Origin: Pilibacter termitis
Lineage (GTDB): Bacteria; Bacillota; Bacilli; Lactobacillales; Streptococcaceae
Length of the DNA stretch: 64,000 nucleotides
Assembly (NCBI RefSeq): GCF_900167335.1
Contig: NZ_FUXI01000006.1
Coordinates: 49,390-113,389 of the forward strand
Direction: 5' to 3'
Position numbers and translations under genes: made by a program. Under the pieces are notes generated by a model. It did not search any database, had not been told where the DNA came from, and worked only from the letters and a program-made list of their open reading frames with translations. Below are positions 1 through 64,000 of the stretch, in pieces. Position 1 is the first letter of the stretch. The number at the start of each line of letters is the position of its first letter.

Positions 1-203
1 AGCTAGACAAAGAAAAGCGGAGAAGTGCGTTAAGGAGTTTGCAACAGTGAGCCGTGTCATTCATTTACTCGAAACGAAGTTTCGAGTGACACTGCGAACA
101 GTTGCCAAACTCCTGCACTTCGCAGCTAGACAAAGAAAAGCGGAGAAGTGCGTTAAGGAGTTTGCAACAGTGAGCTGTGTCGTTCATTTACTGCTACACT
201 CTG
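1..203. repeat. Hairpin repeat array (family 2), two units, the second truncated
   Basis: One complete unit (about 17-131) and a second one cut short near 200. The unit is an imperfect palindrome: GGAGTTTGCAAC on one side pairs with GTTGCCAAACTCC on the other, and GAAGTGC with GCACTTC. At the tip is the short hairpin CGAAACGAAGTTTCG. Units are joined by AGCTAGAC. The window starts inside a unit, so the array probably extends leftwards. The open frame at 47-238 is made only of this repeat and is not a gene. Confidence 0.85.
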
Positions 204-256
204 AACAATTACGTTTTACGACACTCTCTTTACAATAAAAAAATCGAGGTGAAATC

Positions 257-583
257 ATGCTATTCCTACCAAAAAATGACGGAGAATTTGACAAGGCAAT
301 TCGTCGGTTGAAAGAAGAATATCTTGGGCAAAAAAATACAGGAGCCAACGATGAACAAGCGTTTGACATCTTGAGCGAAAAATATAGTCGCACCTCTAGC
401 AAATTGGAAAAATTGTTAAAAACAAAACAAGGACGTAGAAAAATCAAGCGAGAATTTTGTCGCATGGAAAATAAACGCATTGAGCGAGAACTAGAGGGTA
501 GAGCCAACGAGGCTCAAGAAATCGAAGAAAAATTTGCCCTGTGGAAATGTCTCTACTCAGACAAATCAGACAAGAAAGAGTAG
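257..583 (+). CDS. Small charged hypothetical protein
   Basis: 108 residues, very rich in Lys, Arg and Glu, with no signal peptide or membrane segment; most of it looks helical. I do not recognise a family. The start ATG follows GAGGTG at good spacing. It ends 14 bases before the Na+/H+ antiporter start, so the two are probably co-transcribed. A role connected with the antiporter is only a guess from position. Composition matches its neighbours. Confidence 0.6.
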   Translation: MLFLPKNDGEFDKAIRRLKEEYLGQKNTGANDEQAFDILSEKYSRTSSKLEKLLKTKQGRRKIKREFCRMENKRIERELEGRANEAQEIEEKFALWKCLYSDKSDKKE

Positions 584-597
584 CGAGGTGATGAAAA

Positions 598-2667
598 TTG
601 CATATTGTAACCATAGTCATTGCCTTCTTCAGCGTTTTGATTATCAGCAACTTAACGCACAGAGTGTTCCCACGACTGCCATTGCCAATGATTCAAATCG
701 TTTTAGGGGTGTTGATAGGAACACTTCAGCCAGATTTGATGATGAGGTTAGACACGGAAGTTTTTCTAGCACTCGTTGTTGCACCACTCCTATTTCGTGA
801 CGGACAACTAGCGGACATTACAAGCATTTTAAAACATAGGTATTTAGTTGTCTACCTTGCGTTTGGTGTGGTTTTTATCACCGTATTCTCACTAGGTTTC
901 GCCTTAAAAGCAATGTTACCCGTTGTTCCGCTTGCCGCTTGTTTTGCAGTAGGGGCAAGTTTGGGACCGACAGATGTTATCGCAGCAGGGAGTGTTACCA
1001 ATCGTCTGGAGTTTCCCAAGCGTGTCAGCAACATCATCAAAGGCGAGGGGTTAATCAATGATGCCAGCGGTTTGATTGCCTTTCAGTTTTCGATTTTACT
1101 CCTTACAACAGGCGAATTTTCGCTAAAAAGTGCGACACTTGCAGTGTTGTTCTCTGCGATTGGCGGAGGAGCAGTCGGTGTTTTACTTGCAGTATTGAAT
1201 TATCTTATCATTGGTTTTTTGGAAGAACTAGATGCAAAGGACGTTCGAGGCTACTTGATTGCTGAGCTATTTCTCCCGTTTATTTCATTTTTTGTCGCAG
1301 AAAAATTCCATGTTTCAGGTATTATCGCAGCGGTTATCGCAGGAGTTTTGCAGGCAAGTAGATTTAAAAAAATCACCTTATTTGATGCTCAAGTCGATAC
1401 GGTGACAGGAACTGTTTGGGATACGGTCAATTTTTCAATGGATGCGTTAGTATTTTTGCTCTTAGGAATCGAGCTACGTCATGTTTTCGCACCCGCATGG
1501 CTCAATCCAGAGTATTCTAACATTCAGTTGATTGTGACGATTTTAGGCTTAACCGTTCTACTATTTTTGACAAGAGGGATTTGTCTATCTTTTTACTATT
1601 TTCTTATTAGCAAGCGGAGAAAGCAAAAATTTTCACGTTATACAAATGATATTCTGTTAATCACATTCTCAGGTGTAAAAGGGACTGTTTCGATAGCAAC
1701 CGTTCTTTTGACGCCAACGCTTTTAGCCTCAAGTCAAGCGTTTAAGGAAAGACCTCTTGTGTTATTTGTCTCAAGCGGTGTTACACTTTTGAGCTTTATG
1801 ATTGGGATTTTATTCTTGCCACTTTTAGCACCTGAAAAAGAAGTAAAAAAAGATCATTTATTAGAAATTGCTTTGCTAGAAGATGTCGTGTTGCAACTGG
1901 AAAATGAAGTAAGAACGCTCAAAAATAAACGTGCTTTGAATGCCGTTATTGACAACTACCGCAGTCGAATACAGGAGCTAGTAGTAGATAGCGAAGGCGA
2001 GGACATTAAACAAGATTTTCAAGAGTTAAGGCTGATGATTTTGAAAATCGAGCAGGACGGACTAGAAGAGGCGTATCGGCGAAAAGAAGTGGACGAGGAA
2101 AGTTATGACTTGTACTTGCGTTTTACTCGCAGAATGGAACGTGTGATTGTGCATCGATTTGTCTCAGGACTAGATTTTCAGATGTTTATTTTCAAACGGT
2201 TTTTCCACTCACTTTTCCACCGAGTAATTGATTGGCAAAAAGGAACTAAGCGGAAAAATATTTCTGCTAGAACGCTAAGCCATGAGCAAAGAAAAGCAAT
2301 GCGTAGCGTGTTTTATGTTAACACCGAACGCATTTTACAATCTCTTGAAAACTTAGAGGGAATCTTTGATTCTAAACTTCTGGACTTTCTTCAACAAGAG
2401 AGGATTCGTCAAGCCGAACTTTTACATGAGCGACACTTTATCGACCGTGTCATTCAACAAAGTCGCCCGACAAATACCGAAGAGATGATGCGAGGATATT
2501 ATTTAGAGAGAAAGTTTATCTTTGAGTACGAAGAGTTAGGACTTTTGAAAAAAAGACAAGCTCAAGAGTTAAGGAGAAATGTCAATACGTTAGAGAGTTA
2601 CTCGCTAAAAGAAAATTATTCACAATTGCCGTATGAGTTCTTTGAGTATTTGAGGAATAATGAATGA
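598..2667 (+). CDS. Na+/H+ antiporter, CPA1/NhaP type, with long cytosolic C-terminus
   Basis: Membrane protein of 689 residues, probably exchanging Na+ (or K+) for protons. Residues 1 to about 415 are a series of hydrophobic segments of the Na+/H+ exchanger domain. Visible family motifs are GPTD at 123-126 and EGLIND at 150-155, the equivalents of the ion-binding Asp motifs in NhaP proteins. Residues from about 415 to the end form a highly charged, helical cytosolic tail of roughly 275 residues, much longer than in minimal antiporters and probably regulatory. The start is a TTG seven bases after GAGGTG; an ATG at 591 is in another frame. Ion specificity cannot be read from sequence. Confidence 0.88.
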   Translation: MHIVTIVIAFFSVLIISNLTHRVFPRLPLPMIQIVLGVLIGTLQPDLMMRLDTEVFLALVVAPLLFRDGQLADITSILKHRYLVVYLAFGVVFITVFSLGFALKAMLPVVPLAACFAVGASLGPTDVIAAGSVTNRLEFPKRVSNIIKGEGLINDASGLIAFQFSILLLTTGEFSLKSATLAVLFSAIGGGAVGVLLAVLNYLIIGFLEELDAKDVRGYLIAELFLPFISFFVAEKFHVSGIIAAVIAGVLQASRFKKITLFDAQVDTVTGTVWDTVNFSMDALVFLLLGIELRHVFAPAWLNPEYSNIQLIVTILGLTVLLFLTRGICLSFYYFLISKRRKQKFSRYTNDILLITFSGVKGTVSIATVLLTPTLLASSQAFKERPLVLFVSSGVTLLSFMIGILFLPLLAPEKEVKKDHLLEIALLEDVVLQLENEVRTLKNKRALNAVIDNYRSRIQELVVDSEGEDIKQDFQELRLMILKIEQDGLEEAYRRKEVDEESYDLYLRFTRRMERVIVHRFVSGLDFQMFIFKRFFHSLFHRVIDWQKGTKRKNISARTLSHEQRKAMRSVFYVNTERILQSLENLEGIFDSKLLDFLQQERIRQAELLHERHFIDRVIQQSRPTNTEEMMRGYYLERKFIFEYEELGLLKKRQAQELRRNVNTLESYSLKENYSQLPYEFFEYLRNNE

Positions 2668-2668
2668 G

Positions 2669-2720
2669 AAAAACAACAAGTTTGCGAACTTTGAATTGGC
2701 GAGCTTGTTGTTTTTTAGTT
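2669..2720 (+). terminator. Rho-independent terminator after the antiporter
   Basis: Arms AAAACAACAAG (from 2670) and CTTGTTGTTTT (from 2704) with a partly paired centre, followed by a run of T. It lies immediately after the stop codon at 2667. Confidence 0.75.
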
Positions 2721-2726
2721 TTTTTG

Positions 2727-3280
2727 TCTAGCTACGAGGGGCAGGAGTTTGGCAACTGTTCGCAGTGCCGCTCGAAACTTGCGTTTTGATGCTAGTCTTT
2801 CAAGAATCTTTGATTCTTAGAAAGACTGTATGCGAAACGAAGTGTAGCAGCAAGTAAACGGCACGGCTCACTGTTGCAAACTCCTGAACGCCCCACTTCG
2901 CTTTTCAGTGTCTAGCTGCGAGGGGCAGAGGTCTGGTCGCTGTTCGCAACAGCACTGGAAACTTCGTTTCCAGCAAGTAAATGCTGTGGCTCACTGCGAC
3001 AGCCCTCAGACCGCCCCACTTCGCTTTTCAGTGTCTAGCTGCGAAGTGCTGAAGTCTGGTGGCTGTTCGCAATGTCACCTGAAGCTCTGCTTCAGGCAAG
3101 TAAATGCCATGGCTCGCTGCCACAGACTTCAAAACGCACTTCTTCGCTTTTCTGTTTCTAGCTGCGAGGGGCAGGAGTTTGGTCGCTGTTCGCAATGCCA
3201 CCTGAAGCTTTGCTTCAGGCAAGTAAATGTCATGCCTCACTGCGACAAACTCCTGAACGCCCCTCTTCGCTTTTCTGTTT
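2727..3280. repeat. Tandem hairpin repeat array (family 2), four units
   Basis: Units start at about 2727, 2911, 3034 and 3157, each opening with TCTAGCT(A/G)CGA. Period is 123-124 bp except the first (184 bp), which contains an extra nested hairpin at 2794-2827. Each unit is a long imperfect palindrome. Stems diverge but keep pairing (GGAGTTTGG, AGGTCTGG and GAAGTCTGG against matching changes in the other arm), which suggests the structure matters. The array ends right at the stop codon of the minus-strand GntR gene. A 199-residue open frame across it (2908-3507) is an artefact. Confidence 0.88.
2794..2827. repeat. Nested hairpin inside a family-2 repeat unit
   Basis: AGTCTTTCAAGAATC and its complement GATTCTTAGAAAGACT form a stem with a TTT loop. 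The same hairpin, with flanking GCTACAC/GTGTAGC, appears in reverse orientation in one unit of the array at 34801-35352 (35126-35159). It sits where other units have their simple CGAAAC..GTTTCG tip. Confidence 0.75.
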
Positions 3281-3281
3281 C

Positions 3282-4010
3282 CTATTTTTTATTCGATACA
3301 ATCACTGTTTCAAATTCAAATTCTTCTGGAATGTGTTTGGCAATTGAAAACTCGAATACTCGGCTGTTGTCAAGAGAGGCTACTTGGTCTACTTGTAACA
3401 AGAAACTATTGCTTTTCAAATGTAATTCCTTTTTTTCAAAGTCATCAGGACGAACACCTGTAATTTTTACGACAGCACTATGCACCATTAGCCGTAAATC
3501 ACGTTGAATGTAGTTGTAAATCGACGTTTCCACATGGCTCATTTGCAAATTGGGAATTAAATCCAGTGGCATAAAGGTGTACTCAATAATAGAAGGAATG
3601 CCACGAATAATTCGAAGTCGTGTAATGGCATAAATGAAATCCCCTGCTTGAATGGAGAGTTTTGCGGCAATTTTTTCATCTGCACGTTCCACTTCAAACT
3701 TTAACACTTTTGTTTTGACTTCGCCTTCGGAAAATTGGTTGAACGTACCACTTAGATGATTGTGCTGAGCAACGTCCATTTTTTTCCAATCCTTGACATA
3801 ACTTCCGTCTCCTCGCCTGCGAACGATAATCCCGTCTAGTACAAGGCGATCCATTGCCTTTTTGATTGTGAGCATACTAACATGGAATAACTCTGCAAGT
3901 TCCCGCCCATTCGGCAACTGCTCATTGATTGCATATTTTTCATTAAAAATTTCTTCTTTTAGCGTTTCATAAACAACTAAATATTTCATTTGTGTAGACA
4001 TAGTTTTCAC
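3282..4010 (-). CDS. GntR-family transcriptional regulator (HTH-UTRA)
   Basis: Cytosolic DNA-binding repressor of the HutC/UTRA subfamily. The N-terminal 70 residues are a GntR winged helix (NGRELAELFHVSMLTIKKAM, then a wing with RRRGDGSYV). Residues about 95-235 match a UTRA ligand-binding domain, usually for sugars or sugar phosphates. The start is uncertain: GTG at 4010, ATG at 4001 or ATG at 3989 all fit, and no strong ribosome site decides. It lies downstream of a second, clearly related GntR gene with 180 bp between. It probably controls one of the two beta-glucoside/cellobiose PTS operons nearby. Confidence 0.85.
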   Translation of the reverse strand: MKTMSTQMKYLVVYETLKEEIFNEKYAINEQLPNGRELAELFHVSMLTIKKAMDRLVLDGIIVRRRGDGSYVKDWKKMDVAQHNHLSGTFNQFSEGEVKTKVLKFEVERADEKIAAKLSIQAGDFIYAITRLRIIRGIPSIIEYTFMPLDLIPNLQMSHVETSIYNYIQRDLRLMVHSAVVKITGVRPDDFEKKELHLKSNSFLLQVDQVASLDNSRVFEFSIAKHIPEEFEFETVIVSNKK

Positions 4011-4094
4011 ACTTTCATTTATAGTTTATTAGAGATAAGATATTGATATTGTTTTATTTTCAATACTAAATACTTTTACGAACTCCTTTTTACT

Positions 4095-4123
4095 ATTATA
4101 GAATGAAATGGAAAAGAAAACCA
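4095..4123 (-). promoter_or_regulatory. Possible promoter of the downstream GntR gene
   Basis: On the minus strand TATAAT (4100-4095) is preceded at 17 bp by TGGTTT, a poor -35. It lies in the 180-bp gap between the two GntR genes, about 90 bp before the coding start. Confidence 0.4.
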
Positions 4124-4190
4124 TGATTAGCTCTTGTTTTAATAAAAAGCTAAATTTAGATTTAGAGGACTTATATGACAACAATCACGT

Positions 4191-4907
4191 TTACATAATA
4201 TGATGTTCGGTATTGGTGACAGTAAAATCTCCCTTATCATAGCGATGCCTTGTTTGAGAATATTCAAAAGGAGTACCGTCTGTCAGATAAACAATTTGAT
4301 CCACTTCTAAAACGGGGTCATTTTCAGCACAATCAATAAATTTTTGGTCGTAAGCATCAGATTTATCTGCTCGGATTCGCCTAACAGAAGCTCCGATTGT
4401 TAATTTTAGCTCGTTAGTAATATGAGCATAAATAGAAGAATTTAATATTTTTTCATTAATTCCCGGAATGACATAGACAGGCATGATCGTATATTCCAAT
4501 AAAAAAGGTTCATTATTTAAAAGTCTCAATCGAATAATATCATAAACGGGATCATTTTTTTCAACTTTCAATTTATTTTGCTCGATTTCATCTGGGAAAC
4601 GAACTTCAAATGAGATAATTTTGCTACTAATTTTTCCCAAGTCAGCATATTTCCTTGTTACTCCTATATATTCTTGAACCTTGTTGTCATAAAGAGAAGT
4701 TTGTTCCGCTACAAAAGTTCCAATTCCTTTTTTTCCGAAAATGACTCCTTCAAATTGCAAGAGGTGTAAGGCTTTTTGGATTGTTACACGACTGGTAGAA
4801 TATTGTTTTGCTAATTCAATCTGCTTAGGTAGCATATCTCCTTGCTTATAGAGACCACGAATAATTTTAGCTCGAATGTCATCTGCTATTTTTTGGTAAA
4901 AGCTCAT
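4191..4907 (-). CDS. GntR-family regulator of the divergent beta-glucoside operon
   Basis: 238 residues: GntR winged helix at about 1-70 (LPKQIELAKQYSTSRVTIQK) and UTRA effector domain at about 95-235. I chose ATG 4907 because AAAGGAAG lies upstream at good spacing; the longer frame to 4940 lacks a ribosome site. It is divergent from the 6-phospho-beta-glucosidase gene. Perfect inverted copies of AATATGTAAAC overlap the -35 boxes of both divergent promoters, so it very likely represses itself and the bgl operon, with a phosphorylated beta-glucoside as probable inducer (inferred from the family). Confidence 0.88.
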   Translation of the reverse strand: MSFYQKIADDIRAKIIRGLYKQGDMLPKQIELAKQYSTSRVTIQKALHLLQFEGVIFGKKGIGTFVAEQTSLYDNKVQEYIGVTRKYADLGKISSKIISFEVRFPDEIEQNKLKVEKNDPVYDIIRLRLLNNEPFLLEYTIMPVYVIPGINEKILNSSIYAHITNELKLTIGASVRRIRADKSDAYDQKFIDCAENDPVLEVDQIVYLTDGTPFEYSQTRHRYDKGDFTVTNTEHHIM

Positions 4908-4939
4908 AGAATCTTCCTTTCGTTTATTGTTCGTACTCA

Positions 4940-6452
<1,513 letters not shown>

Positions 6453-6466
6453 AAAGGGTTAGAATC

Positions 6467-7786
6467 ATGGAAAAGAAAAATAGTGGAATGCAGGGTGCTT
6501 TTGACAAATTTACAGCGTTTTCAGTGAAGGTTGGGAATCAAGTTCATCTGAGATCGCTTCGAGATGCTTTTACCACCATTATGCCTATGTTTATCATGGC
6601 AGGGCTTGCGGTTTTAATCAATAATGTTATTTTTCCTTGGATTTTAAAAGGGGAGGCATTGAGCAAATTTCAGGTGTTTGGCAATGTTATTACCAATGGA
6701 ACGCTCAACGTTGCAGCACTGCTCATTGCTCCAATGATTGGTTATTTTCTAGCAAAAAATAAAAAATTTAAAAATCCAATTTCAGCAACCGTCGTTGCAA
6801 CAACCTGTCTTATTTTGATGATGAGTATCAATCACGTCGTTACCCCAAACGACATGGATGAAACGGTTACTATATCAAATGTGCTACTATTTAAGGATAC
6901 AGGTACTCAAGGAATGTTTGCTGGGATTATTATTGGTTTACTTGCAACAGAAATATTTATCCGATTAGCAACGATGAAGCGATTGCAAATTAATTTAGGC
7001 GAACAGGTTCCCCCTTCTGTAAGCCAAAGTTTTGCTTCGTTGATTCCAATGATTATTGTAGTGTGTTTTTTTGCAATCTTATCGGCAGTTCTGATTTCAG
7101 TTTTTGAAACAGATTTAATAACGCTTATTTCAACTGTTATTCAAGAACCGCTAAGAAAAGTTAATGCCTCGCTTTTAGGATATATATTGATTTTTTCTAC
7201 GGGGAATTTCTTATTCACATTAGGGATTCACCAAACGGTTTTGTACGGCTCACTACTAGAACCTATCCTATTAGTAAATATGAATGAAAACATGAGTGCA
7301 GTAAACGCAGGAAAAGTAGCACCGAACATTATCAATAGTGCCTTTACCACTGTTTACTCTCAAATGGGCGGAACAGGTGGAACGATTTCTTTGATTTTAG
7401 CAGTTTTAATTTTTATCAAATATAAACCGTATAGAGATGTAGTAAATCTTTCCATTGCTCCCGGAATTTTTGAAATCAATGAGCCAATTATTTTTGGTTT
7501 GCCAATTGTGTTCAACATTCCAATGATGATTCCATTTGTGTTAAGCCCAGTAATTGGAGCATTAGTTGGCTATTTTGCTACGGCTGTCGGATTTGTGAAA
7601 CCTTTAGCCTATATGATTCCGTGGACGACTCCACCAGTTTTAAGTGGATTTTTAGCAAGTGGCGGTGATTGGAAAGTGGCATTTCTACAAGTTCTCATTA
7701 TTGTAGCAACAATGTTTTTCTATCTACCATTTTTAAAAATCTCACAGCGTGTATCTCAAAAACAAGCTGAAGAATTAAATGCTTAG
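6467..7786 (+). CDS. PTS lactose/cellobiose-family EIIC permease
   Basis: Integral membrane sugar channel of the PTS lactose/N,N-diacetylchitobiose/beta-glucoside family, 439 residues with about ten hydrophobic segments. Recognisable stretches are VHLRSLRDAF near the N-terminus, a conserved FEINEPIIFGLP loop and WTTPPVLSGFL near the C-terminus. It carries no EIIA or EIIB domain and none is encoded in its own operon. It must borrow those proteins, possibly from the minus-strand operon at 10008-12471. Start ATG follows AAAGGG. Confidence 0.93.
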   Translation: MEKKNSGMQGAFDKFTAFSVKVGNQVHLRSLRDAFTTIMPMFIMAGLAVLINNVIFPWILKGEALSKFQVFGNVITNGTLNVAALLIAPMIGYFLAKNKKFKNPISATVVATTCLILMMSINHVVTPNDMDETVTISNVLLFKDTGTQGMFAGIIIGLLATEIFIRLATMKRLQINLGEQVPPSVSQSFASLIPMIIVVCFFAILSAVLISVFETDLITLISTVIQEPLRKVNASLLGYILIFSTGNFLFTLGIHQTVLYGSLLEPILLVNMNENMSAVNAGKVAPNIINSAFTTVYSQMGGTGGTISLILAVLIFIKYKPYRDVVNLSIAPGIFEINEPIIFGLPIVFNIPMMIPFVLSPVIGALVGYFATAVGFVKPLAYMIPWTTPPVLSGFLASGGDWKVAFLQVLIIVATMFFYLPFLKISQRVSQKQAEELNA

Positions 7787-7795
7787 CTAAAACTT

Positions 7796-7834
7796 AAAAA
7801 GCACGCAACTAAGAAGAACTTGCGTGCTTTTTAC
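7796..7834. terminator. Bidirectional rho-independent terminator
   Basis: AAAAAGCACGCAA and TTGCGTGCTTTTT form a perfect stem between convergent genes, with A-run and T-run suited to stop transcription from both sides. Confidence 0.88.
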
Positions 7835-7835
7835 A

Positions 7836-8699
7836 TTATCTTCGTGCCGAGCGAGCCATACGGACATAAGTATGACGTTTTCCACGAACGGCAATGGAAA
7901 GTGTTTGGATTGCCTCTGGGGTAGCCATTCCAGCAACTCCAGCATCTCCTAGACCGTAGACATCTACACCCGCACGTTTTGCTGAAAGTGCGATTGAACG
8001 GATCGTATCTGTGTCAGAGCCTTCTTGGCTCGTGCTGATTGTGGCAGAAACCAACGCTCCAGCTTTTTGCAAGGAAATTGCCACCTCTGCTAAGAGTGCC
8101 TCACTTACACCGGGAACAGTTGCAGGTGCGGGCAATACAATCAAATCCGCTCCCGCCTTTGCATAAGCAAGCAAATCTTCCTTGTTTAATTGACTTGCGT
8201 GTGCGATAACAGGATTGACAAAGAGAAATCCTGCGTATTGTTTTCGCACTTCTTGGATTTCTTTTAAAATGCGTTGGGCAGTTACTTCTGGTTTTTGATA
8301 GCCAGTTAAAGCGAGAAAATCAGGTTTCATTGCAAGAGCTTGTTGAATGGAAGAGGCAGTTGCTCGTTTGCTATCAATTCCGTCATCAGTAATTTCCAAA
8401 TTAATCCCCACTGCGACACCTGTTAATTCACGTAAAGTTTCAACAGGAGATTTTCCTTGTACTTCGGGCAAACTTGCGATTTTTCCTGTTGAGACATCAA
8501 AGCCCTTTAGTAAAATCAAATCTGCACCGAAAGCTGTTGCCAATTCTCCTGAAGTTACTTCGGGAAATAAAGAGGGCGTTTCTGCGGCTACTTCTGCTAA
8601 AATAACACGTCCCTCGCTTGCTTTGATTGCTTGCTTTAATTCAAGTGGTGTTTCTTTCTTTCCAAAATCAGATGCTACGCAGGCTAAAATTCTATTCAT
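7836..8699 (-). CDS. Putative TIM-barrel protein of unknown function
   Basis: 287 residues, cytosolic. Repeating beta-alpha pattern and Gly-rich phosphate-loop-like segments (NPVIAHASQL, GLGDAGVAGM) suggest a TIM barrel. I recall similar proteins being annotated only as a domain of unknown function in PTS operons; I cannot name an activity. The start ATG follows AAGGAGAC at good spacing. It is the last gene of a minus-strand operon, 17 bp after the Gfo/Idh oxidoreductase. The context points to handling of a sugar brought in by the PTS of the same operon. Confidence 0.7.
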   Translation of the reverse strand: MNRILACVASDFGKKETPLELKQAIKASEGRVILAEVAAETPSLFPEVTSGELATAFGADLILLKGFDVSTGKIASLPEVQGKSPVETLRELTGVAVGINLEITDDGIDSKRATASSIQQALAMKPDFLALTGYQKPEVTAQRILKEIQEVRKQYAGFLFVNPVIAHASQLNKEDLLAYAKAGADLIVLPAPATVPGVSEALLAEVAISLQKAGALVSATISTSQEGSDTDTIRSIALSAKRAGVDVYGLGDAGVAGMATPEAIQTLSIAVRGKRHTYVRMARSARR

Positions 8700-8716
8700 A
8701 ATGTCTCCTTCTACGA

Positions 8717-9769
8717 TTAAACTTCTTTTTCCAATTTATAAACGCTAGGACTAGAGGAAGTAAATCCATTTTCTAAAATTTCGATATTTGTTAGAGCTTC
8801 TTTCTTGGTAACGACAGGTTTTGCGTTGTTCACAAGTGTATCGTAAACGGCATCGTAAAATCGTCCGTAATCTCCAAGCGGCGTTTTAATTTGTTTTTCA
8901 ATCCAATCGCCATTGGCATTTTTGTATTTTGCTACACCGTAATACATAGGAGAATCTTCACCAAATCCAGCAGCGTCAGGCATAATGCCAGCTTTCAAAT
9001 CATTTTCCTGCTGATCTTCGCCGTATTTAATAAACGAACCATTTGTGCCATGCACGATAAAACGAGGATAGACGCTTGCCACGATATGATTGGTTTTCAG
9101 CTTGACTTTCATTTGGTGGCTAAAATGAAGATCTACGTCAAAATAATTGTCCACTGCACCGTTTACTTCGTTATTGCGAATGTCGTAGGCGACCATTTCT
9201 GGACGACCGAACAAGCCAATCATTCGATCCATTGTGTGAATCCCTAGACCGTAAAAACTTCCTTCTTCTTTTGGCCCGTTATGCGTAATGCTATTTGGAC
9301 GGTAGTAATCAATATGCGTTTCCACCTCTAAAATATCACCCAAAAATCCTTGTTCCACGACTTGTTTGACTGCTAGAAAATCTCCGTCAAATCGTCTATT
9401 TTGGTAAGGAGTAATCAACACGCCTTTTTCTTCCGCTAATTCAAAAAGTTCCTTAGCATGAGCGAGTGTATCGGCAAATGGTTTTTCCACAATTACAGAT
9501 TTTCCTGCTAAAATGACTTGTTTGGCAAGTTCATAATGTGTATGTGCAGGTGTGCAAATTGTCACAAGTTGAATTTCTTGGTCATTTAACAGTACGTTGA
9601 TGTCCGTTGTGAAATTTACCCCTTTCTCTTTATAAGGTTTTGCCAAATCTTCATTGATTTTGAGATCGAAAATAGTTTTCACCTCAAAGTTTTTACGCAA
9701 TGAAACATAAGGTAAATGGTAACGATTGGCAGATTTTCCAAATCCGATAAATCCTAATTTAATTGTCAT
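8717..9769 (-). CDS. Gfo/Idh/MocA-family NAD(P)-dependent oxidoreductase
   Basis: 350 residues. The N-terminal Rossmann fold starts with GFIGFGKSANRYHLPY. The family motif EKPFA (central Lys involved in catalysis) is followed by TPYQNRRFDGDF, typical of the YhhX-like branch. The C-terminal half is the alpha/beta substrate domain. ATG 9769 follows CGGAGAAAAACTC; the upstream ATG at 9793 has no ribosome site. It is probably co-transcribed with the EIIB gene above and the TIM-barrel gene below, and likely oxidises or reduces a sugar or polyol from this PTS. The substrate is unknown. Confidence 0.88.
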   Translation of the reverse strand: MTIKLGFIGFGKSANRYHLPYVSLRKNFEVKTIFDLKINEDLAKPYKEKGVNFTTDINVLLNDQEIQLVTICTPAHTHYELAKQVILAGKSVIVEKPFADTLAHAKELFELAEEKGVLITPYQNRRFDGDFLAVKQVVEQGFLGDILEVETHIDYYRPNSITHNGPKEEGSFYGLGIHTMDRMIGLFGRPEMVAYDIRNNEVNGAVDNYFDVDLHFSHQMKVKLKTNHIVASVYPRFIVHGTNGSFIKYGEDQQENDLKAGIMPDAAGFGEDSPMYYGVAKYKNANGDWIEKQIKTPLGDYGRFYDAVYDTLVNNAKPVVTKKEALTNIEILENGFTSSSPSVYKLEKEV

Positions 9770-9834
9770 GAGTTTTTCTCCGTTTTCCTTCATTTAATAG
9801 TGAGATGTAGGAGTTCGTTAATTGTTTTCAATAT

Positions 9835-9905
9835 GGAGACCTCTAAAAACTCGCATTTCCCCAGAATTGCTAGTTTTGGCTTAATCGTAGTTTTTAAAGG
9901 TACCC
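9835..9905. mobile_element. MITE (family 1), short copy
   Basis: 71-bp element starting GGAGACCTCTAAAAACTCG and ending GTTTTTAAAGGTACCC, flanked on both sides by ATAT (4-bp target duplication). The ends are shared with the copies at 10381-10659, 15614-15891 and 19832-19939. The interior is shorter, so this is a deletion derivative. It lies in the gap between the EIIB and oxidoreductase genes. Confidence 0.8.
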
Positions 9906-10007
9906 ATATCACAAACTCCTGAGGATATCTCACACTTTTTGAGTATAGTTTTTTTGGGTAAAATTTCTGCAAAGGCAATGAAATTTTGCTATGCAGTATA
10001 GCTTTAT
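9906..10007. other. Intergenic gap between EIIB and oxidoreductase genes
   Basis: About 100 bp beyond the MITE with no reading frame or clear terminator. Minus-strand transcription from EIIB probably reads through into the oxidoreductase gene. Confidence 0.4.
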
Positions 10008-10331
10008 TTAAGCATTTGCAGCACGGTGATTTTTCACAAGTGTCAAAGCACGTTTTAGAACGGCAGCACCGTTGATACGTCCGAAATCTTCGGCACTAAT
10101 TGCCTCGACAGGCACACGATTGTTCAATCGCTCTTGAATTTTCCCTTCAAGAAAAGCGATTTGTGGCCCAAGCATTACAACGTCCGCCTCTTCACTTTCC
10201 GTGTCAACACGTGGTTCACTTACAGCCCAAATTTTGACTTTCAAACTGTTTTTATCCGCTACTTCTTGCATTTTTTTCACTAAAAAACTAGTGGACATTC
10301 CTTCGTTACAGCATAATAAAATATTTACCAT
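10008..10331 (-). CDS. PTS lactose/cellobiose-family EIIB
   Basis: 107-residue cytosolic phosphocarrier. The active-site loop is CCNEGMSTS; by comparison with CelB-type proteins the phosphorylated residue is Cys8. It takes phosphate from EIIA and passes it to the sugar bound in EIIC. ATG follows AAAGGAAG. It belongs to the minus-strand operon EIIA-EIIC-EIIB. A 279-bp MITE separates it from EIIC, so expression may depend on read-through of that hairpin-rich insert. Confidence 0.92.
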   Translation of the reverse strand: MVNILLCCNEGMSTSFLVKKMQEVADKNSLKVKIWAVSEPRVDTESEEADVVMLGPQIAFLEGKIQERLNNRVPVEAISAEDFGRINGAAVLKRALTLVKNHRAANA

Positions 10332-10380
10332 TGTAATCTTCCTTTCAGTTTGTGGTTTTTGAATGCTATCCTAAGCATAT

Positions 10381-10659
10381 GGGGACCTCTAAAAACTCGC
10401 ACTTATCCTAAATTGCTAGTTTTCCGATTTTCTTCGTCAATCTCCTCAACCTTGTCTAGCTACGAAGTGCAGGAGTTTGGCAACTGTTCGCAGTGTCGCT
10501 CGAAACTAAAGTTTCGAGTAAATAAACGACACGGCTCACTGTTGCAAACTCCTTAACGCACTTCTTCGCTTTTCTATGAACCACATAGCTTTCGTCGATT
10601 TCCTCGAAAATAAGAAAAACTAGCTAATTTAGTTTTAAGCGGAGTTTTTAGAGGTACCC
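10381..10659. mobile_element. MITE (family 1), long copy with nested hairpin repeat
   Basis: 279 bp from GGGGACCTCTAAAAACTCG to CGGAGTTTTTAGAGGTACCC, flanked by ATAT on both sides. The outer 45-55 bp on each side are imperfect inverted repeats. The centre (10455-10575) is one complete family-2 hairpin unit. The whole is nearly identical, in reverse orientation, to 15614-15891. It interrupts the PTS operon between EIIC and EIIB. Confidence 0.88.
10455..10575. repeat. Family-2 hairpin unit nested in a MITE
   Basis: Starts TCTAGCTACGAAGTGC and ends with AAGTGCG complement and CTTCTTCGCTTTTC. The central tip is CGAAACTAAAGTTTCG. It has the same layout as the tandem arrays. Confidence 0.85.
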
Positions 10660-10698
10660 ATATAGCAATTCAATAATTGTTTGAAATAAAACCTACTT

Positions 10699-12126
10699 TT
10701 ACATAAATTCAGCGAAGTCACTAAAGTCATCACTGTCAGTTGTGCTTGTGATTTCTTTTTCATTTTCCATGTTCTTTCCAAGAGCTTTGTCAAATGCACT
10801 CGTGTTTACTTCCGTATCATCTGTCATGGAAGATTCATGTGCCTTGAGGAATGGAATATAAATCACGACCATAAAGGCAATTAAAAATAGTTGTAAAATA
10901 GAGTTACGAATATCTCCGCCGCTTGCGATATAGCCATTGATAAGAGGTGGCGTTGACCAAGGAACGTAGACGACAATTTTACTGACCAAACCAATTGCAG
11001 TTGCAAAATAAGCGATAGCAAATGAGAGTAATGGCCCAAAGATGAATGGAATCATGATTACAGGATTCATTACGACAGGGAAACCGTAAATCACAGGCTC
11101 GTTGATATTGAAAATCTCCAGTGGTCCTGCAAGTTTTGCGAATTGACGATTGGATTTTTTCCGACTGACAAGGAAAATTGCGATAATCAACGCAATGGTT
11201 GAACCCGTTCCTCCGATATGTCCGTACAAATCACGGAATGGTAACACGATAATGTTTGGAATATCCGTACCATTTTTAAAAGCCTCAGTATTTTGATTCA
11301 TCGCTGCCAAAAGAGGTGGCTCTAAAATCGGGTTGACAATCCCGCTCGGGTGAATCCCAAGAGAGAAAAGCGTATTGGTAACAAAACAAAGCACTAAAAA
11401 TCCCGGTAAACTTGTTGTTAAATGGAGCATTGGTGCTTGAATCACTTTATTAATTAATTCATGCACGTCCATTTTTGTCAGTTGATGAACAGCAAATGAG
11501 CCAAAACCAAAGACAATCAGCGTAATCATAATTGCCAAAAGTGCGTTAAAACTTTGTGCGACTGCTGGAGGAATCCCGCCAGTAAGTTTGATTTTCAATT
11601 TTTCTTGACGACTTAAAAAGATAAACAATTCTGTTGAAAGAAGTGCTGAGAGAATAGAGGTGAATACACCTGCTGTCCCGAGTAAATCAAACGGCACGAT
11701 ACTAGCAACTTCAACAGCTTTTTCCGCCCCATTCGGAGTTACGGCATTCACAATTGGTACGAAAATGAAAATCACCGCCAGCGTGATAACCGAGCAATAA
11801 ATCGGATTTTCATAATGTTTATTTTTTGCCAAACTGTATGAAATCAATACACCAATGAGCAAGGAATAACAAGAAAGCGAACCGTTGATAATTTTGCTCC
11901 CAAGCTCTTGCCATGTTGCAAGCAAAGCGTCATTGTGAACGAGTCCAGCAATATACCCAGTTTCTGGTGCGATGATAACATAGTTGATTAAGATGAATAC
12001 ACCAGCAAGTACCAAAAAAGGTACGGTTTGAACAAATCCATCACGTAGTGAACGGAAATGGACTTGCGAGCCCATTTTCTGAGCAAAATTACTGATTACA
12101 TCTAAGATTTTTGTCTTTTTCTTCAT
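10699..12126 (-). CDS. PTS lactose/cellobiose-family EIIC permease
   Basis: 475 residues, integral membrane sugar permease of the same family as the one at 6467-7786 (shared VHFRSLRDGF, NINEPVIYGFP, WSTPPLINGY). It is longer at the C-terminus by an acidic, Ser/Asp-rich cytosolic tail of about 45 residues. ATG follows AAGGAGGTTCATTTAAA. It lies 21 bp after EIIA in the same operon. Likely substrate is a beta-glucoside or aminosugar disaccharide; no glycosidase sits in this operon. Confidence 0.92.
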   Translation of the reverse strand: MKKKTKILDVISNFAQKMGSQVHFRSLRDGFVQTVPFLVLAGVFILINYVIIAPETGYIAGLVHNDALLATWQELGSKIINGSLSCYSLLIGVLISYSLAKNKHYENPIYCSVITLAVIFIFVPIVNAVTPNGAEKAVEVASIVPFDLLGTAGVFTSILSALLSTELFIFLSRQEKLKIKLTGGIPPAVAQSFNALLAIMITLIVFGFGSFAVHQLTKMDVHELINKVIQAPMLHLTTSLPGFLVLCFVTNTLFSLGIHPSGIVNPILEPPLLAAMNQNTEAFKNGTDIPNIIVLPFRDLYGHIGGTGSTIALIIAIFLVSRKKSNRQFAKLAGPLEIFNINEPVIYGFPVVMNPVIMIPFIFGPLLSFAIAYFATAIGLVSKIVVYVPWSTPPLINGYIASGGDIRNSILQLFLIAFMVVIYIPFLKAHESSMTDDTEVNTSAFDKALGKNMENEKEITSTTDSDDFSDFAEFM

Positions 12127-12147
12127 TTTAAATGAACCTCCTTGATT

Positions 12148-12471
12148 TTATCCTTCGGAAATTTTGTGAAGTTTTTCGTACATTTTCACCATCTGCTCAG
12201 CCATATCTTTCAATAAAGAAGTGGTCATAAGTTGATCTTCAGCGTGCATAAAAAGCAAACCAAGTTCTACTTTTTCGCCATTTGCCTCTTTTTGAATAAG
12301 CCCGAAATGACTTTCGTGAGCTTTGACGAGTGATTGATTACTCTCTTGGAGTAATTTATTCGCCTCCTCAAAATGCCCTTCTGCTGCTTCATTCATTGCC
12401 AACATAATTTTTGAGCGACCCTCTCCAATTGCAGCAATCATCTGGAATGAAATTTGTTCCATGCCTTCCAT
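12148..12471 (-). CDS. PTS lactose/cellobiose-family EIIA
   Basis: 107-residue, three-helix cytosolic phosphocarrier. The phosphorylated His is in LLFMHAEDQLM (H76). First gene of the minus-strand operon. Two close ATG codons (12471 and 12462) are possible starts; GAAAGGGG lies upstream. It receives phosphate from HPr and donates to EIIB, and may also serve the orphan EIIC at 6467. Confidence 0.92.
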   Translation of the reverse strand: MEGMEQISFQMIAAIGEGRSKIMLAMNEAAEGHFEEANKLLQESNQSLVKAHESHFGLIQKEANGEKVELGLLFMHAEDQLMTTSLLKDMAEQMVKMYEKLHKISEG

Positions 12472-12493
12472 TTTCTTGTAGCCCCTTTCTTTT

Positions 12494-12598
12494 TCTAGCG
12501 GTGAGGAGTGGGAGTTTGTTCGCTGTTTGCAAAACGAAAGTTTTCAGCAATAGCTCACTGCGACAAACTTCTAAACACCTCGATCACTTTCCGTTTTT
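12494..12598. repeat. Degenerate family-2 hairpin unit
   Basis: TCTAGCGGTGAGGAGTGGG at one end and CGACAAACTTCTAAACACC at the other keep the unit's layout, but the tip and lower stem have decayed. It forms part of the 5' leader of the EIIA-EIIC-EIIB transcript. Confidence 0.65.
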
Positions 12599-12606
12599 TA
12601 TCAATC

Positions 12607-12631
12607 TGAAACGTTTACAATACATATTATA
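12607..12631 (-). promoter_or_regulatory. Promoter -10 and cre-like site of the PTS operon
   Basis: Minus strand TATAAT at 12631-12626 is followed directly by TGTAAACGTTTCA (12619-12607), a near-palindromic cre-like sequence placed at the start point. I see no good -35. This fits CcpA repression of a secondary sugar system. Confidence 0.5.
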
Positions 12632-12710
12632 TAGATTTATTTTAAAAAGTATATAGTTTTAACGAAGTGTAATATAAAAGTAAAGAAAATGAAATATTTA
12701 AAGTGGGAAT

Positions 12711-12752
12711 AAAAAAGAATGCGTTCAAGAGTTTGAAGGCATTCTTTTTTGA
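12711..12752. terminator. Terminator after the ABC permease gene
   Basis: AAAAAAGAATGC and GCATTCTTTTTT form a perfect stem with A and T runs on either side. It serves the minus-strand permease gene ending at 12764. Confidence 0.85.
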
Positions 12753-12763
12753 TTTAGTAGTAT

Positions 12764-13879
12764 TTACATTCGTCTTACCCATTTCAATCGTATAGCTGAC
12801 AATAATACTAATAGAAAGATGTAACAACAAAGCACACCCACACCGTTTTCAAAGGTTAATTCATTATTTTTTAGCGGGGCAAAGAAAGTTTCTCCACGAG
12901 TAAGAATGGTCGAGAAATTCATGTACGAAAACGGAAGAATGACGGCTAATTTCCCCAAAAGCCCGTCGCTTGGCAATTGATATTGTGACAGTGCAACAAG
13001 TCCTAATAAAATCCCTAGATTTACTAGAATATTTCCAGAGTAAAGTTGGATGAAAAAACTTAGAATAGATAGGAACAAGAGAATAAGCAATAATAGACAC
13101 ATTTCTTTTAAAACAAATGTTTGAGCAGTCATGACCTCGACAGTTTGCCCGTCTGGAGTGACGACAATGGGATATTTCCAACTACCTGTGCCATTTTTCG
13201 CCATTGCAATAATATAATTAAGCAAAAAACTCACAAGCACAAGAAGAGAGGTCAAACTCGTAAAAAGTAGGAACTTTGTAATGGAGATACGTTTTAGCGA
13301 TACAGGAATGACGTTCAAAAAATCAATTGTCTTTCTTCGTTTTTCCAGCGAATAGGCATAAGACAAAATTAAGCTCACCACTAGAAAAATCGGCATATAT
13401 GGTCGCATGGAGGACATCAGATAATTCACTGCAGGCATAACAGCTGTATCATCAGATACTTTGAGCAATTTATTTTTCACTAAATACTCCAATTTGGCGA
13501 CTAGCAGTTTTTGCTCAACGAGAGTAGGACCACTTATACTTCCATTCTCTACGCCTTTTAAGGTAAAGGTTTCTTTTGCGAGTTCAGCTTTTAACGCTTC
13601 AGTTAAATCGTTGTTCTTGATTTTAGACAAAAGCATTTCATTAAGTTTAAGCTCCTCTGCAATATTTTCTGCTACATGAGGCGGAAGGTCACCAGCGTCT
13701 AAAATTTCCTTTTGCATTTCAATAGAGCCTTCTAGTGCATAAAGGTACCCTTTATCGAAGTTTTCGTCAGGTGTTAAAAGAAATTGCGGGGCAATGGTAA
13801 TGCCGAGAAATATCAAAAACAAGACGATAATTGCTTTTTCCTTAAAGAAATTTCTTAGTTCAAAAAAAGAGTAAGTCAT
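12764..13879 (-). CDS. ABC transporter permease
   Basis: 371 residues. One N-terminal hydrophobic segment is followed by an extracellular helical region of about 130 residues, then five or so further membrane segments. This is the layout of ABC-2 type permeases. Its ATG overlaps the stop codon of the ATPase gene by 4 bases (ATGA), so the two are translationally coupled. Substrate unknown. The AraC regulator at the head of the operon suggests an inducible export or self-protection system. Confidence 0.8.
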   Translation of the reverse strand: MTYSFFELRNFFKEKAIIVLFLIFLGITIAPQFLLTPDENFDKGYLYALEGSIEMQKEILDAGDLPPHVAENIAEELKLNEMLLSKIKNNDLTEALKAELAKETFTLKGVENGSISGPTLVEQKLLVAKLEYLVKNKLLKVSDDTAVMPAVNYLMSSMRPYMPIFLVVSLILSYAYSLEKRRKTIDFLNVIPVSLKRISITKFLLFTSLTSLLVLVSFLLNYIIAMAKNGTGSWKYPIVVTPDGQTVEVMTAQTFVLKEMCLLLLILLFLSILSFFIQLYSGNILVNLGILLGLVALSQYQLPSDGLLGKLAVILPFSYMNFSTILTRGETFFAPLKNNELTFENGVGVLCCYIFLLVLLSAIRLKWVRRM

Positions 13880-14568
13880 TCTATTTCCTCCTCGTAAAAA
13901 TCATTATACGTTTCTTGCAAATCTATCTCTTGTGAATGAAAAACGGAAAATTGTTTCTCTTTTATATAAATCGCTTTATCACAAACTTCTGCGAGATTGA
14001 CCAAGTTATGAGAAGAAAAAAGAATGGTTTTCCCTTCGTTTTTTAGTCTTTTCAAAAAATTCGATACCAATTTCACACTTGTAGGGTCAAGAGAGTTCAT
14101 TGGTTCGTCCAAGAGAAGAACGCTTGCTCCGCTCGCAGCGTATAAAGCGATGAGTAGATGTTGTTTCATTCCGAGTGAAAGTGTTTTGATTTTTTTGTTT
14201 TGATAGTCGCCCATTCGCAATTCTCGGATAATTCCACTCAAATCAGCACTACTTCCCCAGATTTTCTTGACATATTGCAAATGCTCCATGACAGTCAAAT
14301 GAATATACAAATTTTCAGACGAGGGAAGAAAAAAGATACTTTTCAAATATTTTTCTCGATTTTCCTTGTATTTTCTCCCGTCAATTAGAATTTCTCCTTG
14401 TTTAGAAGTTAACAAATTTATGATTAACTTAATAAAAGTCGTTTTTCCCGTTCCGTTTGGAGCGATTAATCCTGTAATCGTGCCTTCATCAAGAGTCAGC
14501 GAGGCATTCTTTAGGATTTCTTTTTCCTTATAGAAAAAAGAGAGATTGTTGATACTTAATTTTGCCAT
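13876..14568 (-). CDS. ABC transporter ATP-binding protein
   Basis: 230 residues. Walker A is in APNGTGKTTF, the signature is LSLGMKQ (a common variant in ABC-2 exporters), and Walker B is VLLLDEP. The start ATG at 14568 follows ACGGAGGAGAAACT; the longer frame would run back into the regulator. The first 13 bases overlap the end of the AraC gene, and its own end overlaps the permease gene. All three form one minus-strand operon. Confidence 0.92.
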   Translation of the reverse strand: MAKLSINNLSFFYKEKEILKNASLTLDEGTITGLIAPNGTGKTTFIKLIINLLTSKQGEILIDGRKYKENREKYLKSIFFLPSSENLYIHLTVMEHLQYVKKIWGSSADLSGIIRELRMGDYQNKKIKTLSLGMKQHLLIALYAASGASVLLLDEPMNSLDPTSVKLVSNFLKRLKNEGKTILFSSHNLVNLAEVCDKAIYIKEKQFSVFHSQEIDLQETYNDFYEEEIE

Positions 14569-15377
14569 AGTTTCTCCTCCGTGGGTTGTAAATAATAATG
14601 TCTTGGTGGGCAACCATAATAAGCGTGAAACGCATTGTAAAAATTTGCACTAGACTCATAGCCAACTTTGAGGGCAATTTCGTCAATTGAATACTTCGTA
14701 TCACGTAGCAATCGCCTTGCGTAGTGCATTCTCATTTCTTGATAAAATTTAAAAAACGTTGTATTTAAGTGTTCTTTAAACCGTCTTTGAATCGTTCTCT
14801 CGCTAAGGTGAAATTTCTTTTCTAAATCATTTAACGTGTGGGAAATAGAGAAATCTTCCTGTAAATACTCAATTATTTCTTTTAAATCTTGTTCACCTTT
14901 GACAAATAAACAAGAGAGAATTTCTTGGTGCAAATCATGATATTTACTCTCCACTAAATGCAAACTGAGATGTGGCAACTTTTCCAAATGCTTTTCCGTT
15001 ATGCCCAAACGATACATCGTTGCGTTCGTTCGATAAGCTCCTACGGCAATCCGTATCATTTTTGACGGAAATTCCATTAAACAATAGGTTAATCCTAGAG
15101 AATCATGAAATAGATCAAAAGTTTTTCCTAAAAATGTATTTTTAAGAATAATTGACTGCTCTCTTTCTTCATATTCGGCAAGATCTCCCATATTTTTTTC
15201 CCGCATTTTTTCAAAATGTACCTCAAATAAAGCCGAGATAGAATGTTCTTCCAAGAAACATTTTACAAAATCTCCTTGTTTTTTATCTAAAAGAATTTCT
15301 TGAGTTTCAGTATCGGTCACTTGAAGAAATGGAAATTCTTTTTTTCTTAAAGATTGTAGCAGTATCTCTCTTTCCAT
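14556..15377 (-). CDS. AraC-family transcriptional regulator
   Basis: 273 residues from ATG 15377, chosen because GGGAGGG lies 6 bases before it. The C-terminal 95 residues contain the two AraC helix-turn-helix motifs (SERTIQRRFKEHLNTT and the YESSANFYNAFHAYYG motif). The N-terminal part has no sugar-cupin signature that I recognise. It is encoded first in an operon with an ABC exporter, so it probably activates or represses that exporter. Confidence 0.85.
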   Translation of the reverse strand: MEREILLQSLRKKEFPFLQVTDTETQEILLDKKQGDFVKCFLEEHSISALFEVHFEKMREKNMGDLAEYEEREQSIILKNTFLGKTFDLFHDSLGLTYCLMEFPSKMIRIAVGAYRTNATMYRLGITEKHLEKLPHLSLHLVESKYHDLHQEILSCLFVKGEQDLKEIIEYLQEDFSISHTLNDLEKKFHLSERTIQRRFKEHLNTTFFKFYQEMRMHYARRLLRDTKYSIDEIALKVGYESSANFYNAFHAYYGCPPRHYYLQPTEEKLWQN

Positions 15378-15392
15378 GTAAATCCCTCCCAT

Positions 15393-15613
15393 TTTTTCGT
15401 AAAAATAATTATATTCGGATATTTGTATCTTTTCTTTTACAAATATAGTTTACATTTTTGTACTTTATTTTTCAAATCAAAATGGAATCAAGTGACAAAT
15501 TGTCAGAATACAATAGAAAACTTGTCGTGATATGATATGTTCACGTTGTAAAAAGTATGCTATACTCAATGAGAGTATGTATGTTGTCAAAAATGATAAC
15601 GGTAACAATTAAA
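15393..15613. other. AT-rich divergent intergenic region
   Basis: 220 bp between the AraC gene and the MITE. It contains a palindrome TGACAAATTGTCA near 15493 and a TATGAT/TATACT-rich stretch at 15531-15566 that could hold plus-strand promoters. I could not assign a convincing -35/-10 pair. Confidence 0.35.
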
Positions 15614-15891
15614 GGGCGCCTCTAAAAACTCCGCTTAAGACTAAATTAGCTAGTTTTTCGATTATCGAGGAAATCGACGAAAGCTATGTGGTTCATAGAA
15701 AAGCGAAGAAGTGCGTTAAGGAGTTTGCAACAGTGAGCCGTGTCGTTTATTTACTCGAAACTTTAGTTTCGAGCGACACTGCGAACAGTTGCCAAACTCC
15801 TGCACTTCGGAGCTAGACAAGGTTGAGGAGATTGACGAAGAAAATCGGAAAACTAGCAATTTAGGATAAGTGCGAGTTTTTAGAGGTGCCC
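15614..15891. mobile_element. MITE (family 1), long copy with nested hairpin repeat
   Basis: 278 bp from GGGCGCCTCTAAAAACTCC to GCGAGTTTTTAGAGGTGCCC, flanked on both sides by TAAA. It is the inverted near-twin of 10381-10659, including the nested family-2 unit at 15698-15819. It ends 25 bp before the lipoprotein start, so it forms most of that gene's leader. Confidence 0.88.
15698..15819. repeat. Family-2 hairpin unit nested in a MITE
   Basis: Complete unit with tip CGAAACTTTAGTTTCG, joined to the MITE arms by short spacers (CGACGAAAGCTATGTGG on the left, GGTTGAGGAGATTGACG on the right) that also occur in the 10381 copy. Confidence 0.85.
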
Positions 15892-15916
15892 TAAAGAATA
15901 TAGGGAGGGTCAATCA

Positions 15917-16708
15917 ATGAAATTGATGAAAAAAGTATTACTCATTGCATTAGGGGTGTTAACTCTTGCGGGGTGTTCCAATGAGAAAAAAGCAACCAAA
16001 GAGCCAACAAAAAATACTACGGAAAAAACAGAGTTAAAAGCGAAAACGAAAAAGGAATATGTTTCTTATTTGACTGCGATTGATAAAAGTAAAGTGCACT
16101 CGGAGAACTCGGAGTTTAGCATGCTAATAAATGTAGAGAATCCAAAGGAATTAGCAGAGGACAATACAAATATTTTTATCGCTCGTGTGGTTTCCTTAGA
16201 TAAGGCGGAAGTTCGCCCAAATTCTCAAGGAAATACTTTTCCAAATACGGTAGGAAAGTTAGAAATTTTGAAGAATTTAAAAGGAAAAGCCACTGGAATG
16301 GTTGAGTTTGCGAGATTTGGAGGAATTATCGAGGAAAAAGAGCGGTACAAAAACGATTTTCCAGAGGCAATCGAAAAAGCCAATGAGCTTAGAGCAAAAG
16401 AAGGGAAAGGCCCTGTCGAGGAGAGTAATGAGCTAGTTGAGATGAAAAAATCGGGCGATATTTATTTAACTGCAGGAGAGGTGTATTTATTTTACGCAAA
16501 TTGGGATAGCGAGTGGAAAAAATATACATTAAATGGTTTTGAATATGGTGCATTAAAATTAGAAGATGAGCAACAGCCAATTGACGAAGTAAAAATGGGG
16601 GAAGATGAAATTGGGAAAACGTGGGAAGTGAAGAACGAGGGAACGGGTCAACAAGAGAATTTGGATGGTTATTTAGAAAAAATTGGTGTCGTGGTAAAAG
16701 AGAAGTAA
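15917..16708 (+). CDS. Lipoprotein, paralogue of the one at 17945
   Basis: 263 residues with a lipoprotein signal peptide (LTLAGC, lipidated Cys near residue 21) and then a Lys/Thr/Glu-rich linker. The body shares with the 17945 protein the patterns SYL..ID.S.V, IF.AR..S.D, GKLEIL.N.KG and a C-terminal GKTW.VKNE motif. No family recognised. It should be anchored to the outer face of the membrane. ATG follows AGGAGGG. With the metzincin gene and the second paralogue it forms a secreted trio, possibly partners or inhibitors of the protease (inference). Confidence 0.8.
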   Translation: MKLMKKVLLIALGVLTLAGCSNEKKATKEPTKNTTEKTELKAKTKKEYVSYLTAIDKSKVHSENSEFSMLINVENPKELAEDNTNIFIARVVSLDKAEVRPNSQGNTFPNTVGKLEILKNLKGKATGMVEFARFGGIIEEKERYKNDFPEAIEKANELRAKEGKGPVEESNELVEMKKSGDIYLTAGEVYLFYANWDSEWKKYTLNGFEYGALKLEDEQQPIDEVKMGEDEIGKTWEVKNEGTGQQENLDGYLEKIGVVVKEK

Positions 16709-16924
16709 AGTATGAGTGGTTTTAGAGCTTTCGTTTGAGTTGAATTTTCTAAGTGTGATTTTTATAGAGTTAACAAACTATAAAACGAATATCTTTAAGA
16801 AATTATTTAGATGATTTATTGACGAGAGAACACAGAAATAATGTAGTGGTTGTAAAATGTTTCAAAAATAGAAAACATTTAATTTTATAGAATCAAAAAA
16901 TTAGATAAAGAAACGGGTGGGAAT
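16709..16924. other. Intergenic region before the metzincin gene
   Basis: 216 bp, AT-rich, with no open frame. No strong terminator or promoter seen; transcription may continue from the lipoprotein gene. Confidence 0.3.
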
Positions 16925-17932
16925 ATGGAGAGATTAAAAAGAGTTGTTGTGTGGGTGTGTGTGATAATTTCTGTTATTCTAGTAGAATATGTGAACGCAT
17001 TATCTCCAAAACCTACTCAACCTGTTTTAGTCGCACAGGTGCATGGACAAAATTATGGTTGGGCAAATAAAGATAGGGGAGGAACCGTGACTGTTGGTAC
17101 GACAGGGAAATCGCTTAGGTTAGAGGCGATAAGAGTTTGGGTTGAAGGGAGGGGGATTGGCGTAGTTTACCAAACACATCTTGCTGGCATAGGTTGGGTT
17201 ACTGCAACAGGCGATGGAAAGATGTCTGGGACAACAGGACAGGGAAGAAGATTAGAGGCGATTGCTTTTAATTTTACAGGCAGTCATGCAGGGAGTGCTT
17301 ATGACATTCAATATCGAGCACATGTTGCTGGAATTGGTTGGCAAGGTTGGCGAAGCGGAGGAGAAGTAGCAGGAACGACGGGGAAAAGTCGAGCGATCGA
17401 GGCATTGCAAATAAGAGTAATTGAGAGAAAAACGCCAGATTTGGGTTCGAAATTAGCAGATGGGATAAGAAGAGTGGACTATTATATAGATAGTTCAGCA
17501 ACACAATTTGTTAATCGCATCAATGGAGCAGTTCATAATTGGATGTACACAGGTTGGGATAATCCCCTTTATATGGAACGATTGTATCACAATCAAGGAA
17601 GCGATATAGATATTTATAGCGTGCCGTATGTCTTTCCGAATCGACCGAATGTAGTTGGAGTGACAGGTTTTTATGACAATCAAAACAGACAAATTATTAA
17701 TTATAGGAATCCGAATTCTAGACACGATTATTCAATAATTTGGATGTCAAGTGCACATCAAAACATGGAATATTTTGATGCAGCGATTAAACATGAGTTA
17801 GGACATGCTTTTGGAATGGATCATTCAAAGAATTTATGGAGCATTATGTATGAAAATCAGTCAATGCAAGTCCGCTCTGTACAAAAAGTAGATAGCGATA
17901 AATTAATCGACCTTTATGGTTGGGATTGGTAA
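16925..17932 (+). CDS. Secreted ChW-repeat metzincin-type metalloprotease
   Basis: 335 residues with an N-terminal signal sequence or anchor (residues about 6-26). Three ChW-type repeats follow (about 38-84, 86-133, 138-180), each with the Gly-Trp core (NYGWANK, GIGWVT, GIGWQGW) and the trailing TTG(K/Q)..R(L/A)EA motif. The C-terminal domain carries the zinc-binding HELGHAFGMDH at 290-300 and a Met-turn SIMY at 306-309, which define metzincins. It should cleave proteins outside the cell, with the ChW repeats binding the surface or a substrate. It is flanked by two paralogous lipoproteins, the second starting 13 bp after its stop. Confidence 0.85.
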   Translation: MERLKRVVVWVCVIISVILVEYVNALSPKPTQPVLVAQVHGQNYGWANKDRGGTVTVGTTGKSLRLEAIRVWVEGRGIGVVYQTHLAGIGWVTATGDGKMSGTTGQGRRLEAIAFNFTGSHAGSAYDIQYRAHVAGIGWQGWRSGGEVAGTTGKSRAIEALQIRVIERKTPDLGSKLADGIRRVDYYIDSSATQFVNRINGAVHNWMYTGWDNPLYMERLYHNQGSDIDIYSVPYVFPNRPNVVGVTGFYDNQNRQIINYRNPNSRHDYSIIWMSSAHQNMEYFDAAIKHELGHAFGMDHSKNLWSIMYENQSMQVRSVQKVDSDKLIDLYGWDW

Positions 17933-17944
17933 GGGGAAAACATC

Positions 17945-18727
17945 ATGAAAAAAATAATTTTATTCTTAATTGCTATCACATTGCTTACTGCTTGTGGCGA
18001 AAAAAATAAGCAAGATAAATCAGAAAGTAGCAACTCTCAAAACAACGAGCCACGATATTATAGCTATTTAGATGATATTGATGTCTCCAATGTTGAAAGG
18101 CTTTTAACGAAAGGATTTTCTTCTATTGATGAAAGTGATCCAAAAACTTTGAATGAGGCATATGAGTATATTTTTCTAGCAAGAGTTCTTTCCATAGACG
18201 GAGCGGTTAATCGTTTTAATCAAGCGGAACAAGCTTCCACGATTGGAAAACTGGAAATTTTGGAAAATATTAAAGGAAACACACCGAAAATTATCCCTTT
18301 TGAACGGTATGGCGGTTATATTAAGGTGAAAGATTATTATAAAGGCAGTTCGGAGAGTCTTTTGGAGAAAGTAAATCGAAATAGAAAAGTCAAAGTACAA
18401 GATGATGAGAGTTATATAGAAGTACTTTTTTCAGAAAATGGAAATGATATTCATTTAAAAGCTGGGGCGGTTTATTTGATGTATGCGTATTATAATACAT
18501 ATATCAAAGAGGAACCAATGTATGCGATTCAAGGAGGGCAATATGGCTCGCTTTCTCTACAAGCAACTGAGGAATCAATTACTCAAGTTATGAAACAAGT
18601 CACACGAAGTGCGAGCGAGGGGGTTGTTATTGGAAAAACATGGAAAGTGAAGAACGAAAGTGACGGAACGAAACAAAATTTGGGAGATTATTTGAAAAAT
18701 ATAGGGATTAAAGTAATAGAGAGATAA
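17945..18727 (+). CDS. Lipoprotein, paralogue of the one at 15917
   Basis: 260 residues, lipobox LLTAC with lipidated Cys at about residue 17, then a short polar linker. It has the same core motifs as the 15917 lipoprotein (IGKLEILENIKG, RYGGYI, AVYLMYAYY, GKTWKVKNE). ATG follows AAGGGGAAAACATC, 13 bp after the metzincin stop, so it is co-transcribed with the protease. Function unknown. The two paralogues probably arose by duplication around the protease gene. Confidence 0.8.
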   Translation: MKKIILFLIAITLLTACGEKNKQDKSESSNSQNNEPRYYSYLDDIDVSNVERLLTKGFSSIDESDPKTLNEAYEYIFLARVLSIDGAVNRFNQAEQASTIGKLEILENIKGNTPKIIPFERYGGYIKVKDYYKGSSESLLEKVNRNRKVKVQDDESYIEVLFSENGNDIHLKAGAVYLMYAYYNTYIKEEPMYAIQGGQYGSLSLQATEESITQVMKQVTRSASEGVVIGKTWKVKNESDGTKQNLGDYLKNIGIKVIER

Positions 18728-18770
18728 GGACGCTTGCACTCCCACAATGACGGTATTCAAATTTTAGATA

Positions 18771-18818
18771 GAGGAAAACCCTTGAAACTTATTTTTTTCA
18801 AGGGTTTTCGTTTTTTAA
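18771..18818. terminator. Bidirectional terminator
   Basis: GAAAACCCTTGAAA and TTTCAAGGGTTTTC form a perfect stem followed by TTTTTT, between the convergent lipoprotein and hydrolase genes. Confidence 0.9.
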
Positions 18819-19636
18819 TTGTCCGACCACAAAAATTCCGCTACCAGTTTATCAACTGCTGTGTTTTCATGGAGTTTGCTATGCTGAGCGTTTCCGCCAG
18901 TGAAAATTTTTTCATTAGTAGGATTGCCGTTTTGTTTGAACAAATGCACCATGCTCAAAGCATCAGCTAGAGGTACGGCACCGTCGCCAGCAGTATCATC
19001 GTTTTTATCACCTGCGATGAAAAGTGTTTTGATAGTTGGTGAAATGTTTTGCATTTGACTTTCATACTCAAGGTAACGCTGGCTTTTTTCCATAGGACCT
19101 TGATTTAAGACGTTTTGAATGGTTTCATTTGGTGAAAGGTCAACAAAACTATTGAAAGGCGAGGCGATTGCCACGAACTTTTCAACGGTGGGCAGACTGT
19201 GATTTTCAGTGCTTGTCAACAGTAATCGCAGACTGCTCACACCACCCATAGAATGACCGACTAAGTTGACTTTTTCGACTTTGTATTTTTCCTTTAGGAA
19301 AAGAAGGGCATTTTCAATCCATTGTGCTTGGCTAAATTCATCACTTTTATTATTTTGAAAAAGAATTTGCACGAGTGGATTGTTTTGTGTCGGTTTCGCA
19401 TAGGATACTTCATGTATTTCTCCATTTTCATCCACCGTTAAAACAAGCGATTTTTCTGCAATCGAAGAAGTTTCCAAGCGATCAATCATGCCGCCAAACG
19501 ACCCTTTCCCACCACTATATCCATGAATAAATAAAGTGGGCGTGCTAGTTTTTTTGACGTTTTCCACCGTCACTTTTCTCGTACAGGCGACAAGTAGAGT
19601 CAATAGGGCAATGAGTGCGATAAAAATTTTTTTCAT
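18815..19636 (-). CDS. Lipoprotein alpha/beta-hydrolase (DUF915-like)
   Basis: 273 residues. Signal peptide with lipobox LLVAC (Cys18). The alpha/beta-hydrolase fold shows the oxyanion segment FIHGYSGGKGSFGG and nucleophile GHSMGG (Ser129). A likely acid lies in GDKNDDTAGDGAVPL and the likely His in the C-terminal QHSKLHENTAV. This pattern matches cell-surface hydrolases of the DUF915 family, whose substrates are mostly unknown. The second of two adjacent ATG codons (19636) is better placed after GGGAGG. It is a single-gene unit with its own promoter and terminator. Confidence 0.88.
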   Translation of the reverse strand: MKKIFIALIALLTLLVACTRKVTVENVKKTSTPTLFIHGYSGGKGSFGGMIDRLETSSIAEKSLVLTVDENGEIHEVSYAKPTQNNPLVQILFQNNKSDEFSQAQWIENALLFLKEKYKVEKVNLVGHSMGGVSSLRLLLTSTENHSLPTVEKFVAIASPFNSFVDLSPNETIQNVLNQGPMEKSQRYLEYESQMQNISPTIKTLFIAGDKNDDTAGDGAVPLADALSMVHLFKQNGNPTNEKIFTGGNAQHSKLHENTAVDKLVAEFLWSDN

Positions 19637-19670
19637 CATATCCTCCCAAGAATGAGTTTGAGTTAGTATT

Positions 19671-19699
19671 AATATAGCACGCGTTTTTTTATTCGTCTA
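19671..19699 (-). promoter_or_regulatory. Promoter of the hydrolase gene
   Basis: Minus strand TAGACG (19699-19694), 17 bp, TATATT (19676-19671), about 40 bp before the coding start. Confidence 0.55.
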
Positions 19700-19831
19700 G
19701 TGGTATGGAAAAAGTGAGAATAGCTTTATGAAATTCTATCTATAACAAAAGCGGGAACTAAGCAGAAAAAACAAAAAAACCGCAGAAACCCCATTTTCTC
19801 AAATGCTGATTTCATGCGATTTTTTTATTAT

Positions 19832-19939
19832 GGGCACCTCTAAAAACTCCGCTTAAGACTAAATTAGCTAGTTTTTAGATTTTCGAGGAAATCGGAAAAC
19901 TAGCTAATTTAGGATAAGTGCGAGTTTTTAGAGGTGCCC
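19832..19939. mobile_element. MITE (family 1), copy without nested repeat
   Basis: 108 bp from GGGCACCTCTAAAAACTCC to GCGAGTTTTTAGAGGTGCCC, flanked by TTAT on both sides. The arms are inverted repeats over nearly their whole length, so transcripts would fold into a long hairpin. It lies between the hydrolase promoter and the 3' end of pgi, and may act as a terminator for pgi. Confidence 0.88.
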
Positions 19940-19978
19940 TTATTCATTTAGGCTGGATTTCAGCCTTTCATTCAATTC

Positions 19979-21316
19979 TTAAAGTCTTGCACGCAATTCT
20001 TCGCCAAGTTTTTCATAACCCGGTTTGCCGAGGAGGGCGAACATATTTTGTTTATATGCTTCAACTCCCGGTTGGTCGAATGGGTTAATGGCATTTAAAT
20101 AGCCAGAAATTGCAATGGCAATTTCAAAGAAATAGATAAGTTGACCAAGTGTTTCTTCATCTTGACGTTCAAGATTGATGATGAAGTTTGGCACTCCGCC
20201 GTCAGTATGAGCTAAAAGGACACCGTCAGCTGCTGTTTTGTTTACATAATCCAAATCTTTCCCTTGGATATAACCAAGACCGTCTAAATCATCTTCAAAA
20301 CTTGGAATAATTACATTGGCACGTGGATTGTTGAATTTCAAGACTGTTTCAAACAAGTTGCGGTTTCCTTCTTGGATAAACTGACCAAGAGAGTGCAAAT
20401 CAGTTGAAAAATGAGCACTTGACGGATAAATGCCTTTTCCGTCTTTTCCTTCAGATTCACCAGCAAGTTGTTTCCACCATTCTGCAAAATAAAGGAGCGT
20501 TGGCTCATAGTCTACCATGATTTCTGTTGTGAAACCTTTGCGGTATAAAATGTTACGCAAAGCAGCATATTGGTATGCCTCATTTTCTTTTAGGCAACTA
20601 GAACTATAAAGCTCTACCCCTTTTGCAGCACCTTGCATTAATTTTTCAATATCAATGCCACTTACAGCGATTGGCAAAAGTCCAACAGGAGTTAAAACAG
20701 TGAAACGTCCACCAACAGAATCAGGAATTACAAATGTTTCCCAGCCGGCAGCATCTGCTTCTTGTTTTACCGCCCCTTTTGCTTGGTCGGTTGTTGCATA
20801 AATACGTTTGTTTGCTTCGTCTGCTCCGTATTTTTCAATCAAAAGATTTTTGAATACACGGAAAGCAATCGCAGGTTCCGTTGTAGTACCAGATTTTGAA
20901 ATGACGTTGACAGAAAAATCTTTGTCTTTTACATACTCTACCATGTCGGCAAGATAGTTTGGAGAAAGTGAGTTTCCAGCGTAAATAATTTGTGGAATCC
21001 CTTCTTCTTTGACAAATGGCAAGCTAGATTTCAAAAATTCGATTGCCGCACGAGCCCCAAGATAGCTACCGCCGATTCCGATGACGACTAAAACTTCAGA
21101 GTCACCTTGGATTTTTTTCGCAGCAGCTTGAATGCGTGCAAATTCTTCTTTGTCGTAGTCGTTTGGTAAGTTAATCCAACCTGTCATTTCGTTTCCTTGA
21201 CCAGTTCCTTCACGCAAAGCAGTATCAGATGCAGATACGTGCATTTGCATATACTCAAGTTCGTGTGACTTGATAAAAGGTGCCGTTTTTGAAAAATCAA
21301 ATGTTACGTTACTCAT
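19979..21316 (-). CDS. pgi: Glucose-6-phosphate isomerase
   Basis: 445-residue cytosolic glycolytic enzyme interconverting glucose 6-phosphate and fructose 6-phosphate, the size of the short Firmicutes type. Visible motifs are [16 protein letters not shown] in the sugar-phosphate isomerase domain, [16 protein letters not shown] for phosphate binding, and a C-terminal [14 protein letters not shown] signature. ATG 21316 follows GGAGGCAATC; the frame's earlier ATG at 21328 overlaps that ribosome site. It is probably transcribed alone; TACAAT with a weak upstream TGCAAA lies in the 83-bp gap before it. Confidence 0.96.
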
Positions 21317-21399
21317 GATTGCCTCCATATTTTAGAGTAGAGAGCTACCCTTATTTTTTAATATTGTACCAATAAAAATCAGATTTTGCACTTGTTAAT

Positions 21400-23874
21400 T
21401 TACGATTTTTCATTTTTTATTTTGTTTCGCTCCTCTTTCCAATGGAGTATTTTTTCTGCCGTCCAAGATAAATACTGAAAAGCGAACGGTAGAGCAAAAG
21501 CAATTGGTGCATAGAAAAATAGATGTTCATTGAAAATGTTGCCGTAAGGTTTCGGGAATAATTTCAATGGATATTTCTCAAAAATAAAATCTGCCAGCCA
21601 AGAATTTTCTGGAATGAGTGGCACTTTTTGGAACAAGATGAGAGCGGCGATATAGCTTGTTATCAGTAAAACGAACAAAGCAATCAGCCATTTATTTAAG
21701 GGACGTGCCATTTTTGTCATGACAGTAAAACCGATAATTCCAATCATCAAAATACAAGTCGTCGCCACTTCTATGGTGGCTAAGTCAAATATTTGCTTGA
21801 TAACGTGCAAGTACACGACGCTTAGTACAACGATTGTTGCAGCTGGAACGGAATTTTCTAGCACATTCCGCAAAAATTTCCCAGTCGGTTTGCGATAATT
21901 GACTCTTAGGGCGAGGAAAAAGGTTGGAATCCCTACCGTTAGTGAGTTTATCGGCCCCATTTGTGCAGGAGAAAACGGATAAACGCTCCCCATTGCACTA
22001 AATAAAAGCGTAAGCATAAAGGAGTAAATCGTCTTGACCAAGTACATACAAGCAACAATTTCAATGTTATTAATTACTCGCCGTCCCTCGTTTAGCACGT
22101 CAACCATGGTGGAAAAATCAGAGTCGAGCAAGACAAATTCACTTGCACCACGAGCGGCATCACTTCCCTCGACCATGGCGATACTACAATCACTCTCTTT
22201 CATGGCAAGAACGTCATTGACACCGTCGCCAGTCATGCACGTAATATGCCCATTTTTCTTCAAAGCACGAATGAGATTCCGCTTTTGATACGGTGAAACA
22301 CGACCGAAAACCGTGTATTCTTTGACCAATTCGGAAAAATCATCTTCCTCGGGATAATTACTCATGTCCACAAAATATTGTGCATTTTCAATTTCTGCTT
22401 TTTGAGCGATTGTACTAACTGTTTGCGGGTCGTCACCAGAAATAACTTTGAGCAACACACTTTGTTCCTTGAAAAAGCGGAAAGTGTCGGGTGCCTCTTT
22501 GCGAATGTTGTCGGATAAAATAACAAGACCGAAAAATTCCAGATTTTCAGGCAAATGATTTTCCGTGCCAAAAGGCAAAGGGCTATGTCCAATCGCTAAC
22601 ACACGAAATCCTTTTTCCGTGAAACGAGCGACACGCTTTAGAATGTCCTCTCTTTCTTTTGGAAAAATAAAGCTCGGGGCTCCTAAGATGAAACTGCCAC
22701 GACTGCCAAAATTTGCTCCACTCCATTTTCTATCGGAAGAAAATGGTATTTTTTGCTCGACATTCCATGTAACTTCCGTGCCAAATTCTTTTGCTAAAGC
22801 TGTTGCGGTTGCATTTTCATCTTGCAGCGTGCCAAGAAGATTTTGCAAAATCTTTACAGCCTCTTCGGTTGAAAATGTTTTTTCAAGCTCGAAATATTCA
22901 AATTTGAGCGTGCCGTCTGTAATTGTCCCTGTTTTGTCAAGGCAAAGGACGTCAATGCGTGCGAGTGTTTCGATACTTGGAAGGGATTGCACCAGCACTT
23001 TTTGTCTGGCGAGTTTGACGGCACTTACAGTCAACGTTACACTTGTCAGCAAAATCAAACCTTCTGGTATCATACCCAAAATTGCACTCGTTGCTCCGAC
23101 AATGGAATCTGAAAAATCGCCCGTTTTCGTGTAGGAACGGTAAATGAGCAATAAGCCAAGAGGGACAATCGCAATAGAGAGCACTTTGATAATCGTGTTG
23201 AGCGTTTTGACAAGCGGAGCTGTCGGATTTTTTTGTTGTTTTGCCTCAATTGTCAACTTCGTGGCATAATTTTCTTCGCCAACAGAAGTTACTCGCACAA
23301 ATGCTTTTCCAGAAGTGACAATGCTCCCAGAAAGAACTTTGTCGCCCGCCTTTTTTTTAATATGGTCGCTTTCTCCAGTCAACATAGACTCGTCTACTTC
23401 AAGGGTGCCACTTCCAATAATCACGCTATCCGCAATGATTTGATTGCCAGCGGAGATGAGTAAAATGTCATCACGCACGACCTCATGCTGTTCTAGCTTG
23501 ACACTTTCACCGTTGCGAATGGCATTGACGGGATTTTGAGATAAAATCGCCAAACGGTCAAGTGTTTTCTTAGAACGCCACTCTTGGATAATGCCAATGA
23601 GCGAATTAATGACGGCTAACATGAAAAACCAACATTCTTGATAGCGTTGCAAAATAAAGAGAATAACGAGCAACACCACGTTGATAAGATTGAACAAGGT
23701 GAAAATATTGTTGCGTAAAATTTGTGAAACCGTAATAGAAGAATTGTCTTCGCAAGTATTGACGAGACCAAGCGTTACTCGTTCTTGGACTTGTTCATGA
23801 GACAACCCGATGTGTTCATCGACTTCAAGAGGCGGAAGTGTTACTTTTTCTATCTTTTTTCTTTTTTTTACCAT
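21400..23874 (-). CDS. P-type cation-transporting ATPase (CtpE/Exp7-like)
   Basis: 824-residue membrane ATPase. Motifs in order: TGES (166-169) in the actuator domain, PEGL (270-273) in M4, the phosphorylated Asp in DKTGT (D313), and the hinge TGDGVNDVLAMKESD. About ten membrane segments. There is no N-terminal heavy-metal domain and no CPC motif, so it is not a Cu/Zn pump. The overall form resembles CtpE of mycobacteria and Exp7 of pneumococcus, linked to Ca2+ handling (established for those; inferred here). ATG 23874 follows GGGAGGAAATTTT. A MITE-end fragment lies just upstream. Confidence 0.9.
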   Translation of the reverse strand: MVKKRKKIEKVTLPPLEVDEHIGLSHEQVQERVTLGLVNTCEDNSSITVSQILRNNIFTLFNLINVVLLVILFILQRYQECWFFMLAVINSLIGIIQEWRSKKTLDRLAILSQNPVNAIRNGESVKLEQHEVVRDDILLISAGNQIIADSVIIGSGTLEVDESMLTGESDHIKKKAGDKVLSGSIVTSGKAFVRVTSVGEENYATKLTIEAKQQKNPTAPLVKTLNTIIKVLSIAIVPLGLLLIYRSYTKTGDFSDSIVGATSAILGMIPEGLILLTSVTLTVSAVKLARQKVLVQSLPSIETLARIDVLCLDKTGTITDGTLKFEYFELEKTFSTEEAVKILQNLLGTLQDENATATALAKEFGTEVTWNVEQKIPFSSDRKWSGANFGSRGSFILGAPSFIFPKEREDILKRVARFTEKGFRVLAIGHSPLPFGTENHLPENLEFFGLVILSDNIRKEAPDTFRFFKEQSVLLKVISGDDPQTVSTIAQKAEIENAQYFVDMSNYPEEDDFSELVKEYTVFGRVSPYQKRNLIRALKKNGHITCMTGDGVNDVLAMKESDCSIAMVEGSDAARGASEFVLLDSDFSTMVDVLNEGRRVINNIEIVACMYLVKTIYSFMLTLLFSAMGSVYPFSPAQMGPINSLTVGIPTFFLALRVNYRKPTGKFLRNVLENSVPAATIVVLSVVYLHVIKQIFDLATIEVATTCILMIGIIGFTVMTKMARPLNKWLIALFVLLITSYIAALILFQKVPLIPENSWLADFIFEKYPLKLFPKPYGNIFNEHLFFYAPIAFALPFAFQYLSWTAEKILHWKEERNKIKNEKS

Positions 23875-23892
23875 AAAATTTCCTCCCAAAAA

Positions 23893-23927
23893 TTTTAGAG
23901 GTACCCATATTTAGAGACGCTCTTTAA
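23893..23927. mobile_element. Isolated MITE (family 1) ends
   Basis: TTTTAGAGGTACCC followed by ATAT and then TTAGAGACGCTCTTT. This is one intact terminus plus a second, decayed end-like sequence, without the body of the element. It lies in the leader of the P-type ATPase gene. Confidence 0.5.
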
Positions 23928-24012
23928 ATAACCTAATTCAATCATAACTGAAAGGATTAAAAAAAAGAATTATTTCTAATGAAATTTTTTGGAAGTTTTT
24001 GGTGGAAAATGG

Positions 24013-24041
24013 TTGATTTTGATTGAAAAGGGTGTTATGAT
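24013..24041 (+). promoter_or_regulatory. Promoter of the fructose operon
   Basis: TTGATT (24013-24018), 17 bp, TATGAT (24036-24041), about 53 bp before the fruR start. Confidence 0.65.
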
Positions 24042-24094
24042 ACTTGTAAAGCGATTCCAGAAAACCTAGAGATAAAGAAAGTGGTGAGGAAAAA

Positions 24095-24853
24095 ATGCTT
24101 ATTGAAGAGCGGAAAAAAATAATTTTAGAGCAATTAGAACGTGAAGAAATCGTGAAAACAAGCGATTTGATTGTGGTACTAAATTCTTCTGAGTCAAGTG
24201 TTAGGCGGGATTTAGCATTGCTTGAAGAAGAAGGGTTGCTAAGACGGATACATGGTGGGGCAAAAAAAATCACACCCTTAAACTATGAGTCGAACATGGA
24301 AGAAAAATCATCCAAAAACGTTCAAAAGAAAAAAGACATTGCCAATTTTGCTTTAAGTTTTCTTAAAGAGAATGACGTGGTATTCATTGATGCAGGGAGT
24401 ACGACACATTTTTTAGTCAAAAAAATAGCCGAGACGTTGCCGAAAATTCAAGTGGTCACCAATTCCATTCATCATGCGGTGATTTTAGCAGAGGTGGGGA
24501 TTCCTGTTACGATTTTAGGTGGGCAAGTCAAATTGACGACAGATGCGGTAGTAGGTGCAACAGCAAGCCAACAAATTTCACAGTATCAGCTCAATGTAAG
24601 TTTTCTTGGAATAAATGGTATAGATGAAAAATTTGGCTACACGACACCTGATCCAGAAGAGGCGAGCATTAAGCAACAAATCATTCAGCAAAGCCAGAAA
24701 ACATACGTCTTAGCTGATGAAACGAAGTTTGAAAATGTTGCATTTGTACGTGTGGCAAAGCTAGAGGCGGCAGAAATCTTGACGGATCGCATTAGTAATG
24801 AGATGAAAGAAAAAATAGAAAAAGAAACGAAAGTTTATACTTTATTAAATTAG
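24095..24853 (+). CDS. fruR: DeoR-family repressor of the fructose operon
   Basis: 252 residues. The N-terminal DeoR helix-turn-helix has the pattern SSESSVRRDLALLEEEGLLR followed by RIHGGAK. The C-terminal sugar-phosphate sensor domain contains DAGSTTHFL and the late DETKF motif of the DeoRC fold. In this family fructose 1-phosphate is the usual effector. First gene of the operon fruR-fruK-fruA. ATG follows GTGAGGAAAAA. Confidence 0.92.
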   Translation: MLIEERKKIILEQLEREEIVKTSDLIVVLNSSESSVRRDLALLEEEGLLRRIHGGAKKITPLNYESNMEEKSSKNVQKKKDIANFALSFLKENDVVFIDAGSTTHFLVKKIAETLPKIQVVTNSIHHAVILAEVGIPVTILGGQVKLTTDAVVGATASQQISQYQLNVSFLGINGIDEKFGYTTPDPEEASIKQQIIQQSQKTYVLADETKFENVAFVRVAKLEAAEILTDRISNEMKEKIEKETKVYTLLN

Positions 24854-24864
24854 AGGTACCCATT
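24853..24864. mobile_element. Isolated MITE (family 1) end
   Basis: TTAGAGGTACCC directly at the fruR stop codon, in the 30-bp gap before fruK. It matches the last 11 bases of the MITE terminus. No other half seen, so it is a scar or chance match. Confidence 0.35.
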
Positions 24865-24883
24865 AGAAAGCGAGGAGGAAAAA

Positions 24884-25798
24884 ATGATTTATACCGTAAC
24901 TTTAAACCCTTCTATTGACTATATCATGCGACCGAAAACGGTTGAAAAAGGAGAAGTCAATCGTTCGCAAGAGGAGGAAACTTTTGCAGGAGGAAAAGGA
25001 ATCAATGTGAGTCGTGTGCTGAAAAGGCTTGGCTCAAAAAGCGTTGCCTTAGGTTTTCTTGGCGGATTTACAGGTGAGTTTATCGAAAAAAGTCTAAAAA
25101 ATGAGCAGATTCTTTGTGATTTTACACAGGTAAAAGAAGATACCCGCATTAATGTGAAAATAAAAGCAAACGAAGAAACTGAAATCAATGGAAGTGGACC
25201 GAATGTGACAAAAAGTGAGCTTTTGACTTTTTTGTCCAAATTGGATGAGTTAAATGAACGTGATGTTGTCGTTTTGGCAGGGAGCGTGCCGAAAAATATG
25301 AGTGCGACCATTTACAAAAAAATGATTGAAAAAATCAAGGAACGACGAGCAAATTTTGTCTTAGATACCGAAGGCGAGGTGCTTTTGCAAAGCCTAGCAA
25401 GTGAACCGCTTCTCGTTAAACCGAATAAATCGGAACTTGAGGGAATGTTTGGCATAAGGCTTTCGACAAAGGAAGAAATTATCAAAAGTGGGCAAGAACT
25501 TTTGCAACGTGGAGCGAAAAATGTGATTGTTTCTATGGCAGGTGACGGAGCGTTTTTAATTACGCAAGAGGGAGTGTACTTTGCTCCAGCGATAAAAGGG
25601 GCGGTAAAAAATTCTGTTGGTGCGGGAGATTCTATGGTGGCAGGTTTCTTGTCTGAAATCACACAAGGAAAAACGGTATTGGAAGCATTTGAAATGGGTG
25701 TGGCAAGTGGCACGGCGACAGCTTTTTCAGATGATTTGGCAGAAAAAGCCTATGTTTTAGAAAAAAAATCAGAAGTAGCGATTGAAAAAATAATTTAG
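24884..25798 (+). CDS. fruK: 1-phosphofructokinase
   Basis: 304-residue PfkB-family kinase making fructose 1,6-bisphosphate from fructose 1-phosphate. Motifs: TLNPSIDY at the N-terminus, GGKGINVSRVLKRLG for substrate binding, and the catalytic anion hole with Asp in NSVGAGDSMVAGF near residue 245. ATG follows GAGGAGG. It lies between the repressor and the transporter; 19 bp to fruA. Confidence 0.95.
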   Translation: MIYTVTLNPSIDYIMRPKTVEKGEVNRSQEEETFAGGKGINVSRVLKRLGSKSVALGFLGGFTGEFIEKSLKNEQILCDFTQVKEDTRINVKIKANEETEINGSGPNVTKSELLTFLSKLDELNERDVVVLAGSVPKNMSATIYKKMIEKIKERRANFVLDTEGEVLLQSLASEPLLVKPNKSELEGMFGIRLSTKEEIIKSGQELLQRGAKNVIVSMAGDGAFLITQEGVYFAPAIKGAVKNSVGAGDSMVAGFLSEITQGKTVLEAFEMGVASGTATAFSDDLAEKAYVLEKKSEVAIEKII

Positions 25799-25817
25799 CA
25801 GAAAAGAGGAAATGAAC

Positions 25818-27725
25818 ATGAATATCAAAGATTTATTGGCAAAAGAAGTCATGATTTTAGATTTGCAAGCGGCAGATAAACGCTCAGCAATTGACGAAAT
25901 GGTAGAACAGCTGAAAAATAAAGGGAAAATTACAGATGTAGAAACATTTAAAGCGGGAATTTTGGCAAGGGAGGAGCAGACAACAACAGGATTAGGTGAC
26001 GGAATTGCGATGCCTCATGCGAAAAATGCAGCAGTAAAAGAGGCGACTATTTTGTTTGCAAAATCAAAAAATGGCGTAAATTACGAGGCATTAGATGGTT
26101 TACCTGTTCACTTATTTTTCATGATTGCTGCACCGGAAAATGCCAATGATACTCACTTGCAAGCACTCGCAGAACTTTCACAATTTTTGATGAGAGAAGG
26201 ATTTATTGAACAATTGAAAAACGTGCAAACAGAGGACGAAGTTTTGGCATTGTTTTCAAGAGAAAAAAATGAAGCAGAGCCAGCTCAAGTAATTCAAGGA
26301 GCGAAAAATATCGTTGCCGTAACGGCTTGTACGACAGGAATTGCCCACACGTATATGGCAGAAGAGGCGTTGAAGAAAAAAGCGAGCGAACTTGGGATAA
26401 ATATCAAAGTGGAGACAAATGGTGCCAGTGGTGTTGGCAATCGTTTAACCGCTCAAGATATTCAGCAAGCAGACGCAGTGATTATTGCAGCGGATAAGGC
26501 GGTGGAAATGAACCGTTTTGACGGCAAACCATTGATTAATCGCCCTGTTGCGATGGGGATTCGTAATGCAGAAGAGTTAATTCAAAGTTCTTTCACTTCT
26601 CCAATTTATCATGCGAGTGAAACAACGCAGAGTGAAGTGGTAGACGGTGAGGGAATTGGCAAACAGATTTACAAACATTTGATGAGTGGTGTTTCTACAA
26701 TGTTGCCGTTTGTAATCGGTGGAGGAATTGCCATTGCTCTTGCATTCTTGATTGACCAAATGCTTGGTGTGCCGAAAGATTCGCTTTCAAGTCTTGGGAG
26801 CTATCATGAAATAGCGGCATATTTCAAAAATATCGGTGGCGGTGCTTTTGGCTTTATGTTGCCAGTCTTAGCAGGTTTCATTGCGAACTCTATCGCTGAA
26901 AAACCGGGAATGGTAGCAGGATTTGTGGCAGGTGGCATGGCGAGTAGTGGACTTGCTTTTGGAAAATTAGACCCTGACAAAATGATTCCGTCAGGTTTCT
27001 TGGGAGCATTGGTTGGTGGATTTCTAGCAGGTCTAGTAGTGCTTTTGCTTAAGAAAATTTTTGCAGGATTACCAAAGGCTTTAGAGGGGATTAAATCAAT
27101 TTTGATTTATCCATTACTTGCAGTACTTTTGACAGGATTTTTGATGTTATTTATCAACATTCCAATGGCTAGTATCAATACTGCGTTGAACAATTTCTTG
27201 TCTAGCTTATCTGGTACAAGTGCGGTGCTTTTAGGCTTGCTTGTCGGAGGCATGATGGCAATTGACATGGGTGGACCAATTAATAAAGCGGCATACGTGT
27301 TTGGTACAGGAACACTAGCGGCAACAGTAGCGACAGGCGGAAGTGAAGTCATGGCATCCGTTATGGCAGGAGGCATGGTTCCTCCGTTAGCGGTCTTTAT
27401 TGCGACACTTTTGTTTAAAAATAAATTTAGCAAAGAAGAACGTAATTCTGGTTTGACCAATATTGTCATGGGGCTTTCATTTATTACCGAGGGTGCGATT
27501 CCGTTTGCGGCAAACGATCCTTTGCGTGCTATTCCGTCATTTATGGTGGGAAGTGCCATATCTGGTGGACTTGTTGGACTTTTCGGTATCAAATTAATGG
27601 CACCACACGGGGGAATTTTCGTTATCGCTCTAACAAGTAGTCCAGTTCTCTACCTATTGTTCATCTTTATAGGAGCAATGATTTCTGGCGTGCTGTTCGG
27701 TGTTTTAAAACGGGGGAAAAACTAA
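25818..27725 (+). CDS. fruA: PTS fructose transporter EIIABC
   Basis: 635-residue fusion. EIIA (about 1-145) has the phosphorylated His in AMPHAKN (H67). EIIB (about 160-260) has its Cys in TACTTGIAHTY (C171). EIIC (about 285-635) is the membrane channel with about ten segments. It imports fructose as fructose 1-phosphate. The second ATG at 25818 fits AGAGGAAATGAAC better than the one at 25812. Last gene of the operon. Confidence 0.95.
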   Translation: MNIKDLLAKEVMILDLQAADKRSAIDEMVEQLKNKGKITDVETFKAGILAREEQTTTGLGDGIAMPHAKNAAVKEATILFAKSKNGVNYEALDGLPVHLFFMIAAPENANDTHLQALAELSQFLMREGFIEQLKNVQTEDEVLALFSREKNEAEPAQVIQGAKNIVAVTACTTGIAHTYMAEEALKKKASELGINIKVETNGASGVGNRLTAQDIQQADAVIIAADKAVEMNRFDGKPLINRPVAMGIRNAEELIQSSFTSPIYHASETTQSEVVDGEGIGKQIYKHLMSGVSTMLPFVIGGGIAIALAFLIDQMLGVPKDSLSSLGSYHEIAAYFKNIGGGAFGFMLPVLAGFIANSIAEKPGMVAGFVAGGMASSGLAFGKLDPDKMIPSGFLGALVGGFLAGLVVLLLKKIFAGLPKALEGIKSILIYPLLAVLLTGFLMLFINIPMASINTALNNFLSSLSGTSAVLLGLLVGGMMAIDMGGPINKAAYVFGTGTLAATVATGGSEVMASVMAGGMVPPLAVFIATLLFKNKFSKEERNSGLTNIVMGLSFITEGAIPFAANDPLRAIPSFMVGSAISGGLVGLFGIKLMAPHGGIFVIALTSSPVLYLLFIFIGAMISGVLFGVLKRGKN

Positions 27726-27739
27726 GGAGATAGGCAAAA

Positions 27740-27812
27740 AAGAACCTTTCGCTTCACTCAAATGTAGTTTTGGGTGAAGTGGGGGAGAGTTGATTTAGAG
27801 GTTCTCTTCAGT
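27740..27812 (+). terminator. Possible terminator after fruA
   Basis: Nested inverted repeats: CTTCACTCAAA/TTTGGGTGAAG inside AGAACCT/AGGTTCT. The T-run after it is poor, so the function is uncertain. Confidence 0.45.
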
Positions 27813-27829
27813 TTAATTCAAAAAAACAC

Positions 27830-28141
27830 TTGCATTTTTCCATAAAATATTTTATTGTAGGGTATATATAATTGAAACACGTTGAGAGAAAAAAGCATTT
27901 TGTCTTGTTGAAGAAAGCTCTTGGTTGATGAGAAAGGGTACAAAAGAAGTGCGGACACATTCTGGAGTGTTTTTCTGAATGAGTATTTACAGTAGGAAAA
28001 AACGTTGGCGACGTTATAGCTGAGATTTATGCTTGCAAGTTTAAGCGTAAATTACAGAGGTTAAAGTTGCGAGACTTTGATAAATCTGAGGTGGTACCAC
28101 GTTAAAACGTCCTCTAGCATTGAATTGCTAGGGGCTTTTTT
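27830..28141 (+). promoter_or_regulatory. T-box leader of the histidine operon with promoter
   Basis: Promoter TTGCAT (27830-27835), 17 bp, TATTGT (27853-27858). The leader then folds as a T-box riboswitch: the T-box sequence AGGTGGTACCACG at 28089-28101, followed by a terminator (CCTCTAGCA/TGCTAGGGG then T-run, 28111-28140) and the competing antiterminator. A plausible specifier is CAC (His) at 27956-27958 in GGACACA. Uncharged tRNA-His should favour read-through into hisC. The specifier is inferred by pattern, not by a computed fold. Confidence 0.85.
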
Positions 28142-28219
28142 GTCAAAAGAGTGGTGGAAACTGAGGGTTGAAATTTTCTAAAAATAACGAAAAAACTTTA
28201 AAGAAAGTAGGAAAGATGA

Positions 28220-29287
28220 ATGATTGGACTGAAAAAAATTACACCTTATGTGGCAGGAGAACAGCCGAAATTGTCAAAAATGATAAAAATTAATACCAAT
28301 GAAAATGCCTTTCCTCCTTCGCCGAAAGTATTGGCAACGCTCAAGGAATTTGACGGCGATCAATTACGTCTTTATTCTTCGCTTGAAAATGAAAACTTAA
28401 CTTCTGCTTTATCGAAAAAACTAGGGATTTCATCAGATTGTATTACAACGGGTAATGGAAGTGATGATGTGTTGGCATTGGCATTTCAAAGTTTTTTTAA
28501 TTCTGAGTATCCAGTTGTTTTTCCTGATATAACCTACGGTTTTTATACGGTTTGGTGTGAGTTGTTTGATATTCCGTATATGGAAATTCCTTTGGATGAC
28601 GATTTTCATCCTGATTTTACGAAAATTCCTGAGAAAATTGGTGGGATTGTATTGGCAAACCCGAATGCTCCGACAGGTATTGTCCAACCATTATCAAAAA
28701 TAGAGGAATTATTACAATGTCATCCGAATGTTGTCGTGATTGTGGACGAGGCATATATTGAGTTTGGTGGAAAAAGTGCAGTAGCGTTGTTGGATAAATA
28801 TGAAAATCTCTACATTACTCGCACGTTTTCAAAAGATGCCTCTCTTGCAGGTTTGCGAGTGGGTTATGGAGTTGGGAATAAGCGACTGACAGAAGTGATA
28901 AAAGCAGTGAAAAATGCGTACAATCCGTATTCTGTTGACCAATTAGCAGAGGCTTTGGCACTTGCTGCAACACAAGACAGTGATTATTACCGAGAAATGA
29001 ATGGAAAAATTATCGAGACAAGAGAATGGTTGAGCAAAGAGGTCACGCGTATCGGTTTTAATGTGTTGCCAAGTGCGACTAACTTTATCTTGGCGGAACA
29101 TGAGCGTGTTCCTGCGGGTGAAATTTTTGATTTCTTGAGGGAAAACCATGTATTTGTTCGTTATTTCCCAAACAAAGAGAGGATTGCCAATTTCCTTAGA
29201 ATCTCCATTGGAACGAGAGAGGAAATGGAAGTGGTGTTGAAATTATTGAGTGAATTTGTAAAAAAAATAGAAATACAGGAGCAATAA
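28220..29287 (+). CDS. hisC: Histidinol-phosphate aminotransferase
   Basis: 355-residue PLP enzyme of the class I/II aminotransferase fold. The PLP-binding Lys is in TRTFSKDASLAGLRVGYG. Also visible are NPNAPTG and VDEAYIEFGG. It transfers the amino group from glutamate to imidazole-acetol phosphate. First gene after the T-box. ATG is preceded by AGGAAAGATGA. It ends two bases before hisZ. Confidence 0.95.
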   Translation: MIGLKKITPYVAGEQPKLSKMIKINTNENAFPPSPKVLATLKEFDGDQLRLYSSLENENLTSALSKKLGISSDCITTGNGSDDVLALAFQSFFNSEYPVVFPDITYGFYTVWCELFDIPYMEIPLDDDFHPDFTKIPEKIGGIVLANPNAPTGIVQPLSKIEELLQCHPNVVVIVDEAYIEFGGKSAVALLDKYENLYITRTFSKDASLAGLRVGYGVGNKRLTEVIKAVKNAYNPYSVDQLAEALALAATQDSDYYREMNGKIIETREWLSKEVTRIGFNVLPSATNFILAEHERVPAGEIFDFLRENHVFVRYFPNKERIANFLRISIGTREEMEVVLKLLSEFVKKIEIQEQ

Positions 29288-29289
29288 AT

Positions 29290-30459
29290 ATGAGGAAAAA
29301 ACAATTACCCGCAGGGGTGCAAGATAAATTATTTCGCAGAGCAAATGGTGTGTATCAGCTAGAGGCACAGATGAATGAGCTGTTGCGTGTGCGAGGTTTT
29401 CAGCGAATTGAAACGCCAACGATTGAGTTTGCAGAAGTGTTTGAAGATGAACAAAATCAAGATAGTCTGTATCGTTTCTTCGATCATCAAGGGCGAATGT
29501 TGACACTTCGACCAGATATGACACTTCCTGTCGGACGTGTGGTGGCGTCAACGAAAATTGATTTGCCGTTGAAATTGCTTTATAGTGGCAAAGTTTTTCG
29601 TTATCATGATGAGATGAAAGGTTTGCAAAATGAAATTACACAAGTAGGGATTGAAATTATCGGTTTTCCGTCAGCCAAAGCTGAAATAGAGGCGATTTTG
29701 ACGGCTGAATATGTTTTGCGAAAACTAGAGGTGCCAAACTTTCATTTGGAGCTTGGTCATGCGAGTATTTTCAAAAAAATCATTGATGAGCTTTCGCTAG
29801 GGGAACAGAAAGCGGAGGAATTAAAAGGTTTATTGTTAAGCAAAAATATCACGGAGCTTTTTGCCTTCACTCAAGAATTTCCAAGTGATTTATCCAAATT
29901 TATCGCAGAAATTCCGTTATTGTTTGGCGATGTTAAAAACGTGATTGACAAGGCAAAACACTTACTTCCAGAAAATCATCCCATTATGGAGGATTTGTAT
30001 GAAATTGAACAATTATTTCTGCTTTTCCCAAGTAAAACACAGGAGATTTTGCGAGTTGATTTAGGAATGATTGGGGTAATGGATTACTATACCGGCATTA
30101 TGTTTGCTGGTTTCAGCGAGGGGATTCCAGAGAATTTCCTAAATGGCGGGAGATACGACTATTTGTTTAAACGTTTTGAGATGAGTTCAACGACTTCGGT
30201 AGGTTGGGCAATGAATTTGGAGCTAGTGTTTGATTTACTTTACAAAACGCAAAATAATCAGCGAAAAAATAAAATTTTGGTGCATTTTGAAACCGAAGAA
30301 ATCGCTCAGGTGACGGATTTAGTCAATGCGGAAACGGAATTGTCTTTGTTTGCCAATTTGTCCGAAACACTTGATTATGCGAAAAAATGGGGATATAGAG
30401 AAGTTTGGTATTTTAAAAATGGAGAGTTCAACAAGCAGGAGGTGGAAACGGATGAATAA
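29290..30459 (+). CDS. hisZ: ATP phosphoribosyltransferase regulatory subunit
   Basis: 389-residue paralogue of histidyl-tRNA synthetase that lacks aminoacylation but is needed by short-form HisG. Motif-2-like [15 protein letters not shown] and [10 protein letters not shown] are visible. ATG follows AGGAGCAATAAAT. The last 8 bases overlap the hisG start. Confidence 0.94.
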
Positions 30460-31117
30460 GCCAATTACGATTGCGTTAACCAAAGGGAGATTGGAAAAAG
30501 ATACACTGAAATTGCTGGCGAAAATGGGGCTTGATATGGATTTTATGAAAGAAAAAAATCGAAAATTGATTTTTGAAAGTCCAGACGGAAAACTTCGATT
30601 TTTGCTCGTCAAGGCACCAGATGTTACGACATATGTACGGCATGGTGTAGCAGACTTAGGCGTGGTGGGGAAAGATGTTTTGCTAGAACATCCTTACGGC
30701 TATTATGAAATGCTAGATTTGAATATCGGTGTTTGCAAGTTTTCCGTAGCCTCCACTGCAGACTATCAACCCAAAGATCACAAGCGAAAACGCATTGCTA
30801 CTAAATATCCAACGGTTGCAAGTAGTTATTTTAACTCGAAAAATGAAGATGTGGAAATCATCAAAATTGAAGGCTCTGTCGAAATTTCGCCTGTCTTGCA
30901 TTTAGCAGATGCGATTGTGGATATTGTAGAAACGGGAAACACCTTGCGTGAAAATGGCTTGGAAGTATTCGAGGACATCTGCCGAATTTCAGCAAGATTA
31001 ATAGCCAACAAAGCAGCAATAAAAAGCAACCCAGAAATTGTAACATTTATCCAAGAACTAGAGAAAATTGTAGCGAACAAAGGAGGGAGAGTTTTTGATG
31101 AAACGATTAACAGGTAG
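30452..31117 (+). CDS. hisG: ATP phosphoribosyltransferase, short form
   Basis: 221 residues, the catalytic short form without the C-terminal ACT-like regulatory domain. It catalyses the first committed step of histidine synthesis and acts with HisZ. Motifs: [13 protein letters not shown] and the phosphate-binding [19 protein letters not shown] 30452 follows CAGGAGGTGGAAACGG. Overlaps hisZ upstream and hisD downstream. Confidence 0.95.
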
Positions 31118-32384
31118 TGTCGAGGAAATTGCCGACATTTTAAAACGAGAACAAATGGAACTGAATACAAGTCAAGTAGAGGTTGAAAATGCTGTAAGTG
31201 AAATTATCGAGACGGTGAAAACTCTTGGTGATAAGGCATTAATTGATTACACAGAGAAATTTGACGGTGTCGTGTTAAAAGAATTGCAAGTAGGGAGATT
31301 AGCAATTGACCATGCGTATAAAGAAATTGAGCTAGAAGTGCTAGTTTCGCTCAAACAAGCAAAAGAGAATATCATCTCTTACCACGAAAAACAAAAAGAA
31401 CTTGGGTTTGCCGATTTTCAAGGAGAAGGGATTCTTCGTGGGCAGATGATTGTGCCACTCGAGCGTGTGGGCATTTATGTTCCGGGAGGCACGGCTGCCT
31501 ATCCGTCTAGCGTTTTGATGAATGCTCTCCCTGCGAAAATTGCAGGTGTGGAGGAAATCATTATGATTACGCCACCGCCAAAAGACAATGTGTTCAATTC
31601 TGCAATTTTGGTAGCCGCCGATTTGGCAGGGGTAGATAAAATTTTCCAAATTGGTGGGGCTCACGGCATTGCTGCTCTGGCTTACGGCACGCAAATGATA
31701 CCGAGAGTAGATAAAATTGTAGGTCCGGGAAATATTTTTGTGGCGACAGCGAAAAAACAAGTTTTTGGGCAAGTAGGAATTGATATGATTGCAGGTCCCT
31801 CAGAAGTAGGTGTGCTGGCAGATGAAAGTGCAAATCCTAGATTTATCGCTGCTGATTTATTGTCGCAAGCAGAGCATGATGTCTTGGCAAGAGCAATTTT
31901 GGTGACCAACTCGGAAGAATTAGCCACAGAAGTTGACCAAGAGCTAGAGAGACAACTGCGTGAATTGCCACGTGAGGAAATCGCTAGAGCATCCATTGAA
32001 AACAATGGTCGCACGATTATCACAGACACGATAGAGCATATGTTTGAATTGATGAACAAAGTTGCTCCAGAGCATTTGGAAGTACAATTGGAAGATTCGA
32101 TAAAATATTTGAGCAAAATAAAAAATGCAGGCAGTGTATTTTTGGGAAATTACACGAGTGAGCCTGTTGGGGATTATTTTGCAGGAGCCAATCATGTCTT
32201 GCCAACAGGCAGCACGGCAAGATTTTCTTCGGCTTTGGGTGTACATGACTTTGTCAAACGGATACAATATACTTATTACGACAAAAAAGCACTCAAAAAT
32301 TCACAGCGTGCCATTACAGCTTTGGCACGAAAAGAAGGGCTAGAAGCACACGCTCGTGCGATTGACGTGAGATTTGAGGCATAA
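31098..32384 (+). CDS. hisD: Histidinol dehydrogenase
   Basis: 428-residue zinc enzyme that oxidises histidinol to histidine in two NAD-dependent steps. Signature segments: [39 protein letters not shown] and NHVLPTG, which include Zn-binding and catalytic residues. ATG 31098 follows AAGGAGGGAGAG and lies inside the end of hisG (20-bp overlap). Confidence 0.96.
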
Positions 32385-32403
32385 GAAGAGAGGAATGGGA
32401 AAA

Positions 32404-33111
32404 ATGAAATTAAAGCTACAAAACGTAAACAAATCATTTGATGAAAAGCAACTTTTTAGGGACGCAAGTTTTACCTTTGAAACAGGGAAAATTTACGGGT
32501 TGCTTGGGCGAAATGGTGCAGGGAAAACAACGCTATTCAATTGTATTGCACAAAATTTGACACTCGATAGTGGGAGTATCTCGATTATTGATGATAAGGG
32601 TGTGGAAAATGCAATGTATGACAATACAGAAATTGGCTTTGTGATGACGGATACAAACTTGCCAGACTTCATGACAGGAATTGAATTTGTCCGATTTGTA
32701 ATGGATTTGAACAAACATCGCTTGACGACAACACTTTCTGCTAGTGAAAATTTATCAAAATATGGCATTAAAGAAAGCGACCAACACATTTTATTGCGTG
32801 ATTATTCACATGGGATGAAAAATAAAGTCCAAATGCTCGTGACAGAAATTACAAACGCACCGATTTACTTGCTAGACGAGCCATTGACGAGTTTTGACCC
32901 TGTTGCAGCTTATGAGGTGAAAGAGCGAATACGTGAATTGAAAAACAATGCAATTGTGATTTTCTCAACGCATATTTTGGAACTTGCACAAGAATTATGT
33001 GATGAAATTATCCTTTTGCACGACAAACACTTTGAAATCCTAGAAAAAGAAAAACTTCAATCCGAAGACTTTGAAAAGGAAATCGTCAAGATTTTGAGTG
33101 GAGGCGAGTAA
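32404..33111 (+). CDS. ABC transporter ATP-binding protein inside the his operon
   Basis: 235 residues. Walker A GRNGAGKTTLF, a degenerate signature YSHGMKNK in place of LSGGQ, and Walker B IYLLDEPL. It resembles ATPases of ABC-2 type exporters. ATG 32404 follows AGAGGAATGGGAAAA. It starts 19 bp after hisD and is followed at once by its membrane partner. It is not a known part of histidine synthesis. Confidence 0.9.
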   Translation: MKLKLQNVNKSFDEKQLFRDASFTFETGKIYGLLGRNGAGKTTLFNCIAQNLTLDSGSISIIDDKGVENAMYDNTEIGFVMTDTNLPDFMTGIEFVRFVMDLNKHRLTTTLSASENLSKYGIKESDQHILLRDYSHGMKNKVQMLVTEITNAPIYLLDEPLTSFDPVAAYEVKERIRELKNNAIVIFSTHILELAQELCDEIILLHDKHFEILEKEKLQSEDFEKEIVKILSGGE

Positions 33112-33112
33112 A

Positions 33113-34801
33113 ATGAAAGGTTATCTTAATTTTTTCTTGAAAGTCACTCAAATTCAAGCAACGACATTTTTAAATGGACTTTGGTTTTGGCTAAGACGTG
33201 TGCCTTTGATAGGAAAGAGCATTTCGCCAAAATTTTATGCAGCATATGATTTAAAAACGGGACTTACAGTGATTTTGAAATGGCTCAAGTTGCCAGTAAT
33301 AGTGTTTAATAAATCACTTCAAGTGCTGGTTACATGGGGCGTTTCAGCTATCGTCTATAATGTGGTTACTATCGTCCGCAATATGGATAAAGAGACAAAC
33401 GACTCATTTCAGTTTGCTGCACCAGAAATTTTTCATTGGACAATAACGATTTTTTTCTTATTTTGTCTATTTTGGCAAATGGATTTTATCGTTGCGTCAA
33501 ATGGGAAAATGTTCAAAAACATTGATTTTGCCAAACGTTACCGCCTGTCTTATCAAGAGACACTTGTGAAATTTTATCGCATGGATTTAGTGACGAGCTC
33601 ACTTGCCTATGTGTTGCCATTTTTGATTTTAGGCTTGGGGTATCGCCATGTTTTTGTGGCAATCGTTGTGCCAATTGTCCTTCGCCTGCTCTTGCTAAAC
33701 TTGAGCATGATCTTAGTAGCTCAGCATTTTTGGATAAAAGTGATTGACTTTCTTCACGGAAAATTTATGCGTTGGATTTTCACAGGGGCATTAACAATGC
33801 TTTATTTCGCAATCACTGTGTATTGTACGGTAGTTGTCTCTATGCAATGGACAGGTGTGCTTACATGGATTTCCTTGGTTTTAGCGATTCTAACTTCTTT
33901 TAAGGCAACGAAACTAGGATTTACGAATGAATTTATCGAAAGAATTTTCATCAAAAAAGCCTACACTGAGGAAGTATTTGCCAAATTGGGAAATCAAAAC
34001 ATGGGGTTTACGGCTGCTGAAAAATCAAGCCAAAAAATTGAAGCGACAAATGAACAAGAAATTTTCGAGCGTTATAGCGGAGGGCAATTGCTCAATCACT
34101 TGCTTTTCAAACGCTATTCGAAAATTTTCAAAAAGAAATTGTTTTACCGTTTAGCTGCGTTAGTCGCTCTTTTTCTCGTAGTGATTGTGGGTTACCTTTA
34201 CCTAAAATTTACTCATGCAACGGGTGCAGTTACTGTAAGCGAAAAAGACGTATATGTGTTTTTGCCAAGTCTATTCGTTGTGCTATATCTAACAAGTTTA
34301 TCCAAGGAAATCGTGAGTATTTACTATTTAAGATGTGACAAAGCGATGCTCAACTATCCATTTTATCGCACGAAACAAGCGATTTTACAGAGTTTTGCTG
34401 ATCGATTGAAACAATCGTTTATTTTGAACACACCGATTGTTTTAGGATTGTTGATTAATATATTCACGATCATTTTCCTCTTTGGAAAACAAATTTCTAT
34501 GGGGGGATTGGCATTAATTCTCTTTTATGGGGTTGCAGTTAATCTGCTATTCTCGTTTCATGAGCTGTTTTTATACTATATTTTACAGCCATTTGACAAA
34601 GAAGGACTGTCGAAAAATCCAATATTTTCGTTTATCAACGGTGCTTTTTATTTATTTTGTATTCAAAACTACAATTTTCAAACATTGTTCAGCAACAAAG
34701 TTCTCTATGTAGCAGTCGTCTCGATTGTCATCGTACTTTATGTAATTGTAGGTTTCATCACCGTACAAAAAAAAGCCCCACAAACATTTAGGCTAAAATA
34801 A
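33113..34801 (+). CDS. ABC transporter membrane protein inside the his operon
   Basis: 562 residues with roughly ten or more hydrophobic segments and a cytosolic stretch near residues 275-340. No well-known family seen; it pairs with the ATPase whose stop codon directly precedes its ATG (GGAGGCGAGTAAAATG). Substrate unknown. The stop codon is immediately followed by the repeat array at 34801. Confidence 0.8.
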   Translation: MKGYLNFFLKVTQIQATTFLNGLWFWLRRVPLIGKSISPKFYAAYDLKTGLTVILKWLKLPVIVFNKSLQVLVTWGVSAIVYNVVTIVRNMDKETNDSFQFAAPEIFHWTITIFFLFCLFWQMDFIVASNGKMFKNIDFAKRYRLSYQETLVKFYRMDLVTSSLAYVLPFLILGLGYRHVFVAIVVPIVLRLLLLNLSMILVAQHFWIKVIDFLHGKFMRWIFTGALTMLYFAITVYCTVVVSMQWTGVLTWISLVLAILTSFKATKLGFTNEFIERIFIKKAYTEEVFAKLGNQNMGFTAAEKSSQKIEATNEQEIFERYSGGQLLNHLLFKRYSKIFKKKLFYRLAALVALFLVVIVGYLYLKFTHATGAVTVSEKDVYVFLPSLFVVLYLTSLSKEIVSIYYLRCDKAMLNYPFYRTKQAILQSFADRLKQSFILNTPIVLGLLINIFTIIFLFGKQISMGGLALILFYGVAVNLLFSFHELFLYYILQPFDKEGLSKNPIFSFINGAFYLFCIQNYNFQTLFSNKVLYVAVVSIVIVLYVIVGFITVQKKAPQTFRLK

Positions 34802-35352
34802 AAGCGGAGAGGGGCGTTTTGAAGTTTGTGGCAGTGAGCCGTGCCGTTTATCTACTCGAAACGCAGTTTCGAGCGGCACTGCGAACAGCCACCAAACTTC
34901 AGCCCCTCGCAGCTAGATAAAATAAAAGCGGAGCGGGGCGTTCTGGAGTCTGCAACAGCGAACTATGTCGTTCATTTACTTGAAGCGAAGCTTCAAGCGA
35001 CATTGAGAGCAGTTGCCAGACTCCAGCCCCTCGTAGCTAGATAAAATAAAAGCGGAGCGGGGCGTTTTGAAGTTTGCAACAGTGAGCCGTGTCGTTTATT
35101 TACTGCTACACTTTGTTTCGCATACAGTCTTTCTAAGAATCAAAGATTCTTGAAAGACTAGCATCGCAACGCAAGTTGCGAGCGACACAGCGAACAGTTG
35201 CCAAACTTCAGCCCCTCGTAGCTAGATAAAATAAAAGCGAGAGGGGCGTTTTGAAGTCTGTGGCAGTGAGCCGTGCCGTTTACTTGCTCCGAAACGCAAG
35301 TTTCGAGCGGCACAGCGAACAGTTGCCAAACTCCAGCCCCTCACAACTAAGC
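34801..35352. repeat. Tandem hairpin repeat array (family 2), four units, inside the his operon
   Basis: Units begin at about 34801, 34925, 35050 and 35236 with AAAAGCGGAG(A/C)GGGGCG and end with AGCTAGATAAAATA. Period is about 124 bp; the third unit is longer because it holds the nested hairpin at 35126-35159. Orientation is opposite to the array at 2727-3280. It fills the 563-bp gap between the ABC membrane protein and the next gene. Confidence 0.88.
35126..35159. repeat. Nested hairpin inside a family-2 unit
   Basis: AGTCTTTCTAAGAATC and GATTCTTGAAAGACT around an AAA loop. It is the reverse complement of the hairpin at 2794-2827, with the same GCTACAC flank. Confidence 0.75.
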
Positions 35353-35364
35353 AAAGGAGCAAGA

Positions 35365-35820
35365 ATGAGAAGAGTTGACCGAGAACTTTCACTTGATGAG
35401 ACGATTAAAGTGATTGAAAATCAAGAATATGGTGTGCTTTCTACCATTGGTGAAAATGGCTATCCTTATGGGATTCCGTTGAATTATGCTTATATTGACG
35501 GAGCGATTTATATTCATGGTGCTAGAAGCGGGCATAAAATAGAAAATTTTTCATTTTGTGAAAAAGTGTCTTTTACAGTTGTAGGCGACACAGAAGTTCT
35601 CCCAGAAAAATTTGGCACAAACTATGAAAGTGCCATTTGTTTCGGGAAAATTTCCGAGGCAGTCGATAGCGAAAAAGAAAAAGCTCTTTACAGTTTGATT
35701 GAAAAATATTCTGCCGATTATTTGGCAGAGGGCAGAGAATACCTTGCCAAAATGACGAAAGCCACCCGAGTGTTTAAGATTTCAATTGAGAGCATAAGCG
35801 GGAAAGCGAAGAGAAAATAA
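35365..35820 (+). CDS. Pyridoxamine 5'-phosphate oxidase-like flavoprotein
   Basis: 151 residues of the split-barrel FMN-binding fold (NimA/PNPOx-like): [17 protein letters not shown] and the loop [14 protein letters not shown] are typical. Such proteins bind FMN or F420 and are often of unknown substrate. ATG follows AAAGGAGCAAGA. It stands between the repeat array and hisB (13 bp), so it is co-transcribed with the second half of the his operon. Confidence 0.85.
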
Positions 35821-35833
35821 CGGAGGAAATCAA

Positions 35834-36418
35834 ATGAGAAATGCAACAATCAAAAGAGATACGTTTGAAACAAAAATTAGCCTGAAAGTGAATTTAGATG
35901 AACAGTCACCTGTTGAAATCAATACAGGTGTGGGCTTTTTCGACCATATGCTGACATTGTTCGCCGTTCACTCGAGGATTTCGCTCGTAGTTGAAGTTGA
36001 CGGAGATTTGCACGTGGATAGCCACCATACTGTTGAAGATGTGGGCATTGCATTAGGTCAGGCGATTCGTGAGTCGCTTGGTGAGAAAATTGGCATTAAC
36101 CGCTACGGAACAAGTTTTGTGCCAATGGACGAAACACTTGGAATGGCAAGTTTGGATTTGTCAGGTAGAAGTTATTTAGTGTTTGATGCAACATTTGACA
36201 ATCCAAAACTCGGAGCATTTGACACCGAGTTAGCCGAAGAATTTTTCCAAGCACTTGCTTTTAATTTGCAAATGAATTTACATTTGAAAATTTTGCATGG
36301 AAAAAATACACATCATAAAATTGAAAGTTTGTTTAAAGCGACAGGACGTGCATTACGTGAGGCAATTACAATAAATCCTGAAATTAAAGGAGTAAATTCG
36401 ACAAAAGGGGTGCTGTAA
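35834..36418 (+). CDS. hisB: Imidazoleglycerol-phosphate dehydratase
   Basis: 194 residues, the monofunctional dehydratase without a phosphatase domain. Metal-binding motifs are [10 protein letters not shown] and [15 protein letters not shown] follows CGGAGGAAATCAA. The stop codon abuts the hisH start. Confidence 0.96.
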
Positions 36419-37027
36419 ATGATTGCAATTATTGACTACGACACAGGAAACACCAAAAATGTTGCCAAAGCTCTGCACGCAATCGGTGTGGAAAATGTGT
36501 TGACAAGTGACGCTGAAGTGATAAGAAATGCGGACGGCTTGATTTTGCCGGGAGTAGGAGCTTTTCCTCTTGCAATGGAAGAACTTCGCAAGCGAAATCT
36601 TATTGACGTGCTAAAAGAAGAAGTCGCAAATGGAAAACCACTTTTAGGTGTTTGTCTAGGAATGCAGCTACTTTTGGAGGGGTCTTACGAGCATAGTTAT
36701 ACCGAAGGACTCGGTTTTATCAAAGGGAAATGCCGTGCGATTCCAGACAAAGAAGGGTTTCCTGTGCCACATATGGGCTGGAATGAACTCATCATAACGA
36801 ACAAAAGCCCCTTAACTGAAAATTTGGAAAGCAAATATGTCTATTTCGTTCACTCCTACTATGCAGATTGTGAAAAAGAATACATCAATGCCGTAGCGAA
36901 TTACTCGATACCCGTCCCTGCCATGATTCGCAACGGGAATGTCTATGGAGCACAATTTCACCCAGAAAAATCAAGTACGGTAGGATTAGGGATTTTGAAA
37001 AAATTCAAGGAGGTAGTGTACGCATGA
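36419..37027 (+). CDS. hisH: Imidazole glycerol phosphate synthase, glutaminase subunit
   Basis: 202-residue class I amidotransferase. Nucleophile Cys is in LGVCLGMQLL and the His/Glu pair in QFHPEKS. It feeds ammonia to HisF. Start directly follows the hisB stop and the end overlaps hisA by 4 bases. Confidence 0.96.
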   Translation: MIAIIDYDTGNTKNVAKALHAIGVENVLTSDAEVIRNADGLILPGVGAFPLAMEELRKRNLIDVLKEEVANGKPLLGVCLGMQLLLEGSYEHSYTEGLGFIKGKCRAIPDKEGFPVPHMGWNELIITNKSPLTENLESKYVYFVHSYYADCEKEYINAVANYSIPVPAMIRNGNVYGAQFHPEKSSTVGLGILKKFKEVVYA

Positions 37028-37755
37028 ATATTTTGCCAGCAATTGATTTAAAAGATTCTCAGGCGGTTCGTCTGTTTCAGGGAGATTTCGCTCAAAAAAC
37101 GATTGTCAATGCCACACCTCTTGCCCAAGCACGTGAATTTGCTGAAGGTGGCATGAAATACTTGCACGTGGTAGACCTAGACGGAGCGTTAGAAGCTCGT
37201 GCAGTTCATGCACCGCTCATTGCCAAAATCAAGCAAGAGAATCCCCGACTTTTTGTCGAAGTCGGCGGAGGGATTCGGAGCATGGAGCAAGTGGAAGATT
37301 ACCTTAATCAAGGAATTGACCGCATTATTATCGGCTCAGCAGCTCTCACAAACCCAGAGTTTGTCAAGCAAGCAGTTGAGAAATTCGGCGAAAAAATTGC
37401 GGTTGGGATTGACGCAAAAGACGAAAAAGTCGCAATTTCTGGCTGGCTAGAAGTCGCAGAAACCGATTATATTACGTTTGCCAAGGAAATGGTGAAACTT
37501 GGCGTGCAAACGATTATTTACACGGATATTTCAAAAGACGGTACTCTTGCAGGTCCTAGCGTTGCTCATTATGAAAAACTCACTTCCGCCCTTCCAACAA
37601 CGAAAATTATCGCAAGCGGTGGTGTTAGCTCGGTGGAAGATTTAAGAGAATTAATGAAAACAGGTGTAGACGGGGCAATTGTTGGTAAGGCATTTTACAG
37701 TGGAAAAATTGGACTTGAGGAAATGAGGGAAATCCAAGGAGGGCAATCATGTTAG
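37024..37755 (+). CDS. hisA: ProFAR isomerase
   Basis: 243-residue TIM barrel that isomerises the phosphoribosylformimino intermediate. Motifs: [14 protein letters not shown] with the first catalytic Asp, VGGGIRS for phosphate binding, and [14 protein letters not shown] with the second catalytic Asp. Overlaps hisH (ATGA) and hisF (7 bases). Confidence 0.96.
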
Positions 37756-38504
37756 CAAAAAGAATTATTCCCTGCTTAGACGTGACGAATGGTCGAGTGG
37801 TGAAAGGAATTAATTTTGTAGATTTAACAGATGTAGGTGACCCTGTCGAAGTCGCTCGTGTGTATAATGAACAAGGAGCAGATGAATTAGTTTTCCTCGA
37901 CATTACAGCGACAAGCGACAACCGAGAAACAATGGTTGACATGGTGGAAAGAACCGCTCGTGAGGTGTTTATCCCCTTTACCATTGGCGGAGGGATTCGC
38001 AATACAGACGATATGCAGGCAATGCTAAAAGCTGGAGCAGATAAAATTTCTATCAACTCAGCAGCAGTTGCTCGTCCTGAATTAATCAGCGAAGGTGCGG
38101 AAAAGTTTGGCAGGCAGTGTATCGTAGTGGCAATTGATGCCAAAAGGAATGGAAATTCGTGGAACGTCTACGTTGCAGGTGGTAGACGAGATACGGGGCT
38201 TGATGCGATTGAATGGGCGAAAAAAGCAGTTGCTTTAGGTGCAGGTGAAATTTTATTGACCAGCATGGATGCGGACGGCACAAAGGACGGATACGACATT
38301 GAATTACTCCAAGCCATTTGCAATGCCGTTAGCGTGCCAGTGATTGCCAGTGGTGGAGCGGGTAATTCAGAGCATATCATCGAAGTTTTTGAGCAAACAG
38401 GAGCAACCGCCGCCCTTGCCGCCAGTATTTTCCACTACGGCGAAGTACCAATTCCGCAAGTAAAACAGGAGTTGAAAGAGCATGGGATTGCGGTAAGGAT
38501 TTGA
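37749..38504 (+). CDS. hisF: Imidazole glycerol phosphate synthase, cyclase subunit
   Basis: 251-residue TIM barrel. Catalytic Asp residues are in [15 protein letters not shown] (N-terminal) and [13 protein letters not shown]. It uses ammonia from HisH to form the imidazole ring. ATG follows AAGGAGGGCAATC. Confidence 0.96.
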
Positions 38505-38508
38505 TAAT

Positions 38509-39423
38509 ATGGAGAATTTGAAAACAAGCAAAAGAGTCGCAATCGGCACCCTCTATGCCCTATCTGCAGGTGTGATGTGGGCAATTTCAGGAACTTTAGG
38601 ACAAATTTTCTTTGAAAACTATCATGGCAATGCTCTTTGGATTACGTCCATGCGACTGGTCATTGCAAGTTTCATTTTGCTATTTGTCAGTTTCAAAAGT
38701 GAACCCGAGCGTTTTTTTGACATTTGGAAAGATAAGCGGAATTATCCGACACTATTTTTCTATGCGATTGGTGGCGTGCTATTTGTTCAGCTGACCTATT
38801 ATCTTTGTATTCAACACTCAAATGTCGCCACGGCAACGGTGATTCAGTTTACAGGCCCTATTTTCATCATGCTCTACATGGCAATTTTCAAAAGAAAGAG
38901 CCCGAGCGTTTTGGCACTTCTCTACGTCTTTCTGGCGATGTTCGGCGTGTTTTTGATGATTACGCATGGAAAACTTGACACCATGACCATTACATTTCCC
39001 GCTCTCCTCTTCGGCGTTCTCTCAGCCGTTGGAGTTGCGACGTATTCCATTGCCCCGAAAAAGCTACTGCAAAGCTATTCTGCGGTCAATTTGACAGGTT
39101 GGGGAATGTTGCTGGCGGGAATTGTGATGAATATCGCTCAGCCACTTTGGCGAGTGGACTTTAAGTTAGAAATCGTAAGTATTTCTCTAGCACTAGGCAT
39201 TGCCGTGCTTGGCACAGCCATTCCGTTTCTTTTCTCAATGAAATCGGTCACCTACGTCTCAGCACTTGTTTTCAGTGTAGCATCAGCAAGTGAGCCGATT
39301 TTCGCAGCGATTTTATCGTTGATTTTATTCCAAAGTCAACTAGATTTCTTAACATTAAGCTCAATGGGCGTGATTATTACAAGTGTATTATTATTGGCAA
39401 GAGAGGAGGGAAAGGTGAAATGA
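38509..39423 (+). CDS. EamA-family (DMT) transporter inside the his operon
   Basis: 304 residues with ten predicted membrane segments in two EamA halves; [15 protein letters not shown] opens the first. Drug/metabolite transporters of this type export or import amino acids and metabolites. Its position between hisF and hisI, with a 4-bp overlap into hisI, suggests co-expression and perhaps histidine or intermediate transport (inference). Confidence 0.88.
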
Positions 39424-39752
39424 GTACAAAAACAAACTACTCACTTGATTTTGACAAACAAGGCGGATTAATTCCAACGATTATTATTGATGATGTAACA
39501 AAAGAAGTTCTCATGCTTGCTTATATGAACGAGGAGAGTTTCCAAAAAACACTGGAAACGAAACAAACATGGTTCTATTCGAGAAGTCGCAATGAATTGT
39601 GGCACAAAGGAGCTACAAGCGGAGCATTTCAAAACGTGAAAACAATCAAAGCGGATTGTGACTGTGACACGCTTTTGATTAGTGTTGAACAAATCGGTGG
39701 TGCGGCTTGCCACACAGGAGCAACAAGCTGTTTTTTCAATGAAATTGAATGA
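39420..39752 (+). CDS. hisI: Phosphoribosyl-AMP cyclohydrolase
   Basis: 110 residues. Zn/Mg-binding DCDCDTLL and [12 protein letters not shown], plus [14 protein letters not shown], identify the stand-alone cyclohydrolase. ATG overlaps the EamA stop by 4 bases. Confidence 0.95.
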
Positions 39753-39772
39753 AAATCCTAGGAGGAAAACAA

Positions 39773-40087
39773 ATGATTGACGAATTGTACCAAACCATTT
39801 TAAATCGTAAGTCGAATGCAAAAGAAGGAAGTTACACGACTTATCTTTTTGAAAAAGGACTAGACAAAATTTTGAAAAAGGTAGGCGAAGAGGCGACTGA
39901 AGTTGTCCTTGCTGCCAAAAACCAAGACAAAGAAGAACTTGCAAACGAAGCTGCCGACCTACTTTTTCACACGCTAGTAGCCTTAGCGGAAGTTGGAGTA
40001 ACGCCAAGTGATGTGAAAGCAGTGTTGGAGTCTCGTGAGGGAAAACAATCCAACACACGAGACCGTGCGGAGATAACGGAATATTGA
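39773..40087 (+). CDS. hisE: Phosphoribosyl-ATP pyrophosphatase
   Basis: 104 residues of the MazG-like fold: [20 protein letters not shown] and [10 protein letters not shown] hold the metal-binding Glu residues. ATG 39773 follows CTAGGAGGAAAACAA; the longer frame has no such site. Last gene of the operon. A histidinol-phosphatase gene (hisK or hisN) is not present in this operon. Confidence 0.95.
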
Positions 40088-40091
40088 TTGA

Positions 40092-40124
40092 TGACCACAG
40101 GATTATTTCTTGTGGTTGTTTTTC
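40092..40124. terminator. Terminator after hisE
   Basis: ACCACAGGA pairs with TTCTTGTGGT, followed by TGTTTTTC. Convergent with the fuc regulator gene. Confidence 0.7.
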
Positions 40125-40875
40125 AATAACTCAACTCACACCCTACCGCCTCCAAAATCTCCTCTAATTCTTCGCTTAGTGCCTCATTTGTAATCAATGC
40201 CTCAAGTTGTTTGAAATCGGCTAGTTTGAAGAAATGTGAAGTATTTATCTTACTGCTGTCGCAAAGGCAGATCGCTTTTTTGCTGTTTTCAATCATCTTG
40301 CGTTTCATCATTGCTTGCCTAGAATCTGCCTCGTAGAGACCATTTTCGTTGATTCCTCGGCAAGAGAAAAAGGCGAGATCCGTGTGAAAATTGGCGACAA
40401 ATTGATCGCTCAATTCACCAAAAAGGGAGGAAGAATGTTTTTTCAGCTCACCGCCAATGACATAGACGGTCATATTTTCCTCATCGGCTAAAAGAGAGGC
40501 GATGTTCAAGCCGTTTGTGATGACAATTAACCCTTGATATTTCCTCAAATGCGGAATAAGGTGGCTAACAGTCGTGCTAGAGTCGAGGAAAATCGCTAAA
40601 TTGTCCGTCAAGAAAAAACTTGCCAACTCGCAAATATACTTTTTTTCCTCTAAATGCTCACCAGAGCGATAATTGCTCGAAAATTCCACGTTTTGCTCTT
40701 TAATTAGCTTGACTACACCATGCTCACGGGCAACAATTCCCACCTGTTCCAGACGAATCAATGCACGTCTCAGCGTTGAAATGCTACAATATAGCTCTTT
40801 ATGTAGCTCACTTGTTTTCATTACTTTTTTTCTTTGCAAAATTTCTAATAATTTTTTGGTTTGCTCAATATCCAT
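40123..40875 (-). CDS. DeoR-family regulator of the fucose locus
   Basis: 250 residues. N-terminal DeoR winged helix (SISTLRRALIRLEQVGIV) and C-terminal sugar-phosphate domain with LDSSTTVSHLI and the late CDSSKIN motif. ATG 40875 follows GCGAGGAATTTTT. It is divergent from fucA across a 308-bp region that holds several TGAAC repeats, so it probably controls the fuc operon with fuculose 1-phosphate or a related sugar as effector. Confidence 0.87.
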   Translation of the reverse strand: MDIEQTKKLLEILQRKKVMKTSELHKELYCSISTLRRALIRLEQVGIVAREHGVVKLIKEQNVEFSSNYRSGEHLEEKKYICELASFFLTDNLAIFLDSSTTVSHLIPHLRKYQGLIVITNGLNIASLLADEENMTVYVIGGELKKHSSSLFGELSDQFVANFHTDLAFFSCRGINENGLYEADSRQAMMKRKMIENSKKAICLCDSSKINTSHFFKLADFKQLEALITNEALSEELEEILEAVGCELSY

Positions 40876-40894
40876 AAAAATTCCTCGCTCTCGT

Positions 40895-41068
40895 TGAACT
40901 ATAAATAATCTATATATGAACATATTACACTATAAACCAATGAGAATCCATAATATTTAACGTAAACGTGAACAAATATGAACATTTTGAACGAATAAAG
41001 CGAAAGAAAATGAACAATCATCAAGTTTTGTTGACACCGTTTACAAACGGAAAGAAAGTCGGCATAAT
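40895..41068 (+). promoter_or_regulatory. fuc promoter region with TGAAC repeats and cre site
   Basis: TGAAC occurs at 40895, 40917, 40969, 40979, 40988 and 41011; the three in the middle are 9-10 bp apart, like direct-repeat operators of DeoR proteins. Promoter TTTACA (41040-41045), 17 bp, CATAAT (41063-41068). TGACACCGTTTACA at 41032-41045 fits the cre consensus with one mismatch and covers the -35. A 63-codon GTG frame here (40968-41159) has no ribosome site. Confidence 0.6.
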
Positions 41069-41183
41069 AGTGTCAAAGGAAAAAAGAATAGCAGGCAAGA
41101 CGGATAAACGAAGCTTCGGAATTTTAAAAGACCTATATTCTAAAAAGAGTTATATTTAATGCTAAAGGAGACTACAAAAGAAA

Positions 41184-41876
41184 ATGAATGAACAATTGAT
41201 TAAAGAACAAATTTGCGATGTTTGTAACAAAATGTGGCAAAAAGGCTGGGTGGCAGCCAATGACGGAAATGTATCGGTACGTTTGGAGGACGGGACATTT
41301 CTTTGCACACCGACAGGCATTAGTAAAAGTTTTATTACGCCAGATAAATTGCTGAAAATCAATGACCAATGCGAAGTGCTAGAGGGGGCGGAGGGGTATC
41401 GTCCGTCAAGTGAAATCAAGATGCACTTGCGTGTGTATAAGGAGCGTGAAGATGTCAATTCAGTTGTTCATGCACATCCACCAGTAGCGACAGCATTTGC
41501 TTTGGCACATAAACCACTTGACAGCTATGCGTTGATTGAAAATGCAATTATTATCGGTTCTGTTCCAATTACACCATTTGGCACACCGTCAACAAATGAA
41601 GTGCCAGAGGCAATTGCTCCGTATCTTCCAGAGCATGATGTGCTATTATTGGAAAACCATGGTGCTTTAGCAATAGGTAGCGACATTATCACCGCTTATT
41701 ACCGTATGGAAACATTAGAATTGGTGGCAAATACGACATTTCATGCTAGACTACTCTTAGGTGTGGGCAACGTAGAAGAACAAGAAATCCCACGTGAAAC
41801 GTTAGAAAGACTTTTCTCTATGCGTGAAGGGTACAAAGTAACAGGAAAACACCCGGGGTATAAGAAATATCATTAA
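41184..41876 (+). CDS. fucA: L-fuculose-phosphate aldolase (class II)
   Basis: 230-residue zinc aldolase splitting fuculose 1-phosphate into dihydroxyacetone phosphate and L-lactaldehyde. Catalytic Glu is in SSEIKMH (E77) and Zn ligands in HAHPP (96-100); ENHG follows further on. The family also includes rhamnulose-1-phosphate aldolase, but the fucI neighbour favours fucose. First gene of the operon. Confidence 0.9.
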   Translation: MNEQLIKEQICDVCNKMWQKGWVAANDGNVSVRLEDGTFLCTPTGISKSFITPDKLLKINDQCEVLEGAEGYRPSSEIKMHLRVYKEREDVNSVVHAHPPVATAFALAHKPLDSYALIENAIIIGSVPITPFGTPSTNEVPEAIAPYLPEHDVLLLENHGALAIGSDIITAYYRMETLELVANTTFHARLLLGVGNVEEQEIPRETLERLFSMREGYKVTGKHPGYKKYH

Positions 41877-41901
41877 TCTCAATAGTAGAAAGAGGAAGAA
41901 A

Positions 41902-43362
41902 ATGCAAAAAAACGTACTGGCATTTGATTTAGGAGCCTCATCTGGACGTGCGATTTTAGGTGTTTACAAGGACGAAGATTTTCAAATGGAAGAAATTCAT
42001 CGTTTTCCAAATGTGCCTGTTGAGCAGGACGGCGTGCTGTATTGGGATTTGCACTATCTTTTTGAGCAGATAAAAAAAGGGCTAGAGCTTGCTTGCGATT
42101 TGTGTGAAATTGACAGTCTTGCAATTGATACGTGGGGTGTGGATTTTGGGCTAATTGACGAAGAAGGCAATTGTTTGGGCAAACCAGTTCATTATCGTGA
42201 CACACGTACGCAAGGAATGTTGAAGGAAGTAGAAACGTTCATTTCTTCCAAAGAACTTTACGAGCGTACAGGCAATCAATTAATGGAAATCAACACACTT
42301 TTTCAACTGCTGGCATTGAAACAACAACAGCCAGAATTGCTAGAGAAGACAAAGGATATTCTTTTGATGCCTGATTTGTTCAACTATTTGCTAACAGGAA
42401 AAAAGCGTGCAGAAGTAAGTATCGCCTCCACCACTCAAATGTTGAACTCAAAAACGAAAACGTGGGATGTCAAGTTGCTTGAAAAATTGCAAATTCCTAC
42501 AACGATTTTGCCAGAAATTGTCCAAGAGGGCAATCATCTTGGCAAGGTGAAACGTGAGTTTATCAATCAAGAAGTGGAAGTGCTAAATATCTCCGCTCAT
42601 GACACGGCAAGTGCGGTGGTGAGCGTGCCAGCACAAGAGCGATTTCTTTTTATCTCGTGTGGCACATGGTCGCTTGTTGGTACAGAACTTGAGCAACCTG
42701 TTTTGAGCGAAAAAGCCTATGAATACAATTTTTCAAATGAAACAGGTCAAGGCGGCACGACTAGATTTTTGAAAAACTGTACAGGATTGTGGATTGTTCA
42801 GGAGTTAAAACGCAATTTTGAAGAAAGAGGAGAAGAATTTACTTTCTCTGAAATAGCGGAAATGGCTCAACAAGCGGAGGCATTTATTTGTTTGTTTGAT
42901 ACAGATGATGAAATGTTTGCGACACCGGGGGACATGATTGAACGTATTCGTGCGTATGCGAAGAAAACGAATCAAACGTCTCCAAACACACCAGCAGAAT
43001 TTTTCCGCTCAGCCTATGAGAGTTTGGCGATGAAGTATCGAGGTGTTTTCAACGAAATTAGCGAAGTGACAGGTTTCACGTTTGATACGGTCAATATCGT
43101 TGGCGGAGGCTCGCAGGCGAAAATTCTTTGCCAAATGGTCGCAAACGCATCTGGCAAAAAAGTGATAGCAGGTCCAAAAGAGGCAACAGCAATCGGCAAT
43201 TTAGCCATTCAACTCATGGCTCATGGTGTGTTTGAGGATATTCACAAAATACGTGAGTGGGTAAGCACACTTGAGGAAACGATTGCCTACCAACCAGAAG
43301 AAATAGAGAAGTGGGCAGAATTTGGAGTGGTTTATGAGCGTGTGATTGCTTGTGATAAATAA
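41902..43362 (+). CDS. fucK: L-fuculokinase of the RhaB-like FGGY family
   Basis: 486-residue sugar kinase. ATP-binding FDLGASSGRAI at the N-terminus, DTWGVDFG, and the C-terminal VGGGSQAKILCQM are typical of FGGY kinases, and the detailed sequence looks like rhamnulokinase (RhaB) rather than E. coli FucK. The operon with fucI and fucA makes L-fuculose the likely substrate. ATG follows AGAGGAAGAAA. Mixed use on rhamnulose cannot be excluded. Confidence 0.85.
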   Translation: MQKNVLAFDLGASSGRAILGVYKDEDFQMEEIHRFPNVPVEQDGVLYWDLHYLFEQIKKGLELACDLCEIDSLAIDTWGVDFGLIDEEGNCLGKPVHYRDTRTQGMLKEVETFISSKELYERTGNQLMEINTLFQLLALKQQQPELLEKTKDILLMPDLFNYLLTGKKRAEVSIASTTQMLNSKTKTWDVKLLEKLQIPTTILPEIVQEGNHLGKVKREFINQEVEVLNISAHDTASAVVSVPAQERFLFISCGTWSLVGTELEQPVLSEKAYEYNFSNETGQGGTTRFLKNCTGLWIVQELKRNFEERGEEFTFSEIAEMAQQAEAFICLFDTDDEMFATPGDMIERIRAYAKKTNQTSPNTPAEFFRSAYESLAMKYRGVFNEISEVTGFTFDTVNIVGGGSQAKILCQMVANASGKKVIAGPKEATAIGNLAIQLMAHGVFEDIHKIREWVSTLEETIAYQPEEIEKWAEFGVVYERVIACDK

Positions 43363-43385
43363 ATTTAACAACGGAGGATTTTCAA

Positions 43386-45170
43386 ATGAAAAACTACCCA
43401 AAACTCGGGATTCGTCCTACGATTGACGGTCGTCAAGGGGGCGTACGTGAGTCGCTGGAGGAAAAAACAATGGCGATGGCAATCGCCGCAAAGAATTTGA
43501 TTGAGGAAAATTTACGTTATGCTGACGGCACTCCCGTTCAATGTGTGGTGGCAAGCCGCACGATTGGTGGAAGTGGAGATGCTGGCATTGTGCGAGATGA
43601 ATTTTCTGGGCAAAATATTATCGGTACACTTTCGGTAACACCGTGTTGGTGCTATGGAACAGAAACGGTAGATATGGATGCAAATACAATCAAAGCAATC
43701 TGGGGGTTCAACGGAACAGAACGCCCTGGAGCAGTCTATTTGGCAGCAGCTATGGCTGGTTTTGCACAAAAAGGGTATCCTGCATTCAAAATTTACGGAC
43801 ATGACGTGCAAGATTTGGATGACAATTCTATCCCAGAAGATGTGCAGGAAAAAATCTTGAGCTTTGCCAAAGGTGTATTTGCCGTCGGACAAATGAAAGG
43901 GAAAACGTATGTCAATATTGGTGCAAGCTCTATGGGGATTGCAGGAAGTCAAGTTGACAGCAAATTCTTCAATGAATATTTAGGTATGGGGGTAGATTTT
44001 GTCGATATGACGGAAATTCTTCGCCGAATTACACTAGGTATTTACGACCCAGAAGAATATGAAAAAGCATACGCTTGGATAAAGGAAAACTGTAAAGAAG
44101 GCATAGATATTAATGCTGGGAAGGAATTTCCAGAGATTATTACGAAATCAAAAGTTGTCCCTGCAGATGAAGATTGGTCATTTATCGCCAAACAAGCGTT
44201 GATTATTCGTGATATTTTGTATGGAAATGAAAAATTAGCCGAACTTGGTTGGATAGAAGAAAGTCGTGGTAGAAATGCGATTGCAGGAGGGTTCCAAGGG
44301 CAAAGACAATGGACAGATTGGTTGCCAAACGGAGATTTCACTGAGGCGATTATGGCATCAACTTTTGACTGGAATGGTGCGAGAAAAGTGACCGCTTTTG
44401 CAACGGAAAACGACACGTTAAACGGTGCTTCTATGTTGTTTGGCACTCTGCTTACGAATAAAGCACCAATTTTCTCAGATGTGCGTACTTACTGGAGTCC
44501 AGAGGCGGTAAAACGTGTGACAGGGAAAGAATTGAGCGGAAAAGCAAAAGACGGTGTTCTTCATTTGATTAACTCTGGTGCCTCAGCACTTGACGGCAGT
44601 GCAGCAGCAAAAGATGAAAATGGCAACGGCACAATGAAAGAATTTTGGAATATGACCGAAGAGGACATTCAAGCGTGTTTGAAAGCGACAGATTGGTGTC
44701 GAGCAAACTATGAATATTTCCGTGGTGGCGGATTCTCCTCTCACTTCAAAACGGATGCTGAAATGCCAATTACGATGATTCGCATTAACATGGTGGACGG
44801 TGTAGGTCCTACTCTTCAAATTGCCGAAGGCTACACTTGTGTGCTAGAAGAGGATGTGCATACAGCACTTGATGAGCGAACAGATAAGACATGGCCGACT
44901 ACTTGGTTTGCCCCTCGTTTGGGAGAACAAGGTTTTGAAACAGTCTATGACGTAATGAATCATTGGGGAAGTAACCATGGTGCGAGTGTGCATGGCCACA
45001 TTGGAGCGGAAATTATCACACTTGCAAGTATGCTCCGTATCCCAGTAGCCCTGCACAATGTACCAAGAGAAAAAATCTTCCGCCCAAGTCTATTTGACGG
45101 CTTTGGAACAAAAGATTTAGAGGCAGTAGATTTCAAAGTTTGTGAAACATTTGGCCCATTATATAAGTAA
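43386..45170 (+). CDS. fucI: L-fucose isomerase
   Basis: 594-residue cytosolic Mn-dependent isomerase converting L-fucose to L-fuculose, the expected length. Family segments: LGIRPTIDGRQGGVRESLE, TVDMDANTIKAIWGFNGTER and the C-terminal GSNHGASVHGHIGAE. ATG follows ACGGAGGATTTTCAA. Followed by a terminator at 45179. Confidence 0.97.
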   Translation: MKNYPKLGIRPTIDGRQGGVRESLEEKTMAMAIAAKNLIEENLRYADGTPVQCVVASRTIGGSGDAGIVRDEFSGQNIIGTLSVTPCWCYGTETVDMDANTIKAIWGFNGTERPGAVYLAAAMAGFAQKGYPAFKIYGHDVQDLDDNSIPEDVQEKILSFAKGVFAVGQMKGKTYVNIGASSMGIAGSQVDSKFFNEYLGMGVDFVDMTEILRRITLGIYDPEEYEKAYAWIKENCKEGIDINAGKEFPEIITKSKVVPADEDWSFIAKQALIIRDILYGNEKLAELGWIEESRGRNAIAGGFQGQRQWTDWLPNGDFTEAIMASTFDWNGARKVTAFATENDTLNGASMLFGTLLTNKAPIFSDVRTYWSPEAVKRVTGKELSGKAKDGVLHLINSGASALDGSAAAKDENGNGTMKEFWNMTEEDIQACLKATDWCRANYEYFRGGGFSSHFKTDAEMPITMIRINMVDGVGPTLQIAEGYTCVLEEDVHTALDERTDKTWPTTWFAPRLGEQGFETVYDVMNHWGSNHGASVHGHIGAEIITLASMLRIPVALHNVPREKIFRPSLFDGFGTKDLEAVDFKVCETFGPLYK

Positions 45171-45177
45171 AGAAAAA

Positions 45178-45217
45178 CGAACAAGGAGTAGGGGAAAGTC
45201 CCTCTCTTTGTTCCTTT
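45178..45217 (+). terminator. Terminator after fucI
   Basis: GAACAAGGAGTAGGGG pairs imperfectly with TCCCTCTCTTTGTTC. The T-run is short, so termination may be partial. Confidence 0.6.
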
Positions 45218-45285
45218 GCAGAAAAAGTTATTCGTTTCACAATCAAAAAACTGTAAATCTGATACAGTAAGAATAAAAAAAGATA

Positions 45286-45314
45286 TTGAAATCGTTTTCT
45301 GACAAGAGTAGAAT
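45286..45314 (+). promoter_or_regulatory. fucO promoter overlapped by a cre site
   Basis: TTGAAA (45286-45291), 17 bp, TAGAAT (45309-45314). TTGAAATCGTTTTCT at 45286-45300 matches the cre consensus WTGNAANCGNWNNCW at every fixed position and covers the -35, fitting direct CcpA repression. Confidence 0.75.
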
Positions 45315-45342
45315 AAAAGAAAAAAACAAAGGAGAGTAAAAA

Positions 45343-46494
45343 ATGCCAAATCGTATAATTTTAAACGAAACATCTTATTTTGGAAAAGGAGCAATTGAAA
45401 GTATTGCCCCAGAATTTAACGCACGAGGGTTCAAAAAAGCGGTCGTTGTAACGGATAAAGATTTAATCAAATTTGAAGTAGCAACAAATGTAACAACATT
45501 GCTTGACGAAGCTGGTGTAGACTATGAAGTTTACGACGGTATCGTGCCAAATCCTACGATTCAAAACGTAAAAGACGGAGTTGAATTTGTTAAAAATAGT
45601 GGAGCAGACTGCATTATCGCAATCGGGGGAGGTTCTCCGATTGATACTGCAAAAGCAATTGGAATTATTGTGACCAATCCAGAGTTTTCAGATGTTATCA
45701 GTCTTGAGGGTGTAGCAGCAACGAAAAAACCTTGCTTACCTATTTTGGCTGTACCAACGACTTCTGGAACAGCTGCCGAAGTAACGATTAACTACGTGAT
45801 TACAGATGAAGAAAATCACCGCAAATTTGTCTGTGTTGACCCACACGACATTCCAATCGTAGCATTTGTTGACAGCGACATGATGATGGGTATGCCAAAA
45901 TCCCTTGCCGCTGCAACAGGAATGGACGCTATGACTCATGCGATTGAGGGATATATTACGCAAGCTGCATGGGAAATGACGGATATGCTCCACATTAAAG
46001 CAATTGAAATTATCGGTCGTTCACTAAGGGATTCTGTAAACGGTGTGCAATCTGCACGTGAAGAAATGGCATTAGGACAATATATCGCAGGCATGGGCTT
46101 TTCAAATGTTGGACTTGGTCTTGTGCATGGTATGGCTCACCCACTTTCAGCATGGTACAACATTCCTCACGGAGTAGCGTGTGCTTCTCTTTTGCCAACA
46201 ATTATGAAGTACAATAAAGATTTTACAGGGGAAAAATATCGTGATATTGCTCGTGTTTTAAACATTGAAAATGCAGATACACTCTCTCTTGAAGACGTGC
46301 GTAATGCAGCTTGTAGTGCAATTGATAGCTTGAGTAAGGACGTAGGGATTCCAGCAACGATTTCAGAACTTGGTGTAAAAGCAGAGGACATTCCACAAAT
46401 CGCCCAAGACGCTTTGCGTGATGTGTGTACTCCGGGAAATCCAAGAGAAACGAACTTGGAAGAAATCATTGAGCTTTACACAAGTTTGATGTAA
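45343..46494 (+). CDS. fucO: Lactaldehyde reductase (iron-dependent alcohol dehydrogenase)
   Basis: 383 residues, like FucO of E. coli in length. NAD-binding GGGSPIDTAKAIG and metal-binding HGMAHPLSAWYNIPHG are visible. It reduces L-lactaldehyde from the FucA reaction to 1,2-propanediol, regenerating NAD+ in anaerobic growth. It has its own promoter and cre site. ATG follows AAAGGAGAGTAAAA. Confidence 0.92.
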   Translation: MPNRIILNETSYFGKGAIESIAPEFNARGFKKAVVVTDKDLIKFEVATNVTTLLDEAGVDYEVYDGIVPNPTIQNVKDGVEFVKNSGADCIIAIGGGSPIDTAKAIGIIVTNPEFSDVISLEGVAATKKPCLPILAVPTTSGTAAEVTINYVITDEENHRKFVCVDPHDIPIVAFVDSDMMMGMPKSLAAATGMDAMTHAIEGYITQAAWEMTDMLHIKAIEIIGRSLRDSVNGVQSAREEMALGQYIAGMGFSNVGLGLVHGMAHPLSAWYNIPHGVACASLLPTIMKYNKDFTGEKYRDIARVLNIENADTLSLEDVRNAACSAIDSLSKDVGIPATISELGVKAEDIPQIAQDALRDVCTPGNPRETNLEEIIELYTSLM

Positions 46495-46525
46495 AATTAG
46501 TAGATTTTAATAAAACGTAAAATAA

Positions 46526-46562
46526 TTAGCCAGCTTTTTGTAAAGGAAGTTGGCTTTTTTGT
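46526..46562 (+). terminator. Terminator after fucO
   Basis: AGCCAGCTTTT pairs with GGAAGTTGGCT, followed by TTTTTT. Confidence 0.85.
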
Positions 46563-46620
46563 CGTTCATTTTTTAATAGAGTAGTTTTTGTTCGGGATTG
46601 TTTTTTTGAATAAATTGTGA

Positions 46621-47001
46621 AAATCGAACTTTGATATTTTTAGGGGGGAAATAAAAAGAACGTACAAATTTAAGGAAATAGAAGCACCGAGCGGATATAT
46701 GCTTGAAGCCTCAAGCGAAATCGTAGCAGAAATTCCACTTGATGTCACAAAAGAAATCATGCTCCATTTGCCAAATAAAAATGGAGAAGAAGAAAATGTT
46801 TCACAGGAAAAAGCCATTTACTACAACAAACAACGAGGCAATCTCCCAAATACAAACGGTGTGGAGCAAAAAGTTTCACGAAATCTTTTGCCAAGCACGA
46901 ATGAAATTATGAGGATTGGTTGGTGTTTGGTGGGGACGGTTCTTGTGGGGGTGTTTTTCTTGGTGAGACGAAAGAAAAAGAGGGAAGGCGACTATATATA
47001 A
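46621..47001 (+). pseudogene. 3' remnant of an LPXTG surface protein with a SpaA/Cna-B type domain
   Basis: Open from 46621 in the frame of the ATG at 46699. The protein reads FKEIEAPSGYML, the typical last strand of a SpaA/Cna-B domain, then a spacer, then the sorting signal LPSTNE, a hydrophobic stretch and the tail RRKKKREGD. No start codon with a ribosome site, no signal peptide and no upstream body exist; a stop lies at 46618. The rest of the gene is missing, so this is a truncated relic of a sortase-anchored adhesin or pilin-like protein. Confidence 0.8.
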
Positions 47002-47172
47002 AGTTTCATGTAACGGGTGATAAAAAACATGATTTTAACTCGTTTGAGTGTTAAAATAGGATAGGAAATGATAAGTAACTCTTGTCATATGAAACAGATA
47101 ACGAATAAAAGTTTTCTAAAAATGTGCAGTGCAAAAAAGTTTTAGAGAGCTTTAAAGAAAGAAGTTGAAAAC
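47002..47172. other. Intergenic region before deoB
   Basis: 170 bp. TTGAGT (47044-47049), 17 bp, AATGAT (47067-47072) is a possible promoter. No clear cre or DeoR operator recognised. Confidence 0.35.
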
Positions 47173-48381
47173 ATGAAATTCAAACGTGTTCACCTAGTAG
47201 TAATGGACTCTGTTGGCATTGGTGCAGCTCCTGATGCGGCTCAATTTTTCAATCATGACGTAGACGACACGAACAGTGATACGCTCGGTCATATCGCAGA
47301 AACCGCAGGGTTGACAGTGCCAAATATGGAACAACTTGGTCTTGGAATGATTCCACGTGAAGTTGCTCTCAAAGGGGTGGCGAAAATTGAAAACCACCAA
47401 GGTTATGCGACCAAGCTAGAGGAAATCTCAAGAGGAAAAGACACTATGACAGGGCATTGGGAAATTATGGGCTTGAACATTCAAACGCCTTTCCAAGTGT
47501 TTCCAGACGGTTTTCCAGAGGAATTGCTCCAAAAAATCGAGGACTTTTCAGGGAGAAAAATTATTCGTGAGGCAAACAAGCCCTACTCAGGCACGCAAGT
47601 GATAGCTGATTTCGGTCAACGGCAGGTGGAGAGTGGAGAGTTGATTGTCTACACTTCTGCTGACCCTGTCTTGCAAATTGCCGCACATGAGGAAGTGATT
47701 CCGCTTGAGGAATTGTATAAAATTTGTGAGTATGTCCGCAAGATTACGCTAGAGGCTCCGTACATGATTGGGCGAATCATTGCTCGACCGTTTATCACGG
47801 AAAATGGCGAGTTTACACGTACTGCTGGGCGACATGATTACGCACTTTCGCCATTTGGGAAAACGGTAATGGACTCACTTGTAGAACAGAATGTTGATGT
47901 TTATTCTGTTGGAAAAATTCATGATATTTTCAACGGTCAAGGCATTAATCATGACATGGGGCATACGGCGAGCAATATGGCAGGCGTTGACCGTTTGCTT
48001 GAAACAATTCAATTGCCTGAGTTTGAAAAAGGGTTTAGTTTTACCAATTTAGTAGATTTTGATGCGTTGTTTGGGCATAGACGTGATGTGAAAGGTTACG
48101 CAAATGCAATTGAGGAATTTGATGCTCGCTTGCCAGAGATTATGCGTGCAATGAAGGATGATGATCTCTTGATGATTACAGCAGATCATGGAAATGATCC
48201 GACGTACGCAGGAAGTGACCACACACGAGAATATGTGCCACTTTTGGTCTACTCAAAATCATTCAAAGAAAGTGGCGAATTGCCAGTTGGTCACTATGCT
48301 GATATTAGTGCAACAATTGCAGAAAACTTTGAAGTGGCGGCAACGGAAAACGGAAAAAGCTTTTTAGCGAGCTTGAAATAA
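47173..48381 (+). CDS. deoB: Phosphopentomutase
   Basis: 402-residue cytosolic enzyme of the alkaline-phosphatase superfamily. Metal and catalytic motifs: [29 protein letters not shown] with the phosphorylated Thr, and [18 protein letters not shown]. It interconverts (deoxy)ribose 1- and 5-phosphates in nucleoside salvage. ATG follows AAAGAAAGAAG. First gene of deoB-punA-deoD. Confidence 0.96.
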
Positions 48382-48392
48382 TGGAGGACGTT

Positions 48393-49211
48393 ATGAACGA
48401 TTTACATGAAAAATTACTCGAAACAACGAAATATTTGCGTGAGCAAGGAGTAGAAGAAGTTGATTTTGCCCTTATTTTAGGAAGTGGATTAGGTGAGTTG
48501 GCAGAAGAAATTGAACACGCAATAATCATCAAATATGACGGGATTCCCAATTTTCCAACGTCGACAGTTGCAGGTCATGCAGGGCAACTTGTATATGGTG
48601 AGCTTTCTGGCAAGAAAGTTTTGGCAATGCAAGGACGTTTCCATTTTTACGAAGGGTATCCGATGACCTCGGTTACTTTCCCAGTGCGTGTGTTTGCAAC
48701 ACTTGGTGTGGAGAGCGTTTTGGTGACGAATGCAGCAGGCGGGGTGAATGTAGAATTTACAGCAGGAGATTTAATGCTTATTACTGATCATCTGAATTTC
48801 ATGGGAACAAATCCTTTGATTGGACCAAATGATGAAAAAATCGGACCACGTTTCCCAGATATGAGCCAAGCCTATGATGCAGAATATATGGAGACAACTC
48901 GCAAAGTCGCAACAGATTTAAATATTCCTTTGCAAGAAGGAGTATATATGGGGCTTACTGGTCCGACGTATGAAACACCAGCAGAAATTCGCATGGCACG
49001 TACACTTGGAGCGAGTGCGGTCGGTATGTCAACCGTACCAGAAGTAATCGTTGCTCGCCATTCAGGAATGAGAGTGCTAGGGATTTCTTGCATTACGAAC
49101 CTAGCTGCTGGAATGCAATCTTCTCTCAATCACGAAGAAGTAGTAGAAACAACAGAACGTGTCAAAGAAACATTCAAAATGCTTGTGAAAGAAGTGTTAA
49201 AAGCTATTTAA
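48393..49211 (+). CDS. punA: Purine nucleoside phosphorylase (trimeric type)
   Basis: 272 residues. [13 protein letters not shown] is the phosphate loop, and [22 protein letters not shown] and VTNAAGGVN are further family signatures. It splits guanosine/inosine nucleosides with phosphate. ATG 48393 follows AATGGAGGACGTT, 11 bp after deoB. Acts upstream of DeoB. Confidence 0.95.
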
Positions 49212-49251
49212 CAATAAAAAAGTAAGTATATGTATAAGGAGAAGGAGAATT

Positions 49252-49959
49252 ATGAGTATTCACATTGAAGCCAAAAAAGGCGAAATTGCAGACAAAATTT
49301 TATTACCGGGAGATCCATTGCGTGCAAAATTTATCGCAGAAAACTTTTTGGATAATCCTGTTCAATTCAATAATGTGCGTGGAATGTTAGGATTTACTGG
49401 CACGTACAAAGGGGAGAAGGTATCCGTCATGGGAACAGGTATGGGTATGCCGTCCATTTCTATTTACGCAACGGAGCTTATCAAAGAATATGGCGTAAGA
49501 AAATTGATTCGTGTAGGAACAGCGGGAAGTTTAAACGAAAAAGTGAACGTTCGTGATTTAGTTATGGCACAAAGTTGTGCTACGACAAGTCGCATTATCC
49601 AAAACGACTGGCGACACGCTGACGTTCCAGCAACGAGCGATTGGGAATTGCTTTACAAAGCCTACAATATCGCAAAAGCACATGATTTCCCAACACACGT
49701 GGGACCTGTTCTTTCGGCTGATTTATTTTACAGCGACTTTTTCGAGGACAATCTCATGCTCGGTCAAGAAGGTGTACTTGCCGTAGAAATGGAAGCAGCT
49801 GCTCTCTACTACTTGGCGAAAAAATACCATGTGCAAGCCTTAGCAATTATGACCATTTCAGATTCTCTCGTAACAAGCGAAGAAACCACAGCCGAAGAAC
49901 GTCAAACTTCATTTAAAGACATGATGTTAGTTGGTTTAGAAACGTTAATTGCAGAATAA
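49252..49959 (+). CDS. deoD: Purine nucleoside phosphorylase (hexameric DeoD type)
   Basis: 235 residues. [13 protein letters not shown] for phosphate, [16 protein letters not shown] and the catalytic Asp in TISDSL identify DeoD. It also accepts adenosine, complementing PunA. ATG follows AGGAGAAGGAGAATT. Last gene of the operon. Confidence 0.95.
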
Positions 49960-49968
49960 AGATACTTA

Positions 49969-50008
49969 CAAACGAATTGCTGATGACTTTTGGCAATTCG
50001 TTTTTTTA
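49969..50008 (+). terminator. Terminator after deoD
   Basis: AAACGAATTGC and GCAATTCGTTT form a perfect stem followed by T-run. The T-run merges with a MITE-like end, TTTAGAGGTGCC (50006-50017). Confidence 0.88.
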
Positions 50009-50150
50009 GAGGTGCCGTATATACTTTTGACCAATTCACGAAAAAAAGGCACGTGCTGAATTTCGTTCATTATAATGGAAAGTCTTCGTTTGAATAGTTG
50101 AACAATATATGATACAACAATGACAAAGGTATGAGAGGTGGTGTGACGAC

Positions 50151-50417
50151 ATGGAAGCAGTTGTTTATTCAAATTTTCGCAATAAAATGAAGGCTTATTT
50201 TCGTCAAGTGAATGAAAATATGGAACCTTTGATCGTTGTGAATAAAAACCCAGACGAAAATGTTGTTGTCGTATCAAAGGCGGAATGGGATTCGTTGCAA
50301 GAAACACTTTATGTCATGAGTAATCCGTATTTGTCAGATAAGATTATGAAAGGTATGGAACAAGTTCGCCTTGGGAAAACAGCAAATCACGATTTGATTG
50401 AGGTTGAAGATGAATAA
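50151..50417 (+). CDS. yefM: YefM/Axe-like antitoxin
   Basis: 88 residues of the Phd/YefM fold: MEAVVYSNFRNKMKAYFRQV at the N-terminus for DNA binding, then VVVVSKAEWDSLQETLYVM. The acidic C-terminus (LIEVEDE) should wrap the toxin. ATG follows GAGAGGTGGTGTGACGAC. It overlaps the toxin gene by 8 bases, and both are probably autorepressed by the complex. TATGAT at 50108-50113 is a possible -10. Confidence 0.92.
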   Translation: MEAVVYSNFRNKMKAYFRQVNENMEPLIVVNKNPDENVVVVSKAEWDSLQETLYVMSNPYLSDKIMKGMEQVRLGKTANHDLIEVEDE

Positions 50418-50667
50418 AAGTTTCACAAAAGAAGCATGTGAAGAGTATCTTTACTGGCAAACACAAGACAAAAAGACATTGAAGAAAATCAATAGATTAA
50501 TCAACGACATTGCAAGAAACCCTTTCGAAGGAATCGGGAAACCAGAGCCATTGAAACACATTTATCAAGGGGCATGGTCAAGAAGAATTGATGAGAAAAA
50601 TAGAATGGTGTATATGTTCGATGAAAGAACTATTTATTTAATCTCTTTAAAAGACCACTACGAGTAA
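50410..50667 (+). CDS. yoeB: YoeB/Txe-like mRNA interferase toxin
   Basis: 85 residues. RelE-superfamily ribosome-dependent RNase: KKINRLINDIARNPFEGIGK, LSGx-like WSRRIDEKNRMVYMF and C-terminal LISLKDHYE with the conserved His-Tyr pair. All key regions are present, so it looks intact. ATG 50410 overlaps the antitoxin end. Confidence 0.94.
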   Translation: MNKSFTKEACEEYLYWQTQDKKTLKKINRLINDIARNPFEGIGKPEPLKHIYQGAWSRRIDEKNRMVYMFDERTIYLISLKDHYE

Positions 50668-50688
50668 TTTATATGTAGTGGTCTTTTA
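50649..50688 (+). terminator. Terminator after the toxin-antitoxin pair
   Basis: AAAAGACCACTAC and GTAGTGGTCTTTT form a perfect stem that includes the toxin stop codon region. Confidence 0.88.
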
Positions 50689-50799
50689 GAGCTATCCGCT
50701 ATTTTTCTGAAAATTCATCCTTCAACCGTATGTGAAGTTCAGTCCAAAGACTGATGAGAAAATGGCAAACTATGGTATTCTATAAAAGTGGTTAATTAA

Positions 50800-50869
50800 G
50801 AAATGTTCTAAAAACTCCTGTTAAGAAAAAATAGTAATTTTGGATAAGCGTGAATTTTTAGAGATACTC
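50800..50869. mobile_element. Degenerate MITE (family 1)
   Basis: 70 bp with left end matching CTAAAAACTCC of the family and right end AATTTTTAGAGATACTC. Both outermost bases have decayed. Flanks are TTAA and TTAG, so the target duplication is no longer exact. It lies in the leader of the ABC exporter operon. Confidence 0.65.
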
Positions 50870-50911
50870 TTAGGTTTAGCTAAGGAAAATAAAAAAAGAA
50901 GGAGAAACAAA

Positions 50912-51601
50912 ATGACGTATGCAATCGAAACAAAAGCTGTAACCAAACAATATGGTACAAAAGAAGCGAAATTTATGGCACTCAAAGGTGTTGATATTGC
51001 AATTGAAAAAGGAGAAAGTGTTGCAATTATTGGGAAAAGTGGTTCAGGGAAATCAACGCTTATGCACATTCTTTCACTAATGGACAAGCAAACAGGAGGA
51101 AGTGTTCTTTTAAATGGTGAGGACGTGAGCAATTTCAAAGGGAAAAAGCTCGACACTCTTAGAAATGATAGTTTTGGCTTTGTTTTCCAACAATTTTTCT
51201 TAAATGCAAGAGAAACAGTGCTTGAAAACGTTGCTTTGCCACTAAAAATCGCAGGAGTGAAAAAAGCGGAGCGTACTCGAAAAGCAATGGATGCCTTGCG
51301 TGCCGTAGAATTGGACGATAAAGCAAAAAATAAAGGGAAAGACTTATCAGGTGGGCAAAAACAACGTGTGTGTATTGCACGTGCATTGGTGAACAATCCA
51401 GATATTATTTTTGCCGACGAACCAACTGGAAATCTAGATTCTGTCACAGGTGAAAAAGTAGAGCAAATGCTCTTTGATTTGAACCGAAATCAAGGAATTA
51501 CTTTAATTATCGTAACGCATGACAACGAATTGGCTGAGAAATGTGACCGTCAAATTTTCATCAAAGACGGAGAAGTCGTAGGAAGTGGGGAAGTAAAATG
51601 A
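50912..51601 (+). CDS. MacB/LolD-type ABC ATPase
   Basis: 229 residues. Walker A GKSGSGKSTL, signature LSGGQKQR, Walker B IIFADEPTGNLDS, the classic form of the MacB/FtsE/LolD subgroup. ATG follows AAGGAGAAACAAA. Its stop overlaps the permease start by 4 bases. Likely an exporter of peptides or antimicrobials. Confidence 0.94.
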   Translation: MTYAIETKAVTKQYGTKEAKFMALKGVDIAIEKGESVAIIGKSGSGKSTLMHILSLMDKQTGGSVLLNGEDVSNFKGKKLDTLRNDSFGFVFQQFFLNARETVLENVALPLKIAGVKKAERTRKAMDALRAVELDDKAKNKGKDLSGGQKQRVCIARALVNNPDIIFADEPTGNLDSVTGEKVEQMLFDLNRNQGITLIIVTHDNELAEKCDRQIFIKDGEVVGSGEVK

Positions 51602-52875
51602 AACTAACAGATATTTTAAGTACAGCAGTAAGCAATCTATGGAGAAATAAAGTTCGTACAATTTTAACAGTGTTAGCCGTCTTTATCGGATCGTTTACCA
51701 TTGCGTTGACCGAAGGGATCAATATCGGGGTGAATGAGTTTATTAACACGCAAGTTGGGGGTATTGGAGCGAAAGACTTGATTCAAGTCATGGCAAAACA
51801 AGAAGGATTAGACCCAACTCAAGAAGGACCAAACAAATACAACCCTGAAAGTGGGAAAAGTGATTTTATGGGCAATTCTGTTGTGCAGTTGAACGAAAAA
51901 GACATTAAAAAACTAGAAAAAATCAAAGGTGTCAAACGTGTTGAAACATCAACAGATGCTGCATTCGAGTATATCGAAGGAAATAACGGCGAGAAATATG
52001 AAATTTCTGTAACGACTGTTTTACCAAGTTTAAACACGAAAATGATTGCAGGGAAAAAAGTGGATTACAAAGCCAAAGAGAATCAAATTTCATTTGACGA
52101 GGACTATGTAAAGGCACTTGGTTATAAAAATGCCAAAGATGCAATCGGAGAAAAAGTCACATTTGAGGCAAAATCTGCAACAGGTGAAGTAAAAGAGTTC
52201 ATTGCGACAGTTGTTGGTGTGCAAGAGAAAAATTCCTTGGTAGGTGGGAGTTCTTATATTAATGAGAAATTTTCAAAAGACGTGATTGAGTTTAACCAAA
52301 AAGGAATGCCTGAGGCGATGAAGACAGGTTCTCCAGCGTTGTTAGTTGTAGCGAAAAGTGTAGATGAGACAGAAGAAGTGAAAGAAAAAATCGAAAAAGC
52401 AGGCTATATCGCTATGACGTTTGACGACCAAATCAAATCAATCTTAATTTTTGTGAATGCAATAACAACAGGGTTAATCTTGTTCGGTGTAATTGCGTTA
52501 ATTGCAGCGACATTCGGGATTGTCAACACTCTATTCATGTCCGTACAAGAGCGTACACGTGAAATTGGCTTGATGAAAGCATTAGGTTTGAGCAAAGGGA
52601 AAGTATTTTCAATCTTTAGCTGGGAAGCAAGTTTGATTGGTTTCTTCGGTTCAGCACTAGGACTTCTTGGAGCAATGGGAATGGGGTCAATTATTAACAC
52701 ACTTGCAGGCGATACGTTCTTAAAAGACTTGCCGCAATTAACGTTGATTCAATTCCAAATTATACCAAGCGTTGTCATTATTGCTTTAATCATGTTCATC
52801 GCATTCCTTGCAGGAGCATTGCCAGCAAGAAGAGCAGCAAAACTTGATCCGATTGAAGCATTGCGTTCAGAATAA
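51598..52875 (+). CDS. MacB/FtsX-type ABC permease
   Basis: 425 residues. One N-terminal membrane segment, a large extracellular domain (about 45-290), then three C-terminal segments of the FtsX domain, ending with LDPIEALRSE, the usual tail of this family. It works with the ATPase at 50912 without an outer-membrane partner, as in other Gram-positives. Confidence 0.93.
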   Translation: MKLTDILSTAVSNLWRNKVRTILTVLAVFIGSFTIALTEGINIGVNEFINTQVGGIGAKDLIQVMAKQEGLDPTQEGPNKYNPESGKSDFMGNSVVQLNEKDIKKLEKIKGVKRVETSTDAAFEYIEGNNGEKYEISVTTVLPSLNTKMIAGKKVDYKAKENQISFDEDYVKALGYKNAKDAIGEKVTFEAKSATGEVKEFIATVVGVQEKNSLVGGSSYINEKFSKDVIEFNQKGMPEAMKTGSPALLVVAKSVDETEEVKEKIEKAGYIAMTFDDQIKSILIFVNAITTGLILFGVIALIAATFGIVNTLFMSVQERTREIGLMKALGLSKGKVFSIFSWEASLIGFFGSALGLLGAMGMGSIINTLAGDTFLKDLPQLTLIQFQIIPSVVIIALIMFIAFLAGALPARRAAKLDPIEALRSE

Positions 52876-52880
52876 AAATA

Positions 52881-52908
52881 GGGGCTACTATTGAAAAGTA
52901 GTAGCCTC
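52881..52908 (+). terminator. Hairpin after the ABC permease
   Basis: GGCTACTA and TAGTAGCC with a TTGAAAAG loop. There is no T-run, so it may be an attenuator or an mRNA 3' stabiliser rather than a full terminator before the small gene at 52930. Confidence 0.5.
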
Positions 52909-52929
52909 AAATTATATGGGGGAAAATAA

Positions 52930-53103
52930 ATGAGAGGAATACGTGGGATAGTTTTAGTTTTATTTCTTCTTTGGTTTTTTGTAGCATGGTTCGTTGTCGG
53001 CATGGAGGGAATGCTGACTTGCTGGGAAGTGCCGGTTGCATTTGTTGCAGTAATTGTAGGTTTTGCAATGTGGAAATTCACACACTTGCTCCAAAATAAA
53101 TGA
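52930..53103 (+). CDS. Small two-TM membrane protein
   Basis: 57 residues: MRGIRGIVLVLFLLWFFVAW begins the first membrane segment; a second runs from about 36 to 48 (VAFVAVIVGFAMW). ATG follows TATGGGGGAAAATAA. It was found by reading the gap between the ABC permease and prs. No family recognised. Coding is supported by the ribosome site, the in-frame stop and the sharp two-helix pattern. Confidence 0.6.
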   Translation: MRGIRGIVLVLFLLWFFVAWFVVGMEGMLTCWEVPVAFVAVIVGFAMWKFTHLLQNK

Positions 53104-53111
53104 GCTAAGTC

Positions 53112-53140
53112 TTGAAAAAAGAAGCAAAAGTCGGTAAAAT
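53112..53140 (+). promoter_or_regulatory. prs promoter
   Basis: TTGAAA (53112-53117), 17 bp, TAAAAT (53135-53140), about 37 bp before the coding start. Confidence 0.7.
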
Positions 53141-53176
53141 GAAGTAGAAATTGTGTCTAAATGAAAGGATTTAACA

Positions 53177-54142
53177 ATGACTGAAAAATATGCCGATTCT
53201 CGCCTGAAGATTTTTTCTTTAAATTCCAATCGATCACTCGCAGAAAAAATCGCAAAAGAAGTGGGAGTAGAACTTGGAAAATGTAGTGTTACCCAGTTTA
53301 GCGACGGAGAAATTCAAATCAATATTGAGGAAAGTGTACGTGGTTGTCATGTCTATGTCGTGCAATCGACTTCAAGTCCAGTCAATGATCATTTGATGGA
53401 GCTTTTGATTATGATTGATGCATTGAAACGTGCCAGTGCTGCGACGATTAATGTGGTAATGCCTTATTACGGATATGCTCGCCAAGATAGAAAAGCACGA
53501 GCAAGAGAGCCAATTACTTCTAAGTTAGTAGCGAATATGCTCTCAATTGCAGGTGCGACACGTTTGTTGACGCTTGATTTGCACGCTGCACAGATTCAAG
53601 GATTTTTCGACATTCCAGTGGATCATTTGATGGGTGCTCCGCTCATTGCAGATTATTTCCTATCTCAAGGACTTTCTGGCGATGATGTGGTGGTAGTTTC
53701 ACCAGACCACGGTGGCGTAACACGTGCAAGAAAACTTGCAGAAATCTTGAAAACACCGATTGCCATTATTGACAAACGTCGTCCAAAGGCGAACGTTGCC
53801 GAAGTAATGAACATTATCGGAAGTGTTGACGGGAAAAAATGTGTGTTGATTGATGACATGATTGACACGGCAGGCACGATTGCTTTAGCAGCAAATGCGT
53901 TGCGTGAAAAAGGAGCGACTGAAATTTACGCTTCATGTACGCACCCTGTCCTTTCTGGACCAGCAATGGAACGTATTGAAAACTCGGCAATTACAAAACT
54001 TGTTATCACCGATTCCATTTTCTTACCAGAAGAAAAAAGAATTAGCAAACTTGCAGAAGTATCAGTCGGCGAGTTAATGGGCGAGGCGATTAAAAGAATT
54101 CATGAGCATAAGCCGGTTTCGCCGTTGTTTGAGACGAAATAA
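53177..54142 (+). CDS. prs: Ribose-phosphate pyrophosphokinase
   Basis: 321 residues. It makes PRPP from ribose 5-phosphate and ATP, feeding histidine, purine and pyrimidine synthesis. Motifs: [16 protein letters not shown], the flexible loop [16 protein letters not shown], and the PRPP-binding [16 protein letters not shown] follows AAAGGATTTAACA. Monocistronic with its own promoter and terminator. Confidence 0.96.
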
Positions 54143-54151
54143 AAGGAAATT

Positions 54152-54184
54152 ATCGCAGGGTATATTTTTTATCCTGCGTTTTTA
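54152..54184 (+). terminator. Terminator after prs
   Basis: CGCAGGG and TCCTGCG around an AT-rich loop, followed by TTTTT. Confidence 0.8.
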
Positions 54185-54281
54185 CAGTGTTAATAGTACG
54201 AAAAAAGAAAGGAAACTCACAGATGGAAACTAATGTTAAAAAAATAGAGTAAAAATTTTTGATGTTTCTTCTGTTTTTTCC

Positions 54282-54310
54282 TTTTAATCAATTTAGTCTT
54301 GTTTTATAAT
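54282..54310 (+). promoter_or_regulatory. Promoter of the surface-assembly cluster
   Basis: TTTAAT (54282-54287), 17 bp, TATAAT (54305-54310), giving a leader of about 110 bases before the first coiled-coil gene. No riboswitch or repeat seen in the leader. Confidence 0.6.
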
Positions 54311-54426
54311 GATAATATGTAAATATATTGGTGGGTTTGTGCAAGAGGGAACTATATGTTTTTTTGAGCTTGAAGCATTGCTAGTGGGGTAGCGTAAAAA
54401 ACTATGAAAAAAAGGAGCTAAGAATT

Positions 54427-55212
54427 ATGTTTGGTAGAAGTAAAAAGAAATCGAGATTTGCTGAGCTAGAGGAACTAGATGAATTTGATTTGTTGGATGA
54501 GGAATTGGATGAGTTAGATGACGAGGAGCTGGATGAGTTATTTGAAAAGACGAAACCAGCTACTAAGAAAAAAGAAGGAAAAATACTTCCTTTTTTACCA
54601 AATAAAGAAACGGTAAAAGAAAGTCCAAAAGTAACTTCAACAGTCGAAGCAGCAAAGAAAGAGGAAGAGAAGAAGGAGGATTTTCAAAAGAAATACGAAC
54701 AAGAACGTCAACTAAAAGAGAATCTTGAGCTAGAGAAAAATGCACTTCAAGAAAGAGTAGAGAAGTTGCAAACAGACCTATCAGCTGTTAGTGCAAATGA
54801 AGAGGCGACCTCTCAGTTAAAAGATTTGAGACAAGAAAATGAGCAACTACAATCACAAATAAAATTGCTCAAGGAAACGAATGAAAATACTAGCAGTTTA
54901 GAATTGAACAATCTAAAGGCAGAAAACGAAAAATTGAAGAACGCTTGGAAAGCTGCCGAAATGCGTGTTCAAGCATTAGAACAAGGGCAGCATACTCAGC
55001 AAGAGATGCCAGCAGGGATTGCGACTTTACTTGAAAAGATCGAAGTGATGGAAAGGCAATTAATCTTCAACGAAAAACTTACCGAGGAATTAACCGAGCA
55101 GAAAGTTCATGCAGAAGAAATTGTGCATAGAACAAAAGAACAGGCAGACCGTATGCTTATTTTGGCACGGCAGAAAGCATTGCAAATTCTTTCGGGAGAA
55201 AATGAAACTTGA
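54427..55212 (+). CDS. Coiled-coil protein A with acidic N-terminus
   Basis: 261 residues, no signal peptide or membrane segment. Residues 10-45 are a run of Asp, Glu and Leu; 46-75 a Lys/Pro linker; 75-190 a long coiled coil; the last 50 a second helical block ending AEEIVHRTKEQADRMLILAR, related in pattern to the C-termini of the three other coiled-coil proteins of this cluster. DivIVA- or AtpF-like tails of this kind drive oligomers. No family identified. It heads the cluster and is followed by coiled-coil protein B. Confidence 0.75.
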   Translation: MFGRSKKKSRFAELEELDEFDLLDEELDELDDEELDELFEKTKPATKKKEGKILPFLPNKETVKESPKVTSTVEAAKKEEEKKEDFQKKYEQERQLKENLELEKNALQERVEKLQTDLSAVSANEEATSQLKDLRQENEQLQSQIKLLKETNENTSSLELNNLKAENEKLKNAWKAAEMRVQALEQGQHTQQEMPAGIATLLEKIEVMERQLIFNEKLTEELTEQKVHAEEIVHRTKEQADRMLILARQKALQILSGENET

Positions 55213-55244
55213 GAAAAATAAATAGAAATAAGAAGGAAAATAGG

Positions 55245-55739
55245 ATGACACGAAGGAATGCGATAACAAATGAAATAGACAATTTTTTTAATGAAGTACA
55301 TGAAGCAGAAATCGAAGTATTGCAAAGCGAAATTAAATCTTTAAAAGCTCAACTGAGTGAAAAAGGTAGTAGTCAAGCAACGCCTATTTCACCTAAGGTC
55401 TTGAACATTGTTTCAAGAGAAAGAGAGCTAGAAAATCGTGTAAAAGCACTTGAGGAGGAAAATAGACGCTTGAGAATGCAAATGCAGCTGCCTAAAATTT
55501 CTGCAGAACCTGCGGAAAAGGAACAAATTGCAGATGTTCTCTTACTTGCACAGGCACAAGCAAGAGAAATTCAAAGGAGAGCTGAAATAGAAGCTGAGCA
55601 AATGAAACGTTCTGCACAAGCTCGCATATTAGAGTTGCAAAAAGAAGGGGATGTACTCCATGCAAAACTAAGCACGCTTCTCCATGAAAACAATGAGACA
55701 TTAAAAAAATTAATAAGTAAATCAGAAAATTGGCAGTAG
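55245..55739 (+). CDS. Coiled-coil protein B
   Basis: 164 residues, soluble. N-terminal coiled coil (EAEIEVLQSEIKSLKAQL), a Pro/Ser hinge, a second coil with ENRVKALEEENRRLR, then the shared block IADVLLLAQAQAREIQRRAE and a KEGD..HAKL end. ATG 55245 follows AAGGAAAATAGG; the longer frame would use TTG at 55209. It overlaps no gene but ends 29 bp before the DUF916 protein start, so it is co-transcribed with it. Confidence 0.75.
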   Translation: MTRRNAITNEIDNFFNEVHEAEIEVLQSEIKSLKAQLSEKGSSQATPISPKVLNIVSRERELENRVKALEEENRRLRMQMQLPKISAEPAEKEQIADVLLLAQAQAREIQRRAEIEAEQMKRSAQARILELQKEGDVLHAKLSTLLHENNETLKKLISKSENWQ

Positions 55740-55768
55740 GCTATAAGTCAAGTAAAGGAGCAATTAGA

Positions 55769-56911
55769 ATGGGAATGAAAAATAAGCTAAAGCGATATTT
55801 AAAGGTTGTTTTGATATTTGCTTTAGCATTGGGGGTATCAGGAAATTTTCGCCGAGTGTTTGCAGCAGATAAAACAGGTGCGATTACGGGGACAGGTTTT
55901 ACGTATGAGTTAGTATTTCCAGAAAATCAAACAGGCTCATACGGGTACTATGATTTGAAAATGGCACCTGATCAAAAACAGGAATTGACAATAAAGTTAA
56001 ACAATCCATATCCTGAAGAAATCAAGGTGGATGTAATCATTGATAGTGCAAAAACAGGAAGCAACGGAGTAATTGATTATAACAGAAATACTCTAGCAGT
56101 TGACAAGAGTTTGAAACACAATATTAAAGATATTGTCAAGGCGGAAAAAACAGTTACTATTCCACCGAAATCAAAAATTGATCTTCCTATAAAAATTACC
56201 ATGCCTAAGGTAGAATTTGACGGAGTATTGCTAGGAAGTATTTATATGGAACGTCAAACTACTCAAAAGGAAAAGGAACAACAGACAGGCTCTGTTAGAA
56301 ATATATATTCCTATTCTGTTGGACTCTTATTGCGTGAAAATGACAAAAAAACCGAAAAGAAACTTGAGTTGAATGGTGTCAAGGCAGGGCTTGACAACTA
56401 TCGCAATTCTGTTATTTTGAGTTTTTCAAATGTGCAACCTGAAATTTTACCAAAACTTTCGATTGAAGCTGAGGTAATGAAAAAAGGGAGTAAAGAAGTG
56501 CTTTGGGATACAAGGAAAACAGATATGCGTATGGCACCGAATAGTTTGCTGAACTTCCCAGTCAGTATGCAAGGTGAGGCGATGACCGCAGGGAAATATA
56601 CTGCTCATATCATCGCTCGAAGCGAGGACAAGAAGTGGGAGTGGAACGAGGATTTTGAGATTACGCAAGAGCAGGCTGAAAAATACAATCAAGAAGACGT
56701 TGGTTTGATTCAAGAGCGTGGTTTGGATTGGAAGTTGATTGTGATTATTGTTGTAGCAATTCTTCTATTGTTCCTATTGATTTTCTTAGTTATCCGCAGA
56801 AGACGGAAAAAGGAGGAAGAAGAAAAACGTGAGGAGCTATTACGCCGTAAAAAAGCATTGCTAAAAAGAAAACGTGCATTAGAAGCACAAAAAAATCAAG
56901 AAAATGAATAA
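55769..56911 (+). CDS. DUF916/DUF3324 surface protein (WxL-interacting type)
   Basis: 380 residues. Signal peptide (cleavage near FA-AD at 32-33), DUF916 domain to about 160 (GFTYELVFPENQ, YYDLKMAPDQKQELTIKL, FDGVLLGSIYM), DUF3324 domain to about 305, one membrane segment (about 321-342) and a cytosolic tail very rich in Lys, Arg and Glu. Family members bind WxL proteins and peptidoglycan at the cell surface. No WxL protein is seen in this window. ATG 55769 follows AAAGGAGCAATTAGA. The tail could dock on the acidic coiled-coil proteins. Confidence 0.88.
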   Translation: MGMKNKLKRYLKVVLIFALALGVSGNFRRVFAADKTGAITGTGFTYELVFPENQTGSYGYYDLKMAPDQKQELTIKLNNPYPEEIKVDVIIDSAKTGSNGVIDYNRNTLAVDKSLKHNIKDIVKAEKTVTIPPKSKIDLPIKITMPKVEFDGVLLGSIYMERQTTQKEKEQQTGSVRNIYSYSVGLLLRENDKKTEKKLELNGVKAGLDNYRNSVILSFSNVQPEILPKLSIEAEVMKKGSKEVLWDTRKTDMRMAPNSLLNFPVSMQGEAMTAGKYTAHIIARSEDKKWEWNEDFEITQEQAEKYNQEDVGLIQERGLDWKLIVIIVVAILLLFLLIFLVIRRRRKKEEEEKREELLRRKKALLKRKRALEAQKNQENE

Positions 56912-57040
56912 TGAGCTAAGGATTAAGTGAAAAAAGCTTGTTGTAAAAGGATGGAAAAATTCAGATGTTGTTATCGCTATTAGCAAGGTTGGAATATCAG
57001 CTCCTTACAAATAAAATAGGGAACGAAAGGAGGGGGCAAT
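56912..57040. other. Short intergenic gap in the surface cluster
   Basis: About 130 bp without clear promoter or terminator; transcription probably continues. Confidence 0.3.
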
Positions 57041-57706
57041 TTGAGTTTATGGGATAAGTTGATTATCGCTGGGGTTTGCTTGGCAATAGTTCTTGGCGTG
57101 TTACTTTTGGTAAATGTCGTTGTCGCCCTTCGGCGTACAAAAGACATTAAGGAAATCGCTAAAAAGAGATTCAAAAAGGAGTCGACACAAAAAAAACAGC
57201 AACTTTTAATATTGCATGAAAAGCGTAAGAGAGAGAAAAATGTGTTGATCTCTATATTTCTGTTTGTTTTTACCTTGCTTTCATTAGGAGGAGCATGGTA
57301 TGCATATTTTTGGCAATCAACCAATTTAACACAGGCAGATGTTAATGCGTTTGTAAATGGATATTATTATGTAGACGATTTGCAAACTGCTCTAAAATCG
57401 CTCAAAGAAAGTGGAGATGAGAAAAAGTATCAAAACGAGATTCACGTCTTGAGCAATCGCTTGACGAATTACGGGATAATAAAAGCTGATACGAGTCTTA
57501 GTGTCGAAGGTCAGCAGCTTTTAAATCATTACTATGCACAGTTAAAGGAACTTGGTGTTAGTATGAGTAATCAATTGGCAGTCTACCTAAATGACGGTGA
57601 AGTACAAAAGGATGTAGAACGCCATGTTGAGCGTATCAAAGGTCAAGAGAAAAAAATTATTCAGACCTATAAAATTAATGAGCAGGCATTGAATACAAAA
57701 AAATAA
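57041..57706 (+). CDS. Two-TM protein with basic cytosolic loop and extracellular domain
   Basis: 221 residues. TM1 at about 7-29, a 37-residue loop with some 15 Lys/Arg, TM2 at about 68-90, then a 130-residue polar helical domain. By the positive-inside rule the loop is cytosolic and the C-terminal domain outside. No family recognised. Start is TTG, eight bases after AAAGGAGG; no ATG nearby would keep TM1. Confidence 0.7.
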   Translation: MSLWDKLIIAGVCLAIVLGVLLLVNVVVALRRTKDIKEIAKKRFKKESTQKKQQLLILHEKRKREKNVLISIFLFVFTLLSLGGAWYAYFWQSTNLTQADVNAFVNGYYYVDDLQTALKSLKESGDEKKYQNEIHVLSNRLTNYGIIKADTSLSVEGQQLLNHYYAQLKELGVSMSNQLAVYLNDGEVQKDVERHVERIKGQEKKIIQTYKINEQALNTKK

Positions 57707-57850
57707 AGAGCAGAATGAATGTTGAGGACACGGGAGATTCAGATAATATTTCTTTATTCTCTAATTCTAGGATTCTGAAATGACGAGCTATAATTTCGGT
57801 AATTGTTTGATTTTGAGAGTGTGAAAAGGAATATTTTCTGAGCCTCCTGT

Positions 57851-57958
57851 ATATGTACTCAATTAGCTAAATAAGTTCTTTGCATATATAAGGTTGTTTT
57901 TTTGGGAGCTTTATGTCATTAAAAAAAATCTGTATTATTTAGTTAATTGAGTATATAT
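57851..57958. repeat. Inverted repeat of 24 bp with 60-bp centre
   Basis: TACTCAATTAGCTAAATAA at 57856-57874 and TTATTTAGTTAATTGAGTA at 57935-57953 are complementary with one mismatch; extending outwards gives 24 bp with two mismatches. It is unlike the other two repeat families and appears once in the window. It could be a small transposon relic or a paired operator. Confidence 0.65.
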
Positions 57959-57961
57959 AAA

Positions 57962-58058
57962 GGATGACGCTAAAAACTTTGCTAAATACCTGATGTGTTA
58001 GTTTATAAGAAATGGACGACTAGCTTTTTTAGGGAAGTGTGAACTTTTAAACGTTTTG
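57962..58058. mobile_element. Degenerate MITE (family 1) in the leader of the first signal peptidase gene
   Basis: Left end GATGACGCTAAAAACT and right end GTGTGAACTTTTAAACG keep the family layout, with CTAGC/GTTAG inner arms, but many substitutions. It ends 10 bp before the signal peptidase start, whose ribosome site follows at once. Confidence 0.55.
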
Positions 58059-58068
58059 GGGAAAAGAT

Positions 58069-58701
58069 ATGGAAAAATGGACAACTGAGGAAAAAAGACT
58101 ATATCTAAAAAGGCTGAAGAAAAAACAGTTAATGTTGCAATTAAAAAAAGAAAGAGCAAAAAAAGAAAGAAGAAAAAAAATTCAACGAGATGTTTTGCTT
58201 GCATTTGTTGTTGCTCTTTTTTTCTTTTTCATTTGTCTCTTTATTCTTTATCGACCGACTGTTAGTAGTGGTTATTCTATGTTGCCAACAGTAAATGATG
58301 GTGAGTTAATTTTAGCCAATCGTTTCAGTAATATTCGTCGATATAATCTTGTTCTCATTCGAGAGCAACAGAAAAATCAGCTATCTATTAGGCGTGTAAT
58401 TGGTTTGCCTAATGAGAAACTGGAATATCGTAAAGATGTGCTTTATATAAATGGTCAAGAGCATATGGAAAAATATATAGCCAGCGAGATACAAAAATCA
58501 AAAGAAAGCGACACTCAGTATACGGAGGATTTTTCAATTGAAAATCTAACAGGAAAAGACACGATACCAGCGGGGAAATATTTTGTGCTAGGAGATAATC
58601 GCAGTTTTGCAGTAGATAGTCGCTCATATGGTTTTGTTGATAAGAAAGATATTCTAGGCGTTTGTCAGATTGATTTATCCAGAATTTGCTGGATAGAATA
58701 G
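58069..58701 (+). CDS. Signal peptidase I homologue with Arg in place of catalytic Lys
   Basis: 210 residues. A very basic N-terminal helix (1-40) lies in the cytosol, then TM (41-61), then the extracellular S26 peptidase fold. The nucleophile is present in SSGYSMLPT (S70). Where active type-I enzymes have (V/I)KR, this one reads SIRRVIGLP, so the general base Lys is Arg108. Box E, LGDNRSFAVDSRSYG, is intact. It may be inactive or act as a chaperone, as reported for SipA-type proteins of streptococcal pilus loci. ATG follows GGGGAAAAGAT. Confidence 0.85.
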   Translation: MEKWTTEEKRLYLKRLKKKQLMLQLKKERAKKERRKKIQRDVLLAFVVALFFFFICLFILYRPTVSSGYSMLPTVNDGELILANRFSNIRRYNLVLIREQQKNQLSIRRVIGLPNEKLEYRKDVLYINGQEHMEKYIASEIQKSKESDTQYTEDFSIENLTGKDTIPAGKYFVLGDNRSFAVDSRSYGFVDKKDILGVCQIDLSRICWIE

Positions 58702-58800
58702 TTTTGTCTTATACTGATTTAACTCAAAAATATAATGAAATCAACGTTTTTTAGAGTTGAATTAATATTTGTGTAGATGAATATAGGAGAAAGAGTTGAA

Positions 58801-59337
58801 ATGGAAAGTTTTTGCACACGTATAAAATTATTATATTTGCGACTTGGTCGTGTGAATAGGTTGAAATTGAGCATGAGCATGAGTATAGTTGTTCTTGCTT
58901 TCGTTGTTGGAATGTTTTTCCTAAATATTCAATTATTCAGAGTAGAGGGAAATTCCATGTTTCCTACTTTGAAAAATAACTCCGTTTGTTTTGTGAAAAA
59001 GACGAAAGAAATCGAGAAATATGATATAGTTGCATTTCGGCGAGAGAAAAAGGTGCTTTGCAAGCGTGCGGTAGCGACATCAGGTATGTATATACGAGTA
59101 AAAGATACACGTGTAAGTTTTGCACAAGAACCATTTGACACGGTGTTTGAAGTCCCAAATGCAGTAGAGCTAAATGTTACAACGACTAATCAAGTAGCAA
59201 GGGAGTTGTCCGTATTGCAAAGAGTGCCAAGCGGTTATCTATTTGTTTTAGGGGATAATTTCTCCTCATCTCATGACTCAAGAGAATTTGGCTTAGTCAG
59301 CATGGAAGATGTTATAGGGAAGGTGATAGTCAGGTAA
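58801..59337 (+). CDS. Signal peptidase I homologue with complete Ser-Lys dyad
   Basis: 178 residues, one TM (about 25-45). Nucleophile S52 in GNSMFPT and general base K88 in LCKRAVA; box E LGDNFSSSHDSREFG. The domain is short and divergent from housekeeping signal peptidases, as in pilus and other dedicated loci. ATG 58801 follows ATAGGAG; the upstream ATG at 58777 lacks a ribosome site. It lies 99 bp after the Arg108 paralogue. Confidence 0.85.
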   Translation: MESFCTRIKLLYLRLGRVNRLKLSMSMSIVVLAFVVGMFFLNIQLFRVEGNSMFPTLKNNSVCFVKKTKEIEKYDIVAFRREKKVLCKRAVATSGMYIRVKDTRVSFAQEPFDTVFEVPNAVELNVTTTNQVARELSVLQRVPSGYLFVLGDNFSSSHDSREFGLVSMEDVIGKVIVR

Positions 59338-59384
59338 AATAATTTAGCTTTATTTAATAGAATTTGTTTTCATAAAAAAATTCT

Positions 59385-59427
59385 AAGCTAGACGAAGAAA
59401 GGGAAAAAATAGTCTGGCTTTTTTTAT
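59385..59427 (+). terminator. Terminator after the signal peptidase pair
   Basis: AAGCTAGAC pairs with GTCTGGCTT, followed by TTTTTT. It separates the first part of the cluster from the coiled-coil C gene. Confidence 0.75.
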
Positions 59428-59600
59428 TTGGCTACTATGTTAAATTTTAAAAATTTCATTAAAGTAATAAAAAAATAGCAGATGTAAGCGTTCAATGCTG
59501 TGATTCGACTTGAAATACTTGCATTTTTTGCAGATTGTATGATAATAGAAGATAGCGAGACTGTAAACAATAGATTGAAGATAATTTAGAGGTGTAAACT

Positions 59601-60611
59601 ATGTTTGGAAAAAATAATAAAAATTCGTTAGAAGATGTACGTTCAATGCTAAAAGAAAGTTATGAGAGTGAAATCAAAAATCTTGAGTCAGAAATAGATG
59701 AGCTTGATGAGACGCTTGCTAAAAAGAACAAGCAAATTCAAGAACTACTTGGGCTTGAGGAACAAAATGCTACTTTGAAAAAAGAGGTGGAAGATACGAA
59801 GGCTCTTTTGGCGAAGAAAGAAACAGAATTAGGAGACGGTTCGCTTAGTGTGTTTGACTCAGCTGACGATGGGAAGGTAGAAGAACTTCAAAATGAAATT
59901 AACAGCTTGAAAACTCGCCTTGACTTGGCAACTCAAGAACTTGCGAGTAAAGAGAATGCTGGCGAAGTAGATACTTCTGCTCTCCAAAAATTAACTGAAG
60001 AAAACGTACAATTAAAAGAGTTAATTGCTAAATATTCCGCAGAAAATGCTAAGGAAATCGGAAATAGTGCAGTAGAGGAGACGTTGAAAGCTGAAAATGA
60101 CGTTTTAAAAGAAGAAATGTCAAATTACCGCAAATCTATTGCAGATTTACGTGTGCAGTTGTTAGGTTTACAAGAAGAAAATGTAAATTTGAAAACTTCA
60201 ACGGATACAACTGATTTGCAGAAAACAGTGAACGAAATGAGTCAAGAACGCCAAAACTTGATGAAAAACGAGCAAGTGAGCAAGGAATTGCTGGCGAATG
60301 CACAAGAAAAAATTAAAGAATTAGAGCAACAATTGGCGGATGCTAATATGGAATTATTGTCTGCCAAGCAAGCAAGTAATAGTTCTAAAGAAGATATAGC
60401 AGATGTTCTAATCTATGCTAAAATACAAGCAGAAAAAATAGTTGAAGATGCACAAGTTGAGAGTGAACGTATTCAAAGAGAGGCAAGAGAAAAAGTCAAA
60501 TCTTTGAAAGACCAAGGCAGTGAATTTTATCAGCAAATACATGATTTCAATAAAAACAATGTAGCAATGCTGACATATCTGGAAACAGAAGCGAAAAAAT
60601 TAGCCGAATAA
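59601..60611 (+). CDS. Coiled-coil protein C (DivIVA-like)
   Basis: 336 residues, soluble and acidic, almost wholly coiled coil. The N-terminus MFGKNNKNSLEDVRSML resembles protein A's MFGRSKKK start. SYESEIKNLESEIDELD (about 20-36) is repeated nearly exactly in protein D. The C-terminal block EDIADVLIYAKIQAEKIVED, followed by AQVESERI and REKVKSLKDQGSEFY, has the DivIVA/AtpF heptad pattern. ATG follows TAGAGGTGTAAACT. Likely a self-assembling cytosolic scaffold. Confidence 0.78.
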   Translation: MFGKNNKNSLEDVRSMLKESYESEIKNLESEIDELDETLAKKNKQIQELLGLEEQNATLKKEVEDTKALLAKKETELGDGSLSVFDSADDGKVEELQNEINSLKTRLDLATQELASKENAGEVDTSALQKLTEENVQLKELIAKYSAENAKEIGNSAVEETLKAENDVLKEEMSNYRKSIADLRVQLLGLQEENVNLKTSTDTTDLQKTVNEMSQERQNLMKNEQVSKELLANAQEKIKELEQQLADANMELLSAKQASNSSKEDIADVLIYAKIQAEKIVEDAQVESERIQREAREKVKSLKDQGSEFYQQIHDFNKNNVAMLTYLETEAKKLAE

Positions 60612-60635
60612 AAAATGAAGCTAGGACGGTGGAAG

Positions 60636-61739
60636 ATGAGTAGAGAATTTCAAGTAGAGTATCAGACAATGTATGGGAAAAGAGCGAAGGAGAAAACGAT
60701 TTTTAAGGTTTCGAAGTCCTTGTTTGACCATATTCTTTCTCATGCTAAGGAACAATATGAATTGAGATATCTCTATCCATTTCCTACCCAGACCATTCAG
60801 ATTTTTTTGGAGAAAAGATTTGCCCAAAATACGATTGCACCTTCGTTTTTGATGGTAACGGTCGAAAAAAAGGTAAAGGAAATTGATGATGAAGGCTATA
60901 TAAAAATATTTGTAGAGGAATTTCCAGAGTTTATTTTGAGAAGTGTAAATGTACTTGAGGAGGAAAGCAAAACTCGCTATACGTTTGAATTTCTTCCTGT
61001 TTCAATAAACGAGGAAAGTCCAATCGTACGAACAGGATTTCTCGCTTTTACTCCGCAGTTGACCCCGCAGGCTTGTGTTTTTCGATTGCAACAGAAACTA
61101 GAGCGAGCGTACCAAAAGCGTATAGTAGATGAGGGAAGAGTGAATGCTTTTGAAAAGTTTTCCATTCAGCAAGCAAATGTTTCTTTTGGGCAGTTGCCGG
61201 AAAAAATGGAAACGGCTGTTTCTGAACAAAAAAGTGAAGAAATGTTACAGTTACTAGAATTGCGTACGGAAAACCATCTTTTATTGATTGAAAACAAAAA
61301 ATATCACAATCTTTTTTCTGTGGATGAAAAAAACTCTGATAAAGGAAAATGGAAAGTGTTATCTGCTCAAGAATATGATGATTTAAGCGAGAGAGTTCGA
61401 TTTGTTAGCAAATTGTGGGAAATACATACGCAGCTTTTACGCTTATTGTCAAGCAATACAGAACGCAAAGCGACAAATGCTAAGCGAGAAAAAATGCTCA
61501 CAATTCAGCATTCTTTATCACAGCTGAGAATGGAGAAAATAATAGAGGAGGGTGAGCGACTAGCTGCTCGCAAGCTATTTAAGAAATTTTTATTTGTTCG
61601 TACTGGAAAAGTAAAGATTTTACAAGAGGATTATGCTAGGTTATTGGAAATCTCTTCTTTCTCGCATTTTTTAGAGGAAGAAAATACACGTATAAAAGAA
61701 CTAGCAAATGCTCCAAGTGGTGTAATTGAGGAAATATAG
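60636..61739 (+). CDS. Cytosolic protein of unknown function in the surface cluster
   Basis: 367 residues, no signal peptide or TM. N-terminal half looks globular with alternating strands (QTMYGKRAKEKTIFKVSKSL; IKIFVEEFPEFILRSVNVL); the C-terminal half is charged and helical. No family recognised. ATG 60636 follows TAGGACGGTGGAAG; the ATG at 60615 has no ribosome site. It starts 24 bp after protein C and ends 13 bp before the Ser/Thr-rich protein, so it is in one operon with both. Confidence 0.7.
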   Translation: MSREFQVEYQTMYGKRAKEKTIFKVSKSLFDHILSHAKEQYELRYLYPFPTQTIQIFLEKRFAQNTIAPSFLMVTVEKKVKEIDDEGYIKIFVEEFPEFILRSVNVLEEESKTRYTFEFLPVSINEESPIVRTGFLAFTPQLTPQACVFRLQQKLERAYQKRIVDEGRVNAFEKFSIQQANVSFGQLPEKMETAVSEQKSEEMLQLLELRTENHLLLIENKKYHNLFSVDEKNSDKGKWKVLSAQEYDDLSERVRFVSKLWEIHTQLLRLLSSNTERKATNAKREKMLTIQHSLSQLRMEKIIEEGERLAARKLFKKFLFVRTGKVKILQEDYARLLEISSFSHFLEEENTRIKELANAPSGVIEEI

Positions 61740-61752
61740 AGGTGTTGAAAGA

Positions 61753-62634
61753 ATGAGAAAAGGGATAACGAAGATACTACTTATCATGATGCTTTCATTT
61801 GTAAGTAATTTCTATATTTCAGACGTATCCTCAGCAGCAACTGAGGATACCGTTGTGTTAAAGATGGTTGATAATAAAAATCCGAAAGCATGGAAAATAT
61901 CAGCAGAAATTGTAAGAGATGGTAAAAATATTCCAGCTAATAATACAACAGAGCAAGTGAAAATTGTTGTAGGAAGAATGGATAATTACATTACAAAGGG
62001 AAAGATTGAAATTGCAACAGACCAAGATGGAATCGCCTATCTTGATTTAGAGCAACTTTACAAAGAGGACAAGACTGCACCAAAGGAATCTTATGTTGTT
62101 TTGTTGCCACTTTCTATTAACAATAAATTGTTAAATGGCAATAGCGAGAATTTGGAAGAGAAGATGACAGAGGAGTGTTTTAAACAGCTGAAAACTCAAA
62201 CAACGAGTTCGACAAGTAGCAGTGCAGGTGTGACGACTTCCACAACAATTAGCAAGGAAAAGGAAAGTGGAGAGACGAGTGTTTCTTCTTCGCAAAAAAA
62301 GGAGAATGAAAGTTCATCTACGACGAGTTCATCCGAGGCAAAAGATACGACTAGTACAAGTTCTACTAGCCAAGCGGCAACTACTACTCAGTCAAGTGAG
62401 AAAACTACTTCAGTAGCTCCTAAAGCTAAGAGAAATTTTCTTCCGTATATTCTTTTGATTTTAATCGCTTTGCTTACAGTAGGTGGTGTTGCCTTATTCT
62501 TCTGGGTGAAACGGCGACGTGAGCAAGAGCAACTAGAGTTAATTGAATTGTTCTATAAAGAAGAAGTAAGACGCATGAGAGAACGTAGAGAAAAGAGAAG
62601 AAAAAGGCGAAAAAAGGTGCCTAGAAACACTTAA
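61753..62634 (+). CDS. Ser/Thr-rich single-TM surface protein with basic tail
   Basis: 293 residues. Signal peptide to about residue 28, an extracellular domain of about 120 residues (KVDN-like start, GRMDNYITKGKIEIATDQDG), a low-complexity Ser/Thr stalk (about 150-220), a TM at about 229-251 and a 41-residue tail with some 20 Arg/Lys. There is no LPXTG motif, so it is anchored by the TM. The stalk could be glycosylated. ATG 61753 follows AGAGGTGTTGAAAGA. Confidence 0.78.
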   Translation: MRKGITKILLIMMLSFVSNFYISDVSSAATEDTVVLKMVDNKNPKAWKISAEIVRDGKNIPANNTTEQVKIVVGRMDNYITKGKIEIATDQDGIAYLDLEQLYKEDKTAPKESYVVLLPLSINNKLLNGNSENLEEKMTEECFKQLKTQTTSSTSSSAGVTTSTTISKEKESGETSVSSSQKKENESSSTTSSSEAKDTTSTSSTSQAATTTQSSEKTTSVAPKAKRNFLPYILLILIALLTVGGVALFFWVKRRREQEQLELIELFYKEEVRRMRERREKRRKRRKKVPRNT

Positions 62635-62668
62635 AAACCCAAGAATAATGCTAAAAGTAAAAAAACGC

Positions 62669-62697
62669 TTGCGTAATTCCTTAAAGAATTGTAATAT
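62669..62697 (+). promoter_or_regulatory. Promoter of the coiled-coil D gene
   Basis: TTGCGT (62669-62674), 17 bp, TAATAT (62692-62697) in the 178-bp gap before the gene. Confidence 0.6.
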
Positions 62698-62812
62698 TAA
62701 GGAGTATATAGGTTTTATTGAATGTGGTTCTCTTTATAAAGCGATAAGATAGACAAAAAGTTTTATAAGTTTCCATATAACAGAGAGAAAAACGAGAAAG
62801 GTATGGTTTAGT

Positions 62813-63796
62813 ATGGTAGCCAAAGATAACTCATTAGATAGCTTGAAAGAAATGCTATCTTCTACTTATGAAAGTGAAATCAAGAATTTAGAGTCAGAGA
62901 TTGATGAATTGGACAAAACGATTGAAAAGCAAGAACAGCAGATCGAAAATTTGACTCAGTTTGAAAAGAAGAATCAAACGCTAGAGGCAGAAATTAAAAA
63001 ACTAAATGATTTATTGGTTGCAAAAGAACAAGAAATTCAAGAACAACCAAATGTTAGTGATGTACTTGCTCCTTATCAAGAGAAGATTTTAGCGTTAGAG
63101 CAAAAACTAGAACAGTCAAATCAAGAATTAGCGAAAGTAACAGAACAAGCTACACAAGCTGCTCAACAAGCACAAAGCAATGAAAACAATAGTGTTGCAT
63201 ATCAAAAATTAACAGATGAAAACACTCGTTTGAAACAAGAGCAAACTAAAAGTGCTGAGCTTGTAAATGAATTGAAAAAACAACTGGCACATAGCCAAGA
63301 AGAACATACAGATATGGTTTCAAGAAATGAGTATTTAAGATTGAAATCTGATTTTGTTGACTTGAACGAGAAGTATCAAGAAGCTCAAGGGAAAAATGAA
63401 TCGAACTTTAGAGAAGATTTCTCAGAAGTATTGGTGGGATATGAAACGCAATTGATGGAATTGCAAAACAAACTTGATGAGACCAATAAAACGAGTGCGG
63501 AATTACAAGCAGAGAACAACCGCTTGAAACGTGAGATGGAAGAAGCAAAAGACAATCTTCACTCTATGTCAGCAGAAGATATTGCAGATGTCTTGATTAG
63601 TGCGAAAATCCAAGCGAAGAAAATTGTTAATCGTGCAGAACAAGAGGCAGATCACATCGTCGCTGATGCACGTGAACGCTTGAGTTTCTTAAAAGGCGAG
63701 GGGGATTCATATTATACTCAACTAGAAGAACTAGCACGACAAAACGAAGATTTTATCAAACGCTTGAGAGAAAAAGCAGAAGGAATCAAACGTTAA
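62813..63796 (+). CDS. Coiled-coil protein D, paralogue of C
   Basis: 327 residues, soluble. N-terminus SLKEMLSSTYESEIKNLESE matches protein C (YESEIKNLESEIDELD in both). The middle is Gln/Glu-rich coiled coil. The C-terminal block EDIADVLISAKIQAKKIVNR is again near-identical in pattern to protein C, ending with RLSFLKGEGDSYYTQLEEL. It has its own promoter. ATG 62813 follows GAAAGG at 11 bases. Probably forms homo- or hetero-oligomers with C. Confidence 0.8.
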   Translation: MVAKDNSLDSLKEMLSSTYESEIKNLESEIDELDKTIEKQEQQIENLTQFEKKNQTLEAEIKKLNDLLVAKEQEIQEQPNVSDVLAPYQEKILALEQKLEQSNQELAKVTEQATQAAQQAQSNENNSVAYQKLTDENTRLKQEQTKSAELVNELKKQLAHSQEEHTDMVSRNEYLRLKSDFVDLNEKYQEAQGKNESNFREDFSEVLVGYETQLMELQNKLDETNKTSAELQAENNRLKREMEEAKDNLHSMSAEDIADVLISAKIQAKKIVNRAEQEADHIVADARERLSFLKGEGDSYYTQLEELARQNEDFIKRLREKAEGIKR

Positions 63797-63807
63797 AAAG
63801 GTTGATG

Positions 63808-63848
63808 GGGTTTGGAGTTTCTTTGAGATTTCAGACCCTTGTTTTTCG
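63808..63848 (+). terminator. Terminator after the coiled-coil D gene
   Basis: GGGTTTG and CAGACCC around a 17-base centre, then TTGTTTTT. Confidence 0.55.
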
Positions 63849-63940
63849 TTAGGCGTTCAGTGGCTAAAGTATGTGGGAATAATTTTCTTTGAGAACAAGG
63901 CTACTGACTGTAATTTTTTTAGGAATTAAGGTGGATTTGT

Positions 63941-64000
63941 ATGAAACCGATATTGAAACAAGTAAAAATCATCTTTTTTTTCTGCTTTCTTTTTTTTATA
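63941..64000 (+). CDS. Start of a secreted or membrane protein, cut by the window end
   Basis: ATG follows TAAGGTGGATTTGT. The 20 visible codons give a Lys-containing start followed by a strongly hydrophobic, Phe-rich stretch, as in a signal peptide or first TM. The rest lies outside the window. It continues the plus-strand surface cluster. Confidence 0.55.
   Translation, partial: MKPILKQVKIIFFFCFLFFI

Follow-up and report, generated by a model that had tools for sequence, protein, structure and literature searches.

The pairing of a metzincin with a TIMP-like lipoprotein has already been published, as the Mtz-Tim pair of Listeria monocytogenes (LMRG_00713/00714; Boichis et al. 2021, PMC8235301). 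In the sections of that paper dealing with the two proteins, Mtz is described as a secreted metzincin and Tim as a TIMP-like lipoprotein encoded by the gene directly following. Tim is found as one short form, with ~50 N-terminal residues missing, in the presence of active Mtz and not of E136A Mtz; the same sections establish that Tim is cleaved by Mtz and do not demonstrate inhibition of Mtz by Tim. Mtz and Tim together raise the sensitivity to lysis, that of neighbours included, and both proteins are needed for this effect. The Listeria pair is described as adjoining a cI-cro switch or sitting in prophages, and in the main text Enterococcus occurs once, within the title of a reference, and ChW never (PMC8235301). 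A second precedent comes from Tannerella forsythia, in which karilysin, a bacterial matrixin, is paired with potempin A, a lipoprotein that inhibits it specifically and is encoded next to it; in the passages on gene arrangement in PMC7296668, potempin genes immediately precede the gene of the protease and their products are small lipoproteins.

Here we describe a protease and a protease-lipoprotein pair of the Mtz-Tim kind in a stretch of 64,000 nucleotides from Pilibacter termitis (hereafter the window; assembly GCF_900167335.1, contig NZ_FUXI01000006.1, positions 49,390 to 113,389 of the forward strand). As in Listeria, a secreted metzincin is followed immediately by the gene of a lipoprotein whose predicted fold is TIMP-like, and the protease domains are homologous. 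Unlike the Listeria pair, which is without ChW repeats, the window protease carries such repeats; its lipoprotein is not recognisably similar in sequence to that of Listeria, and a second lipoprotein gene lies upstream. New relative to the published pair are the ChW fusion, which our searches met nowhere else, the solo lipoprotein beside it and the broader distribution of the pair.

The protease gene occupies positions 16925-17932 of the window on the forward strand, on which all features described below for the locus lie, and encodes a predicted secreted zinc metalloprotease of 335 aa (ATG start). A hydrophobic N-terminus is followed by three ChW repeats at 17042-17149, 17177-17281 and 17321-17419 (profile matches at C24:66431-66538, C24:66566-66670 and C24:66710-66808; window offset 49389), and the C-terminal end is formed by a matrixin-like catalytic domain (residues 169-335; 17429-17929) delimited by Pfam, PDB profile and fold matches. 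The domain contains the zinc site HELGHAFGMDH (residues 290-300; 17792-17824) and the Met-turn SIMY (residues 306-309; 17840-17851). A first-pass annotation had read the three repeats, the zinc site and the Met-turn in this single ORF and had proposed a domain search; both ChW (PF07538; three stretches, E 2.8e-33, 113.9 bits) and Peptidase_M10 matrixin (PF00413; E 5.4e-07, 30 bits, cut-off 24) scored above their cut-offs and confirm that reading. Pfam match, zinc site and Met-turn together identify the protein as a matrixin, a signal-bearing metzincin with HExxHxxGxxH and Met-turn; the zinc motif arose by chance in 5 of 200,000 residue shuffles of the protein. The sole cysteine is residue 12, so that the protease is devoid of a cysteine switch. 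Karilysin is its closest solved relative, being both the best PDB profile match of the catalytic domain (E 5.7e-08) and the top Foldseek match of the predicted domain structure (E 6.6e-08); the fourth-ranking Foldseek match is a karilysin chain solved with the inhibitor potempin A bound.

The relationship to Mtz was assessed with a family of 24 loci in 21 genomes (family f7). At 18 of these loci an ORF carries the zinc motif in its strict form; in 17 of them the next ORF codes for a lipoprotein or membrane protein, and the eighteenth, L159, is a longer single ORF. One locus with a relaxed motif (L173) has a short protease piece and then a lipoprotein, and the remaining 5 loci yielded no such ORF. 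Because gene order, H135/E136 and the AIMLD sequence match the residues given for Mtz-Tim in PMC8235301, as far as that paper specifies them, we infer that the f7 loci are from Listeria. Window-type and f7 protease profiles align over 164 columns (hhalign probability 98, E 2.5e-13), and on this sequence comparison the window protease is homologous to Listeria-type Mtz. L159 (1057-2037, minus strand) is a possible one-protein form of the pair; its C-terminal extension of ~150 aa is only weakly Tim-like (E 0.0086), too little to claim a natural fusion. Further divergent pairs of a matrixin with a lipoprotein or membrane protein were seen in f7 and in genome G132 (L161, L166, L177, L174, L181, L201, L202 and L204).

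The first-pass annotation had called the fusion of ChW repeats to a metzincin uncommon, and the searches bear this out. A full-length match was found in the genome of origin only, both among the 58 nearest-kin genomes and among 398 genomes of the phylum (itself included in each; for the phylum at E 1e-08 with up to 5 candidates scored per genome). Among 72,556 plasmid records no site covered 80% of the window protease query; 23 records match the query protein P0001, and the 15 listed, all Lactococcus records annotated as C47 peptidase, cover 54% of it. ChW repeats occur in the window copy only among the 13 close protease loci described below. A literature search, judged by title, retrieved no published report of such a fusion, and ChW repeat and metalloprotease were met together only as features of separate genes. 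The fusion thus looks new. The window protein shares with the ChW-repeat surface proteins of Firmicutes a set of three repeats scoring above the Pfam cut-off and differs from them in its matrixin catalytic part, for which no other such fusion was found.

By analogy with these proteins, the protease is probably held at the cell surface by its ChW repeats. In the display experiments reported in PMC6700490, a phage anchor containing ChW is roughly as effective as the standard anchor in presenting proteins on Lactococcus; it was not detected in the released wall fraction described there, which leaves the anchoring site of the window protease unsure. ChW repeats have been suggested to work in triplets, with a ligand given as unknown in the part of PMC5817068 devoted to them. 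Two other ChW loci were noted in the genome of origin (G000). At L040 (contig C7; 5738-6583 and 6911-7822) two adjoining related ChW proteins have three repeats each and similar N-terminal parts of unknown kind. At L041 (contig C36; 4252-6483, minus strand) a 743-aa protein combines six ChW repeats with Big_2 domains and a HEYGH sequence nearer the C-terminus; it may be a further ChW zincin, of a different type.

The protease gene is flanked by two genes for related lipoproteins, each with a single cysteine located in the lipobox. Lipoprotein 1 (15917-16708; 263 aa, lipobox LAGC, Cys20) ends 216 bp upstream and lipoprotein 2 (17945-18727; 260 aa, lipobox LTAC, Cys17) begins 12 bp downstream; a terminator-like hairpin of 14 pairs with a T tail (18774-18809) follows lipoprotein 2 and is weak by count, since 2 such sites were found against 1.7 expected in shuffles. 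The two proteins share 35% identity over 273 aligned columns (95 identical, E 9e-43). Apart from lipoprotein signal models and sub-threshold matches, no Pfam or NCBIfam family was found for them, and their profiles gave 4 PDB matches, none convincing (best E 0.087; three on the signal segment). Upstream of lipoprotein 1, at 15613-15892, lies one copy of a dispersed repeat of ~280 bp with inverted arms and internal units of 61-65 bp that appear tandemly multiplied in other copies, which we take to resemble BOX or MITE elements; it gave 121 local matches in the same genome, from 40 of 445 candidates scored, including 10381-10654 (minus strand) and 8-192 of the window. The last 33 residues of a helicase-like ORF (assigned by eye) elsewhere in the genome (L048, 563-2050, minus strand, contig C41) match the C-terminal end of the lipoproteins almost exactly.

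A second locus in the same genome (contig C44) encodes a matrixin without ChW repeats that is 43% identical to the window catalytic domain, and a lipoprotein gene 2 bp after it, or overlapping it if a TTG start is used. Lipoprotein 1 is 69% identical to this C44 lipoprotein and 38% to lipoprotein 2, and is accordingly best read as a solo copy, without a protease of its own, of the C44-type cassette. In the stretches listed around the protease genes of other loci, no second lipoprotein of the family was seen. These observations do not support reading the two flanking genes as equal parts of one unit; the description of related lipoproteins on both sides in the first-pass annotation was correct, with the distal one 12 and not 13 bp away.

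The conserved unit is the protease with the downstream lipoprotein. A partner gene follows directly in all 13 close relatives read, from 10 genomes: the window, the C44 locus, G057, G257, G336, G316, L081-L086 (five contigs from three Erysipelotrichaceae MAGs and one Eubacterium contig) and L189 (genome G958). At L086 the protease is divided over different frames and the partner gene is truncated by the contig end, and the L189 partner is without a lipobox; the gaps are short (junctions of 11 loci compared). Matrixin-like matches as such are common in the order (139 of 395 genomes at E 0.001), and at more distant matrixin loci (L100-L123) a lipobox protein within 250 bp downstream was found in 0 of 24. 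The idea that the lipoproteins are partners of the protease, and the expectation that the neighbourhood would be conserved, thus held for the downstream gene and failed for the upstream one. That the upstream gene is no conserved partner is what one might expect if the neighbours had nothing to do with the action of the protease and had come together by chance or operon history; given that the downstream pairing holds at all 13 close loci, which come from several families and differ in their surroundings, and at none of the 24 distant ones, we consider this highly improbable. Distances among proteases and among partners are correlated (r 0.88, permutation p 5e-05, 11 pairs), as shared descent alone may yield. 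Outside these 13, genome G132 has proteases of intermediate similarity (best 54 bits), and 3 of its 4 loci fetched, from 5 matches, have a partner ORF downstream (L201, L202 and L204). The L202 partner, which is without a lipobox, aligns with the window-type lipoproteins (probability 96, E 4.9e-09), and that of L204 shows no lipobox from the start read; at the fourth locus (L203) a shortened protease ORF is followed by only a 63-aa ORF and the pair appears degraded.

The structure of the partner was predicted with AlphaFold2 from 14 aligned lipoproteins (pLDDT 77.5, pTM 0.74; low confidence at residues 1-34 and 217-227). Foldseek gave no match at E 0.001 for this model (best 6.8e-03), and the best entries, at E 0.007 to 0.04, include complement C3, the agrin NtA domain and TIMP-2. 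Structural re-alignment ranked agrin NtA (Z 9.2), N-TIMP-3 (Z 7.9; 116 residues at 3.6 Å) and TIMP-1 (Z 7.4) as the best PDB chains, the span aligned to N-TIMP-3 comprising residues 57-259 of lipoprotein 2 (18113-18721). These scores are moderate: models that lack a clear match commonly reach a best Z of 7 to 8. A TIMP/NTR-like fold is nonetheless persuasive because the list is so uniform: 49 of the 50 entries listed are NTR/TIMP domains, counting those of complement C3, C4 and C5, which we take to be NTR domains, and the remaining one is PriB. The globular domain is accordingly predicted to fold like TIMP/NTR. Potempin A was not among the 50 entries listed, which in itself argues against nothing, and no TIMP or NTR match was reported by Pfam for the 14 lipoproteins at E up to 5. 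Conserved disulphides and a free N-terminal Cys1 are hallmarks of TIMPs; as the window lipoproteins contain no cysteine beyond the lipobox, both are absent. The locus thus resembles animal MMP-TIMP systems, by predicted structure, in combining a matrixin with an NTR-fold partner, and differs from them in the missing TIMP Pfam match, the single cysteine and the lipid anchor, which takes the place of the free N-terminal cysteine of animal TIMPs.

Any stable partnership would suit the invariant gene order and short gaps, including one in which the lipoprotein serves as a docking protein or as a helper in secretion or folding and neither inhibits the protease nor is cut by it. The predicted TIMP-like fold suggests instead that it engages the active-site cleft, and lipoprotein genes that persist without a client protease, such as the gene at 15917 of the window and those at L087 and L089, would be hard to explain for a helper; we regard such a role as improbable.

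The partner may also be compared with Tim itself. Against the f7 Tim profile only the signal segment of the window-type lipoproteins aligns, the fold domain alone giving a probability of 26.5 (E 7e-04), and other matrixin-adjacent partners align through the fold core (probability 94, E 1.1e-07; probability 86.6, E 4.5e-06). The lipoprotein would therefore correspond to Tim by gene position and predicted fold, and by sequence at most through intermediates. For Listeria, the relevant sections of PMC8235301 propose that Tim is a substrate, with cleavage and lysis effects that depend on both proteins. Transferred to the window, the lipoprotein would be the true effector: its linker would be cut and the released TIMP-like domain would loosen the wall of the producer and its neighbours. 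The proteases are homologous, residues 1-34 of the lipoprotein model lie below pLDDT 50, and a Y-x-S-Y-L motif just before the fold (residues 38-42) is kept in 9 of 9 near relatives. The Erysipelotrichaceae partners do not share the motif, sequence similarity to Tim is confined as stated above, and intact lipoproteins without an adjoining protease (window 15917, L087 and L089) would be idle, which makes this a possible, if doubtful, explanation.

Such solitary lipoproteins were examined across a set of 395 genomes from the order, to which the genome of origin belongs; in each genome 6 or 9 candidates were scored. The lipoprotein model reached at least 230 bits in 9 genomes and the protease model at least 158 bits in 5, all of which fall within the 9. 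In the four genomes with a lipoprotein and without a close protease, the lipoprotein gene is intact in two (G165, G376) and broken in two (G187, G297), so that retention of a solo copy is not universal. When 11 proteases served as queries in translated searches, no protease remnant was detected at these four loci or upstream of the window protease (best E 0.25). In the genome of origin itself, three lipoproteins stand beside two such proteases. Across the genomes searched, loss runs one way: the close protease has been lost, the lipoprotein alone has not. A class-wide lipoprotein search (398 genomes) added weak matches only, mostly beginning at the signal segment; the 72,556 plasmid records gave no lipoprotein match, and viral contigs gave weak partial matches at 5 loci. 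Lipoprotein loci in genus g28 lie close to variable defence or competition genes (L088, 1458-4761; L087, 7128-11359; L089, 4020-5270; L090, 7034-9764), among them Hachiman-like HamA/HamB, Gabija-like GajA/GajB, a Fic protein and a lactococcin-972-like gene, with defence genes near L087 and L088; resolvase genes flank L091. Among the ORFs listed around the window copy no phage genes are evident, the dispersed repeat lying upstream, and nothing like the cI-cro switch or prophage setting described for the Listeria pair in PMC8235301 was seen.

Taken together, we lean towards the reading that the locus encodes a ChW-matrixin and a cognate, membrane-anchored TIMP-fold lipoprotein that restrains it, as a variant of Mtz-Tim. 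A tethered inhibitor is favoured because of the TIMP-like fold, the strict pairing, the lack of a cysteine switch and the loss of the protease only. The protease would be exported and held at the cell envelope by its three ChW repeats, where it would cut surface proteins of the producer or of neighbours. Lipoprotein 2, probably co-transcribed with it, would most likely bind in the catalytic cleft of the cognate protease, at the membrane of the producing cell, and shield that cell by restraining the enzyme. As in Listeria, the protease may in addition cut the extended stretch that links the lipid anchor to the globular domain. Lipoprotein 2 is thus most likely a membrane-tethered inhibitor and perhaps also a substrate; the first-pass annotation had named inhibitors and substrates among its options, without reference to the Listeria pair, and the predicted fold and the cleavage reported in the Tim sections of PMC8235301 make both fitting. 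Catalytic domain and lipoprotein folded as one chain gave a pTM of 0.53 and no confident interface, so that we infer inhibition by the lipoprotein, and likewise its binding to the protease, the protease target and the role of the ChW repeats. The karilysin system differs in arrangement, the potempin gene lying upstream of the protease in the account of PMC7296668 and the conserved partner gene of the window, coding for 260 aa, downstream; the profile of the window-type lipoproteins, moreover, matched no PDB sequence convincingly.

Cleavage and inhibition may be one mechanism, in which the linker is cut and the new end stays in the cleft. In a bolder and rather unlikely version, the linker would lie across the cleft and be cut once, the new N-terminus of the released domain would hold the zinc as Cys1 does in TIMP, the protease would be a ChW-held weapon directed at neighbours, and the solo lipoproteins would be immunity genes that counter the proteases of other strains.

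The present analysis extends a pair studied in a single paper on Listeria to the lineage of the window, to enterococci and to Erysipelotrichaceae, the predicted fold being the basis for calling the window-type lipoproteins TIMP-like, and adds a form of the pair equipped with a surface-binding module. The locus bears on the question of whether a bacterial TIMP-like lipoprotein is an inhibitor, a substrate or both. If the idea of a substrate turned inhibitor is true, the pair would be a bacterial counterpart of MMP-TIMP control.

Follow-up and report, generated by a model that had tools for sequence, protein, structure and literature searches.

An apparently remodelled half of a known kind of surface-protein gene cluster in Pilibacter termitis

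In a 64,000-nucleotide stretch of the Pilibacter termitis genome (hereafter, the window), genes for coiled-coil proteins, signal peptidases (SPases) and membrane or secreted proteins follow one another on one strand. The question raised by this locus is whether it is an undescribed surface-assembly system, as an earlier note proposed, or a form of a known one. The locus appears to be one half of a surface-protein cluster of known class in remodelled form. It is not entirely new, but it also departs from the standard WxL cluster.

Gene content of the locus

The reading of open reading frames revealed ten intact plus-strand genes at 54427-63796 and an eleventh starting at 63941, at the places where the earlier note had put them. 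Continued beyond the window edge, the whole eleventh gene corresponds to L008:10331-11278. The features are as follows.

54154..54178, plus strand: terminator-like stem between prs and cc1 (consensus match only)
54427..55212, plus strand: cc1, soluble coiled coil
55242..55739, plus strand: cc2, short coiled coil of the CC family
55775..56911, plus strand: WxLIP (DUF916+DUF3324), by Pfam matches and transmembrane (TM) prediction
57041..57706, plus strand: mem4, two TM segments, directly 3' of DUF916 in relatives
58069..58701, plus strand: sip5, signal peptidase I homologue with Lys replaced by Arg
58777..59337, plus strand: sip6, signal peptidase I homologue with an intact Ser/Lys dyad
59601..60611, plus strand: cc7, acidic coiled coil of the CC family
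60615..61739, plus strand: P8, soluble two-part protein matching the P8 model
61753..62634, plus strand: sec9, signal peptide, outer domain, linker, TM segment and basic tail
62813..63796, plus strand: cc10, acidic coiled coil of the CC family
63807..63839, plus strand: terminator-like stem between cc10 and sec11 (consensus match only)
63941..64000, ending at L008:11278, plus strand: sec11, paralogue of sec9

The G+C content of the locus is 35.3%, below that of every 9.4-kb stretch sampled elsewhere in the window (36.6-41.8%). A serine recombinase gene lies just downstream of the locus.

The four proteins described earlier as soluble coiled coils are indeed free of TM segments; the net charges of cc1, cc2, cc7 and cc10 are -18, -1, -26 and -25, respectively. 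Among the three or four proteins taken for membrane or secreted proteins of no known family, the one at 60615-61739 (P8) proved to be soluble, the fifth soluble protein of the locus. A scan of the ten window proteins recognized no WxL protein, and none was seen on inspecting sec11; the two or more nearby WxL proteins that serve as a criterion in PMC10599100 are not found here. LPXTG-type motifs are absent from all translations of the locus, including sec11, and no pilus sortase or pilin-type LPXTG subunit lies within it, as had been noticed before. Sortase and SpaA pilins are encoded elsewhere in the same genome, at L015. The genome carries six further DUF916 genes, and WxL-type genes lie beside those whose surroundings were read.

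Kinship to WxL-type loci and the signal peptidase pair

WxL clusters are commonly carried by gut Lactobacillales. The DUF916/DUF3324 gene was identified correctly from the start: PF06030 (E=4e-33) and PF11797 (E=1.5e-45) match well over the cut-offs. The protein is a full-length WxLIP (PGBD+HBD+TM), with one TM helix (322-340) beyond the signal peptide and a basic cytoplasmic tail (38 aa, +8). The mem4 protein, which matched no Pfam, NCBIfam or PADLOC family and occurs once in this genome, has a basic loop (+11) between its two TM segments.

Wherever mem4 was located, it lies directly 3' of DUF916 (25/25 loci), and it is followed by an S26 peptidase gene in 20 of the 25 loci with a visible neighbour. 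The window DUF916 scores higher against all 24 mem4-class DUF916 proteins than against any of 15 others. A WxL gene was detected upstream of DUF916 in 23 of 24 comparable loci, the window locus being without one. By the definition of a mem4-type WxL locus made here (DUF916 then mem4, a pseudo-SPase then an intact SPase), the locus belongs to this type. DUF916/DUF3324-mem4-SPase-SPase is the conserved rear half of a WxL locus type widespread in Enterococcus and Vagococcus, and because of this the proposal that the locus is undescribed as a whole could not be upheld. Neither of the two observations that would have spoken against the earlier note was made: related genomes hold the genes in two blocks, sometimes contiguous, and no description under another name was found in the literature searched. 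No close relative with the same eleven genes was found, and the sole congeneric genome (59% complete) is mem4-negative. Neither the whole gene set nor a named system containing it was found in the literature searched, and the searched passages of PMC1534035, PMC9772566 and PMC10599100 gave no mention of mem4, the SPase pair or the coiled coils.

The two signal peptidase I homologues are both Peptidase_S26 proteins by Pfam profiles (E=8e-37 and 3e-29), as claimed earlier, but the first, sip5 (58069), is not equivalent to the second. It retains the catalytic Ser, has Arg in place of the catalytic Lys (S/R) and so fails the Ser/Lys dyad test; sip6 has the intact dyad (S/K). The catalytic Lys of the first SPase is replaced by Arg in 35/36, with Ser lost too in 20; the dyad of the second is intact in 28/28. 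The catalytic residues indicate that the first SPase is a conserved pseudo-peptidase line, unequal to the second, and sip5 is probably unable to cleave. Many genes annotated as signal peptidase I in mem4-type loci are likewise unlikely to encode active enzymes. The N-terminal tail of sip5 is basic (41 aa, +12), and that of sip6 carries only +2. SPase N-tails in mem4-type loci have charges of +22 and +15, whereas those of 31 other SPases have +3 (p=2e-10 and 5e-8). These p-values are somewhat too small because some of the controls repeat one three-SPase cluster (L205/L214/L221), which inflates the control number. In SipA, from the pilus system of Streptococcus pyogenes, the dyad positions are occupied by Asp/Gly, and the protein is proposed to bind a component rather than to cleave (PMC4049620). 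SipA was not among the PDB matches listed by phmmer for sip5.

The sec9 protein has a signal peptide, an outer domain of about 110 aa, a Ser/Thr-rich linker, a TM segment and a basic cytoplasmic tail (50 aa, +11), and its paralogue sec11 (36%) is built in the same way. This family was seen in the window genome only; outside matches were confined to the Ser-rich linker and were rejected as homologues. An AlphaFold2 model of sec9 alone was poor (pLDDT 54). Two paralogues found nowhere else, together with the lack of a WxL gene, could be taken to indicate a self-contained new surface structure, in line with the earlier note, with sec9 and sec11 as subunits and WxLIP re-used as a wall anchor without WxL clients. 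We consider this unlikely: with a C-terminal TM segment and no sorting motif, sec9 and sec11 resemble partners anchored in the membrane more than subunits that polymerise. Moreover, full-length WxLIP is tightly tied to WxL in the view published in PMC10599100, and the genome's other WxL loci could supply WxL proteins.

Coiled coils, P8 and their neighbours

Profile models of the CC and P8 families were built with the window-genome sequences left out. The CC model matches cc10 (E=4.9e-16), cc7 (E=1.2e-12) and cc2 (E=1.2e-8), while the genome's own DivIVA gave E=7.9 and no shuffled copies were listed. The cc1 protein is unmatched by the model. Its N-terminus, MFGRSKKKSRFAELEEL, is very acidic (net -13 over the first 40 residues) and resembles by eye that of the G140/G206 CC proteins (MFGKKKKDDLLAELEEL). 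In most Enterococcus CC proteins, the N-terminal 80 residues carry about -47.

The P8 model matches the window protein with E=1.9e-14, and the family was found in Enterococcus and Vagococcus; no Pfam, NCBIfam or PADLOC family matched it. Its AlphaFold2 model was poor (20 sequences, pLDDT 59), and Foldseek against the PDB returned nothing better than E=0.05. A weak P8 match in G050 sits in a glycosidase-like ORF and was rejected.

In relatives, an acidic coiled coil, a glucosaminidase (LYZ) and P8 constitute a module, to which cc2, cc7, cc10 and the window P8 belong. The window contains both a coiled coil with the KEDIADVLxxAKxQAxxI block and P8, by which the CC/P8 module is defined here. In 16 of 19 named genomes the three genes CC-LYZ-P8 adjoin one another, with LYZ one gene off in the remaining 3; the glucosaminidase, present in 19/19 of these relatives, is missing next to the window P8. 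The module lies at most about 5 kb from a WxL locus in eight genomes, and it also adjoins one BsaA/SipW locus (G161) and type IV pilus ATPases and prepilins. The P8 N-domain is fused to an S26 peptidase with an intact dyad in two genomes of other genera (G067 and G053), and directly precedes an S26 gene in G139. This fusion, the P8 family itself and the pseudo-peptidase had escaped the earlier note. By raw genome counts that ignore kinship, 24 genomes have both P8 and mem4, 3 P8 only, 11 mem4 only and 358 neither. The genetic linkage is well supported. The CC family was found in 10/11 genomes with mem4-type loci but without P8, and in 0/6 Lactobacillales control genomes without either. These distributions and neighbours support the earlier assignment of the locus, cytoplasmic coiled coils included, to surface assembly.

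The coiled coils and P8 might instead be a separate module of cell-wall growth or division that stands beside surface loci by chance. The C-termini of the coiled coils are weakly DivIVA-like, with 25.9 bits for cc10, 18.0 for cc7 and 15.0 for cc2, and the module of relatives includes a glucosaminidase/LysM autolysin and often stands alone. As all scores are below the curated cut-off of 28 and the CC model ignores the genome's DivIVA, the coiled coils were not accepted as DivIVA. The P8-SPase fusion, the several kinds of surface system adjoining the module, the absence of CC from the controls, and the fact that coiled coils flank the SPase pair in the window make this explanation improbable.

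The missing WxL, LPXTG, giant adhesin and glucosaminidase genes, and the recombinase just downstream, would suit a decaying relic of a WxL locus. This is very improbable, for none of the eleven frames is interrupted, sip6 retains its dyad and DUF916 its domains, and coiled coils have been multiplied, not lost.

The contig C23 locus encodes three WxL proteins, a DUF916 protein, an LPXTG protein, a giant adhesin and, directly downstream of the adhesin, a P8 paralogue; the Enterococcus canis P8 likewise adjoins a giant gene. The window and C23 loci might thus be halves of one ancestral E. canis-like locus, the window half maturing and anchoring C23 products in trans, and the single copy of mem4 and the location of two of the genome's five SPases in the window locus fit this. 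However, the DUF916 of C23 belongs to another class than the mem4-type DUF916 proteins (32% to the window copy). C23 therefore does not simply supply the half that the window lacks, and we regard this relationship as doubtful.

A possible cytoplasmic hub and comparison with known systems

With about even confidence, the locus is read here as a rearranged WxL-type descendant, whose cytoplasmic hub would gather the SPase pair and WxLIP for surface-protein assembly. The membrane assembly half (WxLIP, mem4, pseudo-signal-peptidase and active signal peptidase) would have been retained and the cytoplasmic half expanded to four coiled coils and P8. We infer hub formation, electrostatic docking, client handling and the positioning of a structure as follows. 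The acidic coiled coils and P8 would form a hub beneath the membrane, on which the basic cytoplasmic tails of WxLIP, sip5, mem4, sec9 and sec11 may dock. At the hub, sip6 would cleave signal peptides, and sip5 would hold clients, as proposed for SipA in streptococcal pilus assembly; the clients may be sec9/sec11, WxL proteins from the genome's other WxL loci, or both. Against docking, the charges in the window are milder (cc1 -13, sip5 +12, sip6 +2), and coiled-coil acidity and SPase tail charge showed a weak, non-significant correlation in ten genomes (rho -0.48, p 0.16). Positive cytoplasmic tails are partly accounted for by the positive-inside rule.

More tentatively, the acidic coiled coil and P8 might be a general transferable docking module of Lactobacillales for surface machines of unrelated kinds (WxL complexes, BsaA fibres that depend on SipW, and type IV pili), to which SPases would be tied via basic tails or direct P8 fusion, together with a wall-opening glucosaminidase. 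The window would then be an expanded WxL-free version, and the module an internal organiser choosing the sites of export and of surface-fibre building in a Gram-positive cell.

The conserved pairing of a pseudo-signal-peptidase with a peptidase, the recurrence of a family of cytoplasmic coiled-coil partners next to several surface systems that are not related, and the P8-SPase fusion linking the cytoplasmic part to a signal peptidase offer a directly testable model of how export of surface proteins such as WxL cluster products may be organised locally in Gram-positive bacteria, and suggest roles for the unnamed families mem4, P8 and CC.

The locus can be compared with four kinds of known system. 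With the WxL/csc clusters, as presented by Siezen in 2006 (PMC1534035) and by Hassan and Williamson (PMC9772566, PMC10599100), it shares the full-length WxLIP, and many Enterococcus and Vagococcus WxL loci have the same DUF916-mem4-SPase-SPase order. It lacks their WxL, LPXTG and large adhesin genes, the small LPXTG protein being usual but not essential in those accounts, and carries in their place P8, the four coiled coils and two membrane-anchored proteins found nowhere else. The SipA pilus locus (PMC4049620) likewise includes a signal-peptidase fold without the Ser/Lys dyad, but SipA has Asp/Gly at the positions where sip5 has Ser and Arg, and the window locus has no sortase or pilin. The BsaA/TasA-SipW and type IV pilus loci are both neighbours of the CC/P8 module, whereas the window lacks their fibre subunits, SipW-type peptidase and pilus ATPases. 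DivIVA-type scaffolds are cytoplasmic coiled coils like those of the locus, with a weak C-terminal likeness that in cc10 is confined to residues 202-318.

The eleven-gene locus and the mem4 block

The ten plus-strand genes described in the earlier note were all found intact by reading of the ORFs. The eleventh, cut by the window edge, is sec11, which starts at 63941 and ends outside the window. The order is cc1 and cc2 (coiled coils), a DUF916/DUF3324 protein (WxLIP), mem4 (a two-TM membrane protein), sip5 and sip6 (signal peptidase I homologues, SPases), cc7, P8 (60615-61739), sec9, cc10 and sec11; sec9 and sec11 are paralogous membrane-anchored proteins. In this Lactobacillales genome (2.79 Mb, 59 contigs), the locus is preceded by prs and a terminator-like stem. 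A serine recombinase gene (PF00239, PF07508; L008:11366-13033, minus strand) directly adjoins sec11 on its 3' side, and the contig ends 3.7 kb beyond the window. This recombinase and the low G+C of the locus hint at acquisition via a mobile element. The searches turned up no other genome carrying all eleven, and the only congener is 59% complete. A small gene pair at 50151-50667 of the window has, by eye only, a YefM/YoeB toxin-antitoxin look.

mem4 matches no family in Pfam or NCBIfam. Of 396 Lactobacillales genomes searched with a two-row profile, 48 gave matches to mem4, which were strong (E < 1e-20) in 35, and many Enterococcus genomes have at least seven copies each. Long stretches read around these copies showed a recurrent order: giant adhesin, small LPXTG protein, WxL, WxL, DUF916, mem4, SPase, SPase and YfhO/PgfM-like protein. 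Wherever the gene directly 5' of mem4 is visible (25 of 25 loci), that gene is DUF916. A WxL gene was detected just 5' of DUF916 in 23 of the 24 mem4 loci other than the window's, and none lies upstream of DUF916 in the window locus. The window DUF916 is 38-46% identical to the 24 mem4-class DUF916s, all of which outscore any of 15 others, including six paralogues from its own genome. These paralogues fall elsewhere in the DUF916 tree, but the tree's support around the window copy is weak.

The YfhO/PgfM-like membrane protein that often closes mem4-type WxL loci (L111:5734-8358, L117:11358-13982 and similar) is kin to protein glycosylation factors, suggesting that the adhesins of these loci may be glycosylated. 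Many such loci begin with a gene (L112:281-991, L115:18540-19238 and similar) for a protein of 229-239 aa whose C-terminus looks OmpR-like by eye and which may be a regulator. The window's own genome also has, at L015:1-6163, a WxL locus just 3' of genes for a sortase and SpaA-type pilins.

The signal peptidase pair and its charged tails

In alignment with solved SPase I sequences, sip5 retains the Ser box (GYSMLPT) and reads IRRVIG where active enzymes have (V/I)KR(V/I)IG, while sip6 retains both dyad residues. Among all collected loci, this Arg is present in 35 of 36 first SPases after mem4, L099 being the sole exception, and the Ser is also gone in 20 of them (15 Gly, 5 Ala). The dyad is intact in every second SPase (28/28), as in the three other SPases of the window's own genome. 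By its residues, sip5 is thus a putative pseudo-signal-peptidase.

Both SPases of mem4 loci have long, basic N-tails (first: median 62.5 aa, +22, p = 2e-10; second: median 51 aa, +15, p = 5e-8) versus 31 SPases outside these loci (15 aa, +3). Long basic N-tails (+17, +29) also occur on SPases at L224 and L228 that lie outside recognised WxL loci. Tails of mem4-class DUF916s measure 19-29 aa and have charges of +9 to +15; in most Enterococcus, the first 80 residues of the coiled coils have a charge of about -47. Charges in the window are milder: cc1 -13 in 40 residues, sip5 +12, the mem4 loop +11, WxLIP +8, sec9 +11, sec11 +13 and sip6 +2. Co-variation of charge between coiled coil and SPase tail across genomes was not significant.

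The coiled-coil/P8 module and its neighbourhoods

P8 has no TM segment and is therefore soluble. Profile searches found it in Enterococcus, Vagococcus and others, and contig C23 of the window's own genome carries a paralogue (31%) 3' of a canonical WxL locus. The order acidic coiled coil, glucosaminidase/LysM protein and P8 is seen in 16 of 19 named genomes; in the remaining three, the glucosaminidase is one gene away. This glucosaminidase has a distant likeness to FlgJ. Models built without any sequence of the window's own genome recover cc10 (5e-16), cc7 (1e-12) and cc2 (1e-8) for the coiled coils, and the window P8 (2e-14) and its C23 paralogue (2e-7) for P8. The real DivIVA of this genome scores 7.9 against the coiled-coil model, and no shuffled control is listed among the matches. 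This recovery indicates that the coiled coils of the earlier note belong to a family definable by sequence, except cc1, whose likeness is limited to N-terminal style by eye. Structure prediction of P8 and sec9 gave no confident model.

P8 and mem4 co-occur across the 396 genomes (both 24, P8 only 3, mem4 only 11, neither 358), and by genus the counts are 5/3/2/71 (Fisher p = 4e-5, uncorrected for phylogeny). Ten of the 11 mem4 genomes without P8 have a coiled coil of this family, and in the eleventh it is truncated; the coiled coil adjoins a glucosaminidase in all five of these genomes that were read. The family is absent from six control genomes that lack both mem4 and P8. In genome G033 (L204:6626-7837), an apparent deletion has left a truncated coiled coil 5' of a WxL gene and has removed the glucosaminidase along with the giant adhesin and the small LPXTG gene. 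The module adjoins a WxL locus or sits within about 5 kb of one in eight genomes (E. canis, E. larvae, E. quebecensis, two further Enterococcus species, G328, G140 and G206).

The P8 N-domain and an S26 peptidase form one protein in genomes G067 (Pfam S26 at residues 242-379) and G053, and in G139 the domain directly precedes a separate peptidase. All three dyads are intact:

L172:8207-9352, minus strand, P8 N-domain joined to a signal peptidase or immediately preceding one; intact dyad; adjoins type IV pilus-like genes
L174:7976-9118, minus strand, the same arrangement; intact dyad
L173:9140-10297, plus strand, the same arrangement; intact dyad; adjoins type IV pilus-like genes

An arrangement of P8 domain, then TM, then peptidase agrees with the established membrane orientation of SPase I. 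The module also neighbours type IV pilus genes: in L172, Pfam identifies two T2SSE ATPases, an MshEN domain and an N_methyl prepilin, together with the glucosaminidase; L074, L167, L168 and L173 are similar in gene order and prepilin-like N-termini. In genome G161, coiled coil, glucosaminidase and P8 (L176:10283-18097) adjoin BsaA-family SipW-dependent matrix proteins (one scoring 72.7 bits for TIGR04090 against a cut-off of 60) and an SPase of SipW/archaeal type. Thus, the WxL, BsaA and fusion-type pilus settings all have a signal peptidase close by.

Proposed assembly and comparison with known systems

Beyond the observed gene families, order, catalytic residues, charges, fusion and neighbourhoods, a mechanism can be proposed. 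The coiled coils and P8 would form a hub beneath the membrane, onto which the basic tails would dock and which would set the place of assembly. sip6 would cleave clients and sip5 would hold them; the clients here may be sec9/sec11 and/or WxL proteins encoded at other loci. A possible role for the glucosaminidase in relatives is to open the wall where assembly takes place; none lies beside P8 in the window.

SipA of Streptococcus pyogenes, which pilus polymerisation requires, has the SPase fold with Asp/Gly instead of the dyad and shows no peptidase activity (PMC4049620). The first-SPase line, including sip5, may be its functional analogue, the likeness being one of function-level features. mem4, the SPase pair and coiled-coil/P8 are absent from the searched passages of PMC1534035, PMC9772566, PMC10599100 and PMC2530867, and were not found in literature searches of main texts, largely from open-access papers. 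PMC10599100 defines a WxL cluster by one WxLIP together with two or more WxL proteins, so the window locus is not filed as one; it is outside that class as defined there, yet uses the same parts. The partner module of coiled coil and P8 is apparently undescribed, and the locus appears to be a variant of WxL-type surface loci.
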